From contig NZ_PYFT01000001.1 in assembly GCF_003023845.1 (NCBI RefSeq), positions 3,348,001 to 3,412,000 on the forward strand: a stretch of 64,000 nucleotides of DNA, read 5' to 3'. The translations under genes were made by a program, and so were the position numbers. Positions within the stretch are counted from its first letter, which is position 1. Each line of letters opens with the position of its first letter. The notes below the pieces were generated by a model. That model saw only the letters and a list, made by a program, of their open reading frames with translations. It was not told the origin of the DNA and did not search any database. Shown in pieces: positions 1 through 64,000 of the stretch. The stretch comes from Adhaeribacter arboris. Its GTDB lineage: Bacteria; Bacteroidota; Bacteroidia; Cytophagales; Hymenobacteraceae.

Positions 1-1285
1 AACCTTCAATCTTGCCTAACTCATCGGTTTGTTTGCGAGCCGTTTCTACCATTTCGGCTACCAGCTCGTCGGCATCTACTACGGTACCTTCGCGCGACTT
101 CATTTTGCCCGACGGTAAATCTACCATGCCGTAAGATAAATGGTAAATACCATGGGCGTAAGGTTTTTCCAGCTTCTTAAGAATAGCTTGCAGCACCTGC
201 ATGTGGTAATTTTGCTCATCGGCAATAACGTAAATAGACGAGTCGTAGCCAAAGTCCTGGTATTTTAGTTCGGCGGTGCCTAAATCCTGGGTAATGTATA
301 CCGAGGTACCATCGGCGCGTAGCACTAATTTTTCGTCCAGCCCTTCGGCGGTTAAATCTACCCAAACCGAACCGTTTTCTTTTTTAAAAAATACGCCTTT
401 GGCCAAGCCTTCGTCTACGGAAGATTTACCCAGTAAATAGGTCTGGGATTCGTAGTAAAATTTATCGAAATCAACGCCAATATTCTGATAAGTTTCGGCA
501 AAACCTTCGTACACCCAGCCGTTCATTTGCTGCCAGAGTTGCATCACTTCTTCGTCGCCTTGCTCCCATTTTTGCAGCATTTCCTGCGCGTGCCGCATTA
601 AAGGAGCTTCTTTTTTGGCTGCTTCTGCTTCCATACCACTGGAAACCAGTTCATCTATCTCCGATTTATAAGCTTTATCAAACAGCACATAATACTTACC
701 CGCCAGGTGATCGCCTTTAATGCCGGAAGATTGAGGGGTTTCGCCTTGACCGTACATTTGGTAAGCCAGCATGGATTTGCAAATATGAATACCCCGGTCG
801 TTCACCAAGTTTACTTTTACCACCTCATGCCCGTTGGCTTTTAATATTTCGGCTACGGAGTAACCTAAAAAGTTATTGCGCAAATGCCCCAGGTGCAAAG
901 GTTTATTCGTATTGGGTGAAGAATACTCCACTACCACTTTGCTTTTTTTGTCTTTGGCATATCCAAAATCAGCATCGGTAGCTAACTGGCGGAAAACTCC
1001 GGCCCAAATTGCATCGTCTATTTCTAAATTTAAAAAACCCTTTACTACATTGTAATTGTATACTTCGGTAGTATTTTCTTTCAGGTATTTACCTAATTCT
1101 ACTCCAATAATATCCGGGGTTTTGCCAATACTTTTAGTGTAAGGAAAAGTAACAAAGGTAAAGGTACCGGCAAATTCTTTACGGGTGGGTTGTAACAAAA
1201 TAGACCCCGGCCCTACTGTTAAATTATATAAATTTTGAAATGCCTGACTAATATTTTCTTTAATAATCTGTTCTAATTCAATCAT
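1..1285 (-). CDS. argS: Arginyl-tRNA synthetase, 5' part (cut by window edge)
   Basis: Class I aminoacyl-tRNA synthetase that charges tRNA-Arg in the cytoplasm. The frame is open from an ATG at 1285 to the window edge, giving about 428 N-terminal residues of a protein that is usually near 590. The start MIELEQIIKENISQAF is typical of the N-terminal Add-1 domain. The class I nucleotide-binding motif is seen as SSPNTNKPLHLGHLRNN (HLGH in place of HIGH), and the second signature is seen as MKSREG near the window edge. The C-terminal anticodon-binding DALR domain lies outside the window. Identity is secure; the end is not visible. Confidence 0.95.
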   Translation of the reverse strand, partial: MIELEQIIKENISQAFQNLYNLTVGPGSILLQPTRKEFAGTFTFVTFPYTKSIGKTPDIIGVELGKYLKENTTEVYNYNVVKGFLNLEIDDAIWAGVFRQLATDADFGYAKDKKSKVVVEYSSPNTNKPLHLGHLRNNFLGYSVAEILKANGHEVVKVNLVNDRGIHICKSMLAYQMYGQGETPQSSGIKGDHLAGKYYVLFDKAYKSEIDELVSSGMEAEAAKKEAPLMRHAQEMLQKWEQGDEEVMQLWQQMNGWVYEGFAETYQNIGVDFDKFYYESQTYLLGKSSVDEGLAKGVFFKKENGSVWVDLTAEGLDEKLVLRADGTSVYITQDLGTAELKYQDFGYDSSIYVIADEQNYHMQVLQAILKKLEKPYAHGIYHLSYGMVDLPSGKMKSREGTVVDADELVAEMVETARKQTDELGKIEG

Positions 1286-1481
1286 AAACGAGTGGTACGT
1301 TTTAAGTAAATTTAAGAAAGTAAAGCGCCAACCATAAATTGTATTCTGTTACTTCTTTGTTGTTCCGGAAAAATCTTTGTTTAAATCAATTTCAAAAAGC
1401 GCCGATATTATTTATAGCAAATGGCTTACATCTCTAATTCTTCCGGTTATAAAGGTAGCAACAAAGCCTTCGAAAAAGCAC

Positions 1482-2453
1482 TTAACCTAAATTTTCTGTT
1501 AGCTCCGATTGATTTAGAATTGCCTCGGTGGCAGCTTCCAGTATGCGGAAAGCGTTTTTAGCCATGGTATTTTTAATGTCCAGCATGGGGTTAATCTCCA
1601 CCATCTCAAAACAACAAACTTTGGGGCTTTGGCATAAAGTATAACACAGCTCCTGTGCCTGAGTAACCGTGAGGCCAATGGCGACAGGAGTACCGGTACC
1701 GCGCGAAAATTTAGGATCGAGGCTGTCTACATCAAACGACACATAGATGATATCGCAATCCCGTAAGCGTTCTAATACCTCTTGGCCTACTTGCACCGGG
1801 CCTTTCGCGTTAAACTCATCGTATTTATAATTTTTTATACTATGCTCCCGCATGAGGGTATTTTCGGGCTCTTCCGTGGAACGCACCATAACATAAACCA
1901 AATGTTCTGGCTTGAGCTTAGGCCCCTCTCCCCCAATTCTTTTCAGAGCATTCCAGAAAAAAAGCGTTTCCGGGTCAGGATTATTTATCTGGCAGCATAG
2001 ATTGTCTTCGTTTAAGGCAATACCCAAAGGCATGCCGTGCATGTTACCGGAAGGAGTGGTATACGGCGAATGGCTATCCGCGTGAGCATCAATCCAAATG
2101 ACACCTAACGTTTTATCCCGATTAGCCGCTTTAATACCGGCAATAGTTCCGGCAGCATTAGAATGGTCGCCGGCTAAAACCAGCGGAAACATGTCTTGCT
2201 CCATGGTTTGTTTTACCGTGGAGGCTATACTTTTTTGCACCGTTAAAACCGAATCGATGTATTTAGCGAAGGGAAATAAATTACGGTCGAAAAGTACATA
2301 ATTTAAGTTAGCAACTTCCGTAGAATTGAAACGCTTAAAGTAATCGGATTGTTTATTCAAGCAGGCTACTTTCAGGGCATCCACGCCCATGCTCGCTCCA
2401 CGCGTGCCGGCTCCGATTTCTGAACGTACCTCAATGAGTTTAATGTTTTTCAT
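1482..2453 (-). CDS. rocF: Arginase (ureohydrolase family)
   Basis: Binuclear manganese enzyme that hydrolyses L-arginine to ornithine and urea. All ureohydrolase motifs are present in 323 residues: GDHS (95-98), DAHAD (122-126), GNMHG (136-140), SFDVDSLDP (239-247), GTGTP (252-256) and VEINP with the acidic residue at 287. This places the metal-binding His and Asp residues as expected. It is divergent from arginine decarboxylase with only 77 bases between the start codons, so both arginine-consuming enzymes share a control region. The urea it would make could feed the urease encoded at 39-45 kb. Agmatinase or formimidoglutamase are alternatives within the family, but length and motifs favour arginase. 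Confidence 0.85.
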   Translation of the reverse strand: MKNIKLIEVRSEIGAGTRGASMGVDALKVACLNKQSDYFKRFNSTEVANLNYVLFDRNLFPFAKYIDSVLTVQKSIASTVKQTMEQDMFPLVLAGDHSNAAGTIAGIKAANRDKTLGVIWIDAHADSHSPYTTPSGNMHGMPLGIALNEDNLCCQINNPDPETLFFWNALKRIGGEGPKLKPEHLVYVMVRSTEEPENTLMREHSIKNYKYDEFNAKGPVQVGQEVLERLRDCDIIYVSFDVDSLDPKFSRGTGTPVAIGLTVTQAQELCYTLCQSPKVCCFEMVEINPMLDIKNTMAKNAFRILEAATEAILNQSELTENLG

Positions 2454-2475
2454 TTGTTAACACAACAATCTTTTG

Positions 2476-2483
2476 CAAAGATG
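2476..2483 (-). promoter_or_regulatory. Candidate -7 box for arginase
   Basis: Read on the minus strand this is CATCTTTG, one mismatch from the Bacteroidota -7 consensus TAnnTTTG, and it lies 22 bases upstream of the arginase ATG. No clear -33 TTTG is found at the expected distance, so the call is tentative. Confidence 0.35.
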
Positions 2484-2530
2484 GTAAAATACAAACAATT
2501 TTACATCGCCCGCGAAGACTTAAACCAAGC

Positions 2531-3928
2531 ATGGATAAATACATCGATTTAATTAACCAAACATTTGATTTTCCCACCGAAGAATTTCACGTAGAAGATG
2601 ACCAGATGATTTTTAACGGCATTCCGCTGCTCGAAATCATTAAAGAATACGGCACTCCGCTCAAACTCACTTATTTACCCAAAATCAGCTCTCAAATTCA
2701 GAAAGCCAAAAAGCTTTTTAAAGAATCCATAGAAAAGCTCAATTATAAAGGTACGTACACCTATTGCTATTGCACCAAATCTTCGCACTTTTCTTTTGTG
2801 CTCGAAGAGGCTTTAAAGAACGATATTCACATTGAAACTTCCTCGTCGTACGATATTCCGATTATCCGGGCATTATACGAAAAAGGCAAGTTGGGTAAAG
2901 ACCGCTACGTAATTTGTAACGGCTTTAAACGGGAACTGTACAAAAGCTACATTGCCGAACTGATTAACGATGGTTTCTATAATGTAACCCCTATTCTGGA
3001 CAACTTGTCGGAGATTGATTACTACAAAGAGCACGTAAACGAAAAATGCCGTTTGGGCATTCGGGTAGCATCCGACGAAGAGCCGAAATTTGAATTTTAT
3101 ACGTCGCGCTTGGGTATCCGCTACAACGATGTGGTAGACCTTTATTTAAATAAAATTAAGGACGATCCCAAATTTGAGCTTAAAATGCTGCACTATTTTA
3201 TTAACAGCGGCATTAAAGATACTTCGTATTACTGGTCGGAACTGAGCCGGTTCGTACACAAATACTGCGAATTAAAGAAAGTTTGCCCCGAACTGGACAG
3301 CATTGATATTGGCGGCGGTTTCCCGATTAAAACCTCTATTCAGTCGGAGTACAATTACCGGTACATGGTAGAAGAAATATTGCGCACTATTCAGCGCATT
3401 TGCCAGGCCGAAGGTGTACCGGAGCCTAACATTTTTACCGAGTTTGGTATTTTTACGGTAGGCGAAAGCGGCGCGAATATTTATTCTATTCTGGATTTAA
3501 AGCTGCAAAACGATAAAGAATTGTGGTACATGATTGATGGCTCGTTTATTACCAACTTGCCGGATTCGTGGGCCTTGAGTCAAAGGTATATTTTACTGGC
3601 CATAAACCACCTGCACAAAGATTACCGGCGGGTACAGATTGGCGGCCTTACCTGCGACAGCCAGGATTACTACAATTCAGAAACGCACTCGTTCCAGGTG
3701 TTTTTACCCATTATTGCTCCTGACGAGAAAGAGCCCTTGTATATTGGCTTTTTCCATACCGGCGCTTACCAGGAATCATTGAGTGGCTACGGTGGTATCA
3801 AGCATTGTCTTATTCCTGCTCCCCGGCACGTTATCATCGATCGCGATGACAATGGGCATCTGAAAACCAAGATGTTTGCCGACGAGCAAGACAGTGATTC
3901 GATGTTAAAAATATTGGGTTACAAATAA
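2531..3928 (+). CDS. speA: Biosynthetic arginine decarboxylase (alanine racemase fold)
   Basis: PLP-dependent fold-III decarboxylase that converts arginine to agmatine, the first step of a polyamine route. The PLP lysine is probably K83 in YCYCTKSSHF, and the phosphate-binding glycine loop is IDIGGGFP (about 258-265). At 465 residues it is much shorter than the E. coli enzyme (about 650) and matches the short form found in Cytophagales and Flavobacteria. It begins 77 bases from the divergent arginase, so the two genes sit at a branch between urea/ornithine and agmatine. A diaminopimelate or ornithine decarboxylase is less likely given the length and the unusual N-terminus. Confidence 0.8.
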   Translation: MDKYIDLINQTFDFPTEEFHVEDDQMIFNGIPLLEIIKEYGTPLKLTYLPKISSQIQKAKKLFKESIEKLNYKGTYTYCYCTKSSHFSFVLEEALKNDIHIETSSSYDIPIIRALYEKGKLGKDRYVICNGFKRELYKSYIAELINDGFYNVTPILDNLSEIDYYKEHVNEKCRLGIRVASDEEPKFEFYTSRLGIRYNDVVDLYLNKIKDDPKFELKMLHYFINSGIKDTSYYWSELSRFVHKYCELKKVCPELDSIDIGGGFPIKTSIQSEYNYRYMVEEILRTIQRICQAEGVPEPNIFTEFGIFTVGESGANIYSILDLKLQNDKELWYMIDGSFITNLPDSWALSQRYILLAINHLHKDYRRVQIGGLTCDSQDYYNSETHSFQVFLPIIAPDEKEPLYIGFFHTGAYQESLSGYGGIKHCLIPAPRHVIIDRDDNGHLKTKMFADEQDSDSMLKILGYK

Positions 3929-3974
3929 TAGAAAAAATATTTTAGCGTTTATTTTTATGGAACACTAATTGCTT

Positions 3975-3982
3975 TATTTTTG
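3975..3982 (+). promoter_or_regulatory. Candidate -7 box for the small lipoprotein gene
   Basis: TATTTTTG matches the Bacteroidota -7 consensus TAnnTTTG exactly and lies 29 bases before the ATG of the small lipoprotein gene. A convincing -33 element was not seen. Confidence 0.45.
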
Positions 3983-4011
3983 TACTATAAAAGGAAACTT
4001 AAAAGATATAC

Positions 4012-4161
4012 ATGAAAAAGTTATTTGTTATTGGTGCCGTTTGTATAATGGGCTTTAGCTCCTGCAGATCTATGCCTTGTCCGGCTTACTCTAAAGCGGA
4101 TCCTGCAAAAAGCTCCCCCATAGTAAAGGCTCATACAGCGGTAGGCAAGAACAGAATCTGA
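4012..4161 (+). CDS. Small Cys-containing lipoprotein, 49 residues
   Basis: The gene encodes 49 residues starting MKKLFVIGAVCIMGFSSC. A Lys-Lys N-region, a hydrophobic core and a lipobox-like FSSC (Cys18) point to lipoprotein processing and export. The mature peptide would be only about 32 residues (CRSMPCPAYSKADPA...), with a second Cys in CPAY. Support for a real gene comes from a consensus -7 box 29 bases upstream and a hairpin with a T-tract 32 bases downstream, so it looks like a complete single-gene transcription unit. Function unknown. It sits alone between speA and the convergent gmhB. Confidence 0.65.
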   Translation: MKKLFVIGAVCIMGFSSCRSMPCPAYSKADPAKSSPIVKAHTAVGKNRI

Positions 4162-4193
4162 TCCGCGTAAAGTCTTTTTATTAAATATGAAAG

Positions 4194-4217
4194 AACCGGT
4201 TTAGGCCGGTTTTTTTT
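4194..4217 (+). terminator. Rho-independent terminator after the small lipoprotein
   Basis: Perfect 6-bp stem AACCGG / CCGGTT (4194-4199 with 4206-4211), a 6-base loop, then an uninterrupted T-run on the plus strand. It lies between two convergent genes, but only the plus strand has the T-tract. Confidence 0.75.
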
Positions 4218-4731
4218 ATGCTTGGGCTATAATAAACCGGGCTGCTTCCCAGAGATTTTGCTGCTGCCGGACATAAGTTTCGGGTGCATGTGGCCCTACT
4301 AAAATACCCTTTACGCCTACTTTTCCGGCCGCTTGCATGTCGCGCAATTGATCACCGACTAACCACGACTCGGTTGGAGAGATATTAAATTTAGCAATTG
4401 CTTTTTCCAGCATCAATGAGTCGGGTTTACGGGACAACGATGCCGAAATAGCCGGATGGCTGGGCGCATAATAAATAGCATCAATAAGGTAATTGCCATT
4501 TTGCAGTAATTTCTGGTGGCAGGCTTCCATTTGTGCCCGGGTGAACAATCCTTTAGCCAAACCTCCCTGGTTGGTAACCACAATTAATAAAAAGTCTCTT
4601 TGCTTCAATAAGGCTAGCGCCTCCGGCACTTTTTCTTCTAAGATAAAATCTTCGGGCAAATAAGTGTAATCGCCGCGTTCTACGTTCAATACTCCGTCGC
4701 GGTCCAAGAAAACGCATTTTTGTTTAGTCAT
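4216..4731 (-). CDS. gmhB: D-glycero-D-manno-heptose 1,7-bisphosphate 7-phosphatase (HAD family)
   Basis: HAD-superfamily phosphatase that removes the 7-phosphate in the ADP-heptose route for lipopolysaccharide inner core. The 171 residues begin with the HAD motif FLDRDGVLN (nucleophile D10, acid D12), and VVTNQGG and VGDQLRDMQAA are the later HAD motifs. Length and the DRDGVLN form are typical of GmhB and the histidinol-phosphatase subgroup. No his genes are nearby, whereas a glycolipid-type glycosyltransferase is the divergent neighbour and a GT9 gene lies at 21 kb, so the heptose role is favoured. Confidence 0.8.
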   Translation of the reverse strand: MTKQKCVFLDRDGVLNVERGDYTYLPEDFILEEKVPEALALLKQRDFLLIVVTNQGGLAKGLFTRAQMEACHQKLLQNGNYLIDAIYYAPSHPAISASLSRKPDSLMLEKAIAKFNISPTESWLVGDQLRDMQAAGKVGVKGILVGPHAPETYVRQQQNLWEAARFIIAQA

Positions 4732-4801
4732 TGCAAAATTTCACGAGTCAATTGGTTTAAAGGTAAGTCCTCATGCTTAGGACACGATAAAACCAGAACT
4801 G

Positions 4802-4809
4802 CAAAAATA
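4802..4809 (-). promoter_or_regulatory. Candidate -7 box for gmhB
   Basis: On the minus strand this reads TATTTTTG, a full match to TAnnTTTG, 70 bases upstream of the gmhB start. A TTTG lies 17 bases further upstream, shorter than the 20-base spacing seen at the rRNA promoters in this window, so the -33 box is uncertain. Confidence 0.4.
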
Positions 4810-4861
4810 GGCCGTTAAAATTTAATCAAATACTGCAAATTCCGTTTCCTAGTGATTTTGT

Positions 4862-4869
4862 TATCTTTG
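4862..4869 (+). promoter_or_regulatory. Candidate -7 box almost touching the next start codon
   Basis: TATCTTTG matches the TAnnTTTG consensus and ends 7 bases before the ATG at 4877. Transcription from it would begin at or a few bases before the start codon, giving a leaderless or nearly leaderless mRNA. Confidence 0.5.
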
Positions 4870-4876
4870 CCGCACC

Positions 4877-5608
4877 ATGAAGAATTCGCTTGTTATTATT
4901 CCTACCTACAACGAAAAAGAAAACATTGAAGATATTATTCGCAGCGTATTTTCCCTTATTACTCCTTTTCACATTTTAATTATCGACGACAACTCTCCCG
5001 ATGGCACGGCTACTATTGTAAAAAGCTTGCAGTACGAATTTAAAGATCGCTTATTTCTGGAGCAGCGCACGGGGAAGTTAGGTTTAGGAACCGCGTACAT
5101 TCATGGCTTCAAATACGCCTTAACGCACGGCTACGACTATATTTTTGAAATGGATGCCGATTTTTCGCATAACCCCAATGATTTACCCCGCCTGTACGAT
5201 GCTTGCCACCGCGAAGGCTACGATGTGGCGATCGGCAGCCGCTACATACAGGGAGTAAATGTGGTAAACTGGCCCATGAACCGGGTTTTAATGAGCTATT
5301 TTGCCAGTGCCTACGTACGGTTAGTAACGGGCATGCCCATCCAGGACGCTACTGCTGGTTTTAAATGTTATCGTCGGAAAGTGCTTGAAACCATTAACCT
5401 CGATGAAATCCGGTTCATCGGGTATGCCTTTCAGATTGAAATGAAATTTTTGGCCTATAAGTTTGGCTTTAAAATAAAAGAAGTTCCCATCATTTTTACC
5501 GATCGCACCAAAGGCACTTCAAAAATAAGCAAAGGCATTATTACAGAAGCTTTTTACGGCGTATTAAAAATGAAAATTAACAGCTACTTCCGTTACTTTA
5601 ACCGCTAA
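4877..5608 (+). CDS. Polyprenol monophosphomannose synthase-like GT2 glycosyltransferase
   Basis: Inverting GT2 enzyme of the dolichyl-phosphate mannosyltransferase type, which moves mannose (or a related hexose) from a nucleotide sugar to polyprenyl phosphate on the cytoplasmic face of the membrane. The 243 residues start with IIPTYNEKENI, followed by IIDDNSPDGT and the metal-binding EMDADFSHNP. The short length without C-terminal membrane helices matches single-domain DPM1-type enzymes. The lipid-linked sugar would serve glycan or glycoprotein assembly. Promoter position suggests a nearly leaderless transcript. The donor sugar cannot be read from the sequence. Confidence 0.85.
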   Translation: MKNSLVIIPTYNEKENIEDIIRSVFSLITPFHILIIDDNSPDGTATIVKSLQYEFKDRLFLEQRTGKLGLGTAYIHGFKYALTHGYDYIFEMDADFSHNPNDLPRLYDACHREGYDVAIGSRYIQGVNVVNWPMNRVLMSYFASAYVRLVTGMPIQDATAGFKCYRRKVLETINLDEIRFIGYAFQIEMKFLAYKFGFKIKEVPIIFTDRTKGTSKISKGIITEAFYGVLKMKINSYFRYFNR

Positions 5609-5780
5609 GGCCGGATATTTCTTTACCTTTTGTATAAGTTTGTGGCCGATTAATTTTAACTTTCATTTTTTTAAACTTGTCATCAAATTTAAGGTTTAAG
5701 AAAACAGCAAGCTTTCGGAGAACTGGCAAAGATTGGTTAGGTACCGCTGAATACCAGTAGCAATTACGAACAAGAATTTA

Positions 5781-6755
5781 ATGGCCACTAACAATATCTA
5801 TTTCTGGATCTTATTCAATGCCTTCATATTATTATTGCTGGGCCTTGATTTATTTGTTTTTCACCGGAAAACGCACGAAGTAAAAATTAAAGAAGCTCTA
5901 GGGTGGAGTGTTTTTTGGATTGTTTTAAGTCTTTCTTTTAACGCTCTAATTTATTATTGGAAGGGGCCCACTGCGGCTCTGGAATTTTTAACGGCCTACC
6001 TCATTGAAAAATCGCTCAGCGTAGACAATCTATTTGTTTTCATTATGATTTTTTCTTACTTCCAGATTCCGGTGCAATTTCAGCACAAGGTACTATTCTG
6101 GGGTATTTTAGGTGCCTTGGTTTTACGGGCTACCTTTATTTTAGTGGGAGTGGCCTTACTGGCTAAGTTTCATTTTATTATGTACCTGCTGGGAGCATTT
6201 CTGGTGTTTACCGGCATTAAAATGGCCACTACCGAACAAGAAGAAATTGATCCTAAAGCAAACCCGGTGGTAAAATTTATCAGTCGTTACATTCCGGTTA
6301 CAAATACGCTGGTAGGTGATAAGTTTTTTGTAAAATACGACAAAACCTGGTTTCTGACACCTTTATTTATAGTATTGATAATGGTAGAAACTACCGATGT
6401 GGTTTTCGCCGCCGATTCCATTCCGGCAATTTTGGCCGTTTCACGCGATTCTTTTATTGTGTATACCTCTAATGTATTTGCCTTATTAGGCTTGCGGGCT
6501 TTATACTTCGCATTAGCCGGTATCATGAAGCTATTTCATTACCTGCATTATGGTTTATCGCTTATACTGGTATTTATTGGCGCCAAATTATTACTCTCTG
6601 ACATTTACAAAATAGATATGGTTTGGGCTTTGGTAATAGTAGCCGCGATTCTTGCCGGATCCGTGCTCTTATCCCTGTTATTACCCAAAAAAGGAGATGA
6701 AAAAATACCTATTGTGATAGAAGAAGACCAGGAGAAAAATAGTACTAAACCATAA
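5781..6755 (+). CDS. TerC/Alx family integral membrane protein
   Basis: Polytopic inner-membrane protein of 324 residues, typical for the TerC/Alx family, which has been linked to tellurite resistance and to manganese export. Family-type acidic membrane motifs are visible: an early YLIEKSLSVDNLFVF and a later MVETTDVVFAADSIPAI, which contain the conserved Glu and Asp residues likely to bind metal. The C-terminus is charged and cytoplasmic in character (IVIEEDQEKN). It stands alone, with a convergent dehydrogenase downstream beyond a terminator. Physiological substrate in this organism is unknown; manganese export is the best inference. Confidence 0.85.
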   Translation: MATNNIYFWILFNAFILLLLGLDLFVFHRKTHEVKIKEALGWSVFWIVLSLSFNALIYYWKGPTAALEFLTAYLIEKSLSVDNLFVFIMIFSYFQIPVQFQHKVLFWGILGALVLRATFILVGVALLAKFHFIMYLLGAFLVFTGIKMATTEQEEIDPKANPVVKFISRYIPVTNTLVGDKFFVKYDKTWFLTPLFIVLIMVETTDVVFAADSIPAILAVSRDSFIVYTSNVFALLGLRALYFALAGIMKLFHYLHYGLSLILVFIGAKLLLSDIYKIDMVWALVIVAAILAGSVLLSLLLPKKGDEKIPIVIEEDQEKNSTKP

Positions 6756-6879
6756 ATTGAAATTTTATAGTTCTTAATAGCGTAAAGATTTAATATACAT
6801 TTTGATTTTGATCTAACTTATTCGCTAAAGAATATAAAAGTATTGCGATTAGAGGGATTATACTACTATAGCTGTAAAA

Positions 6880-6915
6880 AATAAACCCGGTGCTTTTTAG
6901 TGTTCCGGGTTTATT
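6880..6915 (-). terminator. Terminator between convergent genes
   Basis: Perfect 11-bp stem (6880-6890 with 6905-6915, core ACCCGG/CCGGGT) and a 14-base loop. On the minus strand the stem runs into ATTTTTT, making it a strong terminator for the sorbosone dehydrogenase gene. It may also stop transcripts from the TerC gene. Confidence 0.8.
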
Positions 6916-6944
6916 CTTAATTTTTATCAACTAACTCTATTATA

Positions 6945-8165
6945 TTACGGTTGGTAGTTTACCCGGTAAATAACACCGTTGGTATCGTCTGAAACCAAGA
7001 GAGATCCATCTGAGTGGACGGCGACACCTACCGGACGAGCAAAGTGCGCTTTATTACTATTAACTAAAAAACCAGTTAAAAAATCATCAAACCGAACAGG
7101 TTCCCCGTTCTCGAAATGCAGCCTTACCACACTATAACCCACCGGAGAACTACGATTCCAGGAACCTCGCATGGCTACAAACGCATCGTTTTGGTACTCG
7201 GCCGGAAACTTGGTAGCCGTATAAAAAACCATTCCTAGGGGTGCTGCATGTGCCTGGTAAGTAAGCGTTGGTAACGTAGTTTTTTGCAAATACTGCTGAT
7301 AAGTAGTATCTCCTTCCGGGCGGTCACCGGGGTTATATTTACCTTCCCCGTAAATGTAAGGCCAGCCATAATCAGCCCCTTGTTTTATTTGGTTTACCTC
7401 TTCTTTTTGGTCGTTGTCGCCTAACCAATCAATTCCATGATCCATGCCCCACAATACTCCGGTTTGCGGATGCCAGCCAAAACCAATTGTATTCCGTAAG
7501 CCCTTTGCAAAAATTTTCCGACCTGATCCATCAGGATTGGCCTGCAGAATAGTGGCATTTTCTTTATTAGGTTCGGGACACGAATTACAAGTACTGCCTA
7601 CCGTAATATATAATTTATCGTCTGGCCCGAAAGCAATAGTACGGTTGGGGTGCTGACCGCCATCCGGCAGATCATCCATTAATAATTCCGGAGAACCTAG
7701 CGTACCATTGGCGTTTATATCTGCCCGGTATAGTTCCCGAACAGCTACTAAATACATCTGGGTTCCGCGGATAGCCAACCCGTGCACTTGCTTAATATTA
7801 GCCACAGCCTGTTTATTTTCTGCTACTCCATCACTATTGGTATCTTGTAAGAGCATTACTACACCGGCTTCCCGATCGGTAAAATACACATTACCATTGC
7901 TACTTACAGTCATCATACGGGGTTTGCCTAAATTGTCGGCAAACTTGTTAACCTTAAATCCGGCGGGCACTTTTAATTGTTGCACATTTTCGTCGGTAGC
8001 AGGTACTAAGGCAGGCTTAAAAACATAACCATTTATCTGGGTGGTAGTTGGGTCTTTGTCTGTTTCGGGGATCATGGCGTCCCAAAAATTATCATCATCG
8101 CTGCAGCTTAAAACCAAGCCTGTAAATCCAACAAGTAATAAAATTAATTTTGTCCACGTTTTCAT
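6945..8165 (-). CDS. Secreted PQQ-dependent sugar (glucose/sorbosone) dehydrogenase-like lipoprotein
   Basis: Predicted six-bladed beta-propeller of the glucose/sorbosone dehydrogenase family, 406 residues. The N-terminus MKTWTKLILLLVGFTGLVLSC is a lipoprotein signal peptide with Cys21 as lipidation site, followed by an acidic SDDD stretch often seen in surface-exposed Bacteroidota lipoproteins. Propeller motifs include NRTIAFGPDDKLYITVGS, GLRNTIGFGWHPQTG and the calcium/PQQ-site-like WGMDHGIDWLGDN followed by GADYGWPY. It probably oxidises a sugar or aldose outside the cytoplasm. Whether PQQ is available in this organism cannot be seen here. It is a single-gene unit with its own terminator. 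Confidence 0.75.
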   Translation of the reverse strand: MKTWTKLILLLVGFTGLVLSCSDDDNFWDAMIPETDKDPTTTQINGYVFKPALVPATDENVQQLKVPAGFKVNKFADNLGKPRMMTVSSNGNVYFTDREAGVVMLLQDTNSDGVAENKQAVANIKQVHGLAIRGTQMYLVAVRELYRADINANGTLGSPELLMDDLPDGGQHPNRTIAFGPDDKLYITVGSTCNSCPEPNKENATILQANPDGSGRKIFAKGLRNTIGFGWHPQTGVLWGMDHGIDWLGDNDQKEEVNQIKQGADYGWPYIYGEGKYNPGDRPEGDTTYQQYLQKTTLPTLTYQAHAAPLGMVFYTATKFPAEYQNDAFVAMRGSWNRSSPVGYSVVRLHFENGEPVRFDDFLTGFLVNSNKAHFARPVGVAVHSDGSLLVSDDTNGVIYRVNYQP

Positions 8166-8441
8166 AACTTTTTAATCATAAGTACACTTACTTTTTTAAT
8201 AAACCTTTCAGAATAAACATTTTTAAAATTACCTAACGGGAACTTACTTTAATGGTTAAATTTTACTTGAAAAAATTAAGGTAGAATTATCTTCCGACTG
8301 TAAAAGCAGCTAAGAATTAGATTTCTAATTAATTATTGCTAGAACTAGCAAACGAGAGAGAGTTAGGTAAGCGTTTAAACTTTTTGGAAGAATCAACTAT
8401 AAATTATAACAGCAAGTGTTTTTTGATTCTAAAGGAATTTA

Positions 8442-8517
8442 GTAAACAACAAAGCCTGGAGGATTACTAAACACTCTTTCCGTAATGTTTAGTAATCCTC
8501 CAGGCTTTGTTGTTTAC
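8442..8517. repeat. Perfect 31-bp inverted repeat (hairpin) in a 404-bp intergenic region
   Basis: Arms 8442-8472 and 8487-8517 are exact reverse complements over 31 bases, with a 14-base spacer. One arm begins GTAAACAACAAAGCCTGGAG. It lies 53 bases beyond the stop codon of the esterase gene. Neither strand has a good T-run directly after the stem, so a plain intrinsic terminator is not the obvious reading. The rest of the 8166-8569 gap is AT-rich with no gene I can support. Confidence 0.85.
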
Positions 8518-8569
8518 CCTTATCTTTTTTAAAAAACCAGAGATGAAGAATTGAAAGAAATTTATAATT

Positions 8570-9382
8570 CTACTTTTCGAACGCCCAGCATAGAAATTCA
8601 GGCATCATTTTCCCCCAGGTAGCTACGTCGTGTTTACCGCCGATTAATTCAACGTAGCGCACATCTTTCCCTTTCTGATAACCCTTTTGATACAGTTCGT
8701 AAATCAGGCTAGTGGAGTCATCAATAGAGTCAATAATACCGTTTTGATTACGATCCGATCTTTCATCCTGCGTTCCGGCCTGAAACCAGAACTTTAAACT
8801 TGGTTTGTCAGTACTTTTTCTGATTAGTTTATGCGCTATCCGGTGTTTATCGGGCTGGGCACTAGTAAATTCTTTACTTCGCCACCAGAAGGAGCCGGAA
8901 AAAGCGCCTATTTTCGAAAAAATACCGGCTTCGTGCCAGCCAATATCCAAAGCCGAGAGAGCTCCTAAAGAAAAGCCTGCTATAGTATAACTGGCAAAAG
9001 CCGTATTAGTAGTTTGGGTATAAATAGCCGGTAAAAGTTCCTGCGTAATAAATTGACGATACGCCAAAGCGGCACTGCCGCGGCCTTTAAAGTCCGGCTG
9101 TCCGGAAATACCATATTCCTGCAGCCGGTTGCCTGCTTTTATGCCTACCGTTACTATGGGTTGGATATCTTTTTTCTGATACATATTAAGCAAAATCTGA
9201 TCGTACTGCATCGCTGCCAAATCTTGCCCATCGTTTATTAAAAGCAAATGTAAGGGTTCCGTTACATCTGCTATTTTGGGAGTATAAACCACACAGGTTA
9301 CCTCCCGATCTAGAATAGCCGATTTTAATGTCCATTCATTTACAGAAATGCGTACATCGGCTTTGGTAAAGTTTACTAACAT
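8570..9382 (-). CDS. Alpha/beta-hydrolase of the putative esterase (EsterD/Fes) family
   Basis: Predicted cytoplasmic serine esterase of about 270 residues. The nucleophile elbow is GFSLGAL, with a later acidic segment (GTQDERSDRNQNGIID) and a C-terminal GGKHDVATWGKMMPEF that supplies the catalytic His. I choose the ATG at 9382 (MLVNFTKAD) because the 10 residues upstream in a longer reading from 9412 are low in family character. No signal peptide is seen. It is transcribed away from a second esterase 153 bases off that leads the ATP-grasp/YbdK cluster, so the two may act on the same product. Substrate unknown. Confidence 0.75.
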   Translation of the reverse strand: MLVNFTKADVRISVNEWTLKSAILDREVTCVVYTPKIADVTEPLHLLLINDGQDLAAMQYDQILLNMYQKKDIQPIVTVGIKAGNRLQEYGISGQPDFKGRGSAALAYRQFITQELLPAIYTQTTNTAFASYTIAGFSLGALSALDIGWHEAGIFSKIGAFSGSFWWRSKEFTSAQPDKHRIAHKLIRKSTDKPSLKFWFQAGTQDERSDRNQNGIIDSIDDSTSLIYELYQKGYQKGKDVRYVELIGGKHDVATWGKMMPEFLCWAFEK

Positions 9383-9535
9383 TATTATTTTAAGGTAATT
9401 AATAAAAAACAAAATTAACTAATTTAAACTTAATTAGTATAAGGGAATTGTACTTTATCCTTTTGCAGCGTTTCTAATTAAAAATATTATATTTCTTCAA
9501 CTAAATGCTTAGATAACCAGCAAGCAGAGTAATTT

Positions 9536-10240
9536 ATGAATGAACAATATCACAAATGGTATTCGCAGCAGCTAAATGCGGACATAGAAATGCTGGTTTT
9601 CGGCGACCGAGGGTATCCCGTTATTCTTTTCCCTACTTCTATGGGTAGGTATTACCAGAATAAAGATTTTAAATTAATTGAAAGTGCGGCTTGGTTTATT
9701 CAGGAAGGTCTGGTAAAAATTTACAGCATCGATTCTATTGATGCGTACAGTTGGTATAATAAAAATATTCACCCGGCCGACCGTGTCAGGAACCACATGC
9801 GTTACGATCAGATGCTCTACCACGAGTTGGTACCAAGGGCCCAGTACGAAACTGGCGTAGGTAAAGTATGCGTGGCGGGCTGTAGTTTCGGAGGGTACCA
9901 CGCCGCAAACTTTGCTTTTAAACATCCCGATAAAACCAGTCATTTATTTAGCATGAGTGGCGCTTTTGATATCCGGGACCAGTTGGATGGCTTTTACAAC
10001 GACGATGTGTATTACAATAACCCAGTAGATTTTGTATCACATATTTCCGATCCGGCTGTCTGGCAATTAAAAATAATTTTGGGTACTTCCGACCACGATA
10101 TTTGCAAAGATGCTAATATTAATTTATCCGGTATATTAGCCAGGAAAGAGATTCCGCATTGGTTGGATATCCGGCCAAATGCGGTGCATGACTGGCCTAT
10201 TTGGCGGGAAATGTTTCCGCATTATTTATCTTTAATCTAA
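9536..10240 (+). CDS. Esterase-like alpha/beta-hydrolase, first gene of the amide-ligase cluster
   Basis: Predicted serine hydrolase of 234 residues. The nucleophile elbow is VAGCSFGGYHAANFA, the acid is probably in LGTSDHDICKD, and the catalytic His in NAVHDWPIWREMFPHY. No export signal. It is followed after only 19 bases by an ATP-grasp gene, so the two are almost certainly co-transcribed. Hydrolases next to peptide-forming ligases commonly cleave or transfer an ester or peptide product, but the substrate here is unknown. A second, different esterase is divergent on the other side. Confidence 0.75.
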   Translation: MNEQYHKWYSQQLNADIEMLVFGDRGYPVILFPTSMGRYYQNKDFKLIESAAWFIQEGLVKIYSIDSIDAYSWYNKNIHPADRVRNHMRYDQMLYHELVPRAQYETGVGKVCVAGCSFGGYHAANFAFKHPDKTSHLFSMSGAFDIRDQLDGFYNDDVYYNNPVDFVSHISDPAVWQLKIILGTSDHDICKDANINLSGILARKEIPHWLDIRPNAVHDWPIWREMFPHYLSLI

Positions 10241-10259
10241 CACTTAAATATAAGCCACT

Positions 10260-11279
10260 ATGAAAAAAATAGGTATCCTTTTCGGGCAGGAAAACACTTT
10301 TCCGCAAGCCTTCGTGGATCGTATCAATAAAAAAGCCGTTAAAAATATAAGCGCGGAGTTCGTAATAATCGACAAAGTTATTCAAGGGGAGGCCTTAGGG
10401 TACGACGTAATTGTAGACCGGATTTCGCAGGATGTGCCTTTTTACCGGGCTACGCTTAAAAATGCGGCAATATCGGGCACCGCCGTAATCAATAACCCTT
10501 TTTGGTGGAGTGCCGACGAAAAGTTTTTTAATAATGCCTTAGCCGTAAAAATTGGGGTGCCGGTTCCCAAAACAGTTCTTCTACCTTCTAGGGATATGCC
10601 CGAAAATACGTCCGGCAATTCGTTCCGGAATCTGGAATATCCTTTGGACTGGGAAGGTATTTTTAATTACGTAGGTTTTCCGGCGTACATGAAGCCCTAC
10701 GATGGCGGTGGCTGGCGCGATGTGTACAAACTGCACGATCCGGAAGATTTTTTTGATAAATTCAACCAAACCCGGCAACTAGTAATGATGCTGCAGGAAG
10801 AAATTATTTTTGATGATTACTTCCGGTGCTATTGCGTGGGCGGACAACACGTCCGGATTATGCAGTATGAGCCCCGAAATCCGCATCACTTGCGCTACGA
10901 ACACGGCAAAGCGCCGGCGGCTAAAAAAATACTGAGCCAGGTAAAGGAATACGTTCTTAAACTAAACCAATACCTGGGCTATGATATGAATACGGTGGAA
11001 TTTGCCATTCGCGATGGGGTTCCTTATGCCATTGATTTTTGCAATCCGGCGCCGGATGCGGATTTGGCAAGTGTAGGCGAAGAAAACTTTGAATGGATTG
11101 TGGAAACAATGGCGACCTATGCCATTAATCGGGCGAAAGCTCATAAATCAGGTCAGGACAATTTAACCTGGGGGCAGTATATTAAATCCGCCAGTGCTAA
11201 AACATCCTTAATTCCAGCGCTAACACCGCAGGAAGCACCTAAAACATCTAGCTTAAAAACTAAGACCAGCTCGGAATAA
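10260..11279 (+). CDS. ATP-grasp ligase (RimK/glutathione-synthetase type)
   Basis: Predicted carboxylate-amine ligase that activates a carboxyl group as acyl-phosphate and joins it to an amine. ATP-grasp elements are in order over 339 residues: a pre-ATP-grasp start MKKIGILFGQENTFP, the nucleotide-binding MKPYDGGGWRDV with K145, the hinge LQEE (178-181), and magnesium-site residues in NTVEFAIRDGVPYAIDFCNP (E247, D259, N262). The last 30 residues are Ser/Thr/Lys-rich and look disordered. It follows the esterase by 19 bases and precedes a YbdK-type ligase by 164 bases. Substrates are not known; the gene is not a housekeeping ddl or gshB by motif. Confidence 0.75.
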   Translation: MKKIGILFGQENTFPQAFVDRINKKAVKNISAEFVIIDKVIQGEALGYDVIVDRISQDVPFYRATLKNAAISGTAVINNPFWWSADEKFFNNALAVKIGVPVPKTVLLPSRDMPENTSGNSFRNLEYPLDWEGIFNYVGFPAYMKPYDGGGWRDVYKLHDPEDFFDKFNQTRQLVMMLQEEIIFDDYFRCYCVGGQHVRIMQYEPRNPHHLRYEHGKAPAAKKILSQVKEYVLKLNQYLGYDMNTVEFAIRDGVPYAIDFCNPAPDADLASVGEENFEWIVETMATYAINRAKAHKSGQDNLTWGQYIKSASAKTSLIPALTPQEAPKTSSLKTKTSSE

Positions 11280-11443
11280 ATTTATCAAGCTTTATTATAT
11301 CTCTGATTTATCGGAACAAACCAACAAGTTCTAATTTTTCTATTTTGCGGGGATATGGATGGCTCTATTTCCTCATTTAGCGATTAAGTAAGCACCGAAA
11401 ATTTCAACTAAAGTAAGTATACTCCTTTACTAAATCCATACTC

Positions 11444-12547
11444 ATGAATAAATTCACCCTCGGCGTAGAAGAAGAGTTTATGGTAATTGACCCCGTAACG
11501 CGGGAACTCATTTCGCACGAACAAAAAATTGTAGAAGCCGCGCAAAGAGTGCACGAAGACCAGGTAAAAGCCGAAATGCACCAAGCCGTAGTAGAAGTAG
11601 GCACGCACATTTGTAAAAATACCGCCGAAGCCCGCACCGAAGTTACCAAATTAAGGAAAACAGTAGCCTCGCTGGCCGGAGAATTAGGTTTTCGGATTGG
11701 TGCAGCCGGCACGCATCCTTTTTCGCAGTGGGAGCATCAGCTTATTACCGATCATCCCCGGTACGTCGAAATTGTAGATGAATTGCAGGATGCCGCCCGC
11801 TCAAACCTGATTTTTGGTCTACATGTGCACGTAGGTTTTCAATCGCGGGAAATGGCTATCCATATTGCCAACCAAGTGCGCTATTTTCTGCCGCATATTT
11901 ATGCTTTATCCACGAATTCGCCATTTTGGGAAGGTCGCAATACCGGTTATAAATCTTATCGCACCAAGGTTTTTGATAAATTCCCGCGCACTGGCATTCC
12001 GGATTATTTCCAGAGTGTTGAAGAATACGATAATTACATAAAATTACTGGTTAAAACCAATTGCATTGACAACGCCAAAAAAATCTGGTGGGACGTGCGG
12101 GTGCATCCTTTTTTCGAAACCATTGAATTCCGAATCTGCGATTGTCCTATGCTAGTTGACGAAACCATGGCTTTTACCGCCTTGTTTCAAGCTCTTTGCG
12201 CGAAATTGTACAAAATACGATTACAAAACATGAAATTTATTACCTATAACCGGGCTTTAATCAACGAAAATAAATGGCGAGCCGCTCGTTACGGGATAGA
12301 TGGCAAGCTTATTGACTTTGGTAAGGAAGTAGAAGTAAACACCCGTTCGTTAATTTTAGAATTATTAGATTTTGTGGACGATGTAGTAGACGAACTAGGC
12401 AGCCGCGACGAAATCAACTACGTTACGCATATATTAGAACACGGTACCGGTGCCGACCGTCAGTTGCAAGTTTACCAAAAGAACCAAAACTTTATGGATG
12501 TGGTTGATTATATTACGTCTCAAACTTTAAAAGGAGTAGATGTTTAA
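11444..12547 (+). CDS. YbdK-type carboxylate-amine ligase (glutamate-cysteine ligase 2 family)
   Basis: ATP-dependent ligase of the glutamine-synthetase fold, GCS2/YbdK family, 367 residues as usual for the family. The N-terminal GVEEEFMVID (7-16), EMHQAVVEVGTH, and the metal-site GLHVHVGF (HVH at 127-129) are all present, followed by EFRICDCPM. Characterised members form gamma-glutamyl or other amide bonds between an amino acid and an amine, though the natural reaction of most is unknown. Its position between an ATP-grasp gene and a glutamine amidotransferase suggests it makes one bond of a small peptide-like metabolite. Confidence 0.85.
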   Translation: MNKFTLGVEEEFMVIDPVTRELISHEQKIVEAAQRVHEDQVKAEMHQAVVEVGTHICKNTAEARTEVTKLRKTVASLAGELGFRIGAAGTHPFSQWEHQLITDHPRYVEIVDELQDAARSNLIFGLHVHVGFQSREMAIHIANQVRYFLPHIYALSTNSPFWEGRNTGYKSYRTKVFDKFPRTGIPDYFQSVEEYDNYIKLLVKTNCIDNAKKIWWDVRVHPFFETIEFRICDCPMLVDETMAFTALFQALCAKLYKIRLQNMKFITYNRALINENKWRAARYGIDGKLIDFGKEVEVNTRSLILELLDFVDDVVDELGSRDEINYVTHILEHGTGADRQLQVYQKNQNFMDVVDYITSQTLKGVDV

Positions 12548-12674
12548 GTAATAGTTTATAATTAACCAGCTCTGCCATAGCAGATAAAAAACCCCGATTT
12601 AGCTAATAAGCTAAATTTTTAAATTTAATTTTTACCATGTAAGCATACCGCTTATTTTAATCAGAATAAAAACA

Positions 12675-13496
12675 GTGTCTATAAAAATTGCCATTCTTGA
12701 CCTTTACGCCGGCCATCCGAACCAAGGTATGCGTTGTATACAAGATATTTTACAACGTTACAGTCTCCGGAACCAAATTCCTCTGGTTTACCAGGTTTTT
12801 GATGTCCGAGCAAATAATGAAATCCCGAGTACTGATTTTGATATTTACATTTCCAGCGGCGGCCCCGGTAGTCCATTAGAAAGCGAAGGTTCTGTTTGGG
12901 AGAATAATTATTTTAATCTAATAGAAAAATTAGAGAATATTAATCGTAACCCTAACCGTGTCGACAAGAAACACGTTTTCTTTATTTGTCATTCGTTTCA
13001 GCTTATTTGCCGCAAATATCAACTAGGTAAAATATCCAAAAGAAAATCTACTTCCTTTGGTATATTCCCTATTCCTCGAACAGCCGACGGGCAATTCGAA
13101 GAGCTTTTTAACGGTTTAGGAGACCCTTTTTTTGCGGTAGACTCCCGCGATTGGCAAGTTATAGAGCCCAACGAAGAAAAGTTTGAAGCCATTGGCGCCA
13201 AATTGCTAGCCTTAGAAAAAGACCGTCCGCATGTAAATTTAGAACGTTGCCTTATGGCGATTCGCTTTACCGATTATTTCTTTGGTACTCAGTTCCATCC
13301 GGAAGCGGATCCGGTAGGCATGAAAGAACATTTACTGACTGAGGAAAAGAAAAATCAGATAATAGAAGTTCATGGAGCCGAAAAGTATTGGGAAATGCTA
13401 CAATTTCTGGATGATCCGGAAAAGCTGGAACGCACCCAAAACCAAATTATACCTGCTTTTTTAGACCAAGCCATTCACGCGTTGCAGGAGGCCTGA
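12675..13496 (+). CDS. Class I glutamine amidotransferase-like protein
   Basis: Triad-type glutaminase domain, 273 residues, that would release ammonia from glutamine for a partner enzyme. The oxyanion segment is ISSGGPGSP (59-67), the nucleophile is C105 in FFICHSFQL, and the His-Glu pair is in GTQFHPEAD, so the catalytic triad is complete. The start is a GTG (MSIKIAILD), which begins directly with the first beta strand. It is not fused to a synthetase, and trpG, guaA and carA partners are absent nearby. Two bases separate its TGA from the next ATG, so it is translationally coupled to the ATP-grasp-like protein, the likely acceptor of ammonia. Confidence 0.8.
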   Translation: MSIKIAILDLYAGHPNQGMRCIQDILQRYSLRNQIPLVYQVFDVRANNEIPSTDFDIYISSGGPGSPLESEGSVWENNYFNLIEKLENINRNPNRVDKKHVFFICHSFQLICRKYQLGKISKRKSTSFGIFPIPRTADGQFEELFNGLGDPFFAVDSRDWQVIEPNEEKFEAIGAKLLALEKDRPHVNLERCLMAIRFTDYFFGTQFHPEADPVGMKEHLLTEEKKNQIIEVHGAEKYWEMLQFLDDPEKLERTQNQIIPAFLDQAIHALQEA

Positions 13497-13498
13497 TA

Positions 13499-14686
13499 AT
13501 GATAAAAGAAACCAGGGAGGTGTATAATGCAGCTTTCACCGAAACTGCCTACCAGCAATTACTTGCCGAATTAAATAAAAATTTACCTCGCAAGATTGAG
13601 TTCCGGATTGCCGAAACGCCGGTGTTTTTACCATTGGCATTTAAAGAAAAGCTGGTACAAGCTGGTAATGAATTGGTAGCTACCATAAGAAAAGAGAATT
13701 TCAAACAGCTTACCGAAAGATCTATTCCGGATAACTGGCGGGTAGCTCACGAAAAAAGGCATCCGCATTTTTTAACGTTCGATTTTGCCGTTTGCCGCAA
13801 TGCGACGGGTGAGCTTACGCCTAAGTTAATTGAGTTACAAGGGTTTCCTTCGCTTTACGCGTTTCAGGCAGAACTAGCCGAACAGTTTCAAAAGCATTTT
13901 CCGGTAACGAGGGACTTTACACCTTACTTTTACCATTCCGATCAAAAAAGTTATTTTGAACTTCTCCGGCGAACTATTATTGGTACTAGTTTGCCGGAAG
14001 AGGTTATTTTATTGGATATTAATGCCGCCGAACAAAAAACAGCAGTAGATTTTTATCTTACCGCTAAGCATTTAGGTATAGCTATAGTGGCACTGCACGA
14101 ATTAAAACAAAGAGGAAGTCAATTTTATTATAGTCGCGATGGCATCGAGCATCCAATAAAAAAAATCTACAATCGACTTATTTTTGACGAAATAGAAGAC
14201 AAAAATATAGCTTTCCAAAACGTACCCGACTTATTAACTACGGATCAACTGGAATGGGTAACCCACCCCAATTGGTTTTACCGGATTAGTAAGTATACCA
14301 TGCCTTTTTTGGAGAGTGAATTTGTTCCGGCCACTTATTTTTTATCCGAATTAAAAACGATACCAGTAGACCTTCAAAATTACGTTCTCAAACCACTTTT
14401 TTCTTTTGCTGGTCAAGGGGTGTTAATTGATGTTTCCGAAGAAGATATAAAGGCTATTCCCGATCCGGAAAACTGGATATTACAGGAAAAAGTAATATAT
14501 GAACCCGCCATTGAAACGCCAGACGGATCAGTGAAATGTGAAATCCGGTTGATGTACTTATGGCCCGACGAGGAGGAAGAGCCTGTTTTAGCTATTTGTT
14601 TAGCTCGGTTAAGCCGTGGTAAAATGATTGGAGTGCGGTATAATAAAGATTTTAACTGGGTAGGCGGAACCGTTGGCTTGTTTTAA
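13499..14686 (+). CDS. Unassigned protein with ATP-grasp-like C-terminal half
   Basis: Conserved hypothetical of 395 residues that I do not recognise by name. The C-terminal part looks like an ATP-grasp core: YVLKPLFSFAGQGV (K298 and a Gly-containing loop 305-307), WILQEKV with E330 as hinge, then KCEIRLMYLW and the ending VRYNKDFNWVGGTVGLF. The N-terminal DFAVCRNATGELTPKLIELQ resembles, in layout, the acidic substrate segment of glutathionylspermidine-synthase-type ligases. It starts 2 bases after the glutaminase stop codon, so the pair probably work as an amidating or peptide-forming complex. The enzymatic assignment is inference. Confidence 0.6.
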   Translation: MIKETREVYNAAFTETAYQQLLAELNKNLPRKIEFRIAETPVFLPLAFKEKLVQAGNELVATIRKENFKQLTERSIPDNWRVAHEKRHPHFLTFDFAVCRNATGELTPKLIELQGFPSLYAFQAELAEQFQKHFPVTRDFTPYFYHSDQKSYFELLRRTIIGTSLPEEVILLDINAAEQKTAVDFYLTAKHLGIAIVALHELKQRGSQFYYSRDGIEHPIKKIYNRLIFDEIEDKNIAFQNVPDLLTTDQLEWVTHPNWFYRISKYTMPFLESEFVPATYFLSELKTIPVDLQNYVLKPLFSFAGQGVLIDVSEEDIKAIPDPENWILQEKVIYEPAIETPDGSVKCEIRLMYLWPDEEEEPVLAICLARLSRGKMIGVRYNKDFNWVGGTVGLF

Positions 14687-14778
14687 AGCAGTTTATTTTA
14701 ACCAATTCTCCTAACTCTAATCGATATATTTTCTTACCTCTACCCTGGTTCTTCTTGCTGAAAACATAAGTATAAGAC

Positions 14779-15621
14779 TTATTTATACGCCAGTGGAACC
14801 CGTTTTCTGACGCCTTTCAGCATTAGAGAATTCCTGCTTTTAGCCGATTCCAGATTCATGGAAACATGTATAGCGGGCACTCCATACAAATAAGTCGGCG
14901 CAAATACAATAGTAGGTTTACGTCCCCAACGGTTTCGGTGCGACAAGTAAGCCAAATGCGACGACAAGATACCAACTCCTGCTCCCGCAAACACATCTGA
15001 TTGCCAATGTTTATTATTTAACATGCGCAACGCTCCTACTCCCGTGGCAATAGTATAGGCGCCAATACCAAACCATTGGCTCCGGTGGCGCAGTTCCGAA
15101 TGAATAATAGAAGCAGCCAGAAAAGCGTGCGCCGTATGCCCGGAAGGAAAAGAATAGGAATTTTCGCCGTTCGGGCGTTCTTGTTTGGTAATACTTTTAA
15201 GTCCAAAAACCAGAACGGCATTAATGGCCTCTGCTTTTAGAATTAAAATTCCCGTATTTAAATAATCATGGTTTCCCTCAAATTGTAAAGTGTAGGCTAG
15301 AGCTAATTCCACAAAAGGAGCAAATATTAAATAATCATCTACTTTGGTTTTAAAGTTTGGAAAATGGCGCTGCAAATCTCTTTTTGCGTCGTAGCTACTG
15401 TAAATACCATGATCCTTCATGGTACTAACGCCATAGCCAATGAGTACCGCCGGCACAATAGATGCCCGGAAACCTTTAGATTTAAAAAAAGAAACTTTTG
15501 TGGGAGCAAGCGTAGAATCTTGGTATTTTTTTAAAGTATCTGTATCCTGCGCCTGCAGTTGCGTACTTAGTAAGCTTAAAAATAAAGACAAAGTCAACCA
15601 CCAATGAGTAACAGATTTCAT
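14779..15621 (-). CDS. PAP2-family phosphatase with signal peptide
   Basis: Predicted membrane-associated or periplasmic acid phosphatase of the PAP2 superfamily, 280 residues. A cleavable signal (MKSVTHWWLTLSLFLSLLS...) is followed by the three PAP2 motifs: KQERPNG, SYSFPSGHTAHAF, and HWQSDVFAGAGVG with the catalytic His. It lacks the many helices of undecaprenyl-diphosphatases, so it may dephosphorylate lipid phosphates in the outer or inner leaflet facing the periplasm. It is divergent from another PAP2 gene. The 269-bp space between them holds no gene. Confidence 0.8.
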   Translation of the reverse strand: MKSVTHWWLTLSLFLSLLSTQLQAQDTDTLKKYQDSTLAPTKVSFFKSKGFRASIVPAVLIGYGVSTMKDHGIYSSYDAKRDLQRHFPNFKTKVDDYLIFAPFVELALAYTLQFEGNHDYLNTGILILKAEAINAVLVFGLKSITKQERPNGENSYSFPSGHTAHAFLAASIIHSELRHRSQWFGIGAYTIATGVGALRMLNNKHWQSDVFAGAGVGILSSHLAYLSHRNRWGRKPTIVFAPTYLYGVPAIHVSMNLESAKSRNSLMLKGVRKRVPLAYK

Positions 15622-15890
15622 AAATCTTAGTTAAGTAGGTAAGATAATACTAGTAAATCTTATTAATTCGCAAAATTGCGCGTAAGGGTTGCCCTATATT
15701 AATTACGAATAACAAAATCTAAATAGTATGTCACCCATGAGTTTTCCGAAGTTATAACTACTTCTGCCCATACGGAAATAATTAACTATACTTTTAATTC
15801 GCTTAAATAAGTCATTAAAAGTGCCTAAAGCTTAAATGACTAAGAGCTTTATCAAACAATTGTTTTGTGCAGATAAATTAAATCAAGGCC

Positions 15891-16676
15891 ATGTTATACA
15901 AAATACCTTTGCTTCTATCTAAAAAGATAAAGAAATTTTTTCAATCACCTTTTATGCAGCGGTTGAAGCAAAAGTACCCTTGGCTTTTTGCTTTTATCCG
16001 GAATAGGTTTAGAACGGGTGATTTCTTTGGGCTTCCCTTTACTATTTTGTTCACCTTAACCGTAATTAATTTATCTATGCTTTCGGAAATAGCCGAAAAC
16101 GTTGTTAATTCTCAAAAAGTTAAAAACCTAGACATACAAGTTTCAGGAGCATTTTTCAATCTTCGTACTCCTTTTATCAGCTTAGTATTATATTATTTTA
16201 CTCAGCTAGGCTCCGTTTACGGTGTAACTATAATTACCTTGTTAATGAGTATTCTTTTACTTTGGAAACAACGCTTATATCAGCTTTTAGCGCTTTTAAT
16301 TTCTGTTTTGGGTAGCGGCATTTCCATGCATTTTTCGAAGCTTTACTTTCACCGGGAACGACCACTTAACCTGGCTTATTATACCACCGAAAGTTCCTTT
16401 TCCTTCCCGAGCGGGCATTCTACCAGTGCTATGGCTTTGGTAGGAGTTTTATGTTATATTGCCTTATTAGAAATTAGAAGTAAAAGAATCCGCGCGTTTG
16501 TTTTTATTACGGGTATTTGCTATATTTTACTTATAGGATTTAGTCGGATTTACCTGGGGGTTCACTTTTTAACCGACGTAGCCGCCGGTTTTTTGCTGGG
16601 TTTTTTGTGGGTATTATTAGCGATAGGATTAATGGAATATTCGGCTCTTAAACAATTTAAACTATCCCGAAGTTAA
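15891..16676 (+). CDS. PAP2-family membrane phosphatase
   Basis: Polytopic PAP2 lipid phosphatase, 261 residues, with all canonical motifs: FHRERPL, SFSFPSGHSTSAMAL and SRIYLGVHFLTDVAAG, which carry the conserved Arg/Lys and two catalytic His. Several hydrophobic helices surround them. Likely substrates are undecaprenyl diphosphate or phosphatidylglycerol phosphate. Together with the divergent PAP2 gene it gives a pair of related enzymes of different membrane topology, which suggests non-identical roles. Confidence 0.85.
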   Translation: MLYKIPLLLSKKIKKFFQSPFMQRLKQKYPWLFAFIRNRFRTGDFFGLPFTILFTLTVINLSMLSEIAENVVNSQKVKNLDIQVSGAFFNLRTPFISLVLYYFTQLGSVYGVTIITLLMSILLLWKQRLYQLLALLISVLGSGISMHFSKLYFHRERPLNLAYYTTESSFSFPSGHSTSAMALVGVLCYIALLEIRSKRIRAFVFITGICYILLIGFSRIYLGVHFLTDVAAGFLLGFLWVLLAIGLMEYSALKQFKLSRS

Positions 16677-16927
16677 CAGTAAAGAGAGTAAATTTTAATT
16701 CTTTTAATTAACTGAGTACTCACAGCTACTGACTCCTAACAACAATGAAAGGCTCCATAAAAATCTTTTATCTAGGTTGTACGTATAACTTAAGCTTATT
16801 AGAAATACTCTTTACATCCCTTTTAGAAGATCAGGATTTACTGCTATAAGTAGAAATATCTGATATAACGTATTTTACGCACTCATTTACCGTATATCTA
16901 TTTTCCAGCTTGGTCGTAACTGCCAAT

Positions 16928-17179
16928 ATGACCCTCGATGATTTTCTTATTCAACCACTTGATTGGCGTGCCCATTTTGTGAGCCTGGAAGGAATATATC
17001 TGGCTACCAGGAGCGGGTGTAAATTTGATTTTAACTTATATTATGTTACCGACTTTTTTGTAGAAGTCTGGTACGCGAAAGGGAGCCACGAGGTAGGCTT
17101 AATCAGGGGCTTTACCGATATTGCCTGTTTAACAACCTACTTAGATGAAATTAATATTACCGATATTCAAAAGCAATAA
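16928..17179 (+). CDS. Small hypothetical protein, 83 residues
   Basis: The frame could be opened from a TTG at 16910, but the first ATG at 16928 (MTLDDFLIQPLDWRAHF) is the more natural start and gives 83 residues. No membrane segment or signal peptide is seen. The sequence is rich in aromatic residues (FDFNLYYVTDFFVEVWY), consistent with a small beta-rich soluble domain. I do not recognise a family. It stands alone between a PAP2 gene and the convergent GT51 gene, so context gives no role. Confidence 0.55.
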   Translation: MTLDDFLIQPLDWRAHFVSLEGIYLATRSGCKFDFNLYYVTDFFVEVWYAKGSHEVGLIRGFTDIACLTTYLDEINITDIQKQ

Positions 17180-17263
17180 TCATTTTATCCAGGTAATTGT
17201 TTTAAGCTAACGGCATTCAGAAATTCTTTCTCCTCTCTCCTATTAAAGTAGCCCGTTTAATCG

Positions 17264-19276
17264 TTAATCTAACAAATCAATGGGAGTAACTAAATCAATT
17301 TGCAGCGAATCTACGGCTGTGGTATCCGGTTGCGGAGTAGCTGTTACAATTAAATCGCGGGCCCGACCGGCTAAATTTACGTGCGGGTACAAATTATCGT
17401 AATCTTCGCGCGAAATTAGCCCCCGGCGCAGCATAATTCCGGAGATAAGTTTAAAAAAGTAACGCGGCCGGCTTCGTAAATTCCCGTAAGCATCGAAAGA
17501 ATACCGGTAGGCCTTGGGCCGAGGAATGATACTCGTAAGAAATAAACTTTCGGCTAAGTTAAGCTCAGACGGATATTTTTCGAAAAAGAACCGGGAGGCT
17601 TCTTTCACGCCGTACACGTTTGGTCCCCATTCAATAATATTTAAGTATACCTCGTACATGCGTTGTTTAGAGGTAATCCGATTATTTTCGATGAGCCACA
17701 CTATTAGCATTTCTTCTACTTTGCGGGCAACTGTTTTTTTGCGCGTCAGAAACACGTTTTTAACTAATTGCATCGAAATAGTACTGCCGCCCCGGGTAAA
17801 ATTCTTTTCCTTCAGGTTGGTAATCATTGAATGCCGGAATGCTCCTTCGTGAAAACCTTTGTGTTTAAAGAAGCCGTAATCTTCGGAAGTAAGAATACTA
17901 TTTTTTAAGTAATTAGAAATTTGATTATACGGAGTGAAATTGGGGTTTTGTGGGCCAACAATAAAAGTACGCAAGGGTTTACCATACTCGTAAACGGTAT
18001 GTTCAAATGGCTGATTCATCTCGCGCAGGTCGGTTTTACCGTATTGCAAAATAGTAAAGTTTTTACCCTCTAAATCGGAATTAAACCTTAAACTATCTAT
18101 CTGCGCTAAATCCACATAAAAGTTCATTTTGTAGGATAAATACCCTTGAGCCTTTATCCCTTCCAGGGCTTCAAACATACCTTTCGGTAAAGATTGAAAA
18201 AAGTCGTTGGCTTCGGTTTGAGCCGAGTAAACTTTTAAGGCAACGCGTTTAGAAGGTTTTGTAATGAAGCGAGCTTGCGGATAGACTACCATTTTATTAA
18301 CCGTTACCCGCGAGAGAGTATCCAACGAATAATAATTTTCGCCAATAGTAACTACGTAGTCAATTGCTCCTTTATCTATTTGCACATCACCATCGGCTAT
18401 TTTGGGGTGATTTACTAACAGTTTATTCATCCGACCTTCCCCTTTAATTGTGAGTCGGTTTTTTCGGTAAACTTTATCGGTTAAACTAACTTTGAGCGAG
18501 TCAAAAGAAAGTTTGGCGCCGTATTTATCTTTTATGTATGGAATCCGGATTCCGGCCGTGTCGGTAGTGTAAAGGTTAGCCGAAAGTTGGTAATCATCCG
18601 GGTTAATACTACCATCTACGTGCATTCTATTTATTAAAGAGTCGGTTTGCACCGTTAAAGAGGTGCTAATATCCCCATCCTCCACGGTAAGTAAAGGCAT
18701 ATCTACCCGAATGTTGCGCTTTTCACTTTCGTAAGTAACTAACAAATTCCGGAATGTAACGGCATCTGGTACATTTTCAAAAGCCGTTTCAATTACGCGG
18801 TTTAATATTTCGCCGTAATTACGTCCTTGAGTGGTATCTCTGGGAGCAGCAGGGGTTTTCTTCCGGATTAAGAAGCCATAATTATTTTGATTTTTCGTCT
18901 TCCGGGCCGTTAAAAAGGCATTAGCAATTTTAAGGTCGCTAAATACAACATGGCCTTTAAAAATGGTCCAAAGGCTAATTTCTGCGTCTACACTATCGGT
19001 GGTAAATAAAGTATCGGCACCTTTGGGTATTACAGCAATATCCCGCATTATTACGGTTTTCACCCCTACGTAATCGGCTTTACCTATTACTAAGTCTACC
19101 GGATACTTGCGCTCAACCCGGGTAATCACTTCTTTTACAACAAATTGCAAGATATTCCGGCGGAAAATAAATACTACAGTAAGAGTAATTAGTAACATTA
19201 CCGCGGCTACGGCAGCTACTTTTCCGGCTATTTTAGCGCCTTTACTATTTAAAAATGCTTGTATCTTCGGGTTCAA
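17264..19276 (-). CDS. Membrane-anchored peptidoglycan glycosyltransferase (GT51) with large unknown N-terminal region
   Basis: Polymerises lipid II glycan strands at the periplasmic side of the inner membrane. Of 670 residues, a single N-terminal membrane anchor (about 14-36) is followed by some 390 residues with no recognised domain, rich in beta-type segments. The GT51 domain then runs to near the end: SEDYGFFKHKGFHEGAF (catalytic Glu), RGGSTISMQLVKNVFL, RKVEEMLIVWLIENN and YLNIIEWGPNVYGV. No penicillin-binding transpeptidase domain follows, so it makes glycan without cross-linking. The start appears to be TTG; no in-frame ATG lies ahead of the anchor. Confidence 0.8.
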   Translation of the reverse strand: MNPKIQAFLNSKGAKIAGKVAAVAAVMLLITLTVVFIFRRNILQFVVKEVITRVERKYPVDLVIGKADYVGVKTVIMRDIAVIPKGADTLFTTDSVDAEISLWTIFKGHVVFSDLKIANAFLTARKTKNQNNYGFLIRKKTPAAPRDTTQGRNYGEILNRVIETAFENVPDAVTFRNLLVTYESEKRNIRVDMPLLTVEDGDISTSLTVQTDSLINRMHVDGSINPDDYQLSANLYTTDTAGIRIPYIKDKYGAKLSFDSLKVSLTDKVYRKNRLTIKGEGRMNKLLVNHPKIADGDVQIDKGAIDYVVTIGENYYSLDTLSRVTVNKMVVYPQARFITKPSKRVALKVYSAQTEANDFFQSLPKGMFEALEGIKAQGYLSYKMNFYVDLAQIDSLRFNSDLEGKNFTILQYGKTDLREMNQPFEHTVYEYGKPLRTFIVGPQNPNFTPYNQISNYLKNSILTSEDYGFFKHKGFHEGAFRHSMITNLKEKNFTRGGSTISMQLVKNVFLTRKKTVARKVEEMLIVWLIENNRITSKQRMYEVYLNIIEWGPNVYGVKEASRFFFEKYPSELNLAESLFLTSIIPRPKAYRYSFDAYGNLRSRPRYFFKLISGIMLRRGLISREDYDNLYPHVNLAGRARDLIVTATPQPDTTAVDSLQIDLVTPIDLLD

Positions 19277-19503
19277 CGTAGCAGAATTTAAGACAAATTA
19301 ACAGAATAACGTTATTCTGGGAGTTAATACTATGAGCAATGCTAAGTTTAGTTCTGGCACTTTCCTGTAAACGTAAAATACACGTTTAAAGGTTAAACCT
19401 ATCAGAATATTAACCGCTTGACCAGCCCACAAAAGTAACGCCATTTCTTTAATTTTAGCATCTTTTGCAGCTTTACAGCCACGTTTATTTAAATTATCGT
19501 GCG

Positions 19504-19511
19504 TATCTTTG
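19504..19511 (+). promoter_or_regulatory. Candidate -7 box for purB
   Basis: TATCTTTG fits TAnnTTTG and ends 16 bases before the purB ATG. The -33 region (GTTT at 19483-19486) is 17 bases upstream, short of the 20-base spacing used by the rRNA promoters here. Confidence 0.45.
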
Positions 19512-19527
19512 ACAAAAATACGAAAAC

Positions 19528-20877
19528 ATGAAATTGCAATCGCTTACTGCTCTTTCCCCAATTGATGGACGCTACCGGCGACAAACTGCCGAATTGGCAC
19601 CTTTTTTTTCTGAATTTGGGTTAATAAAATACCGGGTCCAAATTGAGATAGAGTATTTTATTGCATTATGCGAATTACCTTTACCTCAATTGTCGGCCGT
19701 AAACAATCAGGTATTTACCGGTTTACGCCAAGTATACCAAAACTTTTCGGTAGAGGATGCCGCTGCAATTAAAGAAATAGAAAAAACGACGAACCACGAT
19801 GTAAAAGCTGTAGAATATTTTATTAAAAATCATTTCGATCAACTCGGCTTAGGAAACTACAAAGAATTTATTCATTTTGGCTTAACGTCACAGGATATTA
19901 ATAATACGGCTATTCCGCTTTCGTTAAAAGAAGCAGCTGAGACGCATCTTTTGCCGGCTTTAAATCAAATTGTGGAGGCATTGCAGCAAATGGCGGATAC
20001 CTGGAAAAATGTTTCCTTATTAGCTCGCACGCACGGACAACCCGCCTCGCCAACCCGATTGGGCAAAGAAATACAAGTTTTCGCGGAACGGTTGCAAGTT
20101 CAATTAGCGCAGTTAAAATCCATTCCTTATTCGGCCAAATTTGGCGGCGCTACCGGCAACTTTAACGCTCATTTTGTAGCGTATCCGCAAATAGACTGGC
20201 TTACTTTTGCGAACACCTTTGTAAACGAAACATTAGGATTAAGCCGCAGCCAATACACCACCCAGATTGAACATTACGATAATTTAGCCGCTTTTTTCGA
20301 CGCCGTTAAGCGCTTAAGCACCATTTTGATTGATTTTTCCCGGGACGTTTGGCAATATATTTCGGTAGGCTATTTTAAACAGAAAATTAAGGTGGGCGAA
20401 GTAGGTTCTTCGGCTATGCCGCACAAGGTAAACCCGATAGATTTTGAAAACGCCGAAGGTAATTTTGGCATAGCTAACGCGCTATTAGAGTTTTTGGCGG
20501 CTAAATTACCCATCAGCCGCTTACAACGCGATTTAACCGATTCTACCGTATTGCGCAATTTGGGTGTGCCCCTGGCTCACACGATTATTGCTTTAAAGTC
20601 TTTACAAAAAGGAATAGGTAAATTAGAACTGAACGAATTGGCATTGCAGCAAGATTTAGAAGAAAACTGGGCCGTAGTAGCCGAAGGTATTCAAACAATA
20701 TTGCGTCGCGAAGGCTATCCGCAACCTTACGAGGCATTAAAGGCGCTTACCCGAGTAAAGGAAAAAATTACCGCTCAAACCATTAGTTGTTTTATCGATA
20801 CCTTGGAGGTAAACGAAGCTGTAAAAACAGAATTAAAAGCCATCACTCCGTTTAACTATACGGGTATTCTGTTTTAA
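19528..20877 (+). CDS. purB: Adenylosuccinate lyase
   Basis: Fumarase/aspartase-superfamily enzyme that acts twice in purine synthesis: it cleaves SAICAR to AICAR and adenylosuccinate to AMP, releasing fumarate. The 449 residues carry LTALSPIDGRYRR at the start, the substrate segment TSQDINNTAIP, ARTHGQPASPTRLGKE, and the family signature GSSAMPHKVNPIDFEN with the catalytic Ser loop. Length is normal for the E. coli-type subgroup. It is followed after 72 bases by a GT9 gene on the same strand, without an evident functional link. Confidence 0.95.
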   Translation: MKLQSLTALSPIDGRYRRQTAELAPFFSEFGLIKYRVQIEIEYFIALCELPLPQLSAVNNQVFTGLRQVYQNFSVEDAAAIKEIEKTTNHDVKAVEYFIKNHFDQLGLGNYKEFIHFGLTSQDINNTAIPLSLKEAAETHLLPALNQIVEALQQMADTWKNVSLLARTHGQPASPTRLGKEIQVFAERLQVQLAQLKSIPYSAKFGGATGNFNAHFVAYPQIDWLTFANTFVNETLGLSRSQYTTQIEHYDNLAAFFDAVKRLSTILIDFSRDVWQYISVGYFKQKIKVGEVGSSAMPHKVNPIDFENAEGNFGIANALLEFLAAKLPISRLQRDLTDSTVLRNLGVPLAHTIIALKSLQKGIGKLELNELALQQDLEENWAVVAEGIQTILRREGYPQPYEALKALTRVKEKITAQTISCFIDTLEVNEAVKTELKAITPFNYTGILF

Positions 20878-20949
20878 CCTGCTTGTTAAGGGCCTACTCC
20901 TATGAGCATTACTTTCTAATTTTTATTTTTCAACCACTAACTAAGCAGC

Positions 20950-22065
20950 ATGTCTGTTTTAAATGGCGTAAAAGTTAATACCGATTGCATTTATTTCCGG
21001 GGCGATGTGCCGTGTAAACCCAATAAGGAATCCGGTTATATATGCGGCGATTGCCCAGTTTATACCCCTATTCAAACGCGCATTCTTATAATTAAATTAG
21101 GCGCTATTGGTGATGTTATTCGCACTACCCCCTTGCTCCGGAAAATACGGGCTACTTACCCGCAGGCTAAAATAACCTGGCTTACCCATACGCCAGCCAT
21201 TCTTCCTAAAAACGAAATAGAAGAAATTCTGAAGTTTGACTTAGCGGCCATTTTATACCTGCAAAACACCCATTTTGATATTTTATTTAATTTAGATAAA
21301 GACAAAGAAGCTTGCGCCTTACACGATACCATTCAGGCAAAACAAAAATTTGGCTATACTTTAAAAAACGGCGTAGCTTATCCCACTAATAAGTTAGCTA
21401 ATCATAAATATTTAACGGGTGTTTTCGACCAGGTAAGTCTGGAGAATAAAAAGTCGTACGTTGAAGAAATTTTTGAATTATGTGGGTGGCAGTTTAACTA
21501 CGAAGAATACATTTTTGATACCCACGAGGACAAAGGTTCTACCTGGCGCTTCGACCGGAACAAGCCTCTAATTGGTTTAAATACCGGTTGCGGTGACCGC
21601 TGGACAACCCGGTTATGGTCAGATGAAAAATGGTTGGAATTGATTTATTTGCTCCAACAGGAAAACTTTACAGTGGTTTTGCTAGGCGGCGAACAGGAAG
21701 ATACCCGCAACAAACGACTCAGCGAAGCTTCCAACGCTACTTACTTAGGTTATTTTAAGTTAGAGCAATTTATTAATTTAATGTACCAGATGGATGTAAT
21801 TGTAACGCAGGTAACCATGGCCATGCACATTGCTATTGCCTTACGCAAGAAAATGGTTTTGCTAAATAACATCTTTAACGCACACGAATTTGAATTATAC
21901 GGGCGAGGCGTGATAATCCAACCCGATAAAGATTGTGTTTGTTTTTACCGGGGTACCTGTAAATTTGGAACCTCGTGCATGGAAGATTTACCGGCCGCAA
22001 AAGTTTGGCAAGCAGTGAAAGATACGCTTCAAACAGATGTTACACCTGTGCCGCCACTTGTTTAA
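20950..22065 (+). CDS. GT9-family (heptosyltransferase-like) glycosyltransferase with Cys-rich N-terminus
   Basis: Predicted ADP-heptose:LPS heptosyltransferase-type enzyme, 371 residues. RILIIKLGAIGDVIRTTPLL is the typical GT9 N-terminal signature and NTGCGDRWTTRLWSDEKW is the nucleotide-sugar loop of the C-terminal Rossmann domain. Before the fold there is a 40-residue extension with four cysteines (DCIYFRGDVPC...YICGDCPVY), and two more Cys-containing segments appear near the end (KDCVCFYRGTCKFGTSC). This pattern suggests a metal or redox site. Its 3' end overlaps a convergent GT4 gene by 26 bases. Heptose supply by gmhB at 4 kb fits an LPS role. Confidence 0.8.
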   Translation: MSVLNGVKVNTDCIYFRGDVPCKPNKESGYICGDCPVYTPIQTRILIIKLGAIGDVIRTTPLLRKIRATYPQAKITWLTHTPAILPKNEIEEILKFDLAAILYLQNTHFDILFNLDKDKEACALHDTIQAKQKFGYTLKNGVAYPTNKLANHKYLTGVFDQVSLENKKSYVEEIFELCGWQFNYEEYIFDTHEDKGSTWRFDRNKPLIGLNTGCGDRWTTRLWSDEKWLELIYLLQQENFTVVLLGGEQEDTRNKRLSEASNATYLGYFKLEQFINLMYQMDVIVTQVTMAMHIAIALRKKMVLLNNIFNAHEFELYGRGVIIQPDKDCVCFYRGTCKFGTSCMEDLPAAKVWQAVKDTLQTDVTPVPPLV

Positions 22066-23176
22066 GCGTTTGCACCATACTTTCCCAGGAAAACTGTTTT
22101 TTTAATTCACTTACCTGTTCAGTAAAAAAGGCCTCACGTTTATTTTCATAGAAGTCTAGAATAGCAGCAGCAATAGCTTCTGAATCAACGGGAGTAACAT
22201 ACCCGGCTTTACCATTTGGAACCAGTTCGGCCAATCCCCCTACATTGGTTACTAACATAGGCTTATTGAAATAATAGGCAATCTGCGAAACGCCACTCTG
22301 CGTAGCGTGTTTGTATGGCTGAACTACTAAATCTGAGGCACCAAAATAATATCGAACCAGGTTATTCGGAATAAAATCGGTCGCGCGGATAATTCTATCT
22401 TCTAATTGATATTGCTGAATCAATTGATTATACGGTTCGGAGCTTTCGTAAAATTCGCCGGCAATAATCAGTTTTAAATTTTTATGTTGGCTTAGCTTTT
22501 CGTTGGCAAAGGCTTCTAATAATAAATCCAGTCCTTTATAAGCCCGAATAAAGCCGAAAAATAAAATATAGTGGTAATCTAGGTTTAAATTCAAGAAACG
22601 CTGCGCTTCTGATTTTTCAAGAAGTTCACCAAAATTATCGTACAAGGGATGTGGATGGTATGCTTTTATTTTGGCAGGCTGCATTTTTTTTAAATCGTCC
22701 AGTACCGCTTTCGACATAGTTACAAAGCCTTGGCATGCTTGCAAAAAATATTTAGTAAAGGGCAAGTCGCCGGGCCGCTTTTCGTGCGGAATAATATTAT
22801 CGGTAATAGCTAAAATCTTAGTGTATTTATTTAGAGCGACCAACCGGGCAATAGTGCCTAGTGCGGGTCCCATAAAAGGTAACCAAAACCGAAAAATCAG
22901 AATATCTGGCTTTTGATGACGTACATAATTACCTGTTTTTACCCACGAGATGGGATTAATGGAATTTATAAGTGCTTTAATCTTTAAATCAGCGGGAGGA
23001 ACTTCATCGGAATATTGGGTTTTACCCGGGAAAAGAAAACTGGGATACTGTAAACTAAAAGTAACAATTTCTACTTCATCACCGGATTGCTGAAAAGCCC
23101 TAGTTAACCGTTCATTATAAGTAGCTAACCCACCCCGCAACGGATGAGCCGGCCCAATAATTACTATTTTAGACAT
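22040..23176 (-). CDS. GT4-family glycosyltransferase
   Basis: Retaining GT-B glycosyltransferase of 378 residues. The N-terminal glycine-rich acceptor loop is GPAHPLRGGLATYNERL, and the C-terminal donor domain shows LFFGFIRAYKGLDLLLEAF and the EX7E-like region around GVSQIAYYFNKPMLVTNVGGLAELV. It probably builds a surface polysaccharide or glycolipid. Its start overlaps the end of the upstream GT2 gene by 8 bases, so both belong to one minus-strand operon. Its end overlaps the convergent GT9 gene by 26 bases. Confidence 0.85.
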   Translation of the reverse strand: MSKIVIIGPAHPLRGGLATYNERLTRAFQQSGDEVEIVTFSLQYPSFLFPGKTQYSDEVPPADLKIKALINSINPISWVKTGNYVRHQKPDILIFRFWLPFMGPALGTIARLVALNKYTKILAITDNIIPHEKRPGDLPFTKYFLQACQGFVTMSKAVLDDLKKMQPAKIKAYHPHPLYDNFGELLEKSEAQRFLNLNLDYHYILFFGFIRAYKGLDLLLEAFANEKLSQHKNLKLIIAGEFYESSEPYNQLIQQYQLEDRIIRATDFIPNNLVRYYFGASDLVVQPYKHATQSGVSQIAYYFNKPMLVTNVGGLAELVPNGKAGYVTPVDSEAIAAAILDFYENKREAFFTEQVSELKKQFSWESMVQTLKQVAAQV

Positions 23177-24155
23177 GCGTTGGCTTTAATCCAATCTGAT
23201 CGCGAATAAGGTATTCGTTTTTACGGCTTCCCGTAAGCGAAATCATTTCGGCCAGGAAACCCGCTAGAAATAATTGTACCCCAATAATAAGAGCCACTAA
23301 AGCAAGGAAAAATAAAGGCTGAGCTACTACATCGCGGGAGCGCTGGTGCAGGTAAAACGAGTTGTATATTTTATCACCTATCAGCCACATGGTAATAAAA
23401 AAACCGATGAAAAAAGATAAAGTACCCATAGTTCCAAAAAAGTGCATGGGCCGTTTTTTAAACTTAGAAACAAACGTAATCGATAGCAAATCGAGAAAGC
23501 CGTACACGAAACGTTCTAAGCCAAATTTAGTAATACCGTATTTCCGTTCGCGATGCTGTACTACTTTTTCTCCTATTTTTTTAAAGCCATTCCACTTAGC
23601 AATTACCGGAATATAACGGTGCATTTCGCCGTAAACATCAATACTTTTTACTACCCGTTGATCGTAAGCTTTTAGGCCACAGTTAAAATCGTGCAGAGGA
23701 ATACGCGAGATTTTACGGGTTACACCGTTAAACAACTTCGTCGGAATAGTTTTAGATAAAGGATCGAAGCGCTTTTTCTTCCATCCCGAAACCAGATCAT
23801 ATCCTTGTTCCGTAACCATCCGGTATAATTCGGGTATTTCATCCGGGCTATCCTGTAAATCGGCATCCATGGTAATGACAACTTTACCACGCGTTTCTTT
23901 AAAACCCACATGTAAAGCCGCCGATTTACCATAGTTCCGATTAAACCGAATGGCTCTGATAGCTGGGTTTAGAGCAGAAAGATCTTGAATAACCGCCCAT
24001 GAATTATCCGTACTACCGTCGTCTACTAAAATTAGCTCATAAGAATAGCCGTGCGAAAGCATCACACGGCTAATCCATTGGGTAAGTTCCGGTAAGGATT
24101 CTGCTTCGTCCAGAAGCGGTATCACTACCGATATATCTAAATCGGGTTGCTGCAT
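23169..24155 (-). CDS. GT2 glycosyltransferase with two C-terminal membrane helices (ArnC/GtrB type)
   Basis: Polyprenyl-phosphate glycosyltransferase of 328 residues. The GT2 domain shows VIPLLDEAESLPEL, LVDDGSTDNSW, and TMDADLQDSPDEIPEL with the DAD metal site, followed by HDFNCGLKAYDQRV. Two hydrophobic segments near the C-terminus (around FFIGFFITMWLIG and FLALVALIIGVQLFLAGFLAEM) anchor it in the membrane, as in GtrB and ArnC. It would load a sugar onto undecaprenyl phosphate for transfer outside the cytoplasm. The downstream GT4 gene overlaps it by 8 bases. Confidence 0.85.
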   Translation of the reverse strand: MQQPDLDISVVIPLLDEAESLPELTQWISRVMLSHGYSYELILVDDGSTDNSWAVIQDLSALNPAIRAIRFNRNYGKSAALHVGFKETRGKVVITMDADLQDSPDEIPELYRMVTEQGYDLVSGWKKKRFDPLSKTIPTKLFNGVTRKISRIPLHDFNCGLKAYDQRVVKSIDVYGEMHRYIPVIAKWNGFKKIGEKVVQHRERKYGITKFGLERFVYGFLDLLSITFVSKFKKRPMHFFGTMGTLSFFIGFFITMWLIGDKIYNSFYLHQRSRDVVAQPLFFLALVALIIGVQLFLAGFLAEMISLTGSRKNEYLIRDQIGLKPTHV

Positions 24156-24163
24156 TAAAATTT

Positions 24164-24700
24164 TTATTCAAATTCCGGCCGAGTACGTTTTATCAAAGCC
24201 GAAATAATTAACGATAATAAAAATCCAAAAAATAAGCCTGCTAAAATAGCAAACACTACTATCATTTCAGGAGTCATCATTTTATCGGACATGGCAACTG
24301 CTTGGTCTATTTGGTCATCGTTCATGCCTTTTTTTTCTAATTCAGACACTTGCATCTCCCGCATTTTATCAATAAAGCCAGTATCAATAAATTTCACATA
24401 GATGTAGGTAAATATTCCTCCTAAGGCACTAGACACTGCAGTCACGAGGGTACCTATTCCTAAGCCTTGACCATACGACATGTAATTGTTATTCTGGCGT
24501 TTAAATTCTCGCATGGCCAGCACAATTGCCGCTATTAAAATAAGAAATGAAAACCAGCTTAAGGCTTGATTGGTAAAAGCCAGATCGGTTATGTTTAAAA
24601 TAAGTGAATAAACAATAGATATAATCCCGAAGATTACTCCGTAACGTAGAGCAATAGCATTTTTAGAAGGACTCACCGATGTGGTAGAATAATTTTCCAT
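24164..24700 (-). CDS. DUF4199 family membrane protein
   Basis: Small integral membrane protein of 178 residues with about four hydrophobic segments, consistent with DUF4199, a family mostly known from Bacteroidota. A soluble, charged loop (MREMQVSELEKKGMNDDQIDQ) separates the third and fourth segments. Function unknown. A second protein of the same type is encoded immediately upstream (25 bases apart), and a GT2 gene follows after 8 bases, so it lies inside the pseudo-dihydroorotase operon. Confidence 0.75.
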   Translation of the reverse strand: MENYSTTSVSPSKNAIALRYGVIFGIISIVYSLILNITDLAFTNQALSWFSFLILIAAIVLAMREFKRQNNNYMSYGQGLGIGTLVTAVSSALGGIFTYIYVKFIDTGFIDKMREMQVSELEKKGMNDDQIDQAVAMSDKMMTPEMIVVFAILAGLFFGFLLSLIISALIKRTRPEFE

Positions 24701-24725
24701 AATAGTATACAGTAGTTTAAATGCC

Positions 24726-25238
24726 TTATTTTCGGTAAAATGTAGCAGATACCAAGGAGAATAAAAAACCGATCAGTAACATTTTTAGAAAATTATCTAA
24801 AACTAGAGAGGTAATGGTGATTTGGTTGAGCTTGGTATAATTTAAATCGTACACTTGCTTGCCGTTGGGCAGACTAAGAAACTGACTTTTATTCTGCTCC
24901 ATCATAGTCTTCATTTCCTGAATATGCCCTCGAATCGCTTCAGAACCAATTATCAAAGAAAATATATAAATAAATATGCCAAAGGTAACAGCTGCTATTA
25001 AGGAGGTTAGCCAACCCAATTTCAAACCTTTGAAAAATCGTAATTCAGGATCAAATTTTCTTTTAAAATAAGCAGTGCCCGTAAATAAAAATACCGGCAG
25101 GATGAATAAAGCATAAAAGGCTTTTTGCCCGTATGGGTTACTTCCTGATAAATAAACTACTAGGATTACTAAAAAGCTAGCTCCTGCCGCTAATACACCA
25201 AATCGTAAAGCTGTTTTTATAGCTGCTTGATCTAACAT
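24726..25238 (-). CDS. DUF4199 family membrane protein, second copy
   Basis: Predicted four-helix membrane protein, 170 residues, with the same layout as the downstream neighbour: two N-terminal helices, a third helix, a polar loop (HIQEMKTMMEQNKSQ) and a C-terminal helix. Sequence identity to that neighbour looks low, so the pair is an old duplication or a hetero-oligomeric pair. It starts 32 bases after the dihydroorotase-like gene stops. Function unknown. Confidence 0.7.
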   Translation of the reverse strand: MLDQAAIKTALRFGVLAAGASFLVILVVYLSGSNPYGQKAFYALFILPVFLFTGTAYFKRKFDPELRFFKGLKLGWLTSLIAAVTFGIFIYIFSLIIGSEAIRGHIQEMKTMMEQNKSQFLSLPNGKQVYDLNYTKLNQITITSLVLDNFLKMLLIGFLFSLVSATFYRK

Positions 25239-25270
25239 TTTTGCAAGTAAATTCTGAGCACTAATTTTTA

Positions 25271-26560
25271 TTATAAGGAAGAATAATCGGGATTTAGCAC
25301 TAGTTGGTTTTTATGGATAATACCGTAAACTTGGCCCTGTAAGGTACGACCTAAAAAAGGGGTATTCTTGCTTTTAGACGCCGTGTTAGCTTCAGTAGGT
25401 ATCCAGGCCTGATTAGGGTTAAATAAAGTTAAATTAGCTATTTCACCGACTTCAATATCTGGAATTTCTTTTCTGAGAATAGTACGTGGCGTATAAGCCA
25501 GTTTTGAAATTACCTGGTCTAAACCAATTACCGGACTTAAGTAAGTATTGGCTACGGCAAATGCTGTTTCTAAACTTGCAATTCCAAATTCGGCCAAATC
25601 AAACTCCAGATTTTTAGATTCAGTATCTTGCGGTCGATGCGCCGAAACGATGGCGTCGATTGTACCATCGGTTAGCCCCTGCAATAAAGCCTCTCTATCT
25701 TGGTGAGACCGAAAAGGTGGATTTACTTTATAATTAGTATCAAATGGTAATAACTCCTCATCGATAAAGGCTGTCTGAAAAGCAGCCATATCACAAGTAA
25801 CAGCCAACCCTTCCCGTTTAGCCTCCCGGATGATTTCTACTGCTTCTGCCGAAGAAATTAAAGTAAAGTGCAAACGCCCGCCAGTATACCGAAGCAGTTT
25901 TATATCCCGGGAAATAATTACTTCTTCGGCCAGAGCGGGTATACCTTTTAAACCTAATTGGGTACTCATAATGCCCTCGTGCATTAAACCGTGTTGCGTA
26001 AGGCTGCTATTTTCCGGTTTCTGTATAATAAGCCCATTAAAATACTGCACGTATTGCAAAGCTTTTACTAAAACATCCGCCTGCTGCACAGGCTGTAAAC
26101 CATCCGAAAAGGCAATAGCTCCGGCAACATGCAGATCAATCATTTCCGTAAGTTCCTTTCCTTGAGCATTTATAGTAATTGCTCCTAAAGGATAAAAACT
26201 TACCGGTAATAGTTGCGAGCGATTCTGAATATAACCAACTGAATTTTTGGTTTGGTATACGGGCTCCACATTAGGTAAGCAAACAACCTCGGTAAAGCCA
26301 CCCTTAACTGCCGCTAAAGCGGCGCTTTGTAAATCTTCCTTGTGTTCAAATCCTGGATCACCTATCCAGGCATTCATATCTAACCACCCCGTTGAAACGT
26401 GTAATCCGGTTTGAGCAATTATTTTTGTTTGGGAATCAGGCGTTGGCAAATTTTGCCCAATGGCAGTTATTTTGCCATCTTCAATTAATATATCGGTAGT
26501 ATTCTGGTGAAATTTTGAAGCGGGAGCAATTACTTTAATTGATTTCAGTAATACCTGCAT
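25271..26560 (-). CDS. Dihydroorotase-like protein lacking metal-site residues
   Basis: Amidohydrolase-fold protein of 429 residues that aligns by layout with class I dihydroorotases (pyrimidine synthesis). The expected DxHxH is DMNAWIGDPG here, so both first-strand metal His are replaced (N63, W65). The expected HxxH is HFTL (H231 kept, L234), VTCE..HH is VTCDMAAFQ (no His), and the catalytic Asp of TDHAP is A307 in VSAHRP. Substrate loops such as GGFTEVVCLPNVEP persist. It is therefore probably non-catalytic, like the structural pseudo-dihydroorotases that hold aspartate carbamoyltransferase in some bacteria. It sits 1 base after a BatA-like gene. Confidence 0.8.
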   Translation of the reverse strand: MQVLLKSIKVIAPASKFHQNTTDILIEDGKITAIGQNLPTPDSQTKIIAQTGLHVSTGWLDMNAWIGDPGFEHKEDLQSAALAAVKGGFTEVVCLPNVEPVYQTKNSVGYIQNRSQLLPVSFYPLGAITINAQGKELTEMIDLHVAGAIAFSDGLQPVQQADVLVKALQYVQYFNGLIIQKPENSSLTQHGLMHEGIMSTQLGLKGIPALAEEVIISRDIKLLRYTGGRLHFTLISSAEAVEIIREAKREGLAVTCDMAAFQTAFIDEELLPFDTNYKVNPPFRSHQDREALLQGLTDGTIDAIVSAHRPQDTESKNLEFDLAEFGIASLETAFAVANTYLSPVIGLDQVISKLAYTPRTILRKEIPDIEVGEIANLTLFNPNQAWIPTEANTASKSKNTPFLGRTLQGQVYGIIHKNQLVLNPDYSSL

Positions 26561-26561
26561 G

Positions 26562-28583
26562 TTAAAAATATCGGATTAGTAAAACTTCGGTGAACATAAA
26601 AACCAGACACAATATTAGACAATATTTCCATAGAGGTATGCCTAAATTTTCGGTGGTGAATTCTTTTTTTAAGTCTAGTTCACTTGCAGCATTTACAACA
26701 TGAATATTTTTCTGTCCGGCAGTAAAATTTTGAAGTTCTTGAACGGTAAACTGTTTTAAATAGGATTCCCGTTTATCAAAATTAAAAGCTAATTTAGTTA
26801 AAACTGTATCCTTTTGGGTTAATTCATAAAATCCGGCTTCGTTCGCTTCTACTGGCACCCCTAAAACTAACTCATTTTTGCGAACCTGTTGCTCCGGAAT
26901 AAAAGAAATACTATCCTTGCGTAGTTGTACTATTTGGTCAGCCGACATATTTTGCTTTAAAGGCACTGACAGAATCCGGTTACTCATGGAGTAAGCTAAA
27001 GGTTGCTGCTGACGGGAACTAAGCATAGCTATTTTATACATTACCGGCACAAAAAGCGCATGATTCTGAAAATCAGAATAGGCATCTGTTAAAGGAGAAG
27101 CAAACATATACACTTGTCCACTACCAATTCTAAAAGAAGATAAAAAGCTTCCTCCTTCTTTAAACGATAAAATATCGCTGCCTGACCGGTTCCAGTGCCA
27201 AAGCCTGGTAGCTTGGGGCAAAATAGTATTGCGATTTTGCTCACTAAATATATTCTGAAAAAAAGGACTGCGGATCTCCGGATAAGCGAGTAAGCTCTTG
27301 CTTATCCCTTGTTGATTTTGTACTAGCTGTACATTGCTTAGCTGTAATTTAGCCAGTAAGCTTTGGTAAGAACTATAATCAAGTTTATCCGCGGGTATAA
27401 TAAGTACATTCCCACCATCCTGAACGAAAGCTCGCAAGTTGTCCGCCAAAGGTGCATCTATTTCTTTAATGCTATTCAGAATAATTAAATCAGCCTGGCT
27501 TATTTGTTTATAGTTAATGCTGTTTATAGATGATGTTCCATACTGAAAAATATTTTCGTTCGTAAATAGGTTATTTCCAATTAAGCTACTCGCATTTATT
27601 TCTAGGATCTTTATACTTTCGGAAGGTTTTAAATTGAAGTAGTAAGTATCGTCAAAGGTTACCGGAAAATCTTCAATAACTATTCTACAATTCGCGATTT
27701 TATTATTACTTAATCGATAATTTAAAGTAAAAGGTACTGTACGAGCCGGTGGTACATCCAAACTTAAAGCTGAAACTTGTTTATTATCAATAAAAAATTT
27801 AACCTGACAACCTTTTCTTTCTGTATTACCCACATTGCGTATTCTTACTTGCAGAGTATTTTCTTCGTTCTGCCTAATAAATACGTCTTCGCTATATACG
27901 GTATCAATAAATAAATTATCTTCATTCAAGCTTTGGACCGGAACCAAATAATATTCATTTGTATTATCGGCTAATTGGAAGGAGTTAGGTTTGAAAACTG
28001 ATTTTTGGAAATCAGAGAAGATAAATCCTTTAAAGGGTTTTCTGTCTTCTTCTTGATTAAACCAGGAAAATATAGAAAGTAACGAACGCGAATTTACCGA
28101 CTCTTTAACTAACCCAATTTGTTTTAGATAATTTGATTTATTTAAATCTATATAAGATAGTTTAGTATTTGTACTTAATTGAAAGGAAGTATTAATATTA
28201 AAAAATTTAGTTAGATCGTTTGCTTGGTCCAGGGCTGTCTGTAATAAAGAATTATTCCCAACTTTAGCTTCGTTCTGCATACTCGATGAATTATCAACAA
28301 ACACTTTAGCTCGGTTGGTAGATAAGCTAATTTTATTTCCGTTTGATTGATAAGGTTGGCTAAACAATAAAACTAATGAAGCTATAAATAAGATGCGCGC
28401 TAATAAAATAAGCCATTGCTTTAATTTTCTATGACTAGCAGTAATATTTTTTACCTCTTTGATAAAAGTTAGATTAGTAAAGAATACGCGTTTAGCTCTT
28501 CTTAACTGAACTAAATGTATAATAATAGGTATACTGATTGCGAAAAAACCATATAAAAAATTAGGAAACAGAAAACTCATCAC
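26562..28583 (-). CDS. BatA-domain membrane protein (aerotolerance-type)
   Basis: Membrane protein of 673 residues. The N-terminus (about 1-80) is a BatA domain: FLYGFFAISIPIIIHLVQLRRAKRVFFTNLTF, then a second helix LILLARILFIASLVLLF. A VWA-like segment follows (RAKVFVDNSSSMQNEA), a middle periplasmic or cytoplasmic region and a last C-terminal helix (YCLILCLVFMFTEVLLIRY). Related proteins in Bacteroidota are linked to MoxR/Bat systems, but no moxR gene is in the window. It is the first gene of an operon that continues with the dihydroorotase-like gene, two DUF4199 genes and two glycosyltransferases. Confidence 0.75.
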   Translation of the reverse strand: MMSFLFPNFLYGFFAISIPIIIHLVQLRRAKRVFFTNLTFIKEVKNITASHRKLKQWLILLARILFIASLVLLFSQPYQSNGNKISLSTNRAKVFVDNSSSMQNEAKVGNNSLLQTALDQANDLTKFFNINTSFQLSTNTKLSYIDLNKSNYLKQIGLVKESVNSRSLLSIFSWFNQEEDRKPFKGFIFSDFQKSVFKPNSFQLADNTNEYYLVPVQSLNEDNLFIDTVYSEDVFIRQNEENTLQVRIRNVGNTERKGCQVKFFIDNKQVSALSLDVPPARTVPFTLNYRLSNNKIANCRIVIEDFPVTFDDTYYFNLKPSESIKILEINASSLIGNNLFTNENIFQYGTSSINSINYKQISQADLIILNSIKEIDAPLADNLRAFVQDGGNVLIIPADKLDYSSYQSLLAKLQLSNVQLVQNQQGISKSLLAYPEIRSPFFQNIFSEQNRNTILPQATRLWHWNRSGSDILSFKEGGSFLSSFRIGSGQVYMFASPLTDAYSDFQNHALFVPVMYKIAMLSSRQQQPLAYSMSNRILSVPLKQNMSADQIVQLRKDSISFIPEQQVRKNELVLGVPVEANEAGFYELTQKDTVLTKLAFNFDKRESYLKQFTVQELQNFTAGQKNIHVVNAASELDLKKEFTTENLGIPLWKYCLILCLVFMFTEVLLIRYF

Positions 28584-29592
28584 TTATTATTTTAAATATG
28601 AACAAATATGTAATAAGGATATTTATATGTGATAAGGATATTTATAACTACCTTATAATAACTTACAATTTAAAAAAATTTCTTCTTACAATTATTACTT
28701 AACCTTCTACTAGTTTATCATAGCACATTCTTTTTTAGTTTATAACGAAGTTTTTTGAGGCATGTTGAAAAAGTCGGAGGGTTAATTCTCTTAATGGTTA
28801 GAATACAACTATTCATATTTAACGGAACTTAAATGTTTTAAATAGGAAGTCCTTTTTATTAGTTTGTGATGCATTTTAATATACTAACATAAATTTATTT
28901 TGGGCCTTTATTCCCTCCTGCATTAGTTAAGCTTTAAAGTAACTAATACTCTGGCTCCATAAAAGCTTATCATCCGCATTATCCGCTTGGCTATTCTGTA
29001 TAGGCTTCTTATTTGTCATTAATTTTCGGAAAAATTACCATTGTATTGTTTGCCGGGCGGAGTGGCTAATTAATTCTTTCTTAAAGGAGCGATCCTGGTA
29101 CGATTTTCTAAATTAGCTATCCTAGTTACGATTGTCAGTCAACTATTCAGTGGGGGGATTAGTTATCCAGACTGCCAGATACAGAAGATTACATTTTGCC
29201 AGCACAATATAAGTGTATCTGTCTCTTAAATCTTTAATTGTTAGAGTAAGGTTTGCAGATCGGTTATACATTTTCTTTTCCTTCTATTGCTTTCCCTTAC
29301 TGATGGTTCCGTTGACAATAGAGTAGGTTTTGCCAATACCCATTGACTCGGCTCCTGAATTTAATCTTCCGTTTTAAATCATCTATCGAGCCTAACTCTT
29401 AAAATTAACATCGTACTTACGAGCTGTTCTTTCATCTATTTTTGCTAAGCAAGCAAATTAAATGTTCATATTATACCGAATAGTAGTAAGGTATTTCCCT
29501 AGTAGCTTTAGTATAATTGACAGCATTAATAATGTACTTATAGGCGGTAAGAGACGCAACTTGTTCTTTAGCGTAGGCGTTTATGGTATTAG
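28584..29592. other. Gene-poor AT-rich region
   Basis: About 1 kb upstream of the BatA-like gene with many stops in all frames and no coding pattern that I can support. It is followed by a decayed transposase, so it may be degraded mobile DNA. No tRNA, CRISPR or clear repeat was seen. Confidence 0.5.
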
Positions 29593-29926
29593 TCAGCCCC
29601 GCTTCGGGTTCCTCTTTAAAGTTGTGAAAAGCCATCTTTCCTGTCGCGCCAGAACCTTTCTAGCGGGTTTAAGCTCCGGATTAGCAGAAGGCAGGTACAC
29701 CAACCGGATCTTCTCCGGCCCCTGCTACTGCTTGGCCCGCTTTATCTAAAAAGATCATCTTATCCACCGCAAACTCTTGCAAGAAGACTTCGAAGAAGAG
29801 CGTGTTGACCTGGGGAGCGTACAAGGCCTGCCACCAGGCTTGCCCCAAGGAGCGGTTTTCGGCTCGCATCCACTTTAGCAACTCGGTGGCACTCTCCTGG
29901 ATTTCTAGCTTTTTTACTCTCCCCAT
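29593..29926 (-). pseudogene. Internally deleted, frameshifted IS630-type transposase remnant
   Basis: The reading from 29926 starts MGRVKKLEIQESATELLKW, like the N-terminus of IS630-type transposases, but jumps after WWQALY straight to VNTLFFEVFLQEF, which belongs to the DDE domain, so roughly 200 central residues are missing. After IFLDKAGQA a frame change is needed to reach IRLVYLPSANPELKPARKV, a degraded version of the family's LPPYSPELNPAE motif in which the catalytic Glu is Arg. The frame ends at 29593. It cannot encode an active transposase. Confidence 0.7.
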
Positions 29927-30086
29927 ACCTCAACAACAGCTTCATGTTCTTCTTACTAAGTAGTATAATTAGAATATTTCGAATTAGATGGAGTATTTAG
30001 CAAGAGTAGTTCGATAATCTTGCCAGAACAGGGGATAGAATAGCAAAGCGGTTAAGTTGTTACATGGAAGTAAACAAAAGCAAAAA

Positions 30087-30108
30087 AGCCCTTCTTGAGG
30101 GAAGGGCT
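30087..30108 (-). terminator. rRNA operon terminator
   Basis: On the minus strand, AGCCCTTC - CCTCAA - GAAGGGCT forms a perfect 8-bp stem followed by TTTTTG. It lies about 12 bases beyond the 3' end of the 5S gene and should end the rRNA transcript. Confidence 0.85.
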
Positions 30109-30120
30109 GGGTAAAAAGGG

Positions 30121-30231
30121 GTTGGCGGTTACCTACTCTCCCGCATGTGATTGCAGTACCATTGGCGCTACGGGGCTTAACTTCTCTGTTCGGAAAGGGA
30201 AGAGGTGAACACCCGCGCTATAACCACCATT
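30121..30231 (-). rRNA. rrf: 5S ribosomal RNA
   Basis: Read on the minus strand it begins TGGTGGTTATAGCGCGGGTG and includes the conserved CCGAACAGAGAAGTTAAGC segment, ending near GGTAACCGCCAAC. Ends pair as the 5S helix I. Borders are estimates within a few bases. Confidence 0.92.
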
Positions 30232-30361
30232 ATCTTACTGCTCGGCTTTCCCGAGCGGGACTACTGAAGTAGTTCCAATATCTTTAAAGTTACTGTAACA
30301 TAATTGGGCAAGAGAAAATGCTAGTCGTAAGCTTAGACGTAAAGTAAATTTGTTTTCAGAA

Positions 30362-33238
<2,877 letters not shown>

Positions 33239-33298
33239 TTTCTAAAAAATTTACTCTTTACTCGTATCTAGTCTACTCTAGTTTTTCTCTTGCCATTA

Positions 33299-33309
33299 TG
33301 TCAAAGAAC
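33299..33309 (-). promoter_or_regulatory. boxA-like element in the 16S-23S spacer
   Basis: Minus strand GTTCTTTGACA, close to the enterobacterial boxA (GCTCTTTAACA) used for rRNA antitermination, about 60 bases upstream of 23S. A matching GTTCTTTGA occurs in the 16S leader at 35535-35545. Confidence 0.5.
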
Positions 33310-33452
33310 TTTACTTTAAGCTGCAGGTTATAAGTTACAGGTTGCAAGTTACCAATCACTGGATACTCGCTTCTAGCTGCCTTTAAACTGTTTCTTAAAT
33401 TAAGAAGTAAAGACCTATTGTCCTTACTAGGTATAATCATTTCAATTAAGTG

Positions 33453-33526
33453 TGGAGAATAACGGAGTCGAACCGTTGACCTCCTGCGTGCAAAGCAGGC
33501 GCTCTAGCCAGCTGAGCTAATCCCCC
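33453..33526 (-). tRNA. tRNA-Ala (anticodon TGC)
   Basis: A 74-base cloverleaf on the minus strand: acceptor GGGGGAT / ATTCTCC with discriminator A, D-arm TAGCTCAGCTGGCTAGAG, anticodon loop CTTTGCACG (TGC), and T-arm GGTTCGACTCC. No CCA is encoded. Standard second spacer tRNA. Confidence 0.95.
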
Positions 33527-33606
33527 TTTTTAAGTTAAGTTTTCAGGTATAAGGTAAACGTTTTGCAACTGGACACCTCTAACCGGCAATCTGTAACTTC
33601 TAAGTG

Positions 33607-33680
33607 TGGGCCTGCCTGGACTCGAACCAGGGACCTCTACATTATCAGTGTAGCGCTCTAACCACCTGAGCTACAAGCCC
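33607..33680 (-). tRNA. tRNA-Ile (anticodon GAT)
   Basis: A 74-base cloverleaf on the minus strand: acceptor GGGCTTG / CAGGCCC with discriminator A, D-arm TAGCTCAGGTGGTTAGAG, anticodon loop ACTGATAAT (GAT), and T-arm GGTTCGAGTCC. It is the first spacer tRNA after 16S. Confidence 0.95.
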
Positions 33681-33875
33681 TCTTCTTTTCGTTGAGTTGC
33701 AAGCTCCGGCTTTCTTTGCGTTTAGTCCTGCTCTGTTTCCTCTGCTGCTCGCTTCGCTTACACGCGGCATTACTGCCACTTCTTACTTTTACCTACTAAC
33801 CTGTTGTTAGTAGAAATACTTTTTGAATAAGGGATAGAGAATAGTAAACCTAATCAAGAGGTAACCATCAGCTCC

Positions 33876-35397
<1,522 letters not shown>

Positions 35398-35534
35398 AGA
35401 ATATAATTGTAGAGTATCGCTACTCAATTTGTCTCGCTGGATGGTTGCCTGCTCTTTCTTTTAACATAAGACCCTCTCTCCTATTGAAGAAGAGATTAAG
35501 CACTTATGCGGTTTGCTATTCTCTATTCTCACTC

Positions 35535-35545
35535 ATTCAAAGAAC
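35535..35545 (-). promoter_or_regulatory. boxA-like element in the 16S leader
   Basis: Minus strand GTTCTTTGAAT, about 138 bases upstream of 16S and downstream of the promoter array. It shares GTTCTTTGA with the element in the 16S-23S spacer, which is the arrangement expected for rRNA antitermination sites. Confidence 0.45.
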
Positions 35546-35666
35546 TTCTGTTAACCACTTTCTGGTTAACGCTAGCACCTTCTGGCAAATTAATACCCGG
35601 AAGATGTTTTACTTGTTTTATTTAGCTTAATTCTCGGTTAAAGTAGCTTCTTTTTATTTGGGAGCA

Positions 35667-35698
35667 CAAAGGTCGAAATCTCTTTTCTTCTTTCCAAA
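35667..35698 (-). promoter_or_regulatory. rRNA promoter 1 (closest to 16S)
   Basis: Minus strand TTTG (35695-35698), 20-base spacer, GACCTTTG (35667-35674). It fits the Bacteroidota -33/-7 pattern with one deviation (G for T at the first -7 base). The bases after it, TGCTCCCAAAT, are identical in promoter 2. Transcription from here would leave a leader of roughly 265 bases before 16S. Confidence 0.75.
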
Positions 35699-35844
35699 TC
35701 TAAAGCAAAATATTTTTTAATCTTTTTTCGCTCCTCCTTGCTGGCCGAACACTAAACCTAAACTACTTGCTAAGGTTATTCGTTCCCACCCCTACTCTTT
35801 TTGCACTCTCTTTTTCCCTTCGACCTGTTATCGATTTGGGAGCA

Positions 35845-35876
35845 CAAAGGTCTGAATCCTTTTCCTTCTTTCCAAA
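35845..35876 (-). promoter_or_regulatory. rRNA promoter 2
   Basis: Minus strand TTTG (35873-35876), 20-base spacer, GACCTTTG (35845-35852). It lies 178 bases from promoter 1 and repeats its surroundings with few changes, including the upstream AT-rich TATTTTGCTTTA stretch, so the two arose by duplication. Confidence 0.75.
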
Positions 35877-36008
35877 TGTAAAGCAAAATATTTTTACCTT
35901 TTTCTTGAGCGCCTAAGGCCTATTCACAACCTTTTTCAATAGTGCTTTGGTTCTTACTGCCCACTCTTCTTTGTCTTGCTTCTTCCGACCGACTGTCGAA
36001 TGGGGAGG

Positions 36009-36040
36009 CAAAGGTAAGAAGCACTTTCTACTTCTCCAAA
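36009..36040 (-). promoter_or_regulatory. rRNA promoter 3
   Basis: Minus strand TTTG (36037-36040), 20-base spacer, TACCTTTG (36009-36016), a full -7 match. It lies 164 bases from promoter 2. Flanking sequence is more diverged than between promoters 1 and 2. Confidence 0.75.
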
Positions 36041-36099
36041 AAAAGAATAAGTTTTTTACCCCTTTTTTCTTGGCCTGGCTTTTTTACCGGAACAGAAGA

Positions 36100-36131
36100 C
36101 AAAGGTACGGCTCGGGGGCTTACTTTCCAAA
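36100..36131 (-). promoter_or_regulatory. rRNA promoter 4 (most distal)
   Basis: Minus strand TTTG (36128-36131), 20-base spacer, TACCTTTG (36100-36107), a full -7 match. It lies 91 bases from promoter 3. A further TATCTTTG at 36286-36293 lacks a TTTG at the same distance. From about 36318 to 36434 I see nothing else. Confidence 0.65.
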
Positions 36132-36434
36132 CCGCAACCCAACTTTTTTTCTACCTTTCTCTTTCTGCCGCCCTAGCTGGCGGCTGGTAAGACCCCCTGC
36201 CTTCCCCGGTGTTCTGGTTCGCCTCCCTCCCCTGCTTTTAGCCGGTGCAGCTTTGGCGTTGAATCCCCTTTTCGGCTTCGCTGCCCAAAGATACGCGCCC
36301 CCTTTTTACTTTTCCTAATCCTACAACCCCTTTTCCCCTCCCCCATCCACTAATCCCCTGAAAACCTGTAAGAAAATTTTTCTGTTTTGATGCCTTCTTC
36401 TCCCTTGTTATATCCTATTCCTTGCGCGAAGTAC

Positions 36435-36944
36435 TTAATCTTTTGGCTTCTTATATATAGGAACAGTACTACATGGTTCACCGTACATAACACTGCTTGT
36501 TACAGGTAATAATTTACGCATTACTTCTACATAAGCATAGGTTGGAACGGGTAGGTTGCTACAACCCTTAATTACTACTTTAGCATTTTTATATTCTTCA
36601 GGATCTATTCTGGCGATAGCATCCTGAAATAATGTTTGTTCTAAACTATCAAGATTGCCAAATACATATCGGTGAGCGAACTTTTCTAATTTACTAGCTA
36701 ATAACATATAAGCCCAGGTAGGAACTATAGCATCTGCTGAGTTAATTATCGCTACATTCTTTCCAGTATACACTGACCAATTATTCTCTTTAATAAATGC
36801 ACGAAAATCTTTTTCCTTTAAGATAAGACCCATAAAAAGATTTTCTTTTATGTCGTACACTACCCGTTCGCCGGGGTGAATAAATTCTTCTAAGTTTAAA
36901 GTTAAGAGTGAACTCTCGGCAACTTTATTTATTATACCTTCCAT
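36435..36944 (-). CDS. DUF2480 family protein
   Basis: Soluble protein of 169 residues that resembles DUF2480, a family known from Bacteroidota without an assigned function. Features seen are the start MEGIINKVAESSLLTLNLEEF, DAIVPTWAYMLLASKLEKFA, and KGCSNLPVPTYAYVEVMRKLLP. It lies 21 bases downstream of tsaB on the same strand and is probably co-transcribed. No signal peptide or membrane segment. Confidence 0.75.
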   Translation of the reverse strand: MEGIINKVAESSLLTLNLEEFIHPGERVVYDIKENLFMGLILKEKDFRAFIKENNWSVYTGKNVAIINSADAIVPTWAYMLLASKLEKFAHRYVFGNLDSLEQTLFQDAIARIDPEEYKNAKVVIKGCSNLPVPTYAYVEVMRKLLPVTSSVMYGEPCSTVPIYKKPKD

Positions 36945-36965
36945 TAGTTACTTAATTATAGATTA

Positions 36966-37655
36966 TTAACTCTTATTACTTGCAGTAATATAAACCTCTT
37001 TCAAGTAAAATGGTTCGTAATAAGCAACATCTTCAAACTGGTGGTTTTTATATTTGTTGTAAGCTAATACCCCAATAGGTTTAGCAGATAGAGATACATT
37101 TGCATGAAATAGAGTACGTGGCGAATTCTCAATTAATTTTTGAAACTTACTAGCTCCACTGCCGAGAAAAATTACAGGATTTTGGGAGATAAAATCTTCA
37201 AAGGATTTATTAGTTAAGATTACCGGACTAACCGGAAGTAGTTCTTGCAAATCGCTGTTAAGTAAACAACAGTAAACTTCCATTCTTCGCGCATCTAGCA
37301 TGGGGCAATACAAATAATACTCGGGATTTGGAATTACTTGTATTAAACTATAAGCTAAGGCATACAATGTTGATACTTCTATTAAAGGAATATCTAACGA
37401 ATAACACAAACCTTTAGCAATAGCACTGCCAATCCGTAAACCCGTATAAGAACCTGGTCCTCCGGAAACAGCAACTGCTGATAAATCTTGAAGAGTAAGG
37501 CTACAGTTTTCCAGTATTTGACTTATAATAACTGTAGTATGGGAAGAATGCGATTTTTCTAACTGTAATTCAGTGAGTGCTAATAATTCCTGATTTTGAT
37601 ATAAAGCGACGGAACAAATTGCAGAAGATGTTTCAAGCGCCAGAATAAGTGCCAT
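36966..37655 (-). CDS. tsaB: tRNA threonylcarbamoyladenosine biosynthesis protein TsaB
   Basis: ASKHA-fold partner of TsaD in making t6A37 on ANN-decoding tRNAs. I start it at the ATG at 37655 (MALILALETSSAICSVALY), which opens directly with the phosphate-1 strand. A longer reading from 37724 would add 23 residues with no family character. LSAVAVSGGPGSYTGLRIG is the TsaB signature, and the 229-residue length matches the family. tsaD and tsaE are not in the window. DUF2480 follows after 21 bases. Confidence 0.88.
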   Translation of the reverse strand: MALILALETSSAICSVALYQNQELLALTELQLEKSHSSHTTVIISQILENCSLTLQDLSAVAVSGGPGSYTGLRIGSAIAKGLCYSLDIPLIEVSTLYALAYSLIQVIPNPEYYLYCPMLDARRMEVYCCLLNSDLQELLPVSPVILTNKSFEDFISQNPVIFLGSGASKFQKLIENSPRTLFHANVSLSAKPIGVLAYNKYKNHQFEDVAYYEPFYLKEVYITASNKS

Positions 37656-37895
37656 TAAGTTACTTATTTGCGTAAAAGTTAATTTGTACAAAGATACAGC
37701 TGCTAAACGCAGGAAACAAAGCAATACTCTTCCACTTTACGTCTATACTTTTTATCGTTTCATTATCTTCATCGAAGTTATTCAAGCAGCCTCATCATCT
37801 AGTATAAAATTCTCTTTTATTTTAAGACCCTCATTTAAGAAAATAGAAGGATTTTATATAAGTAAGGCTCAAGCCTGAGCATTTGCTTGTACACG

Positions 37896-38666
37896 TTAGG
37901 AAGAAACAATAGTATAAACCGCCGTTTCAGCATAGCGAGAAGCCACAATCACTTCTGTACCATCAGCATTACGATCAAATAATTCTTTTACCAACTCCGG
38001 ACAGTTATTATTTTTAGAAAGGTGGGATAACAGCACATGGCTCATAAAGGACGATTTGTATCCCGTAAATAAATCTAAAGCCTGTTTGTTGGAAAGATGG
38101 CCTTTGGAGCTACGAATCCTGTTCTTTAAATAATAAGGATAATAACCATTATCCAGCAGTTCATCATCGTAGTTGGCTTCTAGAAAAACAGCGTGACATT
38201 GTTTGAAATGTTGGATAACGTGTTCGCAGGCAAAACCTATGTCGGTAAATACCCCTACTTTGATATTATGAAAGGAAATAATAAAACTATGCGGATCGGA
38301 AGCATCGTGCGATTTGGGAAAAGCAGTAATTAAAAGCTCGCCAATAAGAATAGGCTCATAACCTATTAAAGGAATGGTAAACAGCTGCTCAGCATCTAAC
38401 CGGGAATGACGGAGAGTAGCGGGGGTAATAAAAACCGGCAATTGATATTTGCGGGCCAGAACTGATAAACCTCGGATATGATCCGAATGCTCGTGAGAGA
38501 TAAAAATTGCCCTCACTTTACTCATAGACAGACCTAGCCGACACATCCGTTTCTCGGTTTCGCGACAAGAAATACCCGCATCTACTAAAATAGCATCCCG
38601 GTCATTACCAACATAATAGCAGTTACCGTTACTTCCCGAGTTTAAGGAGGTAATAAATAAAGACAT
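37896..38666 (-). CDS. MBL-fold metallo-hydrolase, WalJ/YycJ type
   Basis: Metallo-beta-lactamase-fold hydrolase of 256 residues. The metal site motif is ISHEHSDHIRGL, preceded by ILVDAGISCRETEKRM and followed by FTDIGFACEHV and HLSNKQALDL. The start SLNSGSNGNCYYVG is the hallmark of the YycJ/WalJ group, which has been linked to cell wall control and DNA metabolism in Firmicutes. It is a single gene with its own space on both sides. Confidence 0.82.
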   Translation of the reverse strand: MSLFITSLNSGSNGNCYYVGNDRDAILVDAGISCRETEKRMCRLGLSMSKVRAIFISHEHSDHIRGLSVLARKYQLPVFITPATLRHSRLDAEQLFTIPLIGYEPILIGELLITAFPKSHDASDPHSFIISFHNIKVGVFTDIGFACEHVIQHFKQCHAVFLEANYDDELLDNGYYPYYLKNRIRSSKGHLSNKQALDLFTGYKSSFMSHVLLSHLSKNNNCPELVKELFDRNADGTEVIVASRYAETAVYTIVSS

Positions 38667-38757
38667 AAAACTTATAAAAATGGCTTTGCCGATTAATTCG
38701 GTAAATCAATTATTAAACAAAATAAAATAGTAGAAGAAAACGGAGCTGATTTAAATT

Positions 38758-39138
38758 TTAATCTTCATAAAAATCCTGCAAAGCTCCGAAATAACTAGTA
38801 TCCCAACCGTCGGTAATATCGGCATAATCTTCATCCGGAATATTGGTATGTCTTACTTCTACCGAGGTTACTTGTTTATGAGGGTGCAGCTTAATAGTAA
38901 CAATAGATGGTTCTGGTTGTTCCCCAAAATACCACTGTTGTTCAATTTTCCGGCCTGCTTCAAAAGATAGATTGCGACCTACAATACTGCCGTCCCATAA
39001 CGAAAATTCCGAACCAGGCTCAGTAGACATCTCGGCTTTATCGCCAGTCCAGAGTTGCAAGGTAGCCGGATTAGTTAAGGCTGCATAAACTTCTTCGGGA
39101 GGAGCCGCTAAAATGTAGTATTTTTTAAAATCTTTCAT
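38758..39138 (-). CDS. START-like (SRPBCC fold) domain protein
   Basis: Small ligand-binding-fold protein of 126 residues from the ATG at 39138 (MKDFKKYYILAAPPEEVYAALTN). A longer reading would use a TTG at 39153 and adds 5 residues. The pattern PEEVYAALTNPATLQLWTGD is typical of AHSA1/START-like proteins and the C-terminus WDTSYFGALQDFYED closes the fold. Ligand unknown. It is close to the urease cluster (38 bases after the permease gene) but no link to urease is known. Confidence 0.75.
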   Translation of the reverse strand: MKDFKKYYILAAPPEEVYAALTNPATLQLWTGDKAEMSTEPGSEFSLWDGSIVGRNLSFEAGRKIEQQWYFGEQPEPSIVTIKLHPHKQVTSVEVRHTNIPDEDYADITDGWDTSYFGALQDFYED

Positions 39139-39175
39139 TAATTGAATAAACAAAATTAACCATTAATCAGTGGTA

Positions 39176-39877
39176 TTACCATCCTAAAAATAACATACCC
39201 GCTCCGCAAAATAGTATGGCAAAACCACCAAGCGCGTGAATATATTTTTCCAATTTAGCGCTACTTAAGAAAGTAACTCCATAGCAACCGAGTAATACCA
39301 TGGCTACCATAGTTATTAAGGTAAATAAAGTAAAAATACTCACCAACCAGATTATACCAGCCGTAGAATTTCGTGCGGCCGGATACGAAAGTAACGGAAT
39401 CAATGGTTCGCAGGGGCCTAAGATAAAAATAATAAATAATACCCAGGGAGTTACTTTCTTTCTATCCTGCGGATATACAATTTCGCCGGAACAGTGTTCG
39501 TACACGTAAACTGAACCATCGTCGTACGCATCAAAATGTTTATGGGGTCGGTTAAGATAAGCTTGTCGAACTCCCCAAAGAGTATAAATAATGCCGAAAG
39601 TTAATAAACCCCAACCTGCTAACCCACCTCGTACTTGCTCCAGCCAGCTCAGTTTAGAAAGAGACCAACCCAATCCAATACCTACTAAACCTAACAGAAT
39701 GGAACTGCCTACGTGTCCTAGTCCACAAACTATTGTACAAAAAATAGTTTTAGGTACCGACCAGTTTCTAGCCTTTGATAAGGCAATAAATGGTACATAA
39801 TGGTCAGGACCAGTAATGGTATGAATAAAGCTGATAGCAACGGCCGTAACCAGCAATAGTTGAAAATCTGCATTCAT
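39176..39877 (-). CDS. Probable nickel permease of the urease operon (UreH/TauE-like)
   Basis: Polytopic membrane protein of 233 residues with about six helices. The first helix contains HTITGPDHYVPF, similar to the His/Asp metal motif of NicO/UreH nickel transporters, and a His-rich loop (NRPHKHFDAYDD) follows helix three. It is the last gene of the urease operon, 10 bases after ureD, so nickel import for urease is the natural role. Its overall helix pattern also resembles TauE/SafE exporters, so direction and substrate are inference. Confidence 0.72.
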   Translation of the reverse strand: MNADFQLLLVTAVAISFIHTITGPDHYVPFIALSKARNWSVPKTIFCTIVCGLGHVGSSILLGLVGIGLGWSLSKLSWLEQVRGGLAGWGLLTFGIIYTLWGVRQAYLNRPHKHFDAYDDGSVYVYEHCSGEIVYPQDRKKVTPWVLFIIFILGPCEPLIPLLSYPAARNSTAGIIWLVSIFTLFTLITMVAMVLLGCYGVTFLSSAKLEKYIHALGGFAILFCGAGMLFLGW

Positions 39878-39887
39878 AAACTAGAAT

Positions 39888-40697
39888 TTAATAAAAATTC
39901 ACGGGTTCCGCCTTGCTAATCACTGGTGTTTGCAGTAAAGAACTTATTTCTTGTAGTCCCTGAAAAAGCTGTTCGCCGCTTGTTCCTAGTAATCTTATCA
40001 GTAAACCATGTGCAGCTATTTGCGACACTCCTCCTGTTAAATTAATTTTATCAGCTAAGTAATCGTGAATACTATCTATTAAGGATGATTCTAGTGCGGA
40101 TTTTGGCAGGTAGATGAGGGTACCTTGATGCGTGAATTGTTCCCATTGCCCAAGCGTTTGCAAAGGATTTTTAGCCGGAGTAAGAAGCAATTGGTCTTTA
40201 AAGATAATTCGGCCATTCCGGTAAACTTCGGTAAGATTATGTAAAAAAGTGAACTTAAATATTTCACCGGATAATTTTCGACCGCAGGTGATTATTTCGC
40301 CCCAAATAAGACTAGCTCCTTCAGCCATATAAATTCGGTTTAAACTTCGGAAAACTGAATTTTCATGGGGAACTATAGGATGCGGAATGAAATGTAAAAA
40401 ACTATCAGCGGCCAAGTTTATTACCATTGTTTGAGTAGCCCCTTTTTCCATCCGAAACAACCGTTGATAGGATTGGGTTTGCAAATGAAGCCAACAATTT
40501 TCGTTAAGATTAATTTCCAGTTGGTAATTATCTCCATCTAAAACACCAGGCGAGGAACTCCGAATCATTAAATAAAGAGTTGGGTCTTTTTTATCTTCTC
40601 CTACCGGAGCCAATTTAAAAGGCTGTGTACAATAAGCTTGCTGCAAATAACTTTTCCTGAGGCGTTGCGCAACAGTAATTTTCAGTTCACTAATCAT
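39888..40697 (-). CDS. ureD: Urease accessory protein UreD
   Basis: Scaffold protein that binds apo-urease and connects it with UreF and UreG for nickel delivery. The 269 residues show the UreD pattern: [40 protein letters not shown], and [22 protein letters not shown] followed by [14 protein letters not shown]. It overlaps the end of ureG by 4 bases. It is placed late in the operon, whereas enteric operons begin with ureD. Confidence 0.9.
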
Positions 40698-41332
40698 TCC
40701 GCCTTAGTTGTAGGAGCCAAATCCTCAAGCAATGCGTATTTTTTTATCCAAGCGATAACTTTGTCCAGACCATATAAATTCATCAGGTTGGTAAAAATAA
40801 AAGGCAGTCCAGGCCGCATACGCGAGGCATCCCGTTCCATTACTTCCAAGCTGGCTCCTACATAAGGCGCTAAATCTATTTTATTAATGAGTAACAAATC
40901 TGAACGAGTGATACCTGGCCCACCTTTGCGCGGAATTTTATCTCCTTCGGCTACGTCAATCACGAAAATGGTAACATCAGCTAACTCCGGACTAAACGTT
41001 GCTGATAAGTTGTCCCCGCCGCTTTCAATAAAGATAAGGTCTAAATCCGGAAATCGGCTGGCTAATTCATCTACCGCTTCCAGGTTCATGCTGGCATCTT
41101 CGCGAATTGCGGTGTGCGGGCAACCACCGGTTTCTACTCCAATAATTCTTTCTGCTGGTAACAGGCTATTTTTGGTTAAAAATTCAGCATCTTCTTTTGT
41201 ATAAATATCATTGGTAATGACACCCACACTGTACGTTCCAGCAAACTGACGCGACAAACGTTCAATCAAAGCTGTCTTACCTGACCCTACCGGACCAGCC
41301 ACTCCTATTTTTACATATTTGCGTTCCTTCAT
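40694..41332 (-). CDS. ureG: Urease accessory GTPase UreG
   Basis: SIMIBI-class GTPase that drives nickel insertion into urease. The P-loop GPVGSGKT (13-20) is followed by the metal-binding region [18 protein letters not shown] with the Cys-Pro-His motif, [17 protein letters not shown] and the guanine motif NKID. Length 212 is normal. It lies 60 bases after ureF and overlaps ureD by 4 bases. Confidence 0.96.
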
Positions 41333-41392
41333 ATTATTCTTCTATTTTCTACTTTGATAATACTCCATTTACAACCTAAAACTTAAAAATTT

Positions 41393-42085
41393 TTAAGACA
41401 TGTAGAGCCGGGAGTAAAGTCTTTCGTGCTGCATACTCCGGATATCAAAACCTACCGTGCACACGCCAACTAAGGAACGGTCTAAAACCAAATTCTGCGC
41501 TACTAAATTTTTAATTATGTTGTGCAAACCAAAAAGTATCTCCTGACCTTCCATTTGTCCCAACGGAATAAGCTTAACGCAATTAGTAACTAAACCAGCG
41601 GCCGCATTATAATAAAATGCCGTTAAAGCCTCCGGAAGAGTTATGGATAAAGCTTTGGCGTATAAACCAAACATCAGACTATAATGTCCAAGCGCCCGGT
41701 TTTGAGCAATTGCCTCTTCGTAGGCCGTAGCCATTTCACAATAGGTTAATCGTTGAAATATTTTGAGTAGCCGGATACCTAATTTCTGACTAGCCTGCCG
41801 GATTTCCCGGGGACCTTTTATTGCAGTACATTCGTCATCTAAAGAAAGAAGCTCGGTAAAATTATTGGCAACTGCAGCTAGATAAGCTAAATGCACAAAA
41901 GCAGCATCGTTGTAAAATATATTTTGCATAAGCATATTCTGGACAAACTCGGTAGCTGTTTTCGCATCCCGTACCAACTCCAACTGGACGTAGGTCTCCA
42001 GCCCATACGAATGACTATAACCACCAATAGGCAGCATGGGGTCGGCTAGTTGCAATAAAGCGAGCAAATTGCTTACTTCCGTCAC
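41393..42085 (-). CDS. ureF: Urease accessory protein UreF
   Basis: All-helical GTPase regulator of UreG in the activation complex. The 230 residues show LLQLADPMLPIGGYSHSYGLETYV and YYNAAAGLVTNCVKLIPLGQ(M)EGQEIL, both characteristic of UreF. The gene is 7 bases after ureE, so it is part of the same operon. Confidence 0.92.
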   Translation of the reverse strand: MTEVSNLLALLQLADPMLPIGGYSHSYGLETYVQLELVRDAKTATEFVQNMLMQNIFYNDAAFVHLAYLAAVANNFTELLSLDDECTAIKGPREIRQASQKLGIRLLKIFQRLTYCEMATAYEEAIAQNRALGHYSLMFGLYAKALSITLPEALTAFYYNAAAGLVTNCVKLIPLGQMEGQEILFGLHNIIKNLVAQNLVLDRSLVGVCTVGFDIRSMQHERLYSRLYMS

Positions 42086-42092
42086 GTTATTT

Positions 42093-42608
42093 TTAAGATT
42101 TAATCGTCAGGTTCAGAATCTTAGTAAACAAAGTTTGGCTGCTCGTGGATTCTGAAGTGTGCGCGTGTGGTTGTACGTTGGCTTTGAGCATATTTAAAAG
42201 TTTACGTTTCTGAATTTGCGGTTCGTAACCGGTAGTTGCTAATAAACGAAACAAGGGCGCTTCGTAAGGCACTAATACTTGGTTATCTTGAATAAACAAG
42301 GGCAAGTGCTTATTACCGATTTCGTAACAAATGGTGCCCATTTGCAGCAAATTCATGGGAGTTACCACAATTGCCTCACAAGGTAAAATAGAAACTACTA
42401 TGGCTGTATCCGAATCTTGCCACAAAATATCGCCGTCTTGTAATCGCTGCCCTTCTTGCCACAACTTTACGGCTACTTCCCGACCAGCTTCTGTTTCTTT
42501 GCGCAAGATTCGTTTGGTAATTTCAAACCATTCCAGGTACAAGTACTCGGGTTGTTTACCAGCCAATGGAGTTTCCGCCGTATTTCCCAGTGTTTCTTTT
42601 ATCAGCAT
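42093..42608 (-). CDS. ureE: Urease accessory protein UreE (nickel metallochaperone)
   Basis: Homodimeric nickel carrier that hands the metal to the urease activation complex. The 171 residues include LPLFIQDNQVLVPYEAPLFRLLATTGY, the UreE C-domain segment, and a short tail with QPHAHTSES. The tail has only two His, unlike the long His tails of enteric UreE, so metal storage capacity is probably small. It starts 54 bases after ureC. Confidence 0.85.
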   Translation of the reverse strand: MLIKETLGNTAETPLAGKQPEYLYLEWFEITKRILRKETEAGREVAVKLWQEGQRLQDGDILWQDSDTAIVVSILPCEAIVVTPMNLLQMGTICYEIGNKHLPLFIQDNQVLVPYEAPLFRLLATTGYEPQIQKRKLLNMLKANVQPHAHTSESTSSQTLFTKILNLTIKS

Positions 42609-42662
42609 AAGAATTAAAAATCGGTACTAGGTTTTAAAAATCCTGCTCTCATTCAGCAAAAT

Positions 42663-44384
42663 TTAAAAAAGAAAATACCGTTGAGCCAAGGCTACTTCTT
42701 TTAAAGGTTCGCAGGTAATTTTTTCGCCGTTTACCCGTACTTCGTAGTTTTCCGGATTTACTTCAATGTTAGGAGTTTGGTCATTATGGATTAGATCTTT
42801 TTTACTAATGTTCCGGCAATTACTCACCGCCAGCACCATTTTCTGTAAACCGTATTCGGCTACAATACCTTTATCTAAGGCAATTTGGGAAACAAAAGTC
42901 GCGCAGGTTTTAAAAAGCGCTTTGCCGTGTGCGCCGAACATTTTGCGGTATATAACCGGTTGTGGGGTGGGAATTGAGGCATTTGGGTCGCCCATTTTGC
43001 TGGCGATAATCATTCCGCCTTTAATAATCATTTCGGGTTTAGCTCCGAACAAAGCGGGTTTCCACAAAACCAAATCGGCCATTTTACCAATTTCTACTGA
43101 CCCAACGTATGAGGAAATGCCATGCGTAATAGCCGGGTTAATGGTGTATTTAGCCACGTACCGCTGGGCCCGGAAATTATCGTTTTCTTTTGATTCATCT
43201 TCGGGTAAAAAGCCACGCTGTTTTTTCATTTTATCGGCAGTTTGCCAGGTACGAGTAACTACCTCCCCTACCCGCCCCATGGCCTGCGAGTCCGAACTCA
43301 TCATGCTAAAAACACCTAAATCATGCAAAATATCTTCAGCAGCAATGGTTTCGGGCCGGATACGGGAATCAGCAAAGGCAACATCTTCGGGCACATTTTT
43401 ATCTAAGTGATGGCAAACCATGAGCATATCCAGGTGCTCATCGATAGTATTAACAGTATATGGCCTGGTGGGATTAGTAGAAGAAGGCAAAATGTTCGGA
43501 AAAGATGCGGCCCGAATAATATCAGGAGCATGGCCGCCACCCGCGCCTTCGGTGTGGTACGTATGAATTACTCTTCCGTTAATGGCTTGTAAAGTATGTT
43601 CCAGAAAACCCGATTCGTTCAGCGTATCCGTATGAATGGCAACTTGCACATCGTATTTATCGGCTACTTTTAACGACGCATCAATCACCGCTGGGGTGGC
43701 GCCCCAATCTTCGTGAATTTTTAAACCTAAAGCCCCGGCTTCAATTTGTTCTTCTAAAGGAGCTTCGGTGGCGCAATTGCCTTTTCCCAGAAAGCCTAAA
43801 TTCATGGGAAAATCTTCGGCGGCTTCGAGCATTTTTTGAATGAACCATTTACCGGGAGTTACAGTTGTGGCACTGGTGCCATCGGCCGGCCCGGTGCCTC
43901 CGCCAATCATGGTGGTTACGCCGCTGTATAAGGCATGTTCTATTTGCTGCGGACAAATAAAATGAATGTGCGAATCAATGCCGCCAGCAGTCAGAATCAA
44001 TCCGGCGCCACCATGTACTTCGGTAGAAGCTCCAATAACCATATCTGGGTGAACCCCGTCCATAATATCCGGATTTCCCGCTTTACCAATACCCGCAATT
44101 TTACCGTCTTTTATACCTAAGTCAGCTTTTACAATCCCCCAGTGGTCCAGAATAATAACGCTGGTAATCACCATGTCGAGCACTCCTTCGGCGCGGGTAG
44201 CCGTACTGGATTGCGCCATGCCGTCGCGGATAGTTTTTCCGCCCCCAAACTTATTTTCCTCGCCGTAAACGGCGTAATCTTTTTCTATCTCAATTATAAT
44301 CTCCGTATCACCAAGCCGTACTTTATCGCCGGTAGTTGGGCCATACATGTTGGCGTACTTAATTTTATTAATCTTCAGGCTCAT
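42663..44384 (-). CDS. ureC: Urease alpha subunit
   Basis: Catalytic subunit of the dinickel urease that hydrolyses urea to ammonia and carbamate. All active-site residues are present in 573 residues: H139 and H141 ([14 protein letters not shown]), the carbamylated K222 ([12 protein letters not shown]), H251 ([12 protein letters not shown]), H277 ([12 protein letters not shown]), the flap His H325 in MVCHHLD and D365 in SSDSQAMGR. Its start overlaps ureB by 4 bases (ATGA-type coupling). There is no sign of decay. Confidence 0.97.
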
Positions 44385-44755
44385 AATCCTTTAGTTGTAA
44401 ATTTACCTTGTTCCGCCTTAGTCAAGCTTTGTTGCTTTATTTCTAAACTAGCAATAGAGCCATTTACTAAATTATTCATGCCAAAAGCCTGTTGGTTACC
44501 TGTCAACTCTACTAAGGTTACTTCTTTTTCTTCGCCGGGCTCGAAGCGCACCGCCGTACCTGCCGGAATATTTAAGCGCATTCCAAAAGCTTTCTCCCGG
44601 TCAAAGGCCATCAAAGGATTTACTTCAAAAAAATGAAAATGCGAACCAATTTGCACCGGCCGATCGCCGGTATTTACTACTACCAACGTTTCAGTCCGGC
44701 GGTTAACGTTCGCTTCAATCTCCCCTTTTGGAATAAAATACTCTCCTGGAATCAT
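44381..44755 (-). CDS. ureB: Urease beta subunit
   Basis: Small structural subunit, 124 residues. It starts [16 protein letters not shown] and shows [28 protein letters not shown] and [29 protein letters not shown], all standard for UreB. It is a separate gene from ureA, as in three-subunit bacterial ureases, 15 bases after ureA. Confidence 0.96.
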
Positions 44756-44770
44756 AATTTTTACTTTTTA

Positions 44771-45073
44771 TTAGCGAATAGGATGGTGCACCGTTACTAG
44801 TTTCGTGCCATCCGGGAAAGTAGCTTCTACCTGTATTTCTTCAATCATTTCCGGAATGCCTTCCATTACTTCCTCGCGTCCCAAGATAGTAGCCCCATAT
44901 TGCATAAGATCAGCCACCGTTCGGCCATCGCGCGCCGCTTCCTGTACGCGACTGCTAATCAGCGCAATGGCTTCCGGATAATTTAATTTTAATCCGCGAG
45001 CTTTCCGTTTTTCAGCTAATTCACCTGCTAAAAACAATAATAATTTTTCGGTTTCACGAGGAGTTAAATGCAT
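44771..45073 (-). CDS. ureA: Urease gamma subunit
   Basis: Smallest structural subunit, 100 residues, first gene of the operon. [35 protein letters not shown] and [16 protein letters not shown] are canonical for UreA. The intergenic region upstream (45074-45437) must hold the operon promoter. Confidence 0.96.
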
Positions 45074-45437
45074 AAAATAGTAGACGTAAAATAATTTAAA
45101 AATCAGGTAAACTGAATAACATTCAAATCAACATTAAATAAACAAATTAAACAAACCACCTTAATTTCTACCCATCTAAAAAATAAAAACATTAATTTTT
45201 ATAATATACGCCTATTTCTTAAAGGTAAATTGTTAAAAATGATACATTTTATAAAAAACCACCTTATTTTTGCAACCTAATACCACTAATAAACATATAA
45301 GATATAACACTGAGGCTAATTAAATATTTTATTCTACAAACTCATAGCACTTAAGTGCCCTGATGGTGGTTGACCGAGTTTCACTTATTCTCTTATTTTA
45401 TTTAGATAAATATAACCTTACCAAACAGATTTAATAC
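45074..45437. promoter_or_regulatory. Divergent control region between ureA and a small plus-strand gene
   Basis: This is 364 bases, strongly AT-rich. On the plus strand TATTTTTG at 45265-45272 fits the -7 consensus for the downstream gene. On the minus strand the best match toward ureA is TACCTTTA at 45220-45227, one base off consensus and without a clear -33 box. No nickel-response operator was recognised. Confidence 0.35.
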
Positions 45438-45755
45438 ATGAAATTACAGTTAATCGAAAATCAGATGGAAGAAATGACTATTAAAGTAATCGAAAAGCTG
45501 AAAGATGCCGATTCTAAAGACCAGATGCTAGATATAGTTACCCAAAAATTACAGATTTTAATTAAAAAATTTGAAGACCGGATTTTTACTACCCTGACCC
45601 CTTCTAAGGAATACGAAAAAGACAGAAATGCTAAAGAAGAAATAAGATATATAAAAGCGGTATTAGAAGGCAATCGGGATCACGAAGTTAAAAATCCGGA
45701 AAAGTTTAGCTTTATTAAACAGCAGTTAGAACAGGTAAGCTACCGTTTTAGCTAG
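45438..45755 (+). CDS. Hypothetical coiled-coil protein, 105 residues
   Basis: Short, charged and mostly helical by composition, with heptad-like spacing of Leu, Ile and Met (MKLQLIENQMEEMTIKVIEKLKDADSKDQML). No signal peptide, membrane segment or known motif. A candidate -7 box lies 166 bases upstream. I do not recognise a family. It is followed by another small plus-strand gene after 142 bases. Confidence 0.55.
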   Translation: MKLQLIENQMEEMTIKVIEKLKDADSKDQMLDIVTQKLQILIKKFEDRIFTTLTPSKEYEKDRNAKEEIRYIKAVLEGNRDHEVKNPEKFSFIKQQLEQVSYRFS

Positions 45756-45897
45756 TTACTCACTTGTAAAAAATAGCTTTTAGTATGCGCCACTTACTCT
45801 ACACCATTTAAATCATTTACATCACACATTTTTAAGCCAGAAAATAACCTCGCTTCTTATTGGTGCGTACAGTTAAATTCACTAAGCATTAATTAAG

Positions 45898-46275
45898 ATG
45901 GCACTAGCAGAAGAAGATAAACAAACCACTCCGAATAAACCTAAAAGTGTTAATTCAGACTATCACCAAGACCAAGCCAACGGAAACCAACCCGATCCGA
46001 GCGCTTACCGGAACGTGGGTCCGAACGGTGAAACCGAACGCAACGATCAAAAAGACTCTTTAAAGAATTTACACATTGGCGGCAATGAAACCACTGGTTA
46101 CGGCGCCAACGATCCGGATAACAAAGAAGCATTTGCCCAAGGACCTGGTTTCGAGTTTGAAGGCAGCTACGACGAAATGGATGGCCATACTAATGGCATC
46201 CGGGCGAATGACCAGCCCTTTGGTAGTACGGAGACGAAACCTGAAGAATCTGATTCGGATTACAGCCGGGTTTAA
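45898..46275 (+). CDS. Hypothetical acidic, hydrophilic protein, 125 residues
   Basis: The protein has almost no hydrophobic residues and is rich in Asp, Glu, Asn, Gly and Pro (for example NGNQPDPSAYRNVGPNGETE), so it is probably intrinsically disordered. It starts MALAEEDKQTT and ends DSDYSRV. A strong terminator 25 bases after the stop supports a real transcribed gene. Such composition is seen in stress hydrophilins, but that role is only a guess. Confidence 0.6.
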   Translation: MALAEEDKQTTPNKPKSVNSDYHQDQANGNQPDPSAYRNVGPNGETERNDQKDSLKNLHIGGNETTGYGANDPDNKEAFAQGPGFEFEGSYDEMDGHTNGIRANDQPFGSTETKPEESDSDYSRV

Positions 46276-46300
46276 TTTGAAAAAATAGACTTAAAACAAA

Positions 46301-46326
46301 AGCAGCCGGTAATAGTACCGGCTGCT
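46301..46326 (+). terminator. Terminator between convergent genes
   Basis: Perfect 11-bp stem (46301-46311 with 46316-46326, AGCAGCCGGTA / TACCGGCTGCT), loop ATAG, followed by TTTTG on the plus strand and by TTTTG on the minus strand, so it could work in both directions. Confidence 0.85.
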
Positions 46327-46346
46327 TTTGTTTGTATAGAGATTAG

Positions 46347-47378
46347 CTAAAAAATATAACGAATAGGGCACCAAGGAATAATTTCCTGCTGTAATTGCTT
46401 AAACTCGGCAATTAGCGCTGCTTTTAACTGATGCTGATACCGCACGTTAATACCGCCAAACTGGCTGCGTTTGGTTTCTTGATTTTCCGGTGTCCAAATT
46501 AAGGTTTCGGCTTTGGGGTTAATAGCTAAGTTAGCCTGGTGCTGCCAAAAATTATGCGTGAGAAATATAACCTCGCAGCTCATTTGTGCTTTCACTGTCG
46601 GATGAACTACTTGATTTAATTGCTCAAATAACTCTCGGTAATCTTCCTGCCAGCCCTCGTACACAATAACCGGCGAAAAGTTAACGTGTACTTCGTAACC
46701 AGCTTGGTAAAAATCATTAATGGCGTTAATCCGCTTCTCTACCGAATCGGTGCGCACGTCTACTAACTTACTTACTTTGTGGGGTAACAAGCTAAACCGA
46801 ATGCGTACTTTCTGCTGCGGATCGTAAGTAAGTAATTCCGGGTTCACAAACTTAGTGGCAAATGTCGCAAAAGCTTTCGGGTGCTGCCGGTAAAAATCAA
46901 CGGCAACCTTCACGTTATCCGAAATAGCAGCATCTACCGAAATATCAGAATTACAGCCAATATCGTAGGTGTAATACAGGTTATGCGTTTGGTTAGGCAC
47001 TTTCGGCCAAACTTGCTTTTGCACATGCTTGTCTACGGCAGCCAGAATTTCTTCGGTGTTGGTGAATAAGGTAATGGGGTTTACGGGTTTGTTGCGGTCT
47101 ACGTAGCAATAAGCACACGCCCCCATGCAACCATTAGCCAAGCTCGGTGAAATAAAATCAGAACTGCGGCCACTTTCCTTGCAAACCAAAGTTTTTAAAC
47201 GGCCTAATACCAGTACCTCCGACTTCACCTGAAAATGATTACTCTCCAGAGCTGGTAAACGGTTGTGCTGCTGAATCTCCTGCTGACTAGCAGCAGGATG
47301 CGAGAGAAGCGCCTTCTGACCACGCTCATTGAGCGCATCGGGCGTGTAAAAGATGGTAGATGGCTGAAATGTTTGCAT
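46347..47378 (-). CDS. Spore photoproduct lyase-like radical SAM protein, copy A
   Basis: Radical SAM enzyme of 343 residues from the ATG at 47378 (MQTFQPSTIFYTPDAL). A longer reading adds 10 upstream residues. The iron-sulfur motif is GCMGACAYCYVD (CX3CX2C). A further cysteine follows in YDIGCNSDISVD, at the place where spore photoproduct lyase has its H-atom-donor cysteine. Known SplB repairs a thymine dimer in spore DNA, but this lineage should not sporulate, so another DNA lesion or substrate is likely. A related gene lies 188 bases upstream on the same strand. Confidence 0.78.
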   Translation of the reverse strand: MQTFQPSTIFYTPDALNERGQKALLSHPAASQQEIQQHNRLPALESNHFQVKSEVLVLGRLKTLVCKESGRSSDFISPSLANGCMGACAYCYVDRNKPVNPITLFTNTEEILAAVDKHVQKQVWPKVPNQTHNLYYTYDIGCNSDISVDAAISDNVKVAVDFYRQHPKAFATFATKFVNPELLTYDPQQKVRIRFSLLPHKVSKLVDVRTDSVEKRINAINDFYQAGYEVHVNFSPVIVYEGWQEDYRELFEQLNQVVHPTVKAQMSCEVIFLTHNFWQHQANLAINPKAETLIWTPENQETKRSQFGGINVRYQHQLKAALIAEFKQLQQEIIPWCPIRYIF

Positions 47379-47534
47379 ACGTATGTATAACAGGTTAATG
47401 ACTGGCAAGGTTCAACCCGACACATATTAAACTATTTGATTATCAATTCATTATACATAATTTTTATAGATTTTTTTAAGTTCCAAATCAAGTGTTTAGC
47501 AGGTAAAATCAGGAGTTTACCTTGAATAGAAAAT

Positions 47535-47558
47535 AAAAAAGGCAGGTTTTAACCTGCC
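47535..47558 (-). terminator. Terminator after the second radical SAM gene
   Basis: On the minus strand GGCAGGTT - AA - AACCTGCC forms an 8-bp stem followed by TTTTTTATTTT. It sits 8 bases after the stop codon at 47567, so the two radical SAM genes are probably separate transcription units. Confidence 0.8.
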
Positions 47559-47566
47559 TCTGCCTA

Positions 47567-48649
47567 TTAGGTCCAGTATAAGATAGGAGCATCCGGGAAG
47601 CGGCGTTTTAATTCCGCTTGAAAGAAGCTGCGCAGCATGTTCATGGTAACGGTATTGTACACGTACTTTTTACCACCAAACTTATTAAACTTAAGCGAAC
47701 GGTTGCTTTCGTCGAAGTCGATGGAAGTATTGGGGTACCATTCCTGTAGCAATGCCTTAGAACCGGGGGTAAACCGGTGCGTAATTAATTCAAAAGTAAT
47801 CTCGGAAGGAAAATTTAAAGTTTGCTCTAAACGATCGAGTAAATGGGTGTATTGCTCTTCCCAATCCGGCAATGGCATAATGGGCGCTAAAACAATACCT
47901 ACTTTGTAACCACCGCCACCTGCGCTACGAGGCAAAGCTAATTTCCGGATAGCAGCTAAACGAGCTTCCATAGAAGCCGTACCGCCTTCCATCCGTGAAG
48001 CTACCAACTCGGTATTTAAACTTAGCCGTGGATGCGTATGACCATTGTGAGGCAATTGCAGCAAGCTATCTACCTGGTCAAACTTGGTAACCCAACGCAG
48101 GTGCATATTTTCCTGCTCCCCAAAAAAGCGAATAGTTTCGGAAAGGCTGCCCGTAACGTGCTCAATACCCAATGGATCGGTATAACAACTTGCTTCGAAA
48201 GTAGTAACCTGATTTGGTTTCTGGTAATTTTTTAAATTTTCCAGAATAGCCGGTAAATTGGCAAATGCCCGGATAACGGGTGGTCCTTGCAGGCTACCAG
48301 CCAAATAACAATACTGGCAATGTGCCGGACAACCTTCGGCCAAATGAAACTGGTAATCGGCCGAAGGCGGAATGGGCTGTAACTTCAAGGCGCTGGCCGG
48401 AGCAGTTACCACAGCTAAGGTACTTTTTGCTTTCCGGTAGGTTTCGCGCTCATCAGCTCCGCGTAATCCAAGTAAACGGTTTTGTTTTAATTCTTCTATG
48501 GGTAAGCCTAAATCCTTCACCCGCTCGTAAATCTGCTGCCCCCATGGCTCCTGCAAAGCGGCGGGAGTAAATAACACCTGTTTGGGCATCCATAATTTGG
48601 TTTTACGAACAATGGGTTTAAATTCTACTATTTCCTGGGTGGCTATCAT
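47567..48649 (-). CDS. Spore photoproduct lyase-like radical SAM protein, copy B
   Basis: Radical SAM enzyme of 360 residues. The cluster motif is GCPAHCQYCYLAG, and another cysteine is found 41 residues after it in FEASCYTDPLGIEH, a close match to the region of the catalytic H-donor cysteine in spore photoproduct lyases. The C-terminal part contains FNKFGGKKYVYN, also reminiscent of SplB. The sequence differs clearly from copy A, so the two are old paralogues. Its own terminator lies just downstream. The in vivo substrate is unknown. Confidence 0.78.
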   Translation of the reverse strand: MIATQEIVEFKPIVRKTKLWMPKQVLFTPAALQEPWGQQIYERVKDLGLPIEELKQNRLLGLRGADERETYRKAKSTLAVVTAPASALKLQPIPPSADYQFHLAEGCPAHCQYCYLAGSLQGPPVIRAFANLPAILENLKNYQKPNQVTTFEASCYTDPLGIEHVTGSLSETIRFFGEQENMHLRWVTKFDQVDSLLQLPHNGHTHPRLSLNTELVASRMEGGTASMEARLAAIRKLALPRSAGGGGYKVGIVLAPIMPLPDWEEQYTHLLDRLEQTLNFPSEITFELITHRFTPGSKALLQEWYPNTSIDFDESNRSLKFNKFGGKKYVYNTVTMNMLRSFFQAELKRRFPDAPILYWT

Positions 48650-49039
48650 CTACTAAGTTTTAGTACCTAAATTCGATTTAAACAAAAGGTTTTAGCAGTT
48701 TAACCTGCTTTACGATCTGTTATTATTTAAACACCTTTATACGCTATATAATTCAGCTTTAACCAGTAAACACCAAAGAATTACCTTTTGTAAATCAAGA
48801 ACTTACAAATTAATTTTCTATTAAAAATATCTCCTTTAAAAAGCCCTTTCAACTTATTTGACCCGATATTTTGTGAAATTCTGGACCTGATGAAATGTGG
48901 AAGGAAGTTCGAAAATGGATTAAAAAATTTTCTGAGAGAAAAATAAGACTGTTATTAAAAAGAAAAGAAAGAAGATGGATAAAAAGCAGAAAGCCCGGAA
49001 AGTATACTCCCGGGCTTTTCAGATTTATAAATTTAAAAA
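48650..49039. other. Intergenic region with terminator only
   Basis: This is 390 AT-rich bases. At 48991-49017 there is AAGCCCGG / CCGGGCTT (8-bp stem, 11-base loop) that would terminate the minus-strand oxidoreductase gene. A 50-codon plus-strand frame from 48895 runs through this hairpin and is very basic; I do not regard it as a gene. Nothing else recognised. Confidence 0.6.
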
Positions 49040-51181
49040 TTAGATAATATCTTTTAATTCTTGCTGATCCACGAAAGGTTGATTACGCAAACGCTTACCC
49101 GTAGCTTTAAAAAGAGCATTGGCCACGGCGCCACCGGTTGGAGGCAAGGCCGGTTCACCCAAACCAGTAGGATCAATGCCGTTATCCACAAAATGAACTT
49201 CAATTTCCGGAACTTCTTTTAACTTAATCAACCGGTAGGTATCAAAGTTCTTCTGCGTCGGTAGTCCATCTTTAAAAGTTAATTTGCCGTACATCGCGTG
49301 ACCGATACCATCTACAATACCACCCATCATTTGCTGACGGGCGCCACTCAGGTTAACTACTATACCGCAATCACCAGCCGCATAAATCTTTTTCAAAACT
49401 GGTTTTCCTTTCTGTACCACTACTTCGCCCACTTGAGCTACGTAAGAAGCATGCGAGAAGTAAACGCTAAAGCCTTGAAAAACACCTTTCTTCTTACCCC
49501 ATTGCGCTTTTTCCGCCGCTAACTGAATTACTCCCTTCATCCGGTCGATGTCGTATTTTATTTCACCTACCGGCGTTTTCTTCGCCTTATCTAATAAATC
49601 GAGGCGAAATTGAACCGGGTCTTTACCAGCCGCCAGAGCTACTTCATCCATAAACGATTGTTCGGCAAACGCTAAAAAGTTGGTAATGGGAGCCCGCCAC
49701 GGACCAGTGGTAATCGGGGATTGATGCTCTACCGAATCAATTAGTAAATTATCAACCGCTCCGGAAGGGAAGTTATGTTCGCGGGTAGAATTACCGGCAT
49801 TAATACCAGCGCCCCGCAATTTATAACCAATTAAATTTCCTTGCGCATCCAAAGCCGCCTCAAAGCGATACCGAACGGCCGGACGGTAAGAACCACCCGT
49901 CATATCATCTTCCCGGGTCCAGATTACTTTTACCGGAGCTTTAATTATACTCGATACTTCGGCGGCTTCTAAAGCATAGTCAGCTTTTAAACGGCGACCA
50001 AAACCACCACCTAAGCGGGTAATTTGTACGGTTACCTTTTCCGGTGGGATATTCAGCAATTTAGCCGTTTCGTTACGGGCCAAATCCGGCGTTTGCGTTG
50101 GTCCTACTAACTCTACGCCATCGGGCCGAACGTGCGCAAAAAAGTTCATCGGTTCCATCGGACTGTGCGATAAGAACGGACACTGATACTCGCTTTTAAT
50201 TACTTTAGCCGCATTTTTAAAAGCAGTATCTACATCGCCATCTTTCCGGCGTACCGTAGCTTCGGTACTATTCAATAATTCCTGGAAAATACGATCGTGG
50301 TCTTGGGTACTTTCGATGTTACCCTCTTTTTCGTACTCTATTTTTAGAGCTTCCCGCGCTTTTTTAACCTGCCAAGTAGATTTTCCTACTACCGCTACGT
50401 TATTTTTAAAAGTAACTACATCTACAATACCCGGCGTGGCTTTAGCGGCCGCTGAGTCTACAGATTTAATTTTCATCCCGAAAGCTGGCCGTTGCACCAT
50501 GGCAAACAACATTCCTTCGCGGTAAAAATCCAAGCCAAAAAGTGGTTTACCGGTTACAATTGCCGGATGCTCCACATTTTTTATTGCTTTCCCGATCAGT
50601 TTAAAATCTTTCCGGTCTTTTAATTTTACCTCGGTTGGTACGGGTATTTGAGCAGCTTCAGTAGCCAGTTCACCATAAGTTAGTTTCCGGTTACTTGACT
50701 TATGCCAAACTACTCCTTTTTCGGTGCTTAATTCAGATACTGGTACGTTCCAGCGCTTAGCCGCTGCTTCTAGTAGCATTTGGCGCGCAGTAGCGCCCGC
50801 TTTTCGCAATCTTTGCCAGGAATGCGGCACTGCCCCACTACCACCGGTTAATTGGCGCTCGAATTTTTTATCTAACATGGCCTGCTCTACTTTCACCTTA
50901 GTCCAGTCGGCATCCAGCTCTTCGGCCACAATCATCGGGAACGAAGTTTTAATATTCTGGCCTAACTCCGGATTAGGAGAAAAAATAGTAATCAGGCCAT
51001 CCGTAGAAATTTTAAGGTAGCTGTTAAAATCAATATCTCCGGCAGCCAAAGCTGCTTGGCCAACTACCGAAGTAGTAGCCGCTTCGGAGCTGAGCCAGTT
51101 AAAGCCCAGAAAGAGTCCGCCGCCGGCCGCAGCGGTTAATTTCAAGAAGTTTCGCCGGCTCGTTTGTACTTGCGTTGACAT
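49040..51181 (-). CDS. Molybdenum-cofactor oxidoreductase, isoquinoline 1-oxidoreductase beta-type subunit
   Basis: Large catalytic subunit of a xanthine-oxidase-family hydroxylase, 713 residues, carrying the molybdopterin cytosine dinucleotide cofactor. It begins with a twin-arginine-type leader SRRNFLKLTAAAGGGLFLGF, so the complex is probably exported folded to the periplasm. Family segments include GGFGRRLKADYALEA and GEPALPPTGGAVANALFKATG with the likely catalytic Glu (GEPALPP). It starts 2 bases after the [2Fe-2S] subunit gene. The substrate could be an N-heterocycle or an aldehyde. No cytochrome subunit is adjacent. Confidence 0.82.
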   Translation of the reverse strand: MSTQVQTSRRNFLKLTAAAGGGLFLGFNWLSSEAATTSVVGQAALAAGDIDFNSYLKISTDGLITIFSPNPELGQNIKTSFPMIVAEELDADWTKVKVEQAMLDKKFERQLTGGSGAVPHSWQRLRKAGATARQMLLEAAAKRWNVPVSELSTEKGVVWHKSSNRKLTYGELATEAAQIPVPTEVKLKDRKDFKLIGKAIKNVEHPAIVTGKPLFGLDFYREGMLFAMVQRPAFGMKIKSVDSAAAKATPGIVDVVTFKNNVAVVGKSTWQVKKAREALKIEYEKEGNIESTQDHDRIFQELLNSTEATVRRKDGDVDTAFKNAAKVIKSEYQCPFLSHSPMEPMNFFAHVRPDGVELVGPTQTPDLARNETAKLLNIPPEKVTVQITRLGGGFGRRLKADYALEAAEVSSIIKAPVKVIWTREDDMTGGSYRPAVRYRFEAALDAQGNLIGYKLRGAGINAGNSTREHNFPSGAVDNLLIDSVEHQSPITTGPWRAPITNFLAFAEQSFMDEVALAAGKDPVQFRLDLLDKAKKTPVGEIKYDIDRMKGVIQLAAEKAQWGKKKGVFQGFSVYFSHASYVAQVGEVVVQKGKPVLKKIYAAGDCGIVVNLSGARQQMMGGIVDGIGHAMYGKLTFKDGLPTQKNFDTYRLIKLKEVPEIEVHFVDNGIDPTGLGEPALPPTGGAVANALFKATGKRLRNQPFVDQQELKDII

Positions 51182-51183
51182 AG

Positions 51184-51648
51184 CTATTTCGTGGTTTTGT
51201 TAGCGGCTAATTGCACGGCTTCGCGAATCCGGTGATAGGTTCCACAACGGCAAATATTGCCGGTCATGGTGGCATCAATTTCGGCGGTTGTAGGTTTCGG
51301 GTTTTTCTTCAGCAAGGCTGCAGCCGTCATTATCTGACCGGCCTGGCAATAGCCACACTGCGATACATCTACTTCGTTCCAGGCGGCTTGTACCGGATGA
51401 TCCCCTTTAGCAGATAAGCCTTCGATGGTAACAACTTTTGATTTACCCACGGCGGATACCGGATAAACGCAAGATCGGGTAGCTTCGCCGTTAACGTGTA
51501 CGGTACAGGCGCCGCATTGGGCAATACCACAACCATATTTAGTGCCGACCAACCCCAGGTGGTCACGTAGTACCCACAAAAGTGGGGTATCGGGCTCTAC
51601 ATCGGCCTGATAGCTCCGGCCATTTATTTGTAATTTGAACTGGGCCAT
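51184..51648 (-). CDS. [2Fe-2S] subunit of the molybdenum oxidoreductase (IorA type)
   Basis: Electron-transfer subunit of 154 residues with two [2Fe-2S] sites. The plant-ferredoxin-like cluster uses C40, C45, C48 and C60 ([15 protein letters not shown]), and the second uses C98, C101, C133 and C135 ([18 protein letters not shown]). It has no export signal, so it would be carried through the Tat pathway with the large subunit. It is coupled to it with 2 bases between genes. An insertion sequence lies 226 bases upstream and may have displaced the original promoter region. Confidence 0.88.
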
Positions 51649-51869
51649 TGGTTTAAGAAGATTAGTTTGCAGGCTAATTTACAAAACAATTAAAAATTTA
51701 CCAGAAATTATGTTGTATAATTCACAATAACTAGCCAATTAAATTTTAAAGCTAATTTCCTTTTAGTTAAGGGATAGAAAAGGCGTGTTTAACATTAGTT
51801 ATAAAGAACCGGAGAATATTGCCTTGTACGTTGAAAAGTTAAAAACCACCACTTTTACTTAGACAAAAA

Positions 51870-53559
51870 GCGGTCGTGGCTGTTGCACAACTCCCTTTTG
51901 AGCCGCGTCCTATTTCCCTATCTGAACTCAATGCTGCTCCTAATAGTGCTCTCTTAGTGGAAAAACAGCTTAGTAAAAGCAAAAGAATAGCTGCTAAAAG
52001 CAGATTCTTGATTCTTTTGAAGTGCCAAAGCTTGGCTGACCGCTTTCACCGGTTTAAACTTCAGATATTTCTTCAAGTTAAAAGCAGTGGTGGCCAGCAG
52101 CATCACCTTGTGAGCCCCGGCTTTACCCCGCACTCCTATTTTCCGGAGACCATAGTAATGAATTAAGCTGCCGAAGACCGGCTCTACCGTGCTTTGTCGA
52201 ACTCGCTTCATCCGTTTACCTTTTCTACTTTGCTGTCTTTCTAATGCTCGTCGATATTCCGAATCGTATGCAGTACGGGTGATTTGGCGGCATTGGCTTT
52301 TGGGAACGCAAGAAGATTTGAGCGGGCAATGTTTACAGTCCTGGTAGGTAGCCCGGTAGATTTTTAGCAAACCTCCCTCCGCATTGGTGTCATAGGTCTT
52401 AAAGGCGAGTATCTTCCCGGTCGGACAGGTGAAATAGTCAGCTTGTTGGTCATAAGGAAAACCTTCTATCTCGGACTTGTACTGGCCAAATACGGGTATC
52501 CAGCCCGTTATCTTTCTTTGCTCTAAAAAGGCGTAGTTGCTACCGTTAGAATAGCCACCATCCGCTAGCAGTTCCTTTAGACGTAGTTCATTATCTAGTA
52601 GCCGTCGCTGCAATCTCAGCGTGATAGCCGGCAAATATTGGCTGTCCCGCCCATCAGCCAAATCCGCTTGAACATGGCTGATAACGCCTTTGGCTGTATC
52701 CACCGCCAGGCTGCAATAATAGTTAAGTTGTCTGGCTTTGCCCGGTTTGACCGATATGCGGGCATCCGGATCGGTGGAACTGTAGTGCGTTTTATTGCTG
52801 ACCAGGCGGGCCTTCTCGTGCTTACCGCCTAAGCCTTTGGGAGATGCTTTCAGCTGATCTTGGTGCTTTTCCAGTTTTCTTAACTGGTACTCCGGAGCCG
52901 AGAGGAACTGTTCTGGCTTTCCCTCTTTATTCTGGTTGGACTTCTTTACTACCGCTTCATTCTCGAGGATAACCTTCGTTAAGTGCTTTTTCACCGACTC
53001 GGGTGATTGTTTTAAAAGCAGGCTATCCATCGAAGCATTGGCCTTAATGGGGGCGGAGTCAATCGCCTGCCGATGACCGGCTACCATGCCTTTCTCGACA
53101 CATAAGCGAAAGACTCTATCAAACAGTAGCTCAAACAACTTCTCCGGGTAAAGCTGCCGAGTACGAGAAACCGTGGAGTGCCAGGGCAAGGGCTCATCTA
53201 TTTGGTAGTCTAAAAAGTAAAGCAGATCTAGTCGGAGGCTACAGTGCTCGATCAGTTGGCGGTCGGAAACAATATTCTCCAGGTAACCCACCAAGCAGAG
53301 CTTAAAGAAGACTACCGGATCGATCGACTGCTGACCACATCGTCCGTAGTAAGGTTGGGTAAGCTCGTAGAGAAAATCCAAATTCAACTGCTGTTTCAAG
53401 CGGCGATAGAAGTTGTGTTCTGGTACATGTGCCGAGAGCGAAAAAAGCAACGCCTTTTCATCTTCCAAAACCTTTCTGCCTTGCATAACCTTAAAAAATA
53501 GTCCTATCCTTCTTCAACGATTAACTTCAATCAAGGGGTTGTGCAACAGCCACTGCGGT
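51870..53559. mobile_element. IS1182-type insertion sequence with target duplication
   Basis: An element of about 1680 bases (51875-53554). The ends carry inverted repeats GTGGCTGTTGCACAAC (51876-51891 and, inverted, 53538-53553). Directly outside there is GCGGT on both sides (51870-51874 and 53555-53559), the likely 5-bp target duplication. It holds one intact transposase gene on the minus strand. The target is the space between the pgl stop codon and the molybdenum oxidoreductase operon. Intact ends and ORF suggest a recent insertion. Confidence 0.85.
51954..53486 (-). CDS. IS1182-family transposase
   Basis: DDE transposase of 510 residues, full length for the family. The N-terminus has the conserved FFKLCLVGYLENIVSDRQLIEH, the first catalytic Asp lies in AIDSAPIKANAS, the second in LADGGYSNGSNY, and the Glu in STVEPVFGSLIHYYG. 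A CX2C-type Zn-like segment (YQDCKHCPLKSSCVPKSQC) precedes the Glu. No stop or frameshift interrupts it, so it is probably active. Confidence 0.9.
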   Translation of the reverse strand: MQGRKVLEDEKALLFSLSAHVPEHNFYRRLKQQLNLDFLYELTQPYYGRCGQQSIDPVVFFKLCLVGYLENIVSDRQLIEHCSLRLDLLYFLDYQIDEPLPWHSTVSRTRQLYPEKLFELLFDRVFRLCVEKGMVAGHRQAIDSAPIKANASMDSLLLKQSPESVKKHLTKVILENEAVVKKSNQNKEGKPEQFLSAPEYQLRKLEKHQDQLKASPKGLGGKHEKARLVSNKTHYSSTDPDARISVKPGKARQLNYYCSLAVDTAKGVISHVQADLADGRDSQYLPAITLRLQRRLLDNELRLKELLADGGYSNGSNYAFLEQRKITGWIPVFGQYKSEIEGFPYDQQADYFTCPTGKILAFKTYDTNAEGGLLKIYRATYQDCKHCPLKSSCVPKSQCRQITRTAYDSEYRRALERQQSRKGKRMKRVRQSTVEPVFGSLIHYYGLRKIGVRGKAGAHKVMLLATTAFNLKKYLKFKPVKAVSQALALQKNQESAFSSYSFAFTKLFFH

Positions 53560-53580
53560 TTTCTACGAATAAGAAAAATT

Positions 53581-54309
53581 CTAATTTTTATTAGTTAATC
53601 GGTCTGCTGCTGCTTCGTCTACCATCCAGATAGTTTCACCTTTTTGCGGTTGAATAAGTTGGGCCGGATATTTTTCCGGATTATGTTCTCCTTCTAAAAC
53701 TTCGTATAAGGCATTACTTTTCTTTCCGCCGTAAGTTAAAAAAGCAATTTTGTTTGCCTGATTAATAAAAGGAGCCGTGAGGGTAATACGGTGCATTTGT
53801 TGCGGCTCTAAATAATAAGCCTGCACCCAACGCTCTTTTTCGTGCAGAACAGCTGTACCCGGAAAAAGAGAAGCCGTGTGACCATCATCGCCCATTCCTA
53901 ACAAAATTAAATCGAAACCAGCGTTTGGTTCATGAAAGTGATTTCGTAAAAGATCTTCGTATTGTTGCGCATATTGTTCGGGAGCTACTTCGCCCCACAT
54001 GGGGTAAATTTGAGCAGGAGGTATGGGCACATTCTTCAGCAAAGTATCAAAAGCCATTTTAGCATTGCTGCGTTCATCGGTAAGGGGCACCCAACGTTCG
54101 TCGCCCCAGAATACATAGGTTTGCTGCCAGGGTATTTCTTCTCGATAAGGTGATTGCGTTAGTAAACGATATAATTTCTCCGGCGAAGAACCTCCCGTTA
54201 AGGCAACGGTAAATTTATTTTTGGCTTTTACCGCTTCTAGGGCCGTTTGCCGGAAAATTTCGGCAGCCGCTTGGCTAAGTTCTTCCAAATTTGTAAATAC
54301 CCGGATCAT
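53581..54309 (-). CDS. pgl: 6-phosphogluconolactonase
   Basis: Second step of the oxidative pentose phosphate pathway, hydrolysing 6-phosphogluconolactone. The 242 residues show [37 protein letters not shown] and [18 protein letters not shown], the signature of the DevB/SOL family, a fold shared with glucosamine-6-phosphate deaminase. Its start overlaps the zwf end by 4 bases, so it follows zwf in one operon. The IS1182 element lies 22 bases beyond its stop codon. Confidence 0.93.
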
Positions 54310-55847
54310 GCTTTTTCCTTTTCTTTCACTTCCTTAGATTGCCCGTTCCGGGAAACATTTACCGCCCAGGTATGGCCTTCGCGAGCTATTAAAGCCTCTG
54401 CATTTTCGGGTCCCCACATGCCTGCCGTATAGTTCGGAAACTCCAGCGACGGCCGCGACTCCCAGGTTTCCAGAATTGGCGTAATTACTTCCCAGGCGGT
54501 TTCTACCTGGTCGGAGCGCATAAATAAAGTAGCATCGCCTTGTAAAGCATCGAGCAACAAGGTTTCATAAGCCTCCGGCGATTGGGTAGAACAATCATCG
54601 TAATCAAACACCAGTTCGGCTGGGGTCAATTGCATTTCCAAGCCGGGTCGTTTGGCAGTAAACCGCAGGCGGATATCCATTTGCGGCTGAATATTGATGG
54701 TTAACCGGTTAGGCAATAAATTTTCGGAGAGAGCCGTGGAAAAGGTAGAATGCGGCACGGGCCGGAACTGCACGGTTATAGAAGAAGTTTTTTCCTGCAG
54801 ACGCTTACCGGTACGCAAATAAAAGGGTACTCCTTGCCAACGCCAATTATCCAGGTAAAATTTTACGGCAGCATACGTTTCAGTATTTGAATGCGGATCT
54901 ACGCTGGTTTCTTCGCGGTAACCCGGCACTTTTTTACCCTGCACCCAGCCGGACCCGTATTGACCCCGGACGGCATGTTTGTTTACCTGATCAGGTGTTA
55001 GGCGGCGGATAGCCCGTAGTACATCTACCTTGCGGTTGCGTATTTCTTCGGCTTCGAACGAAACGGGCGGTTCCATGGCAATCATACACATAATCTGGAG
55101 CAAGTGGTTTTGAATCATATCCCGCAAGGCGCCCGATCCTTCGTAGTAGCCTCCTCGATCTTCTACCCCAACTTGTTCGGCTACCGTTACCTGCACGTAA
55201 TCGATATAATTCCGGTTCCAGAGAGGTTCGAACAAGGCATTGGCGAACCGAAAAGCCAGAATGTTTTGCACCGTTTCTTTTCCCAGGTAATGATCAATGC
55301 GGTAAATCTGGCTTTCCTGAAAAGTACGGGTGAGTAACTGGTTTAAATCACGGGCCGTTGCTAAATCTTTCCCGAATGGTTTCTCCACAATAATGCGATC
55401 GCGGGCCGCATCACTGGCCAACTTAGCCGCGTGGATATTAACGGTAACTGCTTCGATAAACTGGGGGGCAATGGAGAGATAGAACAATCGGTTGGCTCGG
55501 GTACCCCAGGCTTTATCCAATTCAGCTATTCTATCGGCTAATTTTTTATAAGCTTCCGGATCATTGATTTCAGAGGGTAGATAAGAAATAAACGGGTTAA
55601 AAGTATTCCATTTTTCTTCGGTTGGTTTACCGCTGCGCGAAAACTCACCTAAGCCTTCGTACAGACGCGTCCGGTAGTCATTATCGTTCAGGGGGGTACG
55701 TCCTAAGCCAATAATGGCAAATTTATCGGGCAACCAGCCATCCAGAAACAAATTGTAAAATGCCGGTAACAGTTTTCGTTTGGTTAAATCGCCGGTACCG
55801 CCGAAGATAACCACCACGGTTGGCGCTGTATTTTTGCCTGTTATCAT
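54306..55847 (-). CDS. zwf: Glucose-6-phosphate 1-dehydrogenase
   Basis: NADP(+)-dependent first enzyme of the oxidative pentose phosphate pathway, 513 residues. [20 protein letters not shown] is the N-terminal dinucleotide fold and [13 protein letters not shown] is the active-site signature with the catalytic His region. The C-terminal end [15 protein letters not shown] is typical. It is coupled to pgl with a 4-base overlap and is 232 bases downstream of gnd, where a separate promoter may lie. Confidence 0.96.
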
Positions 55848-56079
55848 AAGGATAATGATTAATAAGGTAGTATTACCGGATAGAAGCTGTATAGGAGGTT
55901 TTGAATTTATCTGATATCAAGACCCGGAACATTCCATCCCGCTTTTATTTTTTTCGATGTATTAATAAGAGAAACAACACAACTTAAATCTGTTGATGTA
56001 ACTATTACAACTACTAACCCGAAACTACGCGAAATGTTAAATACGGCACATCAAGTATGGCCTTTTTCTTAAAGGCCCA

Positions 56080-57498
56080 TTAACTCCACTGCGTATGAAA
56101 AATGCCTGTCTGATCAATACGTTCGTAAGTATGCGCCCCAAAGTAGTCCCGCTGCGCCTGAATTAAATTGGTAGGTAAAGTAGCGCTGCGGTAAGCATCA
56201 AAATAACTCAACGATGCTAACAAACCGGGCATCGGAATTCCTTTATCTACGGCGGTTTTAACTATAATTCGTACATCTGCCTGGCGCTGTAACAAAGATT
56301 CTCCAATTTTAGGATCGAGCAACAGATTGGACAAATCCGGGTTGGTAGCAAAAGCTTGCCGGATATCTTCTAAACAAGCCGCCCGGATAATGCACCCCCC
56401 CCGCCAGATTTTAGCTACTTCCTGCAGTTGCAAACCATAATTATACACTTGCGAAGCTATCCGTAACTGCACCAAACCTTGCGCATAGGTAATAAGCATA
56501 GAAAAATAAAACGCTTGCCGGAGCTGATCAATAAGTTGCAAATTGTCAGCCTCTGAATGAGAGGCGGCGTTTATTCCTCCTAATTGCTGAGCGGCTTGTA
56601 CTCTTTCGTCTTTATAAGCTGACATATCGCGCATCGTTACGGCCATATCCACAGTAGGAAGCGGAACCTGCAAGTCCATGGCGTTCTGTGAAGTCCATTT
56701 TCCGGTACCTTTTTGCCTTGCCCGATCCGAAATAAGATTTACCAATCGTTGGCCGGTAGCTTCGTCGTTTTTTTGCAAAATTTCACCGGTAATTTCAATC
56801 AGGAAGGATTGAACTTCGGTTTGATTCCAGCTGGAAAATACTTGTTGCAAAGCATCATCGTTCAGTCCTAAACCACGTTTTAGAAAATCATACGTTTCGG
56901 CAATGAGTTGCATAATGCCGTACTCAATGCCATTGTGCACCATTTTCACGTAATTACCTGCCGAGCCATTTCCTAAATAAGTTACACAAGGTTCGCCATT
57001 TACTTTAGCGGCTACGGCTTCAAATATCGGGCGTAATCTTTCGTAGGCTTGTTTATCCCCGCCCGGCATCATACTCGGTCCAAAGCGGGCACCTTTTTCT
57101 CCTCCCGAAATACCCATCCCAAAAAAATGAATTCCTTTTTCGGCCAAAGCTGCATCCCGCCGGTCGGTATCCGGGAAGTAAGAGTTACCTCCGTCGATTA
57201 CAATATCACCGGGTTCCAGATAGGGTAATAAACTGGCAATGGCAGCATCTACCGGTTTACCCGCGGGTACCAGCAACATTAAGGCCCGGGGCTTCCGCAA
57301 TGATTGAATAAATTCTTCGGCGATGGTAGTTCCTTTTACCGGTTTACCTTTATCGGCTTCGTTTTCCAGAGCTAAAGCTTTCACCGGGTCCAAGTCCAGG
57401 CCGGAAACGGCAAAACCATGATCAGCCATATTTAAAAGTAAATTGCGGCCCATCACGCCCAAACCTACCATGCCAAAATCGTATTGTGTGTCGTTCAT
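56080..57498 (-). CDS. gnd: 6-phosphogluconate dehydrogenase (decarboxylating)
   Basis: Makes ribulose 5-phosphate, CO2 and NADPH. The 472 residues are the long form: GLGVMGRNLLLNMADHGF at the start, GMGISGGEKGARFGPSMMPGG, and GNYVKMVHNGIEYGIMQ with the catalytic Lys, followed by the C-terminal YFGAHTYERID tail. It is 48 bases downstream of the HAD phosphatase gene and belongs to the pentose phosphate cluster. Confidence 0.96.
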   Translation of the reverse strand: MNDTQYDFGMVGLGVMGRNLLLNMADHGFAVSGLDLDPVKALALENEADKGKPVKGTTIAEEFIQSLRKPRALMLLVPAGKPVDAAIASLLPYLEPGDIVIDGGNSYFPDTDRRDAALAEKGIHFFGMGISGGEKGARFGPSMMPGGDKQAYERLRPIFEAVAAKVNGEPCVTYLGNGSAGNYVKMVHNGIEYGIMQLIAETYDFLKRGLGLNDDALQQVFSSWNQTEVQSFLIEITGEILQKNDEATGQRLVNLISDRARQKGTGKWTSQNAMDLQVPLPTVDMAVTMRDMSAYKDERVQAAQQLGGINAASHSEADNLQLIDQLRQAFYFSMLITYAQGLVQLRIASQVYNYGLQLQEVAKIWRGGCIIRAACLEDIRQAFATNPDLSNLLLDPKIGESLLQRQADVRIIVKTAVDKGIPMPGLLASLSYFDAYRSATLPTNLIQAQRDYFGAHTYERIDQTGIFHTQWS

Positions 57499-57546
57499 AA
57501 CAGCTTTATGTTTGAAGCTTTTGGTGTAAATGTAAAAGAGTAACCA

Positions 57547-58164
57547 TTAAACTAAACCAAAGTTTGCCAGAGCTTGCCGGGTGGTAGCATAACTGGTATG
57601 ATGAATACAATGCATGCCTAAACTACCCGCTTCCCGCACAAACATAGCTCGGTCGTCGATGTAAATGCTGTGTTCCGGAGCTACCTGGGCGACATCCAAA
57701 GCTAACCGGAAAATATCATGATCGGGTTTCCGGAAGTGCACAAAGCACGAGGAGACAAAAGTATCGATGAATTTATCTAACCCGAATTGCTGGATGCGGT
57801 AAGCGTTTATTTCACGGCCTTCGTTGTTTACAGCTATCGATTTTAATTTATAGCGATGTTTTAATTCCGTAACCATTGCCATCATATCGGGAAACGGACC
57901 AGTTTGATCCATGATAAATTGCGTAAACTCCTGCCGGGAATAAGGCCGGTCTTCGTAGAAAACAATCCGTTCCAAGTATTCGTCCAGGCTTAACTTACCC
58001 GATTCGTAGGTATCAAAAGTAAGGTGGTGCCGCTCGTTGAGCTGTTCGTAATCTAAATTAAATTTTTCCGCCGCCCGTTTCCGGGCGGCACGATCCCAGC
58101 CATTGGTTAAAAATACCCCACCTATATCCAAAAAAAGGGCCTTAATAGAAAAAGTCGCACTCAT
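57547..58164 (-). CDS. HAD-family phosphatase in the pentose phosphate cluster
   Basis: HAD-like hydrolase of 205 residues: FLDIGGVFLTNGWDRA (the first Asp is present, the second is replaced by Gly-Gly as is common in the YihX-type group), VNNEGREINAYR, and YIDDRAMFVREAGSLGM. Resembles alpha-D-glucose-1-phosphate phosphatase-type proteins. It shares one base with the transaldolase stop codon (58164), so it is tightly coupled to the cluster. It may remove phosphate from a sugar intermediate or correct a damaged metabolite, which is inference. Confidence 0.75.
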   Translation of the reverse strand: MSATFSIKALFLDIGGVFLTNGWDRAARKRAAEKFNLDYEQLNERHHLTFDTYESGKLSLDEYLERIVFYEDRPYSRQEFTQFIMDQTGPFPDMMAMVTELKHRYKLKSIAVNNEGREINAYRIQQFGLDKFIDTFVSSCFVHFRKPDHDIFRLALDVAQVAPEHSIYIDDRAMFVREAGSLGMHCIHHTSYATTRQALANFGLV

Positions 58165-59294
58165 TATTCTACCGTGGCTGCTTCTTTACGCTTTTCTTCC
58201 AACACACGCATCAAACTAGTAAATGGTTTAATAAATTTCTGGATACCTTCTTCTTCTAATTGTTGGGTTATAGCGGCTAAATCAATTCCTACTTCCGCTA
58301 ATTGGGCTAAAGTATTCCGGGCTTCTTCGGTGCCTTCCTCTAAGCGAGCAGCCGGCTGTCCGTGGTCGCGGAAAGCATTAAGCGTTTCCATAGGCACCGT
58401 ATTTACCGTATCAGGTCCAATTAAGGATTCCACGTAAAGTACATCCCGGTAAGCCGGATTTTTGGTACTGGTGCTAGCCCAGAGTAAACGCTGTGGTTTG
58501 GCTCCTTTTTCGGCTAAAGCTTTAAACCGGTCAGATTGGAATACTTCTTTGTAAATCTGGTAAGCCATTTTAGCGCTGGCAATAGCTGTTTTTCCGAGCA
58601 GCTGCTTGGCAACTCCAGCTTTATCGATGCTTTCGTTAGCTAATTTATCCAGTTTAGGATCTACCAGAGCATCTATCCGGCTGAGGAAGAAACTCGCAAC
58701 TGAGGCTACCTTATCGATTGGTTCACCTTTTTGCGCCCGCTGTTCCAGACCGGCCACGTAAGCTTCGGCAACCTGCCGGTATCGTTCCAGGCTAAATAAT
58801 AACGTAACATTAACATTAATGCCTTCGCTGATTAACTGGGTAATAGCCGGTAACCCTTCGGGAGTGCCTGGTACTTTAATCATTACGTTTGGCCGGTTTA
58901 AGGTTTGCCACGAAGATTGCGCTTCTTTAATGGTGCCAGCGGTATCCTGCGCCAGAGTGGGCGAAACTTCTAGGCTCACGTAACCATCCAGGCCTTGGGT
59001 TTGTTCGTAAACTCCTTGAAAGGTATCGGCCGCATTTTGCACATCTTCAATAGCTACCGCTAAAAAAATTTCTTCGGTAGATTTTCCTGATTGCGCCAAG
59101 GTTTGAATAGCCTCCCAGTAATCGTCGCTACGGGCAATAGCTTCTTCAAAAATAGCCGGGTTAGAAGTAACGCCCCGCAAATCATCTTCGTCGATCAATT
59201 TTTTTAATTCGCCGGAAGAGATAAATTTCCGACGGATAAAGTCCAGCCAGATACTCTGACCAAACGATGCTATTTGAGCAAGAGAACTTTTCAT
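58164..59294 (-). CDS. tal: Transaldolase (long form)
   Basis: Schiff-base enzyme of the non-oxidative pentose phosphate pathway that moves a dihydroxyacetone unit. The 376 residues match the long form found in cyanobacteria and actinobacteria. The Schiff-base lysine is likely in RPNVMIKVPGTPEG. Other family segments are IWLDFIRRKFI, GVTSNPAIFEEAI, NVTLLFSLERY and RLLWASTSTKNP. The start overlaps the rpiB stop by 4 bases, and the stop overlaps the HAD gene by one base. Confidence 0.93.
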   Translation of the reverse strand: MKSSLAQIASFGQSIWLDFIRRKFISSGELKKLIDEDDLRGVTSNPAIFEEAIARSDDYWEAIQTLAQSGKSTEEIFLAVAIEDVQNAADTFQGVYEQTQGLDGYVSLEVSPTLAQDTAGTIKEAQSSWQTLNRPNVMIKVPGTPEGLPAITQLISEGINVNVTLLFSLERYRQVAEAYVAGLEQRAQKGEPIDKVASVASFFLSRIDALVDPKLDKLANESIDKAGVAKQLLGKTAIASAKMAYQIYKEVFQSDRFKALAEKGAKPQRLLWASTSTKNPAYRDVLYVESLIGPDTVNTVPMETLNAFRDHGQPAARLEEGTEEARNTLAQLAEVGIDLAAITQQLEEEGIQKFIKPFTSLMRVLEEKRKEAATVE

Positions 59295-59746
59295 GATTTA
59301 TTCTTTTTTTCTAAAGCTATTACTTTATCTAAACGACGTTGGAAGCGCTCTTCTTTTAAGAACTGCGCTTTTAAAAAAGACTGCACAATTTCCCAGATGA
59401 GCATGGGGCCAATTACCCGACCGCCCACACAGAGCAGATTCAGGTCGTCGTGCTCTACTCCCTGGTGGGCCGAGTAGCTCTCCGTGATTAAAGCGGCCCG
59501 TACTCCCGGAAATTTATTAGCTGCCACCGACACGCCTACTCCACTTCCGCAAACAGCAATGCCCCGTTCTACTTCCTTGTTGGCAACTGCTTGGGCCAAG
59601 GGAATAATTATATCCGGGTAATCGTCCTGGGCATCGTACTGGTGTGCCCCGTAATCGGTAACCTCGTAGCCGGCGTCGCGCAACTGCTTTATTAAATATT
59701 GCTTTTGTTCGAAACCAGCGTGATCGGCAGCAAGCCCTATTTTCAT
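59291..59746 (-). CDS. rpiB: Ribose 5-phosphate isomerase B
   Basis: Interconverts ribulose 5-phosphate and ribose 5-phosphate. The 151 residues show the RpiB pattern IGLAADHAGFEQKQYLI, VEYGI-like YGAHQYDAQDDYPDI, and GIAVCGSGVGVSVAANKFPGVRA with the catalytic Cys region. It starts 7 bases after the tkt stop codon and overlaps tal by 4 bases. Confidence 0.94.
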   Translation of the reverse strand: MKIGLAADHAGFEQKQYLIKQLRDAGYEVTDYGAHQYDAQDDYPDIIIPLAQAVANKEVERGIAVCGSGVGVSVAANKFPGVRAALITESYSAHQGVEHDDLNLLCVGGRVIGPMLIWEIVQSFLKAQFLKEERFQRRLDKVIALEKKNKS

Positions 59747-59753
59747 TATTGTA

Positions 59754-61775
59754 TTACTTATTTAAAACCGCCCGGGCTTTTTCACAAACATTTTCTACGG
59801 TAAAGCCAAAAGCGGCTAATACTTTGTCACCGGGACCAGATTCGCCGTAACGGTCGATACCCACTACTGCTCCATCGGAGGTAACGTATTTATACCAAGC
59901 CAAGGTAATACCCGCCTCAACAGCTACTCTTTTCTTTACGGATGGTGGCAGCACTTCATCGCGGTACGCTTGATCTTGTTTTTCGAATAATTCCCAGGAA
60001 GGCATACTTACCACCCGGGCCTTAATGCCTTCTTTTTGCAATTCAGCCTGAGCGCCCATTACTAATTGCACTTCAGAACCGGTTCCGATTAAAATAATAT
60101 CGGGAGTTCCTTCGCTATCACTTAAAATATAAGCTCCTTTCTCTAAATTACGAGCCGCTGCGTACTTGGTACGATCAACAGTAGGTAATTTTTGACGAGT
60201 AAGAATTAAAGCTACCGGACCTTTCATGCGGTTCATGGCAATTCGCCAGGCTTCTACCGTTTCATTAGCATCCCCAGGGCGGATAACCGTTAAATTAGGA
60301 ATAGTGCGTAATGCGGTTACGTGCTCAATAGGCTGATGCGTAGGGCCATCTTCGCCTACCGCAATACTATCGTGAGTGAAAACATACGTAACTGGAGCTT
60401 CGGTGAGAGCAGCTAGCCGGATAGAGCCCCGCATGTAATCGGAAAAGGTTAGGAACGTTCCGCCGTAAGCCCGCACGCCCCGGTGTGAAGCCATCCCGTT
60501 TAAAATAGCGCCCATCCCGTGTTCCCGCACGCCAAACCAGATGTTAGTGTGGTCGTAACTACCCGGCTGGAAGCTAATATCGCCTTTAGTAGGCATTTCG
60601 TTGGAGCTGGCTAAATCCGCAGAGCCCCCAATTAACCAAGGCACCGTTTGCTTTAAGGCCTCTAAAGTTTTACCGGATGCCTGCCGGGTAGCCAATGCTT
60701 CGCTGGGGGCAAAAACGGGTAAGTTGGCGTCCCAGTTAGCGGGCAGTTCCCCTTCGTACGTGAGCCGAAGTTGTTCCCCTTCGGTGGTAAATTGCTTTTG
60801 GTATTCTTCAAATTGGCGCTGCCATTCGGCTTGTAATTCGGAGCCGCGGCGGCCTGGTTCCTGGAATTGTTCTTTTACTTCGTCCGGGACATAGAAACTT
60901 TGATTCGAATCGAACCCTAAAAATTCTTTCGCTTTTTTCAGGTTTTCCTCGCCTAATGGGTTGCCGTGTACTTTACTGGTGCCTTGCTGCGGGCTGCCGT
61001 AGCCAATAATGGTTTTAACAGATATAATGGAAGGGCGTTCGGTTTCTTCTTGCGCCGCCCGGATGGCCTGATCAATTCCTTCAACATCATTCCCATCTTT
61101 TACTTGCTGCACGTGCCAGCCATACGCTTCAAAGCGAGCCAAAACATTTTCGGTAAAGGCCAGACTGGTTGGTCCATCCAGAGAAATATCGTTATCGTCG
61201 TACAGATAAATAAGCTTACCTAATTTCAAGTGACCGGCCAACGAGGCTGCTTCGGCAGCTACCCCTTCCATTAGATCGCCGTCGCTCACAATACAATAAG
61301 TGTAATGGTCTATCAGGTTAAAATCGGGGCGGTTGTATTTAGTGGCTAAAAAAACTTCGGCCATGGCTACTCCAACACCATTACCAAATCCTTGGCCTAA
61401 TGGTCCGGTAGTTACTTCTATTCCAGGAGTCAGGAAAGATTCGGGGTGCCCCGGGGTTTTAGAGCCAATTTGCCGGAAGTTTTTAATTTCTTCTAAAGGT
61501 AAATCATACCCATATAAATGCAATAAACTATACAACAAGGCGGAACCGTGTCCGGCCGAAAGAATAAAACGATCGCGATTCTGCCAGTGCGGATCTTGCG
61601 GATTAAACCGGAGAAAACGCGACCAGAGTACATAGGCCATTGGTGCGGCTCCTAAAGGTAAACCAGGGTGTCCCGAGTTAGCTTTCTGTACCATATCGGC
61701 AGAAAGAAAACGGATGGTGTTAATGCTAAGCTCATCGAGCTGGGTTATTGTTTCGGTGGAATTTTGTTCAGCCAT
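59754..61775 (-). CDS. tkt: Transketolase
   Basis: Thiamine-diphosphate enzyme, 673 residues, moving two-carbon units. The ThDP-binding motif GDGDLMEG-like segment appears as [20 protein letters not shown] with NDISLDG, followed by KVHGNPLG, and the pyrimidine domain has [33 protein letters not shown] and [19 protein letters not shown]. It is the first gene of the pentose phosphate cluster on the minus strand. Confidence 0.97.
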
Positions 61776-61992
61776 ATTGAATAGGAAAATAAGTTTTAAC
61801 GCGAAGCGGTAACTTTAGGATGAAAAATCAAATTAAATTGCTGTTAACCCGTAATTACATGTTTAAGTAAGTTTTAACACGTACCCGTATTCTATTTTCT
61901 TACCGGTTAGCAGTAAAATGGTTGTAAACTTAAAACTTCTATTGAATAAATCAGCAGTTCTGTTCCTGAAATAGTTAATTGATTAAAAATTG

Positions 61993-62769
61993 TTACGCAT
62001 AAGGCGATGGACTTACCGAAGTCCAGCCGCCATCAATAATTAAGGTTTGGCCGGTAATATGGCGGGCCTTTTCCGATACCAGAAAAACGGTAGCGTGGGC
62101 AATATCAGTCGGGGTAGCTGGTCGGCCTATAGGAGTAATAATCGACCAGGTCTTTTCGTATTCCGGGTCTTCGGCGGTTCTCTCGGTGAGGGTGGCGCCC
62201 GGTGCCACGGCATTAACGGTAATACCATAAGCCGATAATTCCACCACCAGATTCTTGGCCAGCATTTCCAAAGCAGCCTTGGTCATGCCATACGCTGCCA
62301 GATTCTTATGCGCCTGATGCCCGGTAACCGACGACATAAATAAAATACTACCGCCCGTTTGCTGTTTCATCATCTGCTGAGCGGCGGCTTGGGCTAAAAA
62401 GAAAGATCCGCGTAAATTTAAATCCATCACCCGCTGCAAGGCTTCCGGAGTATAGGTCAAAAAATCACCAAAAAGCGTAATACCGGCATTGGCAATAGCA
62501 ATAGTAACCCTACCAAAATGGTCTACGGCTTTTTGAATTAATTCTCTTATAAAAAAAACATCGGCTGCGTTACCAGGTACCCCTAAACAACAATCTTTAA
62601 ACTCAGTATTTAATTGACGGGTAGCCTGTTCGGTTAAGGCCGCATCGGCATCATTCAGTACAACCGCCACCCCTTGTCGGGCCAACTCCCGGCAAATAGC
62701 AAAACCAATGCCTTGGCCCGCCCCGGTTACAATTGCTACTTGCTGCTTTGCATTTTTGTTTTCGAGCAT
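61993..62769 (-). CDS. Short-chain dehydrogenase/reductase
   Basis: NAD(P)-dependent oxidoreductase of 258 residues, classical SDR. The cofactor loop is VTGAGQGIGFAI (TGxxxGxG), the catalytic Ser is in SSVTGHQ, the YxxxK is YGMTKAALEML, and the C-terminus ends in LIIDGGWTSVSPSPYA. It lies 217 bases upstream of tkt in the same orientation. The substrate cannot be named; gluconate-type or 3-oxoacyl reductases share this pattern. Confidence 0.85.
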   Translation of the reverse strand: MLENKNAKQQVAIVTGAGQGIGFAICRELARQGVAVVLNDADAALTEQATRQLNTEFKDCCLGVPGNAADVFFIRELIQKAVDHFGRVTIAIANAGITLFGDFLTYTPEALQRVMDLNLRGSFFLAQAAAQQMMKQQTGGSILFMSSVTGHQAHKNLAAYGMTKAALEMLAKNLVVELSAYGITVNAVAPGATLTERTAEDPEYEKTWSIITPIGRPATPTDIAHATVFLVSEKARHITGQTLIIDGGWTSVSPSPYA

Positions 62770-63387
62770 ATTAGAAGGAATAATCCACTTGTTGATAAAG
62801 GTATCCCGTTTTATAGAATTTCTTTTTCCGGCAACTTAGTCTCAGTTAGTTAAAATTGGGGCAGGGAATTCAATTTACAGAAATCATCTTCGGCTCTCGT
62901 TTTGCCTTCTGCTAGTACTAAAGTTTTCCCGGCCGGAAATACGTATTTCTCCGGCATAAAACCAAATTACCGTAGTGCGCTACCAATGATTTTAAAGAAT
63001 ACTTCTTAGGTGCTTTAACCCAGATTAAAACTTGTATAATTCAGTGACCCTGCCCACAATATTCTTTCCTCGCAGATGTTATTCTAATAGGTGCTTGGCG
63101 AAAAAACAAAAGTGATTTTTATAAGATTAACCACATCCAAAATTTTAAACTTATTTACCTGAATAATAAAGTTCGTCTAATATTTTATTTTGAGAGTTGA
63201 TCTTAGCCTTAAATGTGACCTTAAACAAGAAAACTATGGTACTTTACATAGAGAAACATCAATATTCAATATTCGCGTGCTCTTAGAAATGTTAAAATCA
63301 TAAAATCACTATATATTTACTTCCGTAATGCAAGAGCAACACAAAACATTAATCAATCTTATTAACTGCTAAAAACCAACAACACCA
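62770..63387. other. 618-bp intergenic region
   Basis: AT-rich. One 35-codon minus-strand frame (62850-62957, starting MPEKYVFPAGKTLVLAE) has a protein-like composition but no promoter or partner; it may be a remnant. Otherwise no gene, tRNA or clear repeat was seen. Confidence 0.4.
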
Positions 63388-64000
63388 ATGACCACCAACT
63401 ACAGCGCCGTTCAAGAAGTATCTAATCTTAATCATTCCTCGATTTCAGCTAATGCTATCCTGTTAGTTAAAGCCGAAGAATCGCTCATTCAACTAAGTTG
63501 GGTAAAATCACCGGCCCCTGCCGAATTAACTGAATGTGCCAATTTAGTTAGTGAGATAATAAAAGAAAATAACCTGCTTTACTTCTTGCACGACATCCGG
63601 AATGTAAATTATACCGATATAAATTTACAAAGATGTTTAACGAAAGAGTTTTGCCCGCAAATTCTGGAAGCTGGTATTACCCGGTTTGTGCATTTAGCTA
63701 AATACGCGCTTCCCGAAATGATGATAATTGACCAGATTACAGATTATTTAAAAAGCAAAGTGGTCACTAACAAAAACGTTAAATTAGAAATCTGTACTAC
63801 TCCCGAAGGTGCCTCGGATTGGTTAAGCAATTCCGCTTCTCAAACGGCTGATTCTTCGGTTAAAATACAAGTTAAAGAAGTAGTTGCCGAGCAAGTTAGT
63901 TACAACTGGGCAGCGGCGGCTCAAATTAGCGCTTCCATTAAGCAATATAAAGAAAAAGCATCCTTGGTCTTCGGGATTCTAACCAAACGCAAATCCTTTC
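63388..64000 (+). CDS. Unrecognised protein, 5' part (cut by window edge)
   Basis: Open from ATG 63388 to the window end, at least 204 residues starting MTTNYSAVQEVSNLNHSS. It is soluble and mixed alpha/beta: strand-like segments such as ESLIQLSWV, a helix NLVSEIIKENN, then YFLHDIRNVNYTDINLQ and a helix ITRFVHLAKYALPEM. This order resembles a STAS/SpoIIAA-like fold seen in signalling proteins of the phylum, but no signature proves it. Codon use matches neighbours. The downstream context is outside the window. Confidence 0.6.
   Translation, partial: MTTNYSAVQEVSNLNHSSISANAILLVKAEESLIQLSWVKSPAPAELTECANLVSEIIKENNLLYFLHDIRNVNYTDINLQRCLTKEFCPQILEAGITRFVHLAKYALPEMMIIDQITDYLKSKVVTNKNVKLEICTTPEGASDWLSNSASQTADSSVKIQVKEVVAEQVSYNWAAAAQISASIKQYKEKASLVFGILTKRKSF

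Follow-up and report, generated by a model that had tools for sequence, protein, structure and literature searches.

A block of six genes in the genome of Adhaeribacter arboris very probably makes or processes a single small compound, an amide or a peptide, within the cell. We propose, with a probability of about 0.5, that it constitutes a co-inherited cytosolic pathway building a short peptide or peptide-amide without a nonribosomal peptide synthetase (NRPS) or the ribosome. The initial annotation of the window (the whole stretch of 64,000 nucleotides analysed) had suggested a single pathway with three ATP-dependent C-N ligases, and gene order and co-inheritance, both read from genome sequences, argue strongly for it.

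Gene order and co-inheritance of the block

The five open reading frames reported initially are borne out at their coordinates on the plus strand: EST (9536-10240), a small alpha/beta-hydrolase of PF00756; GRASP (10260-11279), a RimK/LysX-like ATP-grasp ligase; YBDK (11444-12547), a carboxylate-amine ligase of GCS2 fold and PRK13515 equivalog; GAT (12675-13496, with a GTG start), a cysteine enzyme of class I glutamine-amidotransferase fold; and LIG2 (13499-14686), an ATP-grasp ligase with the predicted fold of glutathione synthetase, glutathionylspermidine synthetase and YgiC. The 2-base gap described between GAT and LIG2 is seen in the sequence, but the set of five has to be enlarged to six by the divergent upstream gene E0 (8570-9382, minus strand), a Fes-like alpha/beta-hydrolase of PF00756. 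The 153 bases (9383-9535) that separate the start codons of E0 and EST, which are read in opposite directions, presumably hold both promoters; since a scan for promoters and terminators gave a signal no higher than that of shuffled sequence, we infer this position. No exporter lies between the block genes in the window.

Of 58 distinct loci, drawn from genomes picked for having LIG2 (L078 and L079, with contigs as long as theirs, were removed as duplicates of L044 and L046), 29 keep the order E0 (divergent), EST, GRASP, YBDK, GAT, LIG2, so the expectation that the genes adjoin in related genomes holds. The flanking genes vary from locus to locus, three loci carry an eight-gene version of the block, and some loci end at contig ends near LIG2 (e.g., L061, L086 and L087), so that missing genes may lie beyond. 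Second paralogs of EST (28-36% identity) were considered as pathway members and rejected, because besides EST, E0 and GRASP no family recurs in at least four of the loci read; in three f45 loci, the EST paralog lies next to a distant c41-type ATP-grasp.

LIG2 is present in 45 of the 295 sampled genomes of the class Bacteroidia (G139, with a 70-residue match containing two stops, was left out), including environmental genera such as Rufibacter, Mucilaginibacter and Pedobacter. Its partners follow it closely, in counts that ignore kinship among genomes that are not phylogenetically independent. GRASP occurs in 45/45 genomes with LIG2 versus 2/250 without (leaving out G035, at 34% identity, and G223, at E=5e-4, and keeping the partial matches of G119, G160 and G285), and YBDK in 41/45 versus 1/250 (without G068, G090, G184 and G263, with E between 1.8e-6 and 6.6e-4). 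GAT, for which 69 of the 295 genomes were tested, was found in 45/45 LIG2 genomes versus 1/24 tested others. EST at 45% identity or more is present in 34/45 versus 1/250 others (the matches of 34 of 69 genomes fell under this identity), and E0, tested in 68 genomes, at 37% or more in 37/45 (matches at or below 35%, and one of 38% over 109 residues, were not counted). The co-occurrence holds even where the block genes are unlinked, sub-blocks being split yet found together, and of two genomes from the same genus (G058 and G188) one has all block genes and the other none. Exceptions are few: G118 has GRASP, YBDK, EST and GAT and lacks LIG2; G285 has only a partial GRASP and E0; LIG2 stands alone at its locus in four genomes of the class, all of which have GAT elsewhere; and the four LIG2 genomes missing YBDK all keep GAT. 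As a side observation, the distant ATP-grasp c41 (counted without 30 of 40 genomes whose matches were at or below 31% identity) was commoner where YBDK was lost (3/4 vs. 7/41, p=0.03) or E0 was lost (6/8 vs. 4/37, p=0.0006), suggestive links uncorrected for kinship.

A more sensitive profile found LIG2 in 73 of the 247 genomes of the phylum sample. Outside the class, GRASP and LIG2 still co-occur, GRASP not being found in G409 and G479. YBDK is present in 24 of the 59 loci L144-L202, 11 of which come from the class, and outside the class it is known from loci alone. Nine out-of-class loci read GRASP-YBDK-LIG2 with nothing between YBDK and LIG2; for seven of the nine, GAT lies elsewhere in the genome, so that adjacency alone understates its presence. 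GAT is nevertheless absent from 27 of the 41 out-of-class LIG2 genomes, and in two GAT-less ones an M29-type peptidase occupies its position. Searches of plasmids gave zero matches with LIG2, GRASP and GAT and 61 records with YBDK, all under 60% identity; a similar block was not seen in the two YBDK plasmid neighbourhoods read (36.9 and 42.1% identity).

The enzymes of the block

LIG2 had no Pfam or NCBIfam match at E up to 0.1, and its assignment comes from a predicted structure (pLDDT 87, pTM 0.88). The ATP-grasp fold anticipated for it is present in that model according to Foldseek and VIA, whose relatives are eukaryote-type glutathione synthetase, glutathionylspermidine synthetase and YgiC; the model matches the whole-chain fold of GSS/GspS-type ATP-grasp ligases, and LIG2 is thus predicted to belong to this fold instead of being the permissive ATP-grasp-like protein described initially. 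Five residues are invariant (D95, E112, K265, K298 and E348, 59/59), the first four aligning with YgiC, YjfC and Gss, and the asparagine of the E-x-N metal site of Gss and YgiC corresponds to Q114 (59/59). Of the two residues named before, K298 is conserved but E330 is not. The hhalign comparison with YgiC/YjfC/Gss, in which the profiles were thin (17 and 3 rows), showed no link, with a probability of 11.6%.

For GRASP, the model, of moderate confidence, shows a RimK-type fold with RimK as top structural match, and the residues noted initially, K145, E247 and N262, are conserved in 46/46. Its score against TIGR00768 (RimK) is 32.9 bits (E=4e-8), under the cut-off of 143.4. Membership of the R2K ATP-grasp clade (PF18299/PF14243) was rejected, PF18299 giving 13.8 bits against a cut-off of 26.2 and at best 18.6 among five relatives. 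YBDK is a member of NF010039/PRK13515 (543.9 bits, cut-off 371), with 1tt4 and 1r8g (YbdK) as solved relatives; the HVH motif noticed at 127-129 is kept, each of H127, V128 and H129 occurring in at least 46 of 47 sequences.

GAT matches PF00117 with 38.7 bits (cut-off 22.8). A search with the single sequence gave zero solved relatives at E up to 0.01, and the best one by profile was homoserine succinyltransferase (E=4e-4). The protein had been called an intact class I glutaminase: the triad C105/H208/E210 is indeed conserved in 55/55, but the canonical cysteine elbow is missing, and the protein is at most a putative glutaminase. The ammonia-donating class I enzymes have the canonical elbow GxCxGxQ. 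In a comparison with E. coli GuaA (GVCYGMQ), CarA (GICLGHQ), PuuD and MetA, the elbow of GAT was [FLA]-[IV]-C-[HY]-S-[FY]-Q in 55/55, with CHSFQ in the window protein, which is a substitution and not proof of lost activity.

Both esterases exceed the PF00756 cut-off of 22 bits, E0 with 85 and EST with 28.7. E0 matches PRK10439 at E=1e-13, far under the cut-off of that family, and its start is better placed at the ATG at 9382 than at the mechanical TTG at 9412. EST has the nucleophile elbow GCSFGG with S117, and S117 and D219 are conserved in 40/40.

The proposed pathway and its alternatives

From these enzyme classes we infer substrates, step order, product, cell location and role as follows. 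YBDK would couple an amine to glutamate, or to an acid like it, at the side-chain carboxylate; LIG2 would convert the carboxylate of this product into an acyl phosphate and couple that to another amine or amino acid; and the RimK-like GRASP may extend a carboxylate by one more residue, the basic tail seen in most Bacteroidia sequences read possibly keeping the enzyme close to a polyanion. E0 and EST could act as hydrolases on an intermediate, at an ester, thioester or amide bond. GAT would cut an amide, for example to remove a gamma-glutamyl cap or to recycle the product, which seems likelier than a supply of ammonia to LIG2. The product would probably be a short gamma-glutamyl-type peptide or amide, with optional hydrolytic trimming.

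The tight coupling of GAT and LIG2 counts against this proposal, as it is what one might expect of an ammonia-donor pair. GAT and LIG2 could work as a pair, like CarA/CarB, in a glutamine-dependent amide synthetase: with ammonia that GAT releases from glutamine, LIG2 would convert the carboxylate of a peptide into a carboxamide. The result would be an amidated, osmolyte-like compound from a pathway working like that of NAGGN, whose operon is a precedent as far as the accessible part of its description goes (PMC8070244). In 54 of the 58 distinct loci GAT precedes LIG2 by no more than 530 bases; the gap is 30 bases or less in 32 of these 54, and 15 of the 32 have an overlap of 1 or 4 bases. GAT carries the motifs QFHPE and SGGPGSP, persists in the four class genomes that have LIG2 without YBDK, and is found elsewhere in seven of the nine out-of-class genomes that do not encode it beside LIG2. 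We consider such a synthetase rather unlikely in view of the 27 GAT-less LIG2 genomes outside the class, the peptidase that replaces GAT in two of them and the non-canonical elbow. Moreover, the substrates of the relatives of LIG2 known to be characterised are amines or amino acids, and none of these enzymes is known to use ammonia.

A more speculative version of the peptide pathway, to which we give somewhat less credit still, would have the whole phylum Bacteroidota share a new intracellular peptide cofactor or signal, made by a core of mutually unrelated ligases (RimK-like, YbdK and a new GSS-fold family), trimmed or recycled by hydrolases that can stand in for one another (class I GAT, M29, M17 or esterases), and tied to nucleic acid or ribosomes by AT-hook-like or HhH tails of GRASP. 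The same tails raise the question of whether GRASP modifies a macromolecule associated with nucleic acid or ribosomes, as RimK, its best structural match, does with ribosomal protein S6, the other enzymes making or removing the attached unit. The C-terminal tail, disordered and basic in the window protein (about residues 305-339), has at least 25 residues in 37 of 46 GRASP proteins of the class, 36 of them with a net charge of at least +3; by a rule defined after the tails had been seen, the last 40 residues are K/A/P/R-rich in 16/45 GRASP versus 0/671 other ORFs of the same loci; and the tails of L044, L046 and L072 contain RGRP/RGRK arrays, while the L043 protein has an HHH_5 match (E=0.001) below the cut-off. 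However, nine of the 46 tails are shorter than 25 residues, L043 has an acidic one, and a basic tail can attach to polyanions of every sort, an acidic product among them. We know of no protein target of GRASP and consider macromolecule modification quite unlikely.

Still less probable is a glutathione-like low-molecular-weight thiol, possibly beside bacillithiol. YBDK belongs to the gamma-glutamyl ligase superfamily, LIG2 is predicted to have the glutathione synthetase fold and PF00756 includes thiol-ester hydrolases, but BshC is over its cut-off in 45/45 LIG2 genomes of the class and in 20/22 tested others; there is therefore no complementarity with bacillithiol, and its replacement by the block was rejected. 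That unrelated neighbours are held together by general synteny, as adjacency alone might suggest, is extremely improbable given the differing flanks, the co-occurrence of split sub-blocks, the all-or-none pair of genomes and the co-occurrence of GRASP, YBDK and GAT with LIG2.

Comparison with known systems

We did not find a description of the gene set among the titles and abstract beginnings searched, which covered few subscription journals, and we know of no product assigned to it; Iyer and colleagues reportedly described in 2009, by comparative genomics, amidoligase neighbourhoods with ATP-grasp, GCS2-type and GAT proteins. LIG2 recurs in the class and the phylum yet bears no Pfam or NCBIfam family name, and the block would contribute a new family to the ligases of glutathione synthetase fold. 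As a conserved set of six genes with clear enzyme classes, it is amenable to deletion and metabolomics, and finding an M29-type peptidase where a class I GAT would otherwise be encoded gives an unusual clue to the possible role of an orphan GAT.

LIG2 shares 17-19% identity with YgiC, YjfC and Gss, lacks the amidase domain of GspSA and, unlike glutathione synthetase, GspSA and YgiC/YjfC, usually adjoins a class I GAT. GRASP differs from the RimK/LysX/ArgX/MyfB ligases by its score far under the TIGR00768 cut-off and by its basic, variable tail. The fold group of LIG2 also includes Cp1B (9cjn), a ligase of the E-64 pathway which, in the accessible part of its report, is NRPS-independent and built of stand-alone amide ligases (PMC12568646); that pathway is fungal, and the partners described there, an oxygenase and further stand-alone ligases, do not include YBDK, a RimK-like enzyme or GAT. 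The NAGGN operon, with asparagine synthase, a GNAT protein and a peptidase, is, in the portion of the source available, a small operon of amidotransferase, ligase and peptidase for a peptide amide (PMC8070244); its asparagine-synthase-type amidotransferase and GNAT/ATP-grasp protein are not among the six block gene products by Pfam and NCBIfam, and membership of the NAGGN pathway was rejected for this reason. Pseudouridimycin comes, according to the part of its report at hand, from a gene cluster for a nucleoside antibiotic that also encodes transporters and tailoring enzymes and whose gene table lacks GAT and a GSS-fold ligase, but two carboxylate-amine ligases, PumK and PumM, act there in sequence (PMC6586884), as we propose for the ligases here.

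Gene block in the window and its order in other genomes

The window comes from a 7.25-Mb genome assembled in two contigs, at the 3.35-Mb position. The five ORFs claimed by the initial annotation proved to be real, with unchanged coordinates, and encode in this order a PF00756 esterase (EST), a RimK/LysX-like ATP-grasp protein (GRASP), a PRK13515 carboxylate-amine ligase scoring over the cut-off (YBDK), a PF00117 protein of class I amidotransferase fold (GAT) and a last ligase (LIG2, 13499-14686), which no Pfam or NCBIfam model matches with E up to 0.1 and for which an ATP-grasp fold is predicted. A second PF00756 esterase, E0, lies on the minus strand (8570-9382), head to head with EST and 153 bases apart from it. 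Among the matches listed, the closest named relatives are three Rufibacter genomes, with a LIG2 identity of 70%. Two PAP2-superfamily phosphatases are found directly 3' of the block on opposite strands (14779-15621, minus; 15891-16676, plus). Elsewhere in the window, a tRNA-Ala and tRNA-Ile pair (33452-33680, minus strand) sits inside about 7 kb devoid of ORFs of at least 120 residues, a stretch that is probably a ribosomal RNA operon.

Sixty LIG2 loci were read, and 58 distinct ones were kept after removal of 2 duplicates. The complete order, with E0 on one strand and EST, GRASP, YBDK, GAT and LIG2 on the other, is present in 29 of the 58. Partial blocks lack EST only (4 loci) or E0 only (5), begin at YBDK (6), keep EST, GRASP, GAT and LIG2 without YBDK (3) or are reduced to GRASP, GAT and LIG2 (2); the shortest forms are GAT-LIG2 (3) and LIG2 alone (4), and L058 and L088 are variants. 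Counted by gene, the 58 loci contain GAT 54 times, YBDK 46, GRASP 45, EST 39 (probably with one cross-hit, in L058) and E0 35 (probably with one paralog, in L088). The gap between GAT and LIG2 is at most 30 bases in 32/54 loci, with 15 pairs overlapping by 1 or 4 bases, these lengths resting on start sites chosen by the script. Because the neighbouring genes outside the block vary from genus to genus, its conservation does not reflect general synteny. In Mucilaginibacter-type loci (L034-L038, L047, L048, L050, L051), the next gene after LIG2 encodes a protein 1112-1151 residues long, and the only copy tested, that of L034, is a fusion of GH18, polysaccharide deacetylase and GT2 domains. L058 carries an Amidohydro_3-type hydrolase between YBDK and GAT (7159-8985).

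Co-inheritance within the Bacteroidia

The genes of the block are inherited together, also when they are unlinked. LIG2 occurs in 45 of the 295 sampled genomes of the class and, in raw counts that are inflated by the kinship of these genomes and carry no tree correction, GRASP is present in 45/45 of them (partial in G119 and G160) versus 2/250 others, YBDK in 41/45 versus 1/250, GAT (69 genomes tested) in 45/45 versus 1/24, and full-length E0 at 37% identity or more (68 genomes tested) in 37/45 versus 1/23. At 45% identity or more, EST is found in 34/45 LIG2 genomes versus 1/250 others, a specificity due to the identity cut only, since EST-like esterases at E up to 0.001 occur in 69/295 genomes. 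Two genomes without LIG2 are exceptions: G118 (97% complete, 220 contigs) carries GRASP, YBDK, EST and GAT, and G285 (73% complete) a partial GRASP and E0. Within a single genus, G058 possesses all six genes whereas G188 has none of them, with weak esterase matches only. Where the block is split, its pieces still form sub-blocks: E0-EST-GRASP (L113) and EST-GRASP-YBDK (L112), both interrupted by a single additional ORF, E0-EST (L114), E0-GRASP-YBDK (L115), EST-GRASP (L116), YBDK-GAT (L137) and GRASP-YBDK-GAT (L138). We consider that the block constitutes one pathway, with a probability above 0.9. A GRASP homolog of only 33-34% identity has a TonB receptor gene and a GMP synthase-like gene as neighbours in G035 (L127:7131-8099), a genome without LIG2 and GAT.

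A third ATP-grasp, c41 (PF13535), was found at 45% identity or more in 10/295 genomes, all of them with LIG2, while 30 more gave weak matches only. In L088, L089, L128, L130, L132 and L133, c41, an M17 aminopeptidase and E0b, an esterase resembling E0, make up a module, which is attached to the block in L088, L089 and L179, giving a run of eight genes. Six of the 8 LIG2 genomes without E0 contain c41, as if E0b had replaced E0 there. In L098, L099 and L100, from a family (f45) not among the LIG2 families of the 295 genomes, an EST paralog (30-32% identity) adjoins a distant ATP-grasp of the c41 kind (24-26% identity), possibly a separate esterase/ligase pair.

Constant and optional members in the wider phylum

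A LIG2 profile search retrieved 73 of 247 phylum genomes, 41 of them outside the class, and 40 of these LIG2 places were read, 31 of them out-of-class. GRASP, YBDK and LIG2 occur together in this order in 14/31 out-of-class loci; between the last two there is nothing in 9, GAT in 3 and, in L151 and L154, a gene for a peptidase of the M29 type (about 340 residues; E=5e-15 and 2e-14). GRASP is present in 28 of 30 LIG2 genomes tested (28 out-of-class and 2 in class, 18 being picked for having no GRASP near LIG2), the misses being G409 and G479. GAT is found in only 14/41 out-of-class LIG2 genomes and is absent from both M29 genomes. The simple reading of this absence is weakened by 7 of the 9 genomes whose YBDK directly adjoins LIG2, since these carry GAT at another place; G295 and G299 lack it. 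From these loci and genome counts, GRASP and LIG2 are a constant pair which YBDK accompanies where the genes cluster outside the class, and GAT is an optional member, whose place in the gene order is taken by a peptidase in two genomes.

In the out-of-class family f85 (L185, L198, L199, L200; near it L186), the gene after GRASP codes for 501-525 residues, and both copies tested (L185, L199) proved to be histidine ammonia-lyases over the hutH cut-off. An Amidohydro_3-type hydrolase (Pfam was run on three) lies directly upstream of LIG2 in L147, L150, L155, L175 and L176 (f85 and f88, out-of-class).

Role of GAT, proposed product and known pathways

The catalytic triad of GAT is conserved in 55/55 sequences, and the protein shares its SGGPGSP and QFHPE motifs with class I amidotransferases. 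Its elbow, CHSFQ, carries serine at a position occupied by glycine in E. coli GuaA, CarA and PuuD and by alanine in MetA; the second residue before the cysteine is F or L in GAT (A in 1/55), compared with glycine in GuaA and CarA, alanine in PuuD and phenylalanine in MetA. In the alignment with homoserine succinyltransferase, the best PDB profile match (E=4e-4), the invariant D156-S-R158 falls on H-S-R. Judged from these motifs, the elbow and the alignment, GAT may be an acyltransferase, an ammonia donor or a gamma-glutamyl hydrolase. We put the chances that it acts as a hydrolase at about even and hold this role to be roughly twice as probable as ammonia supply, mainly because GAT is optional outside the class and a peptidase takes its gene position in two genomes.

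YBDK, then LIG2, would resemble the two steps of glutathione-type synthesis, GRASP would add a residue in the manner of RimK-like enzymes, and the hydrolases would then trim or recycle the product, which is rather likely to be a small peptide or amide. This work would take place in the cytosol, since the window esterases E0 and EST, read by eye, have no obvious signal peptide. Bacillithiol is not complemented by the product, since BshC is over the cut-off in all 45 LIG2 carriers of the class as well as in 20/22 others.

Our search of titles and abstract starts found no published description of this particular set, which a 2009 amidoligase survey may mention. Pathways built on stand-alone ligases are already known for pseudouridimycin (PMC6586884), for a phosphonate of an onion pathogen, whose cluster has both ATP-grasp and carboxylate-amine ligase genes (PMC8417944), for E-64 (PMC12568646), methylofuran (PMC8141765) and NAGGN (PMC8070244), and gene neighbourhoods of R2K ATP-grasps have been described (PMC4431377).
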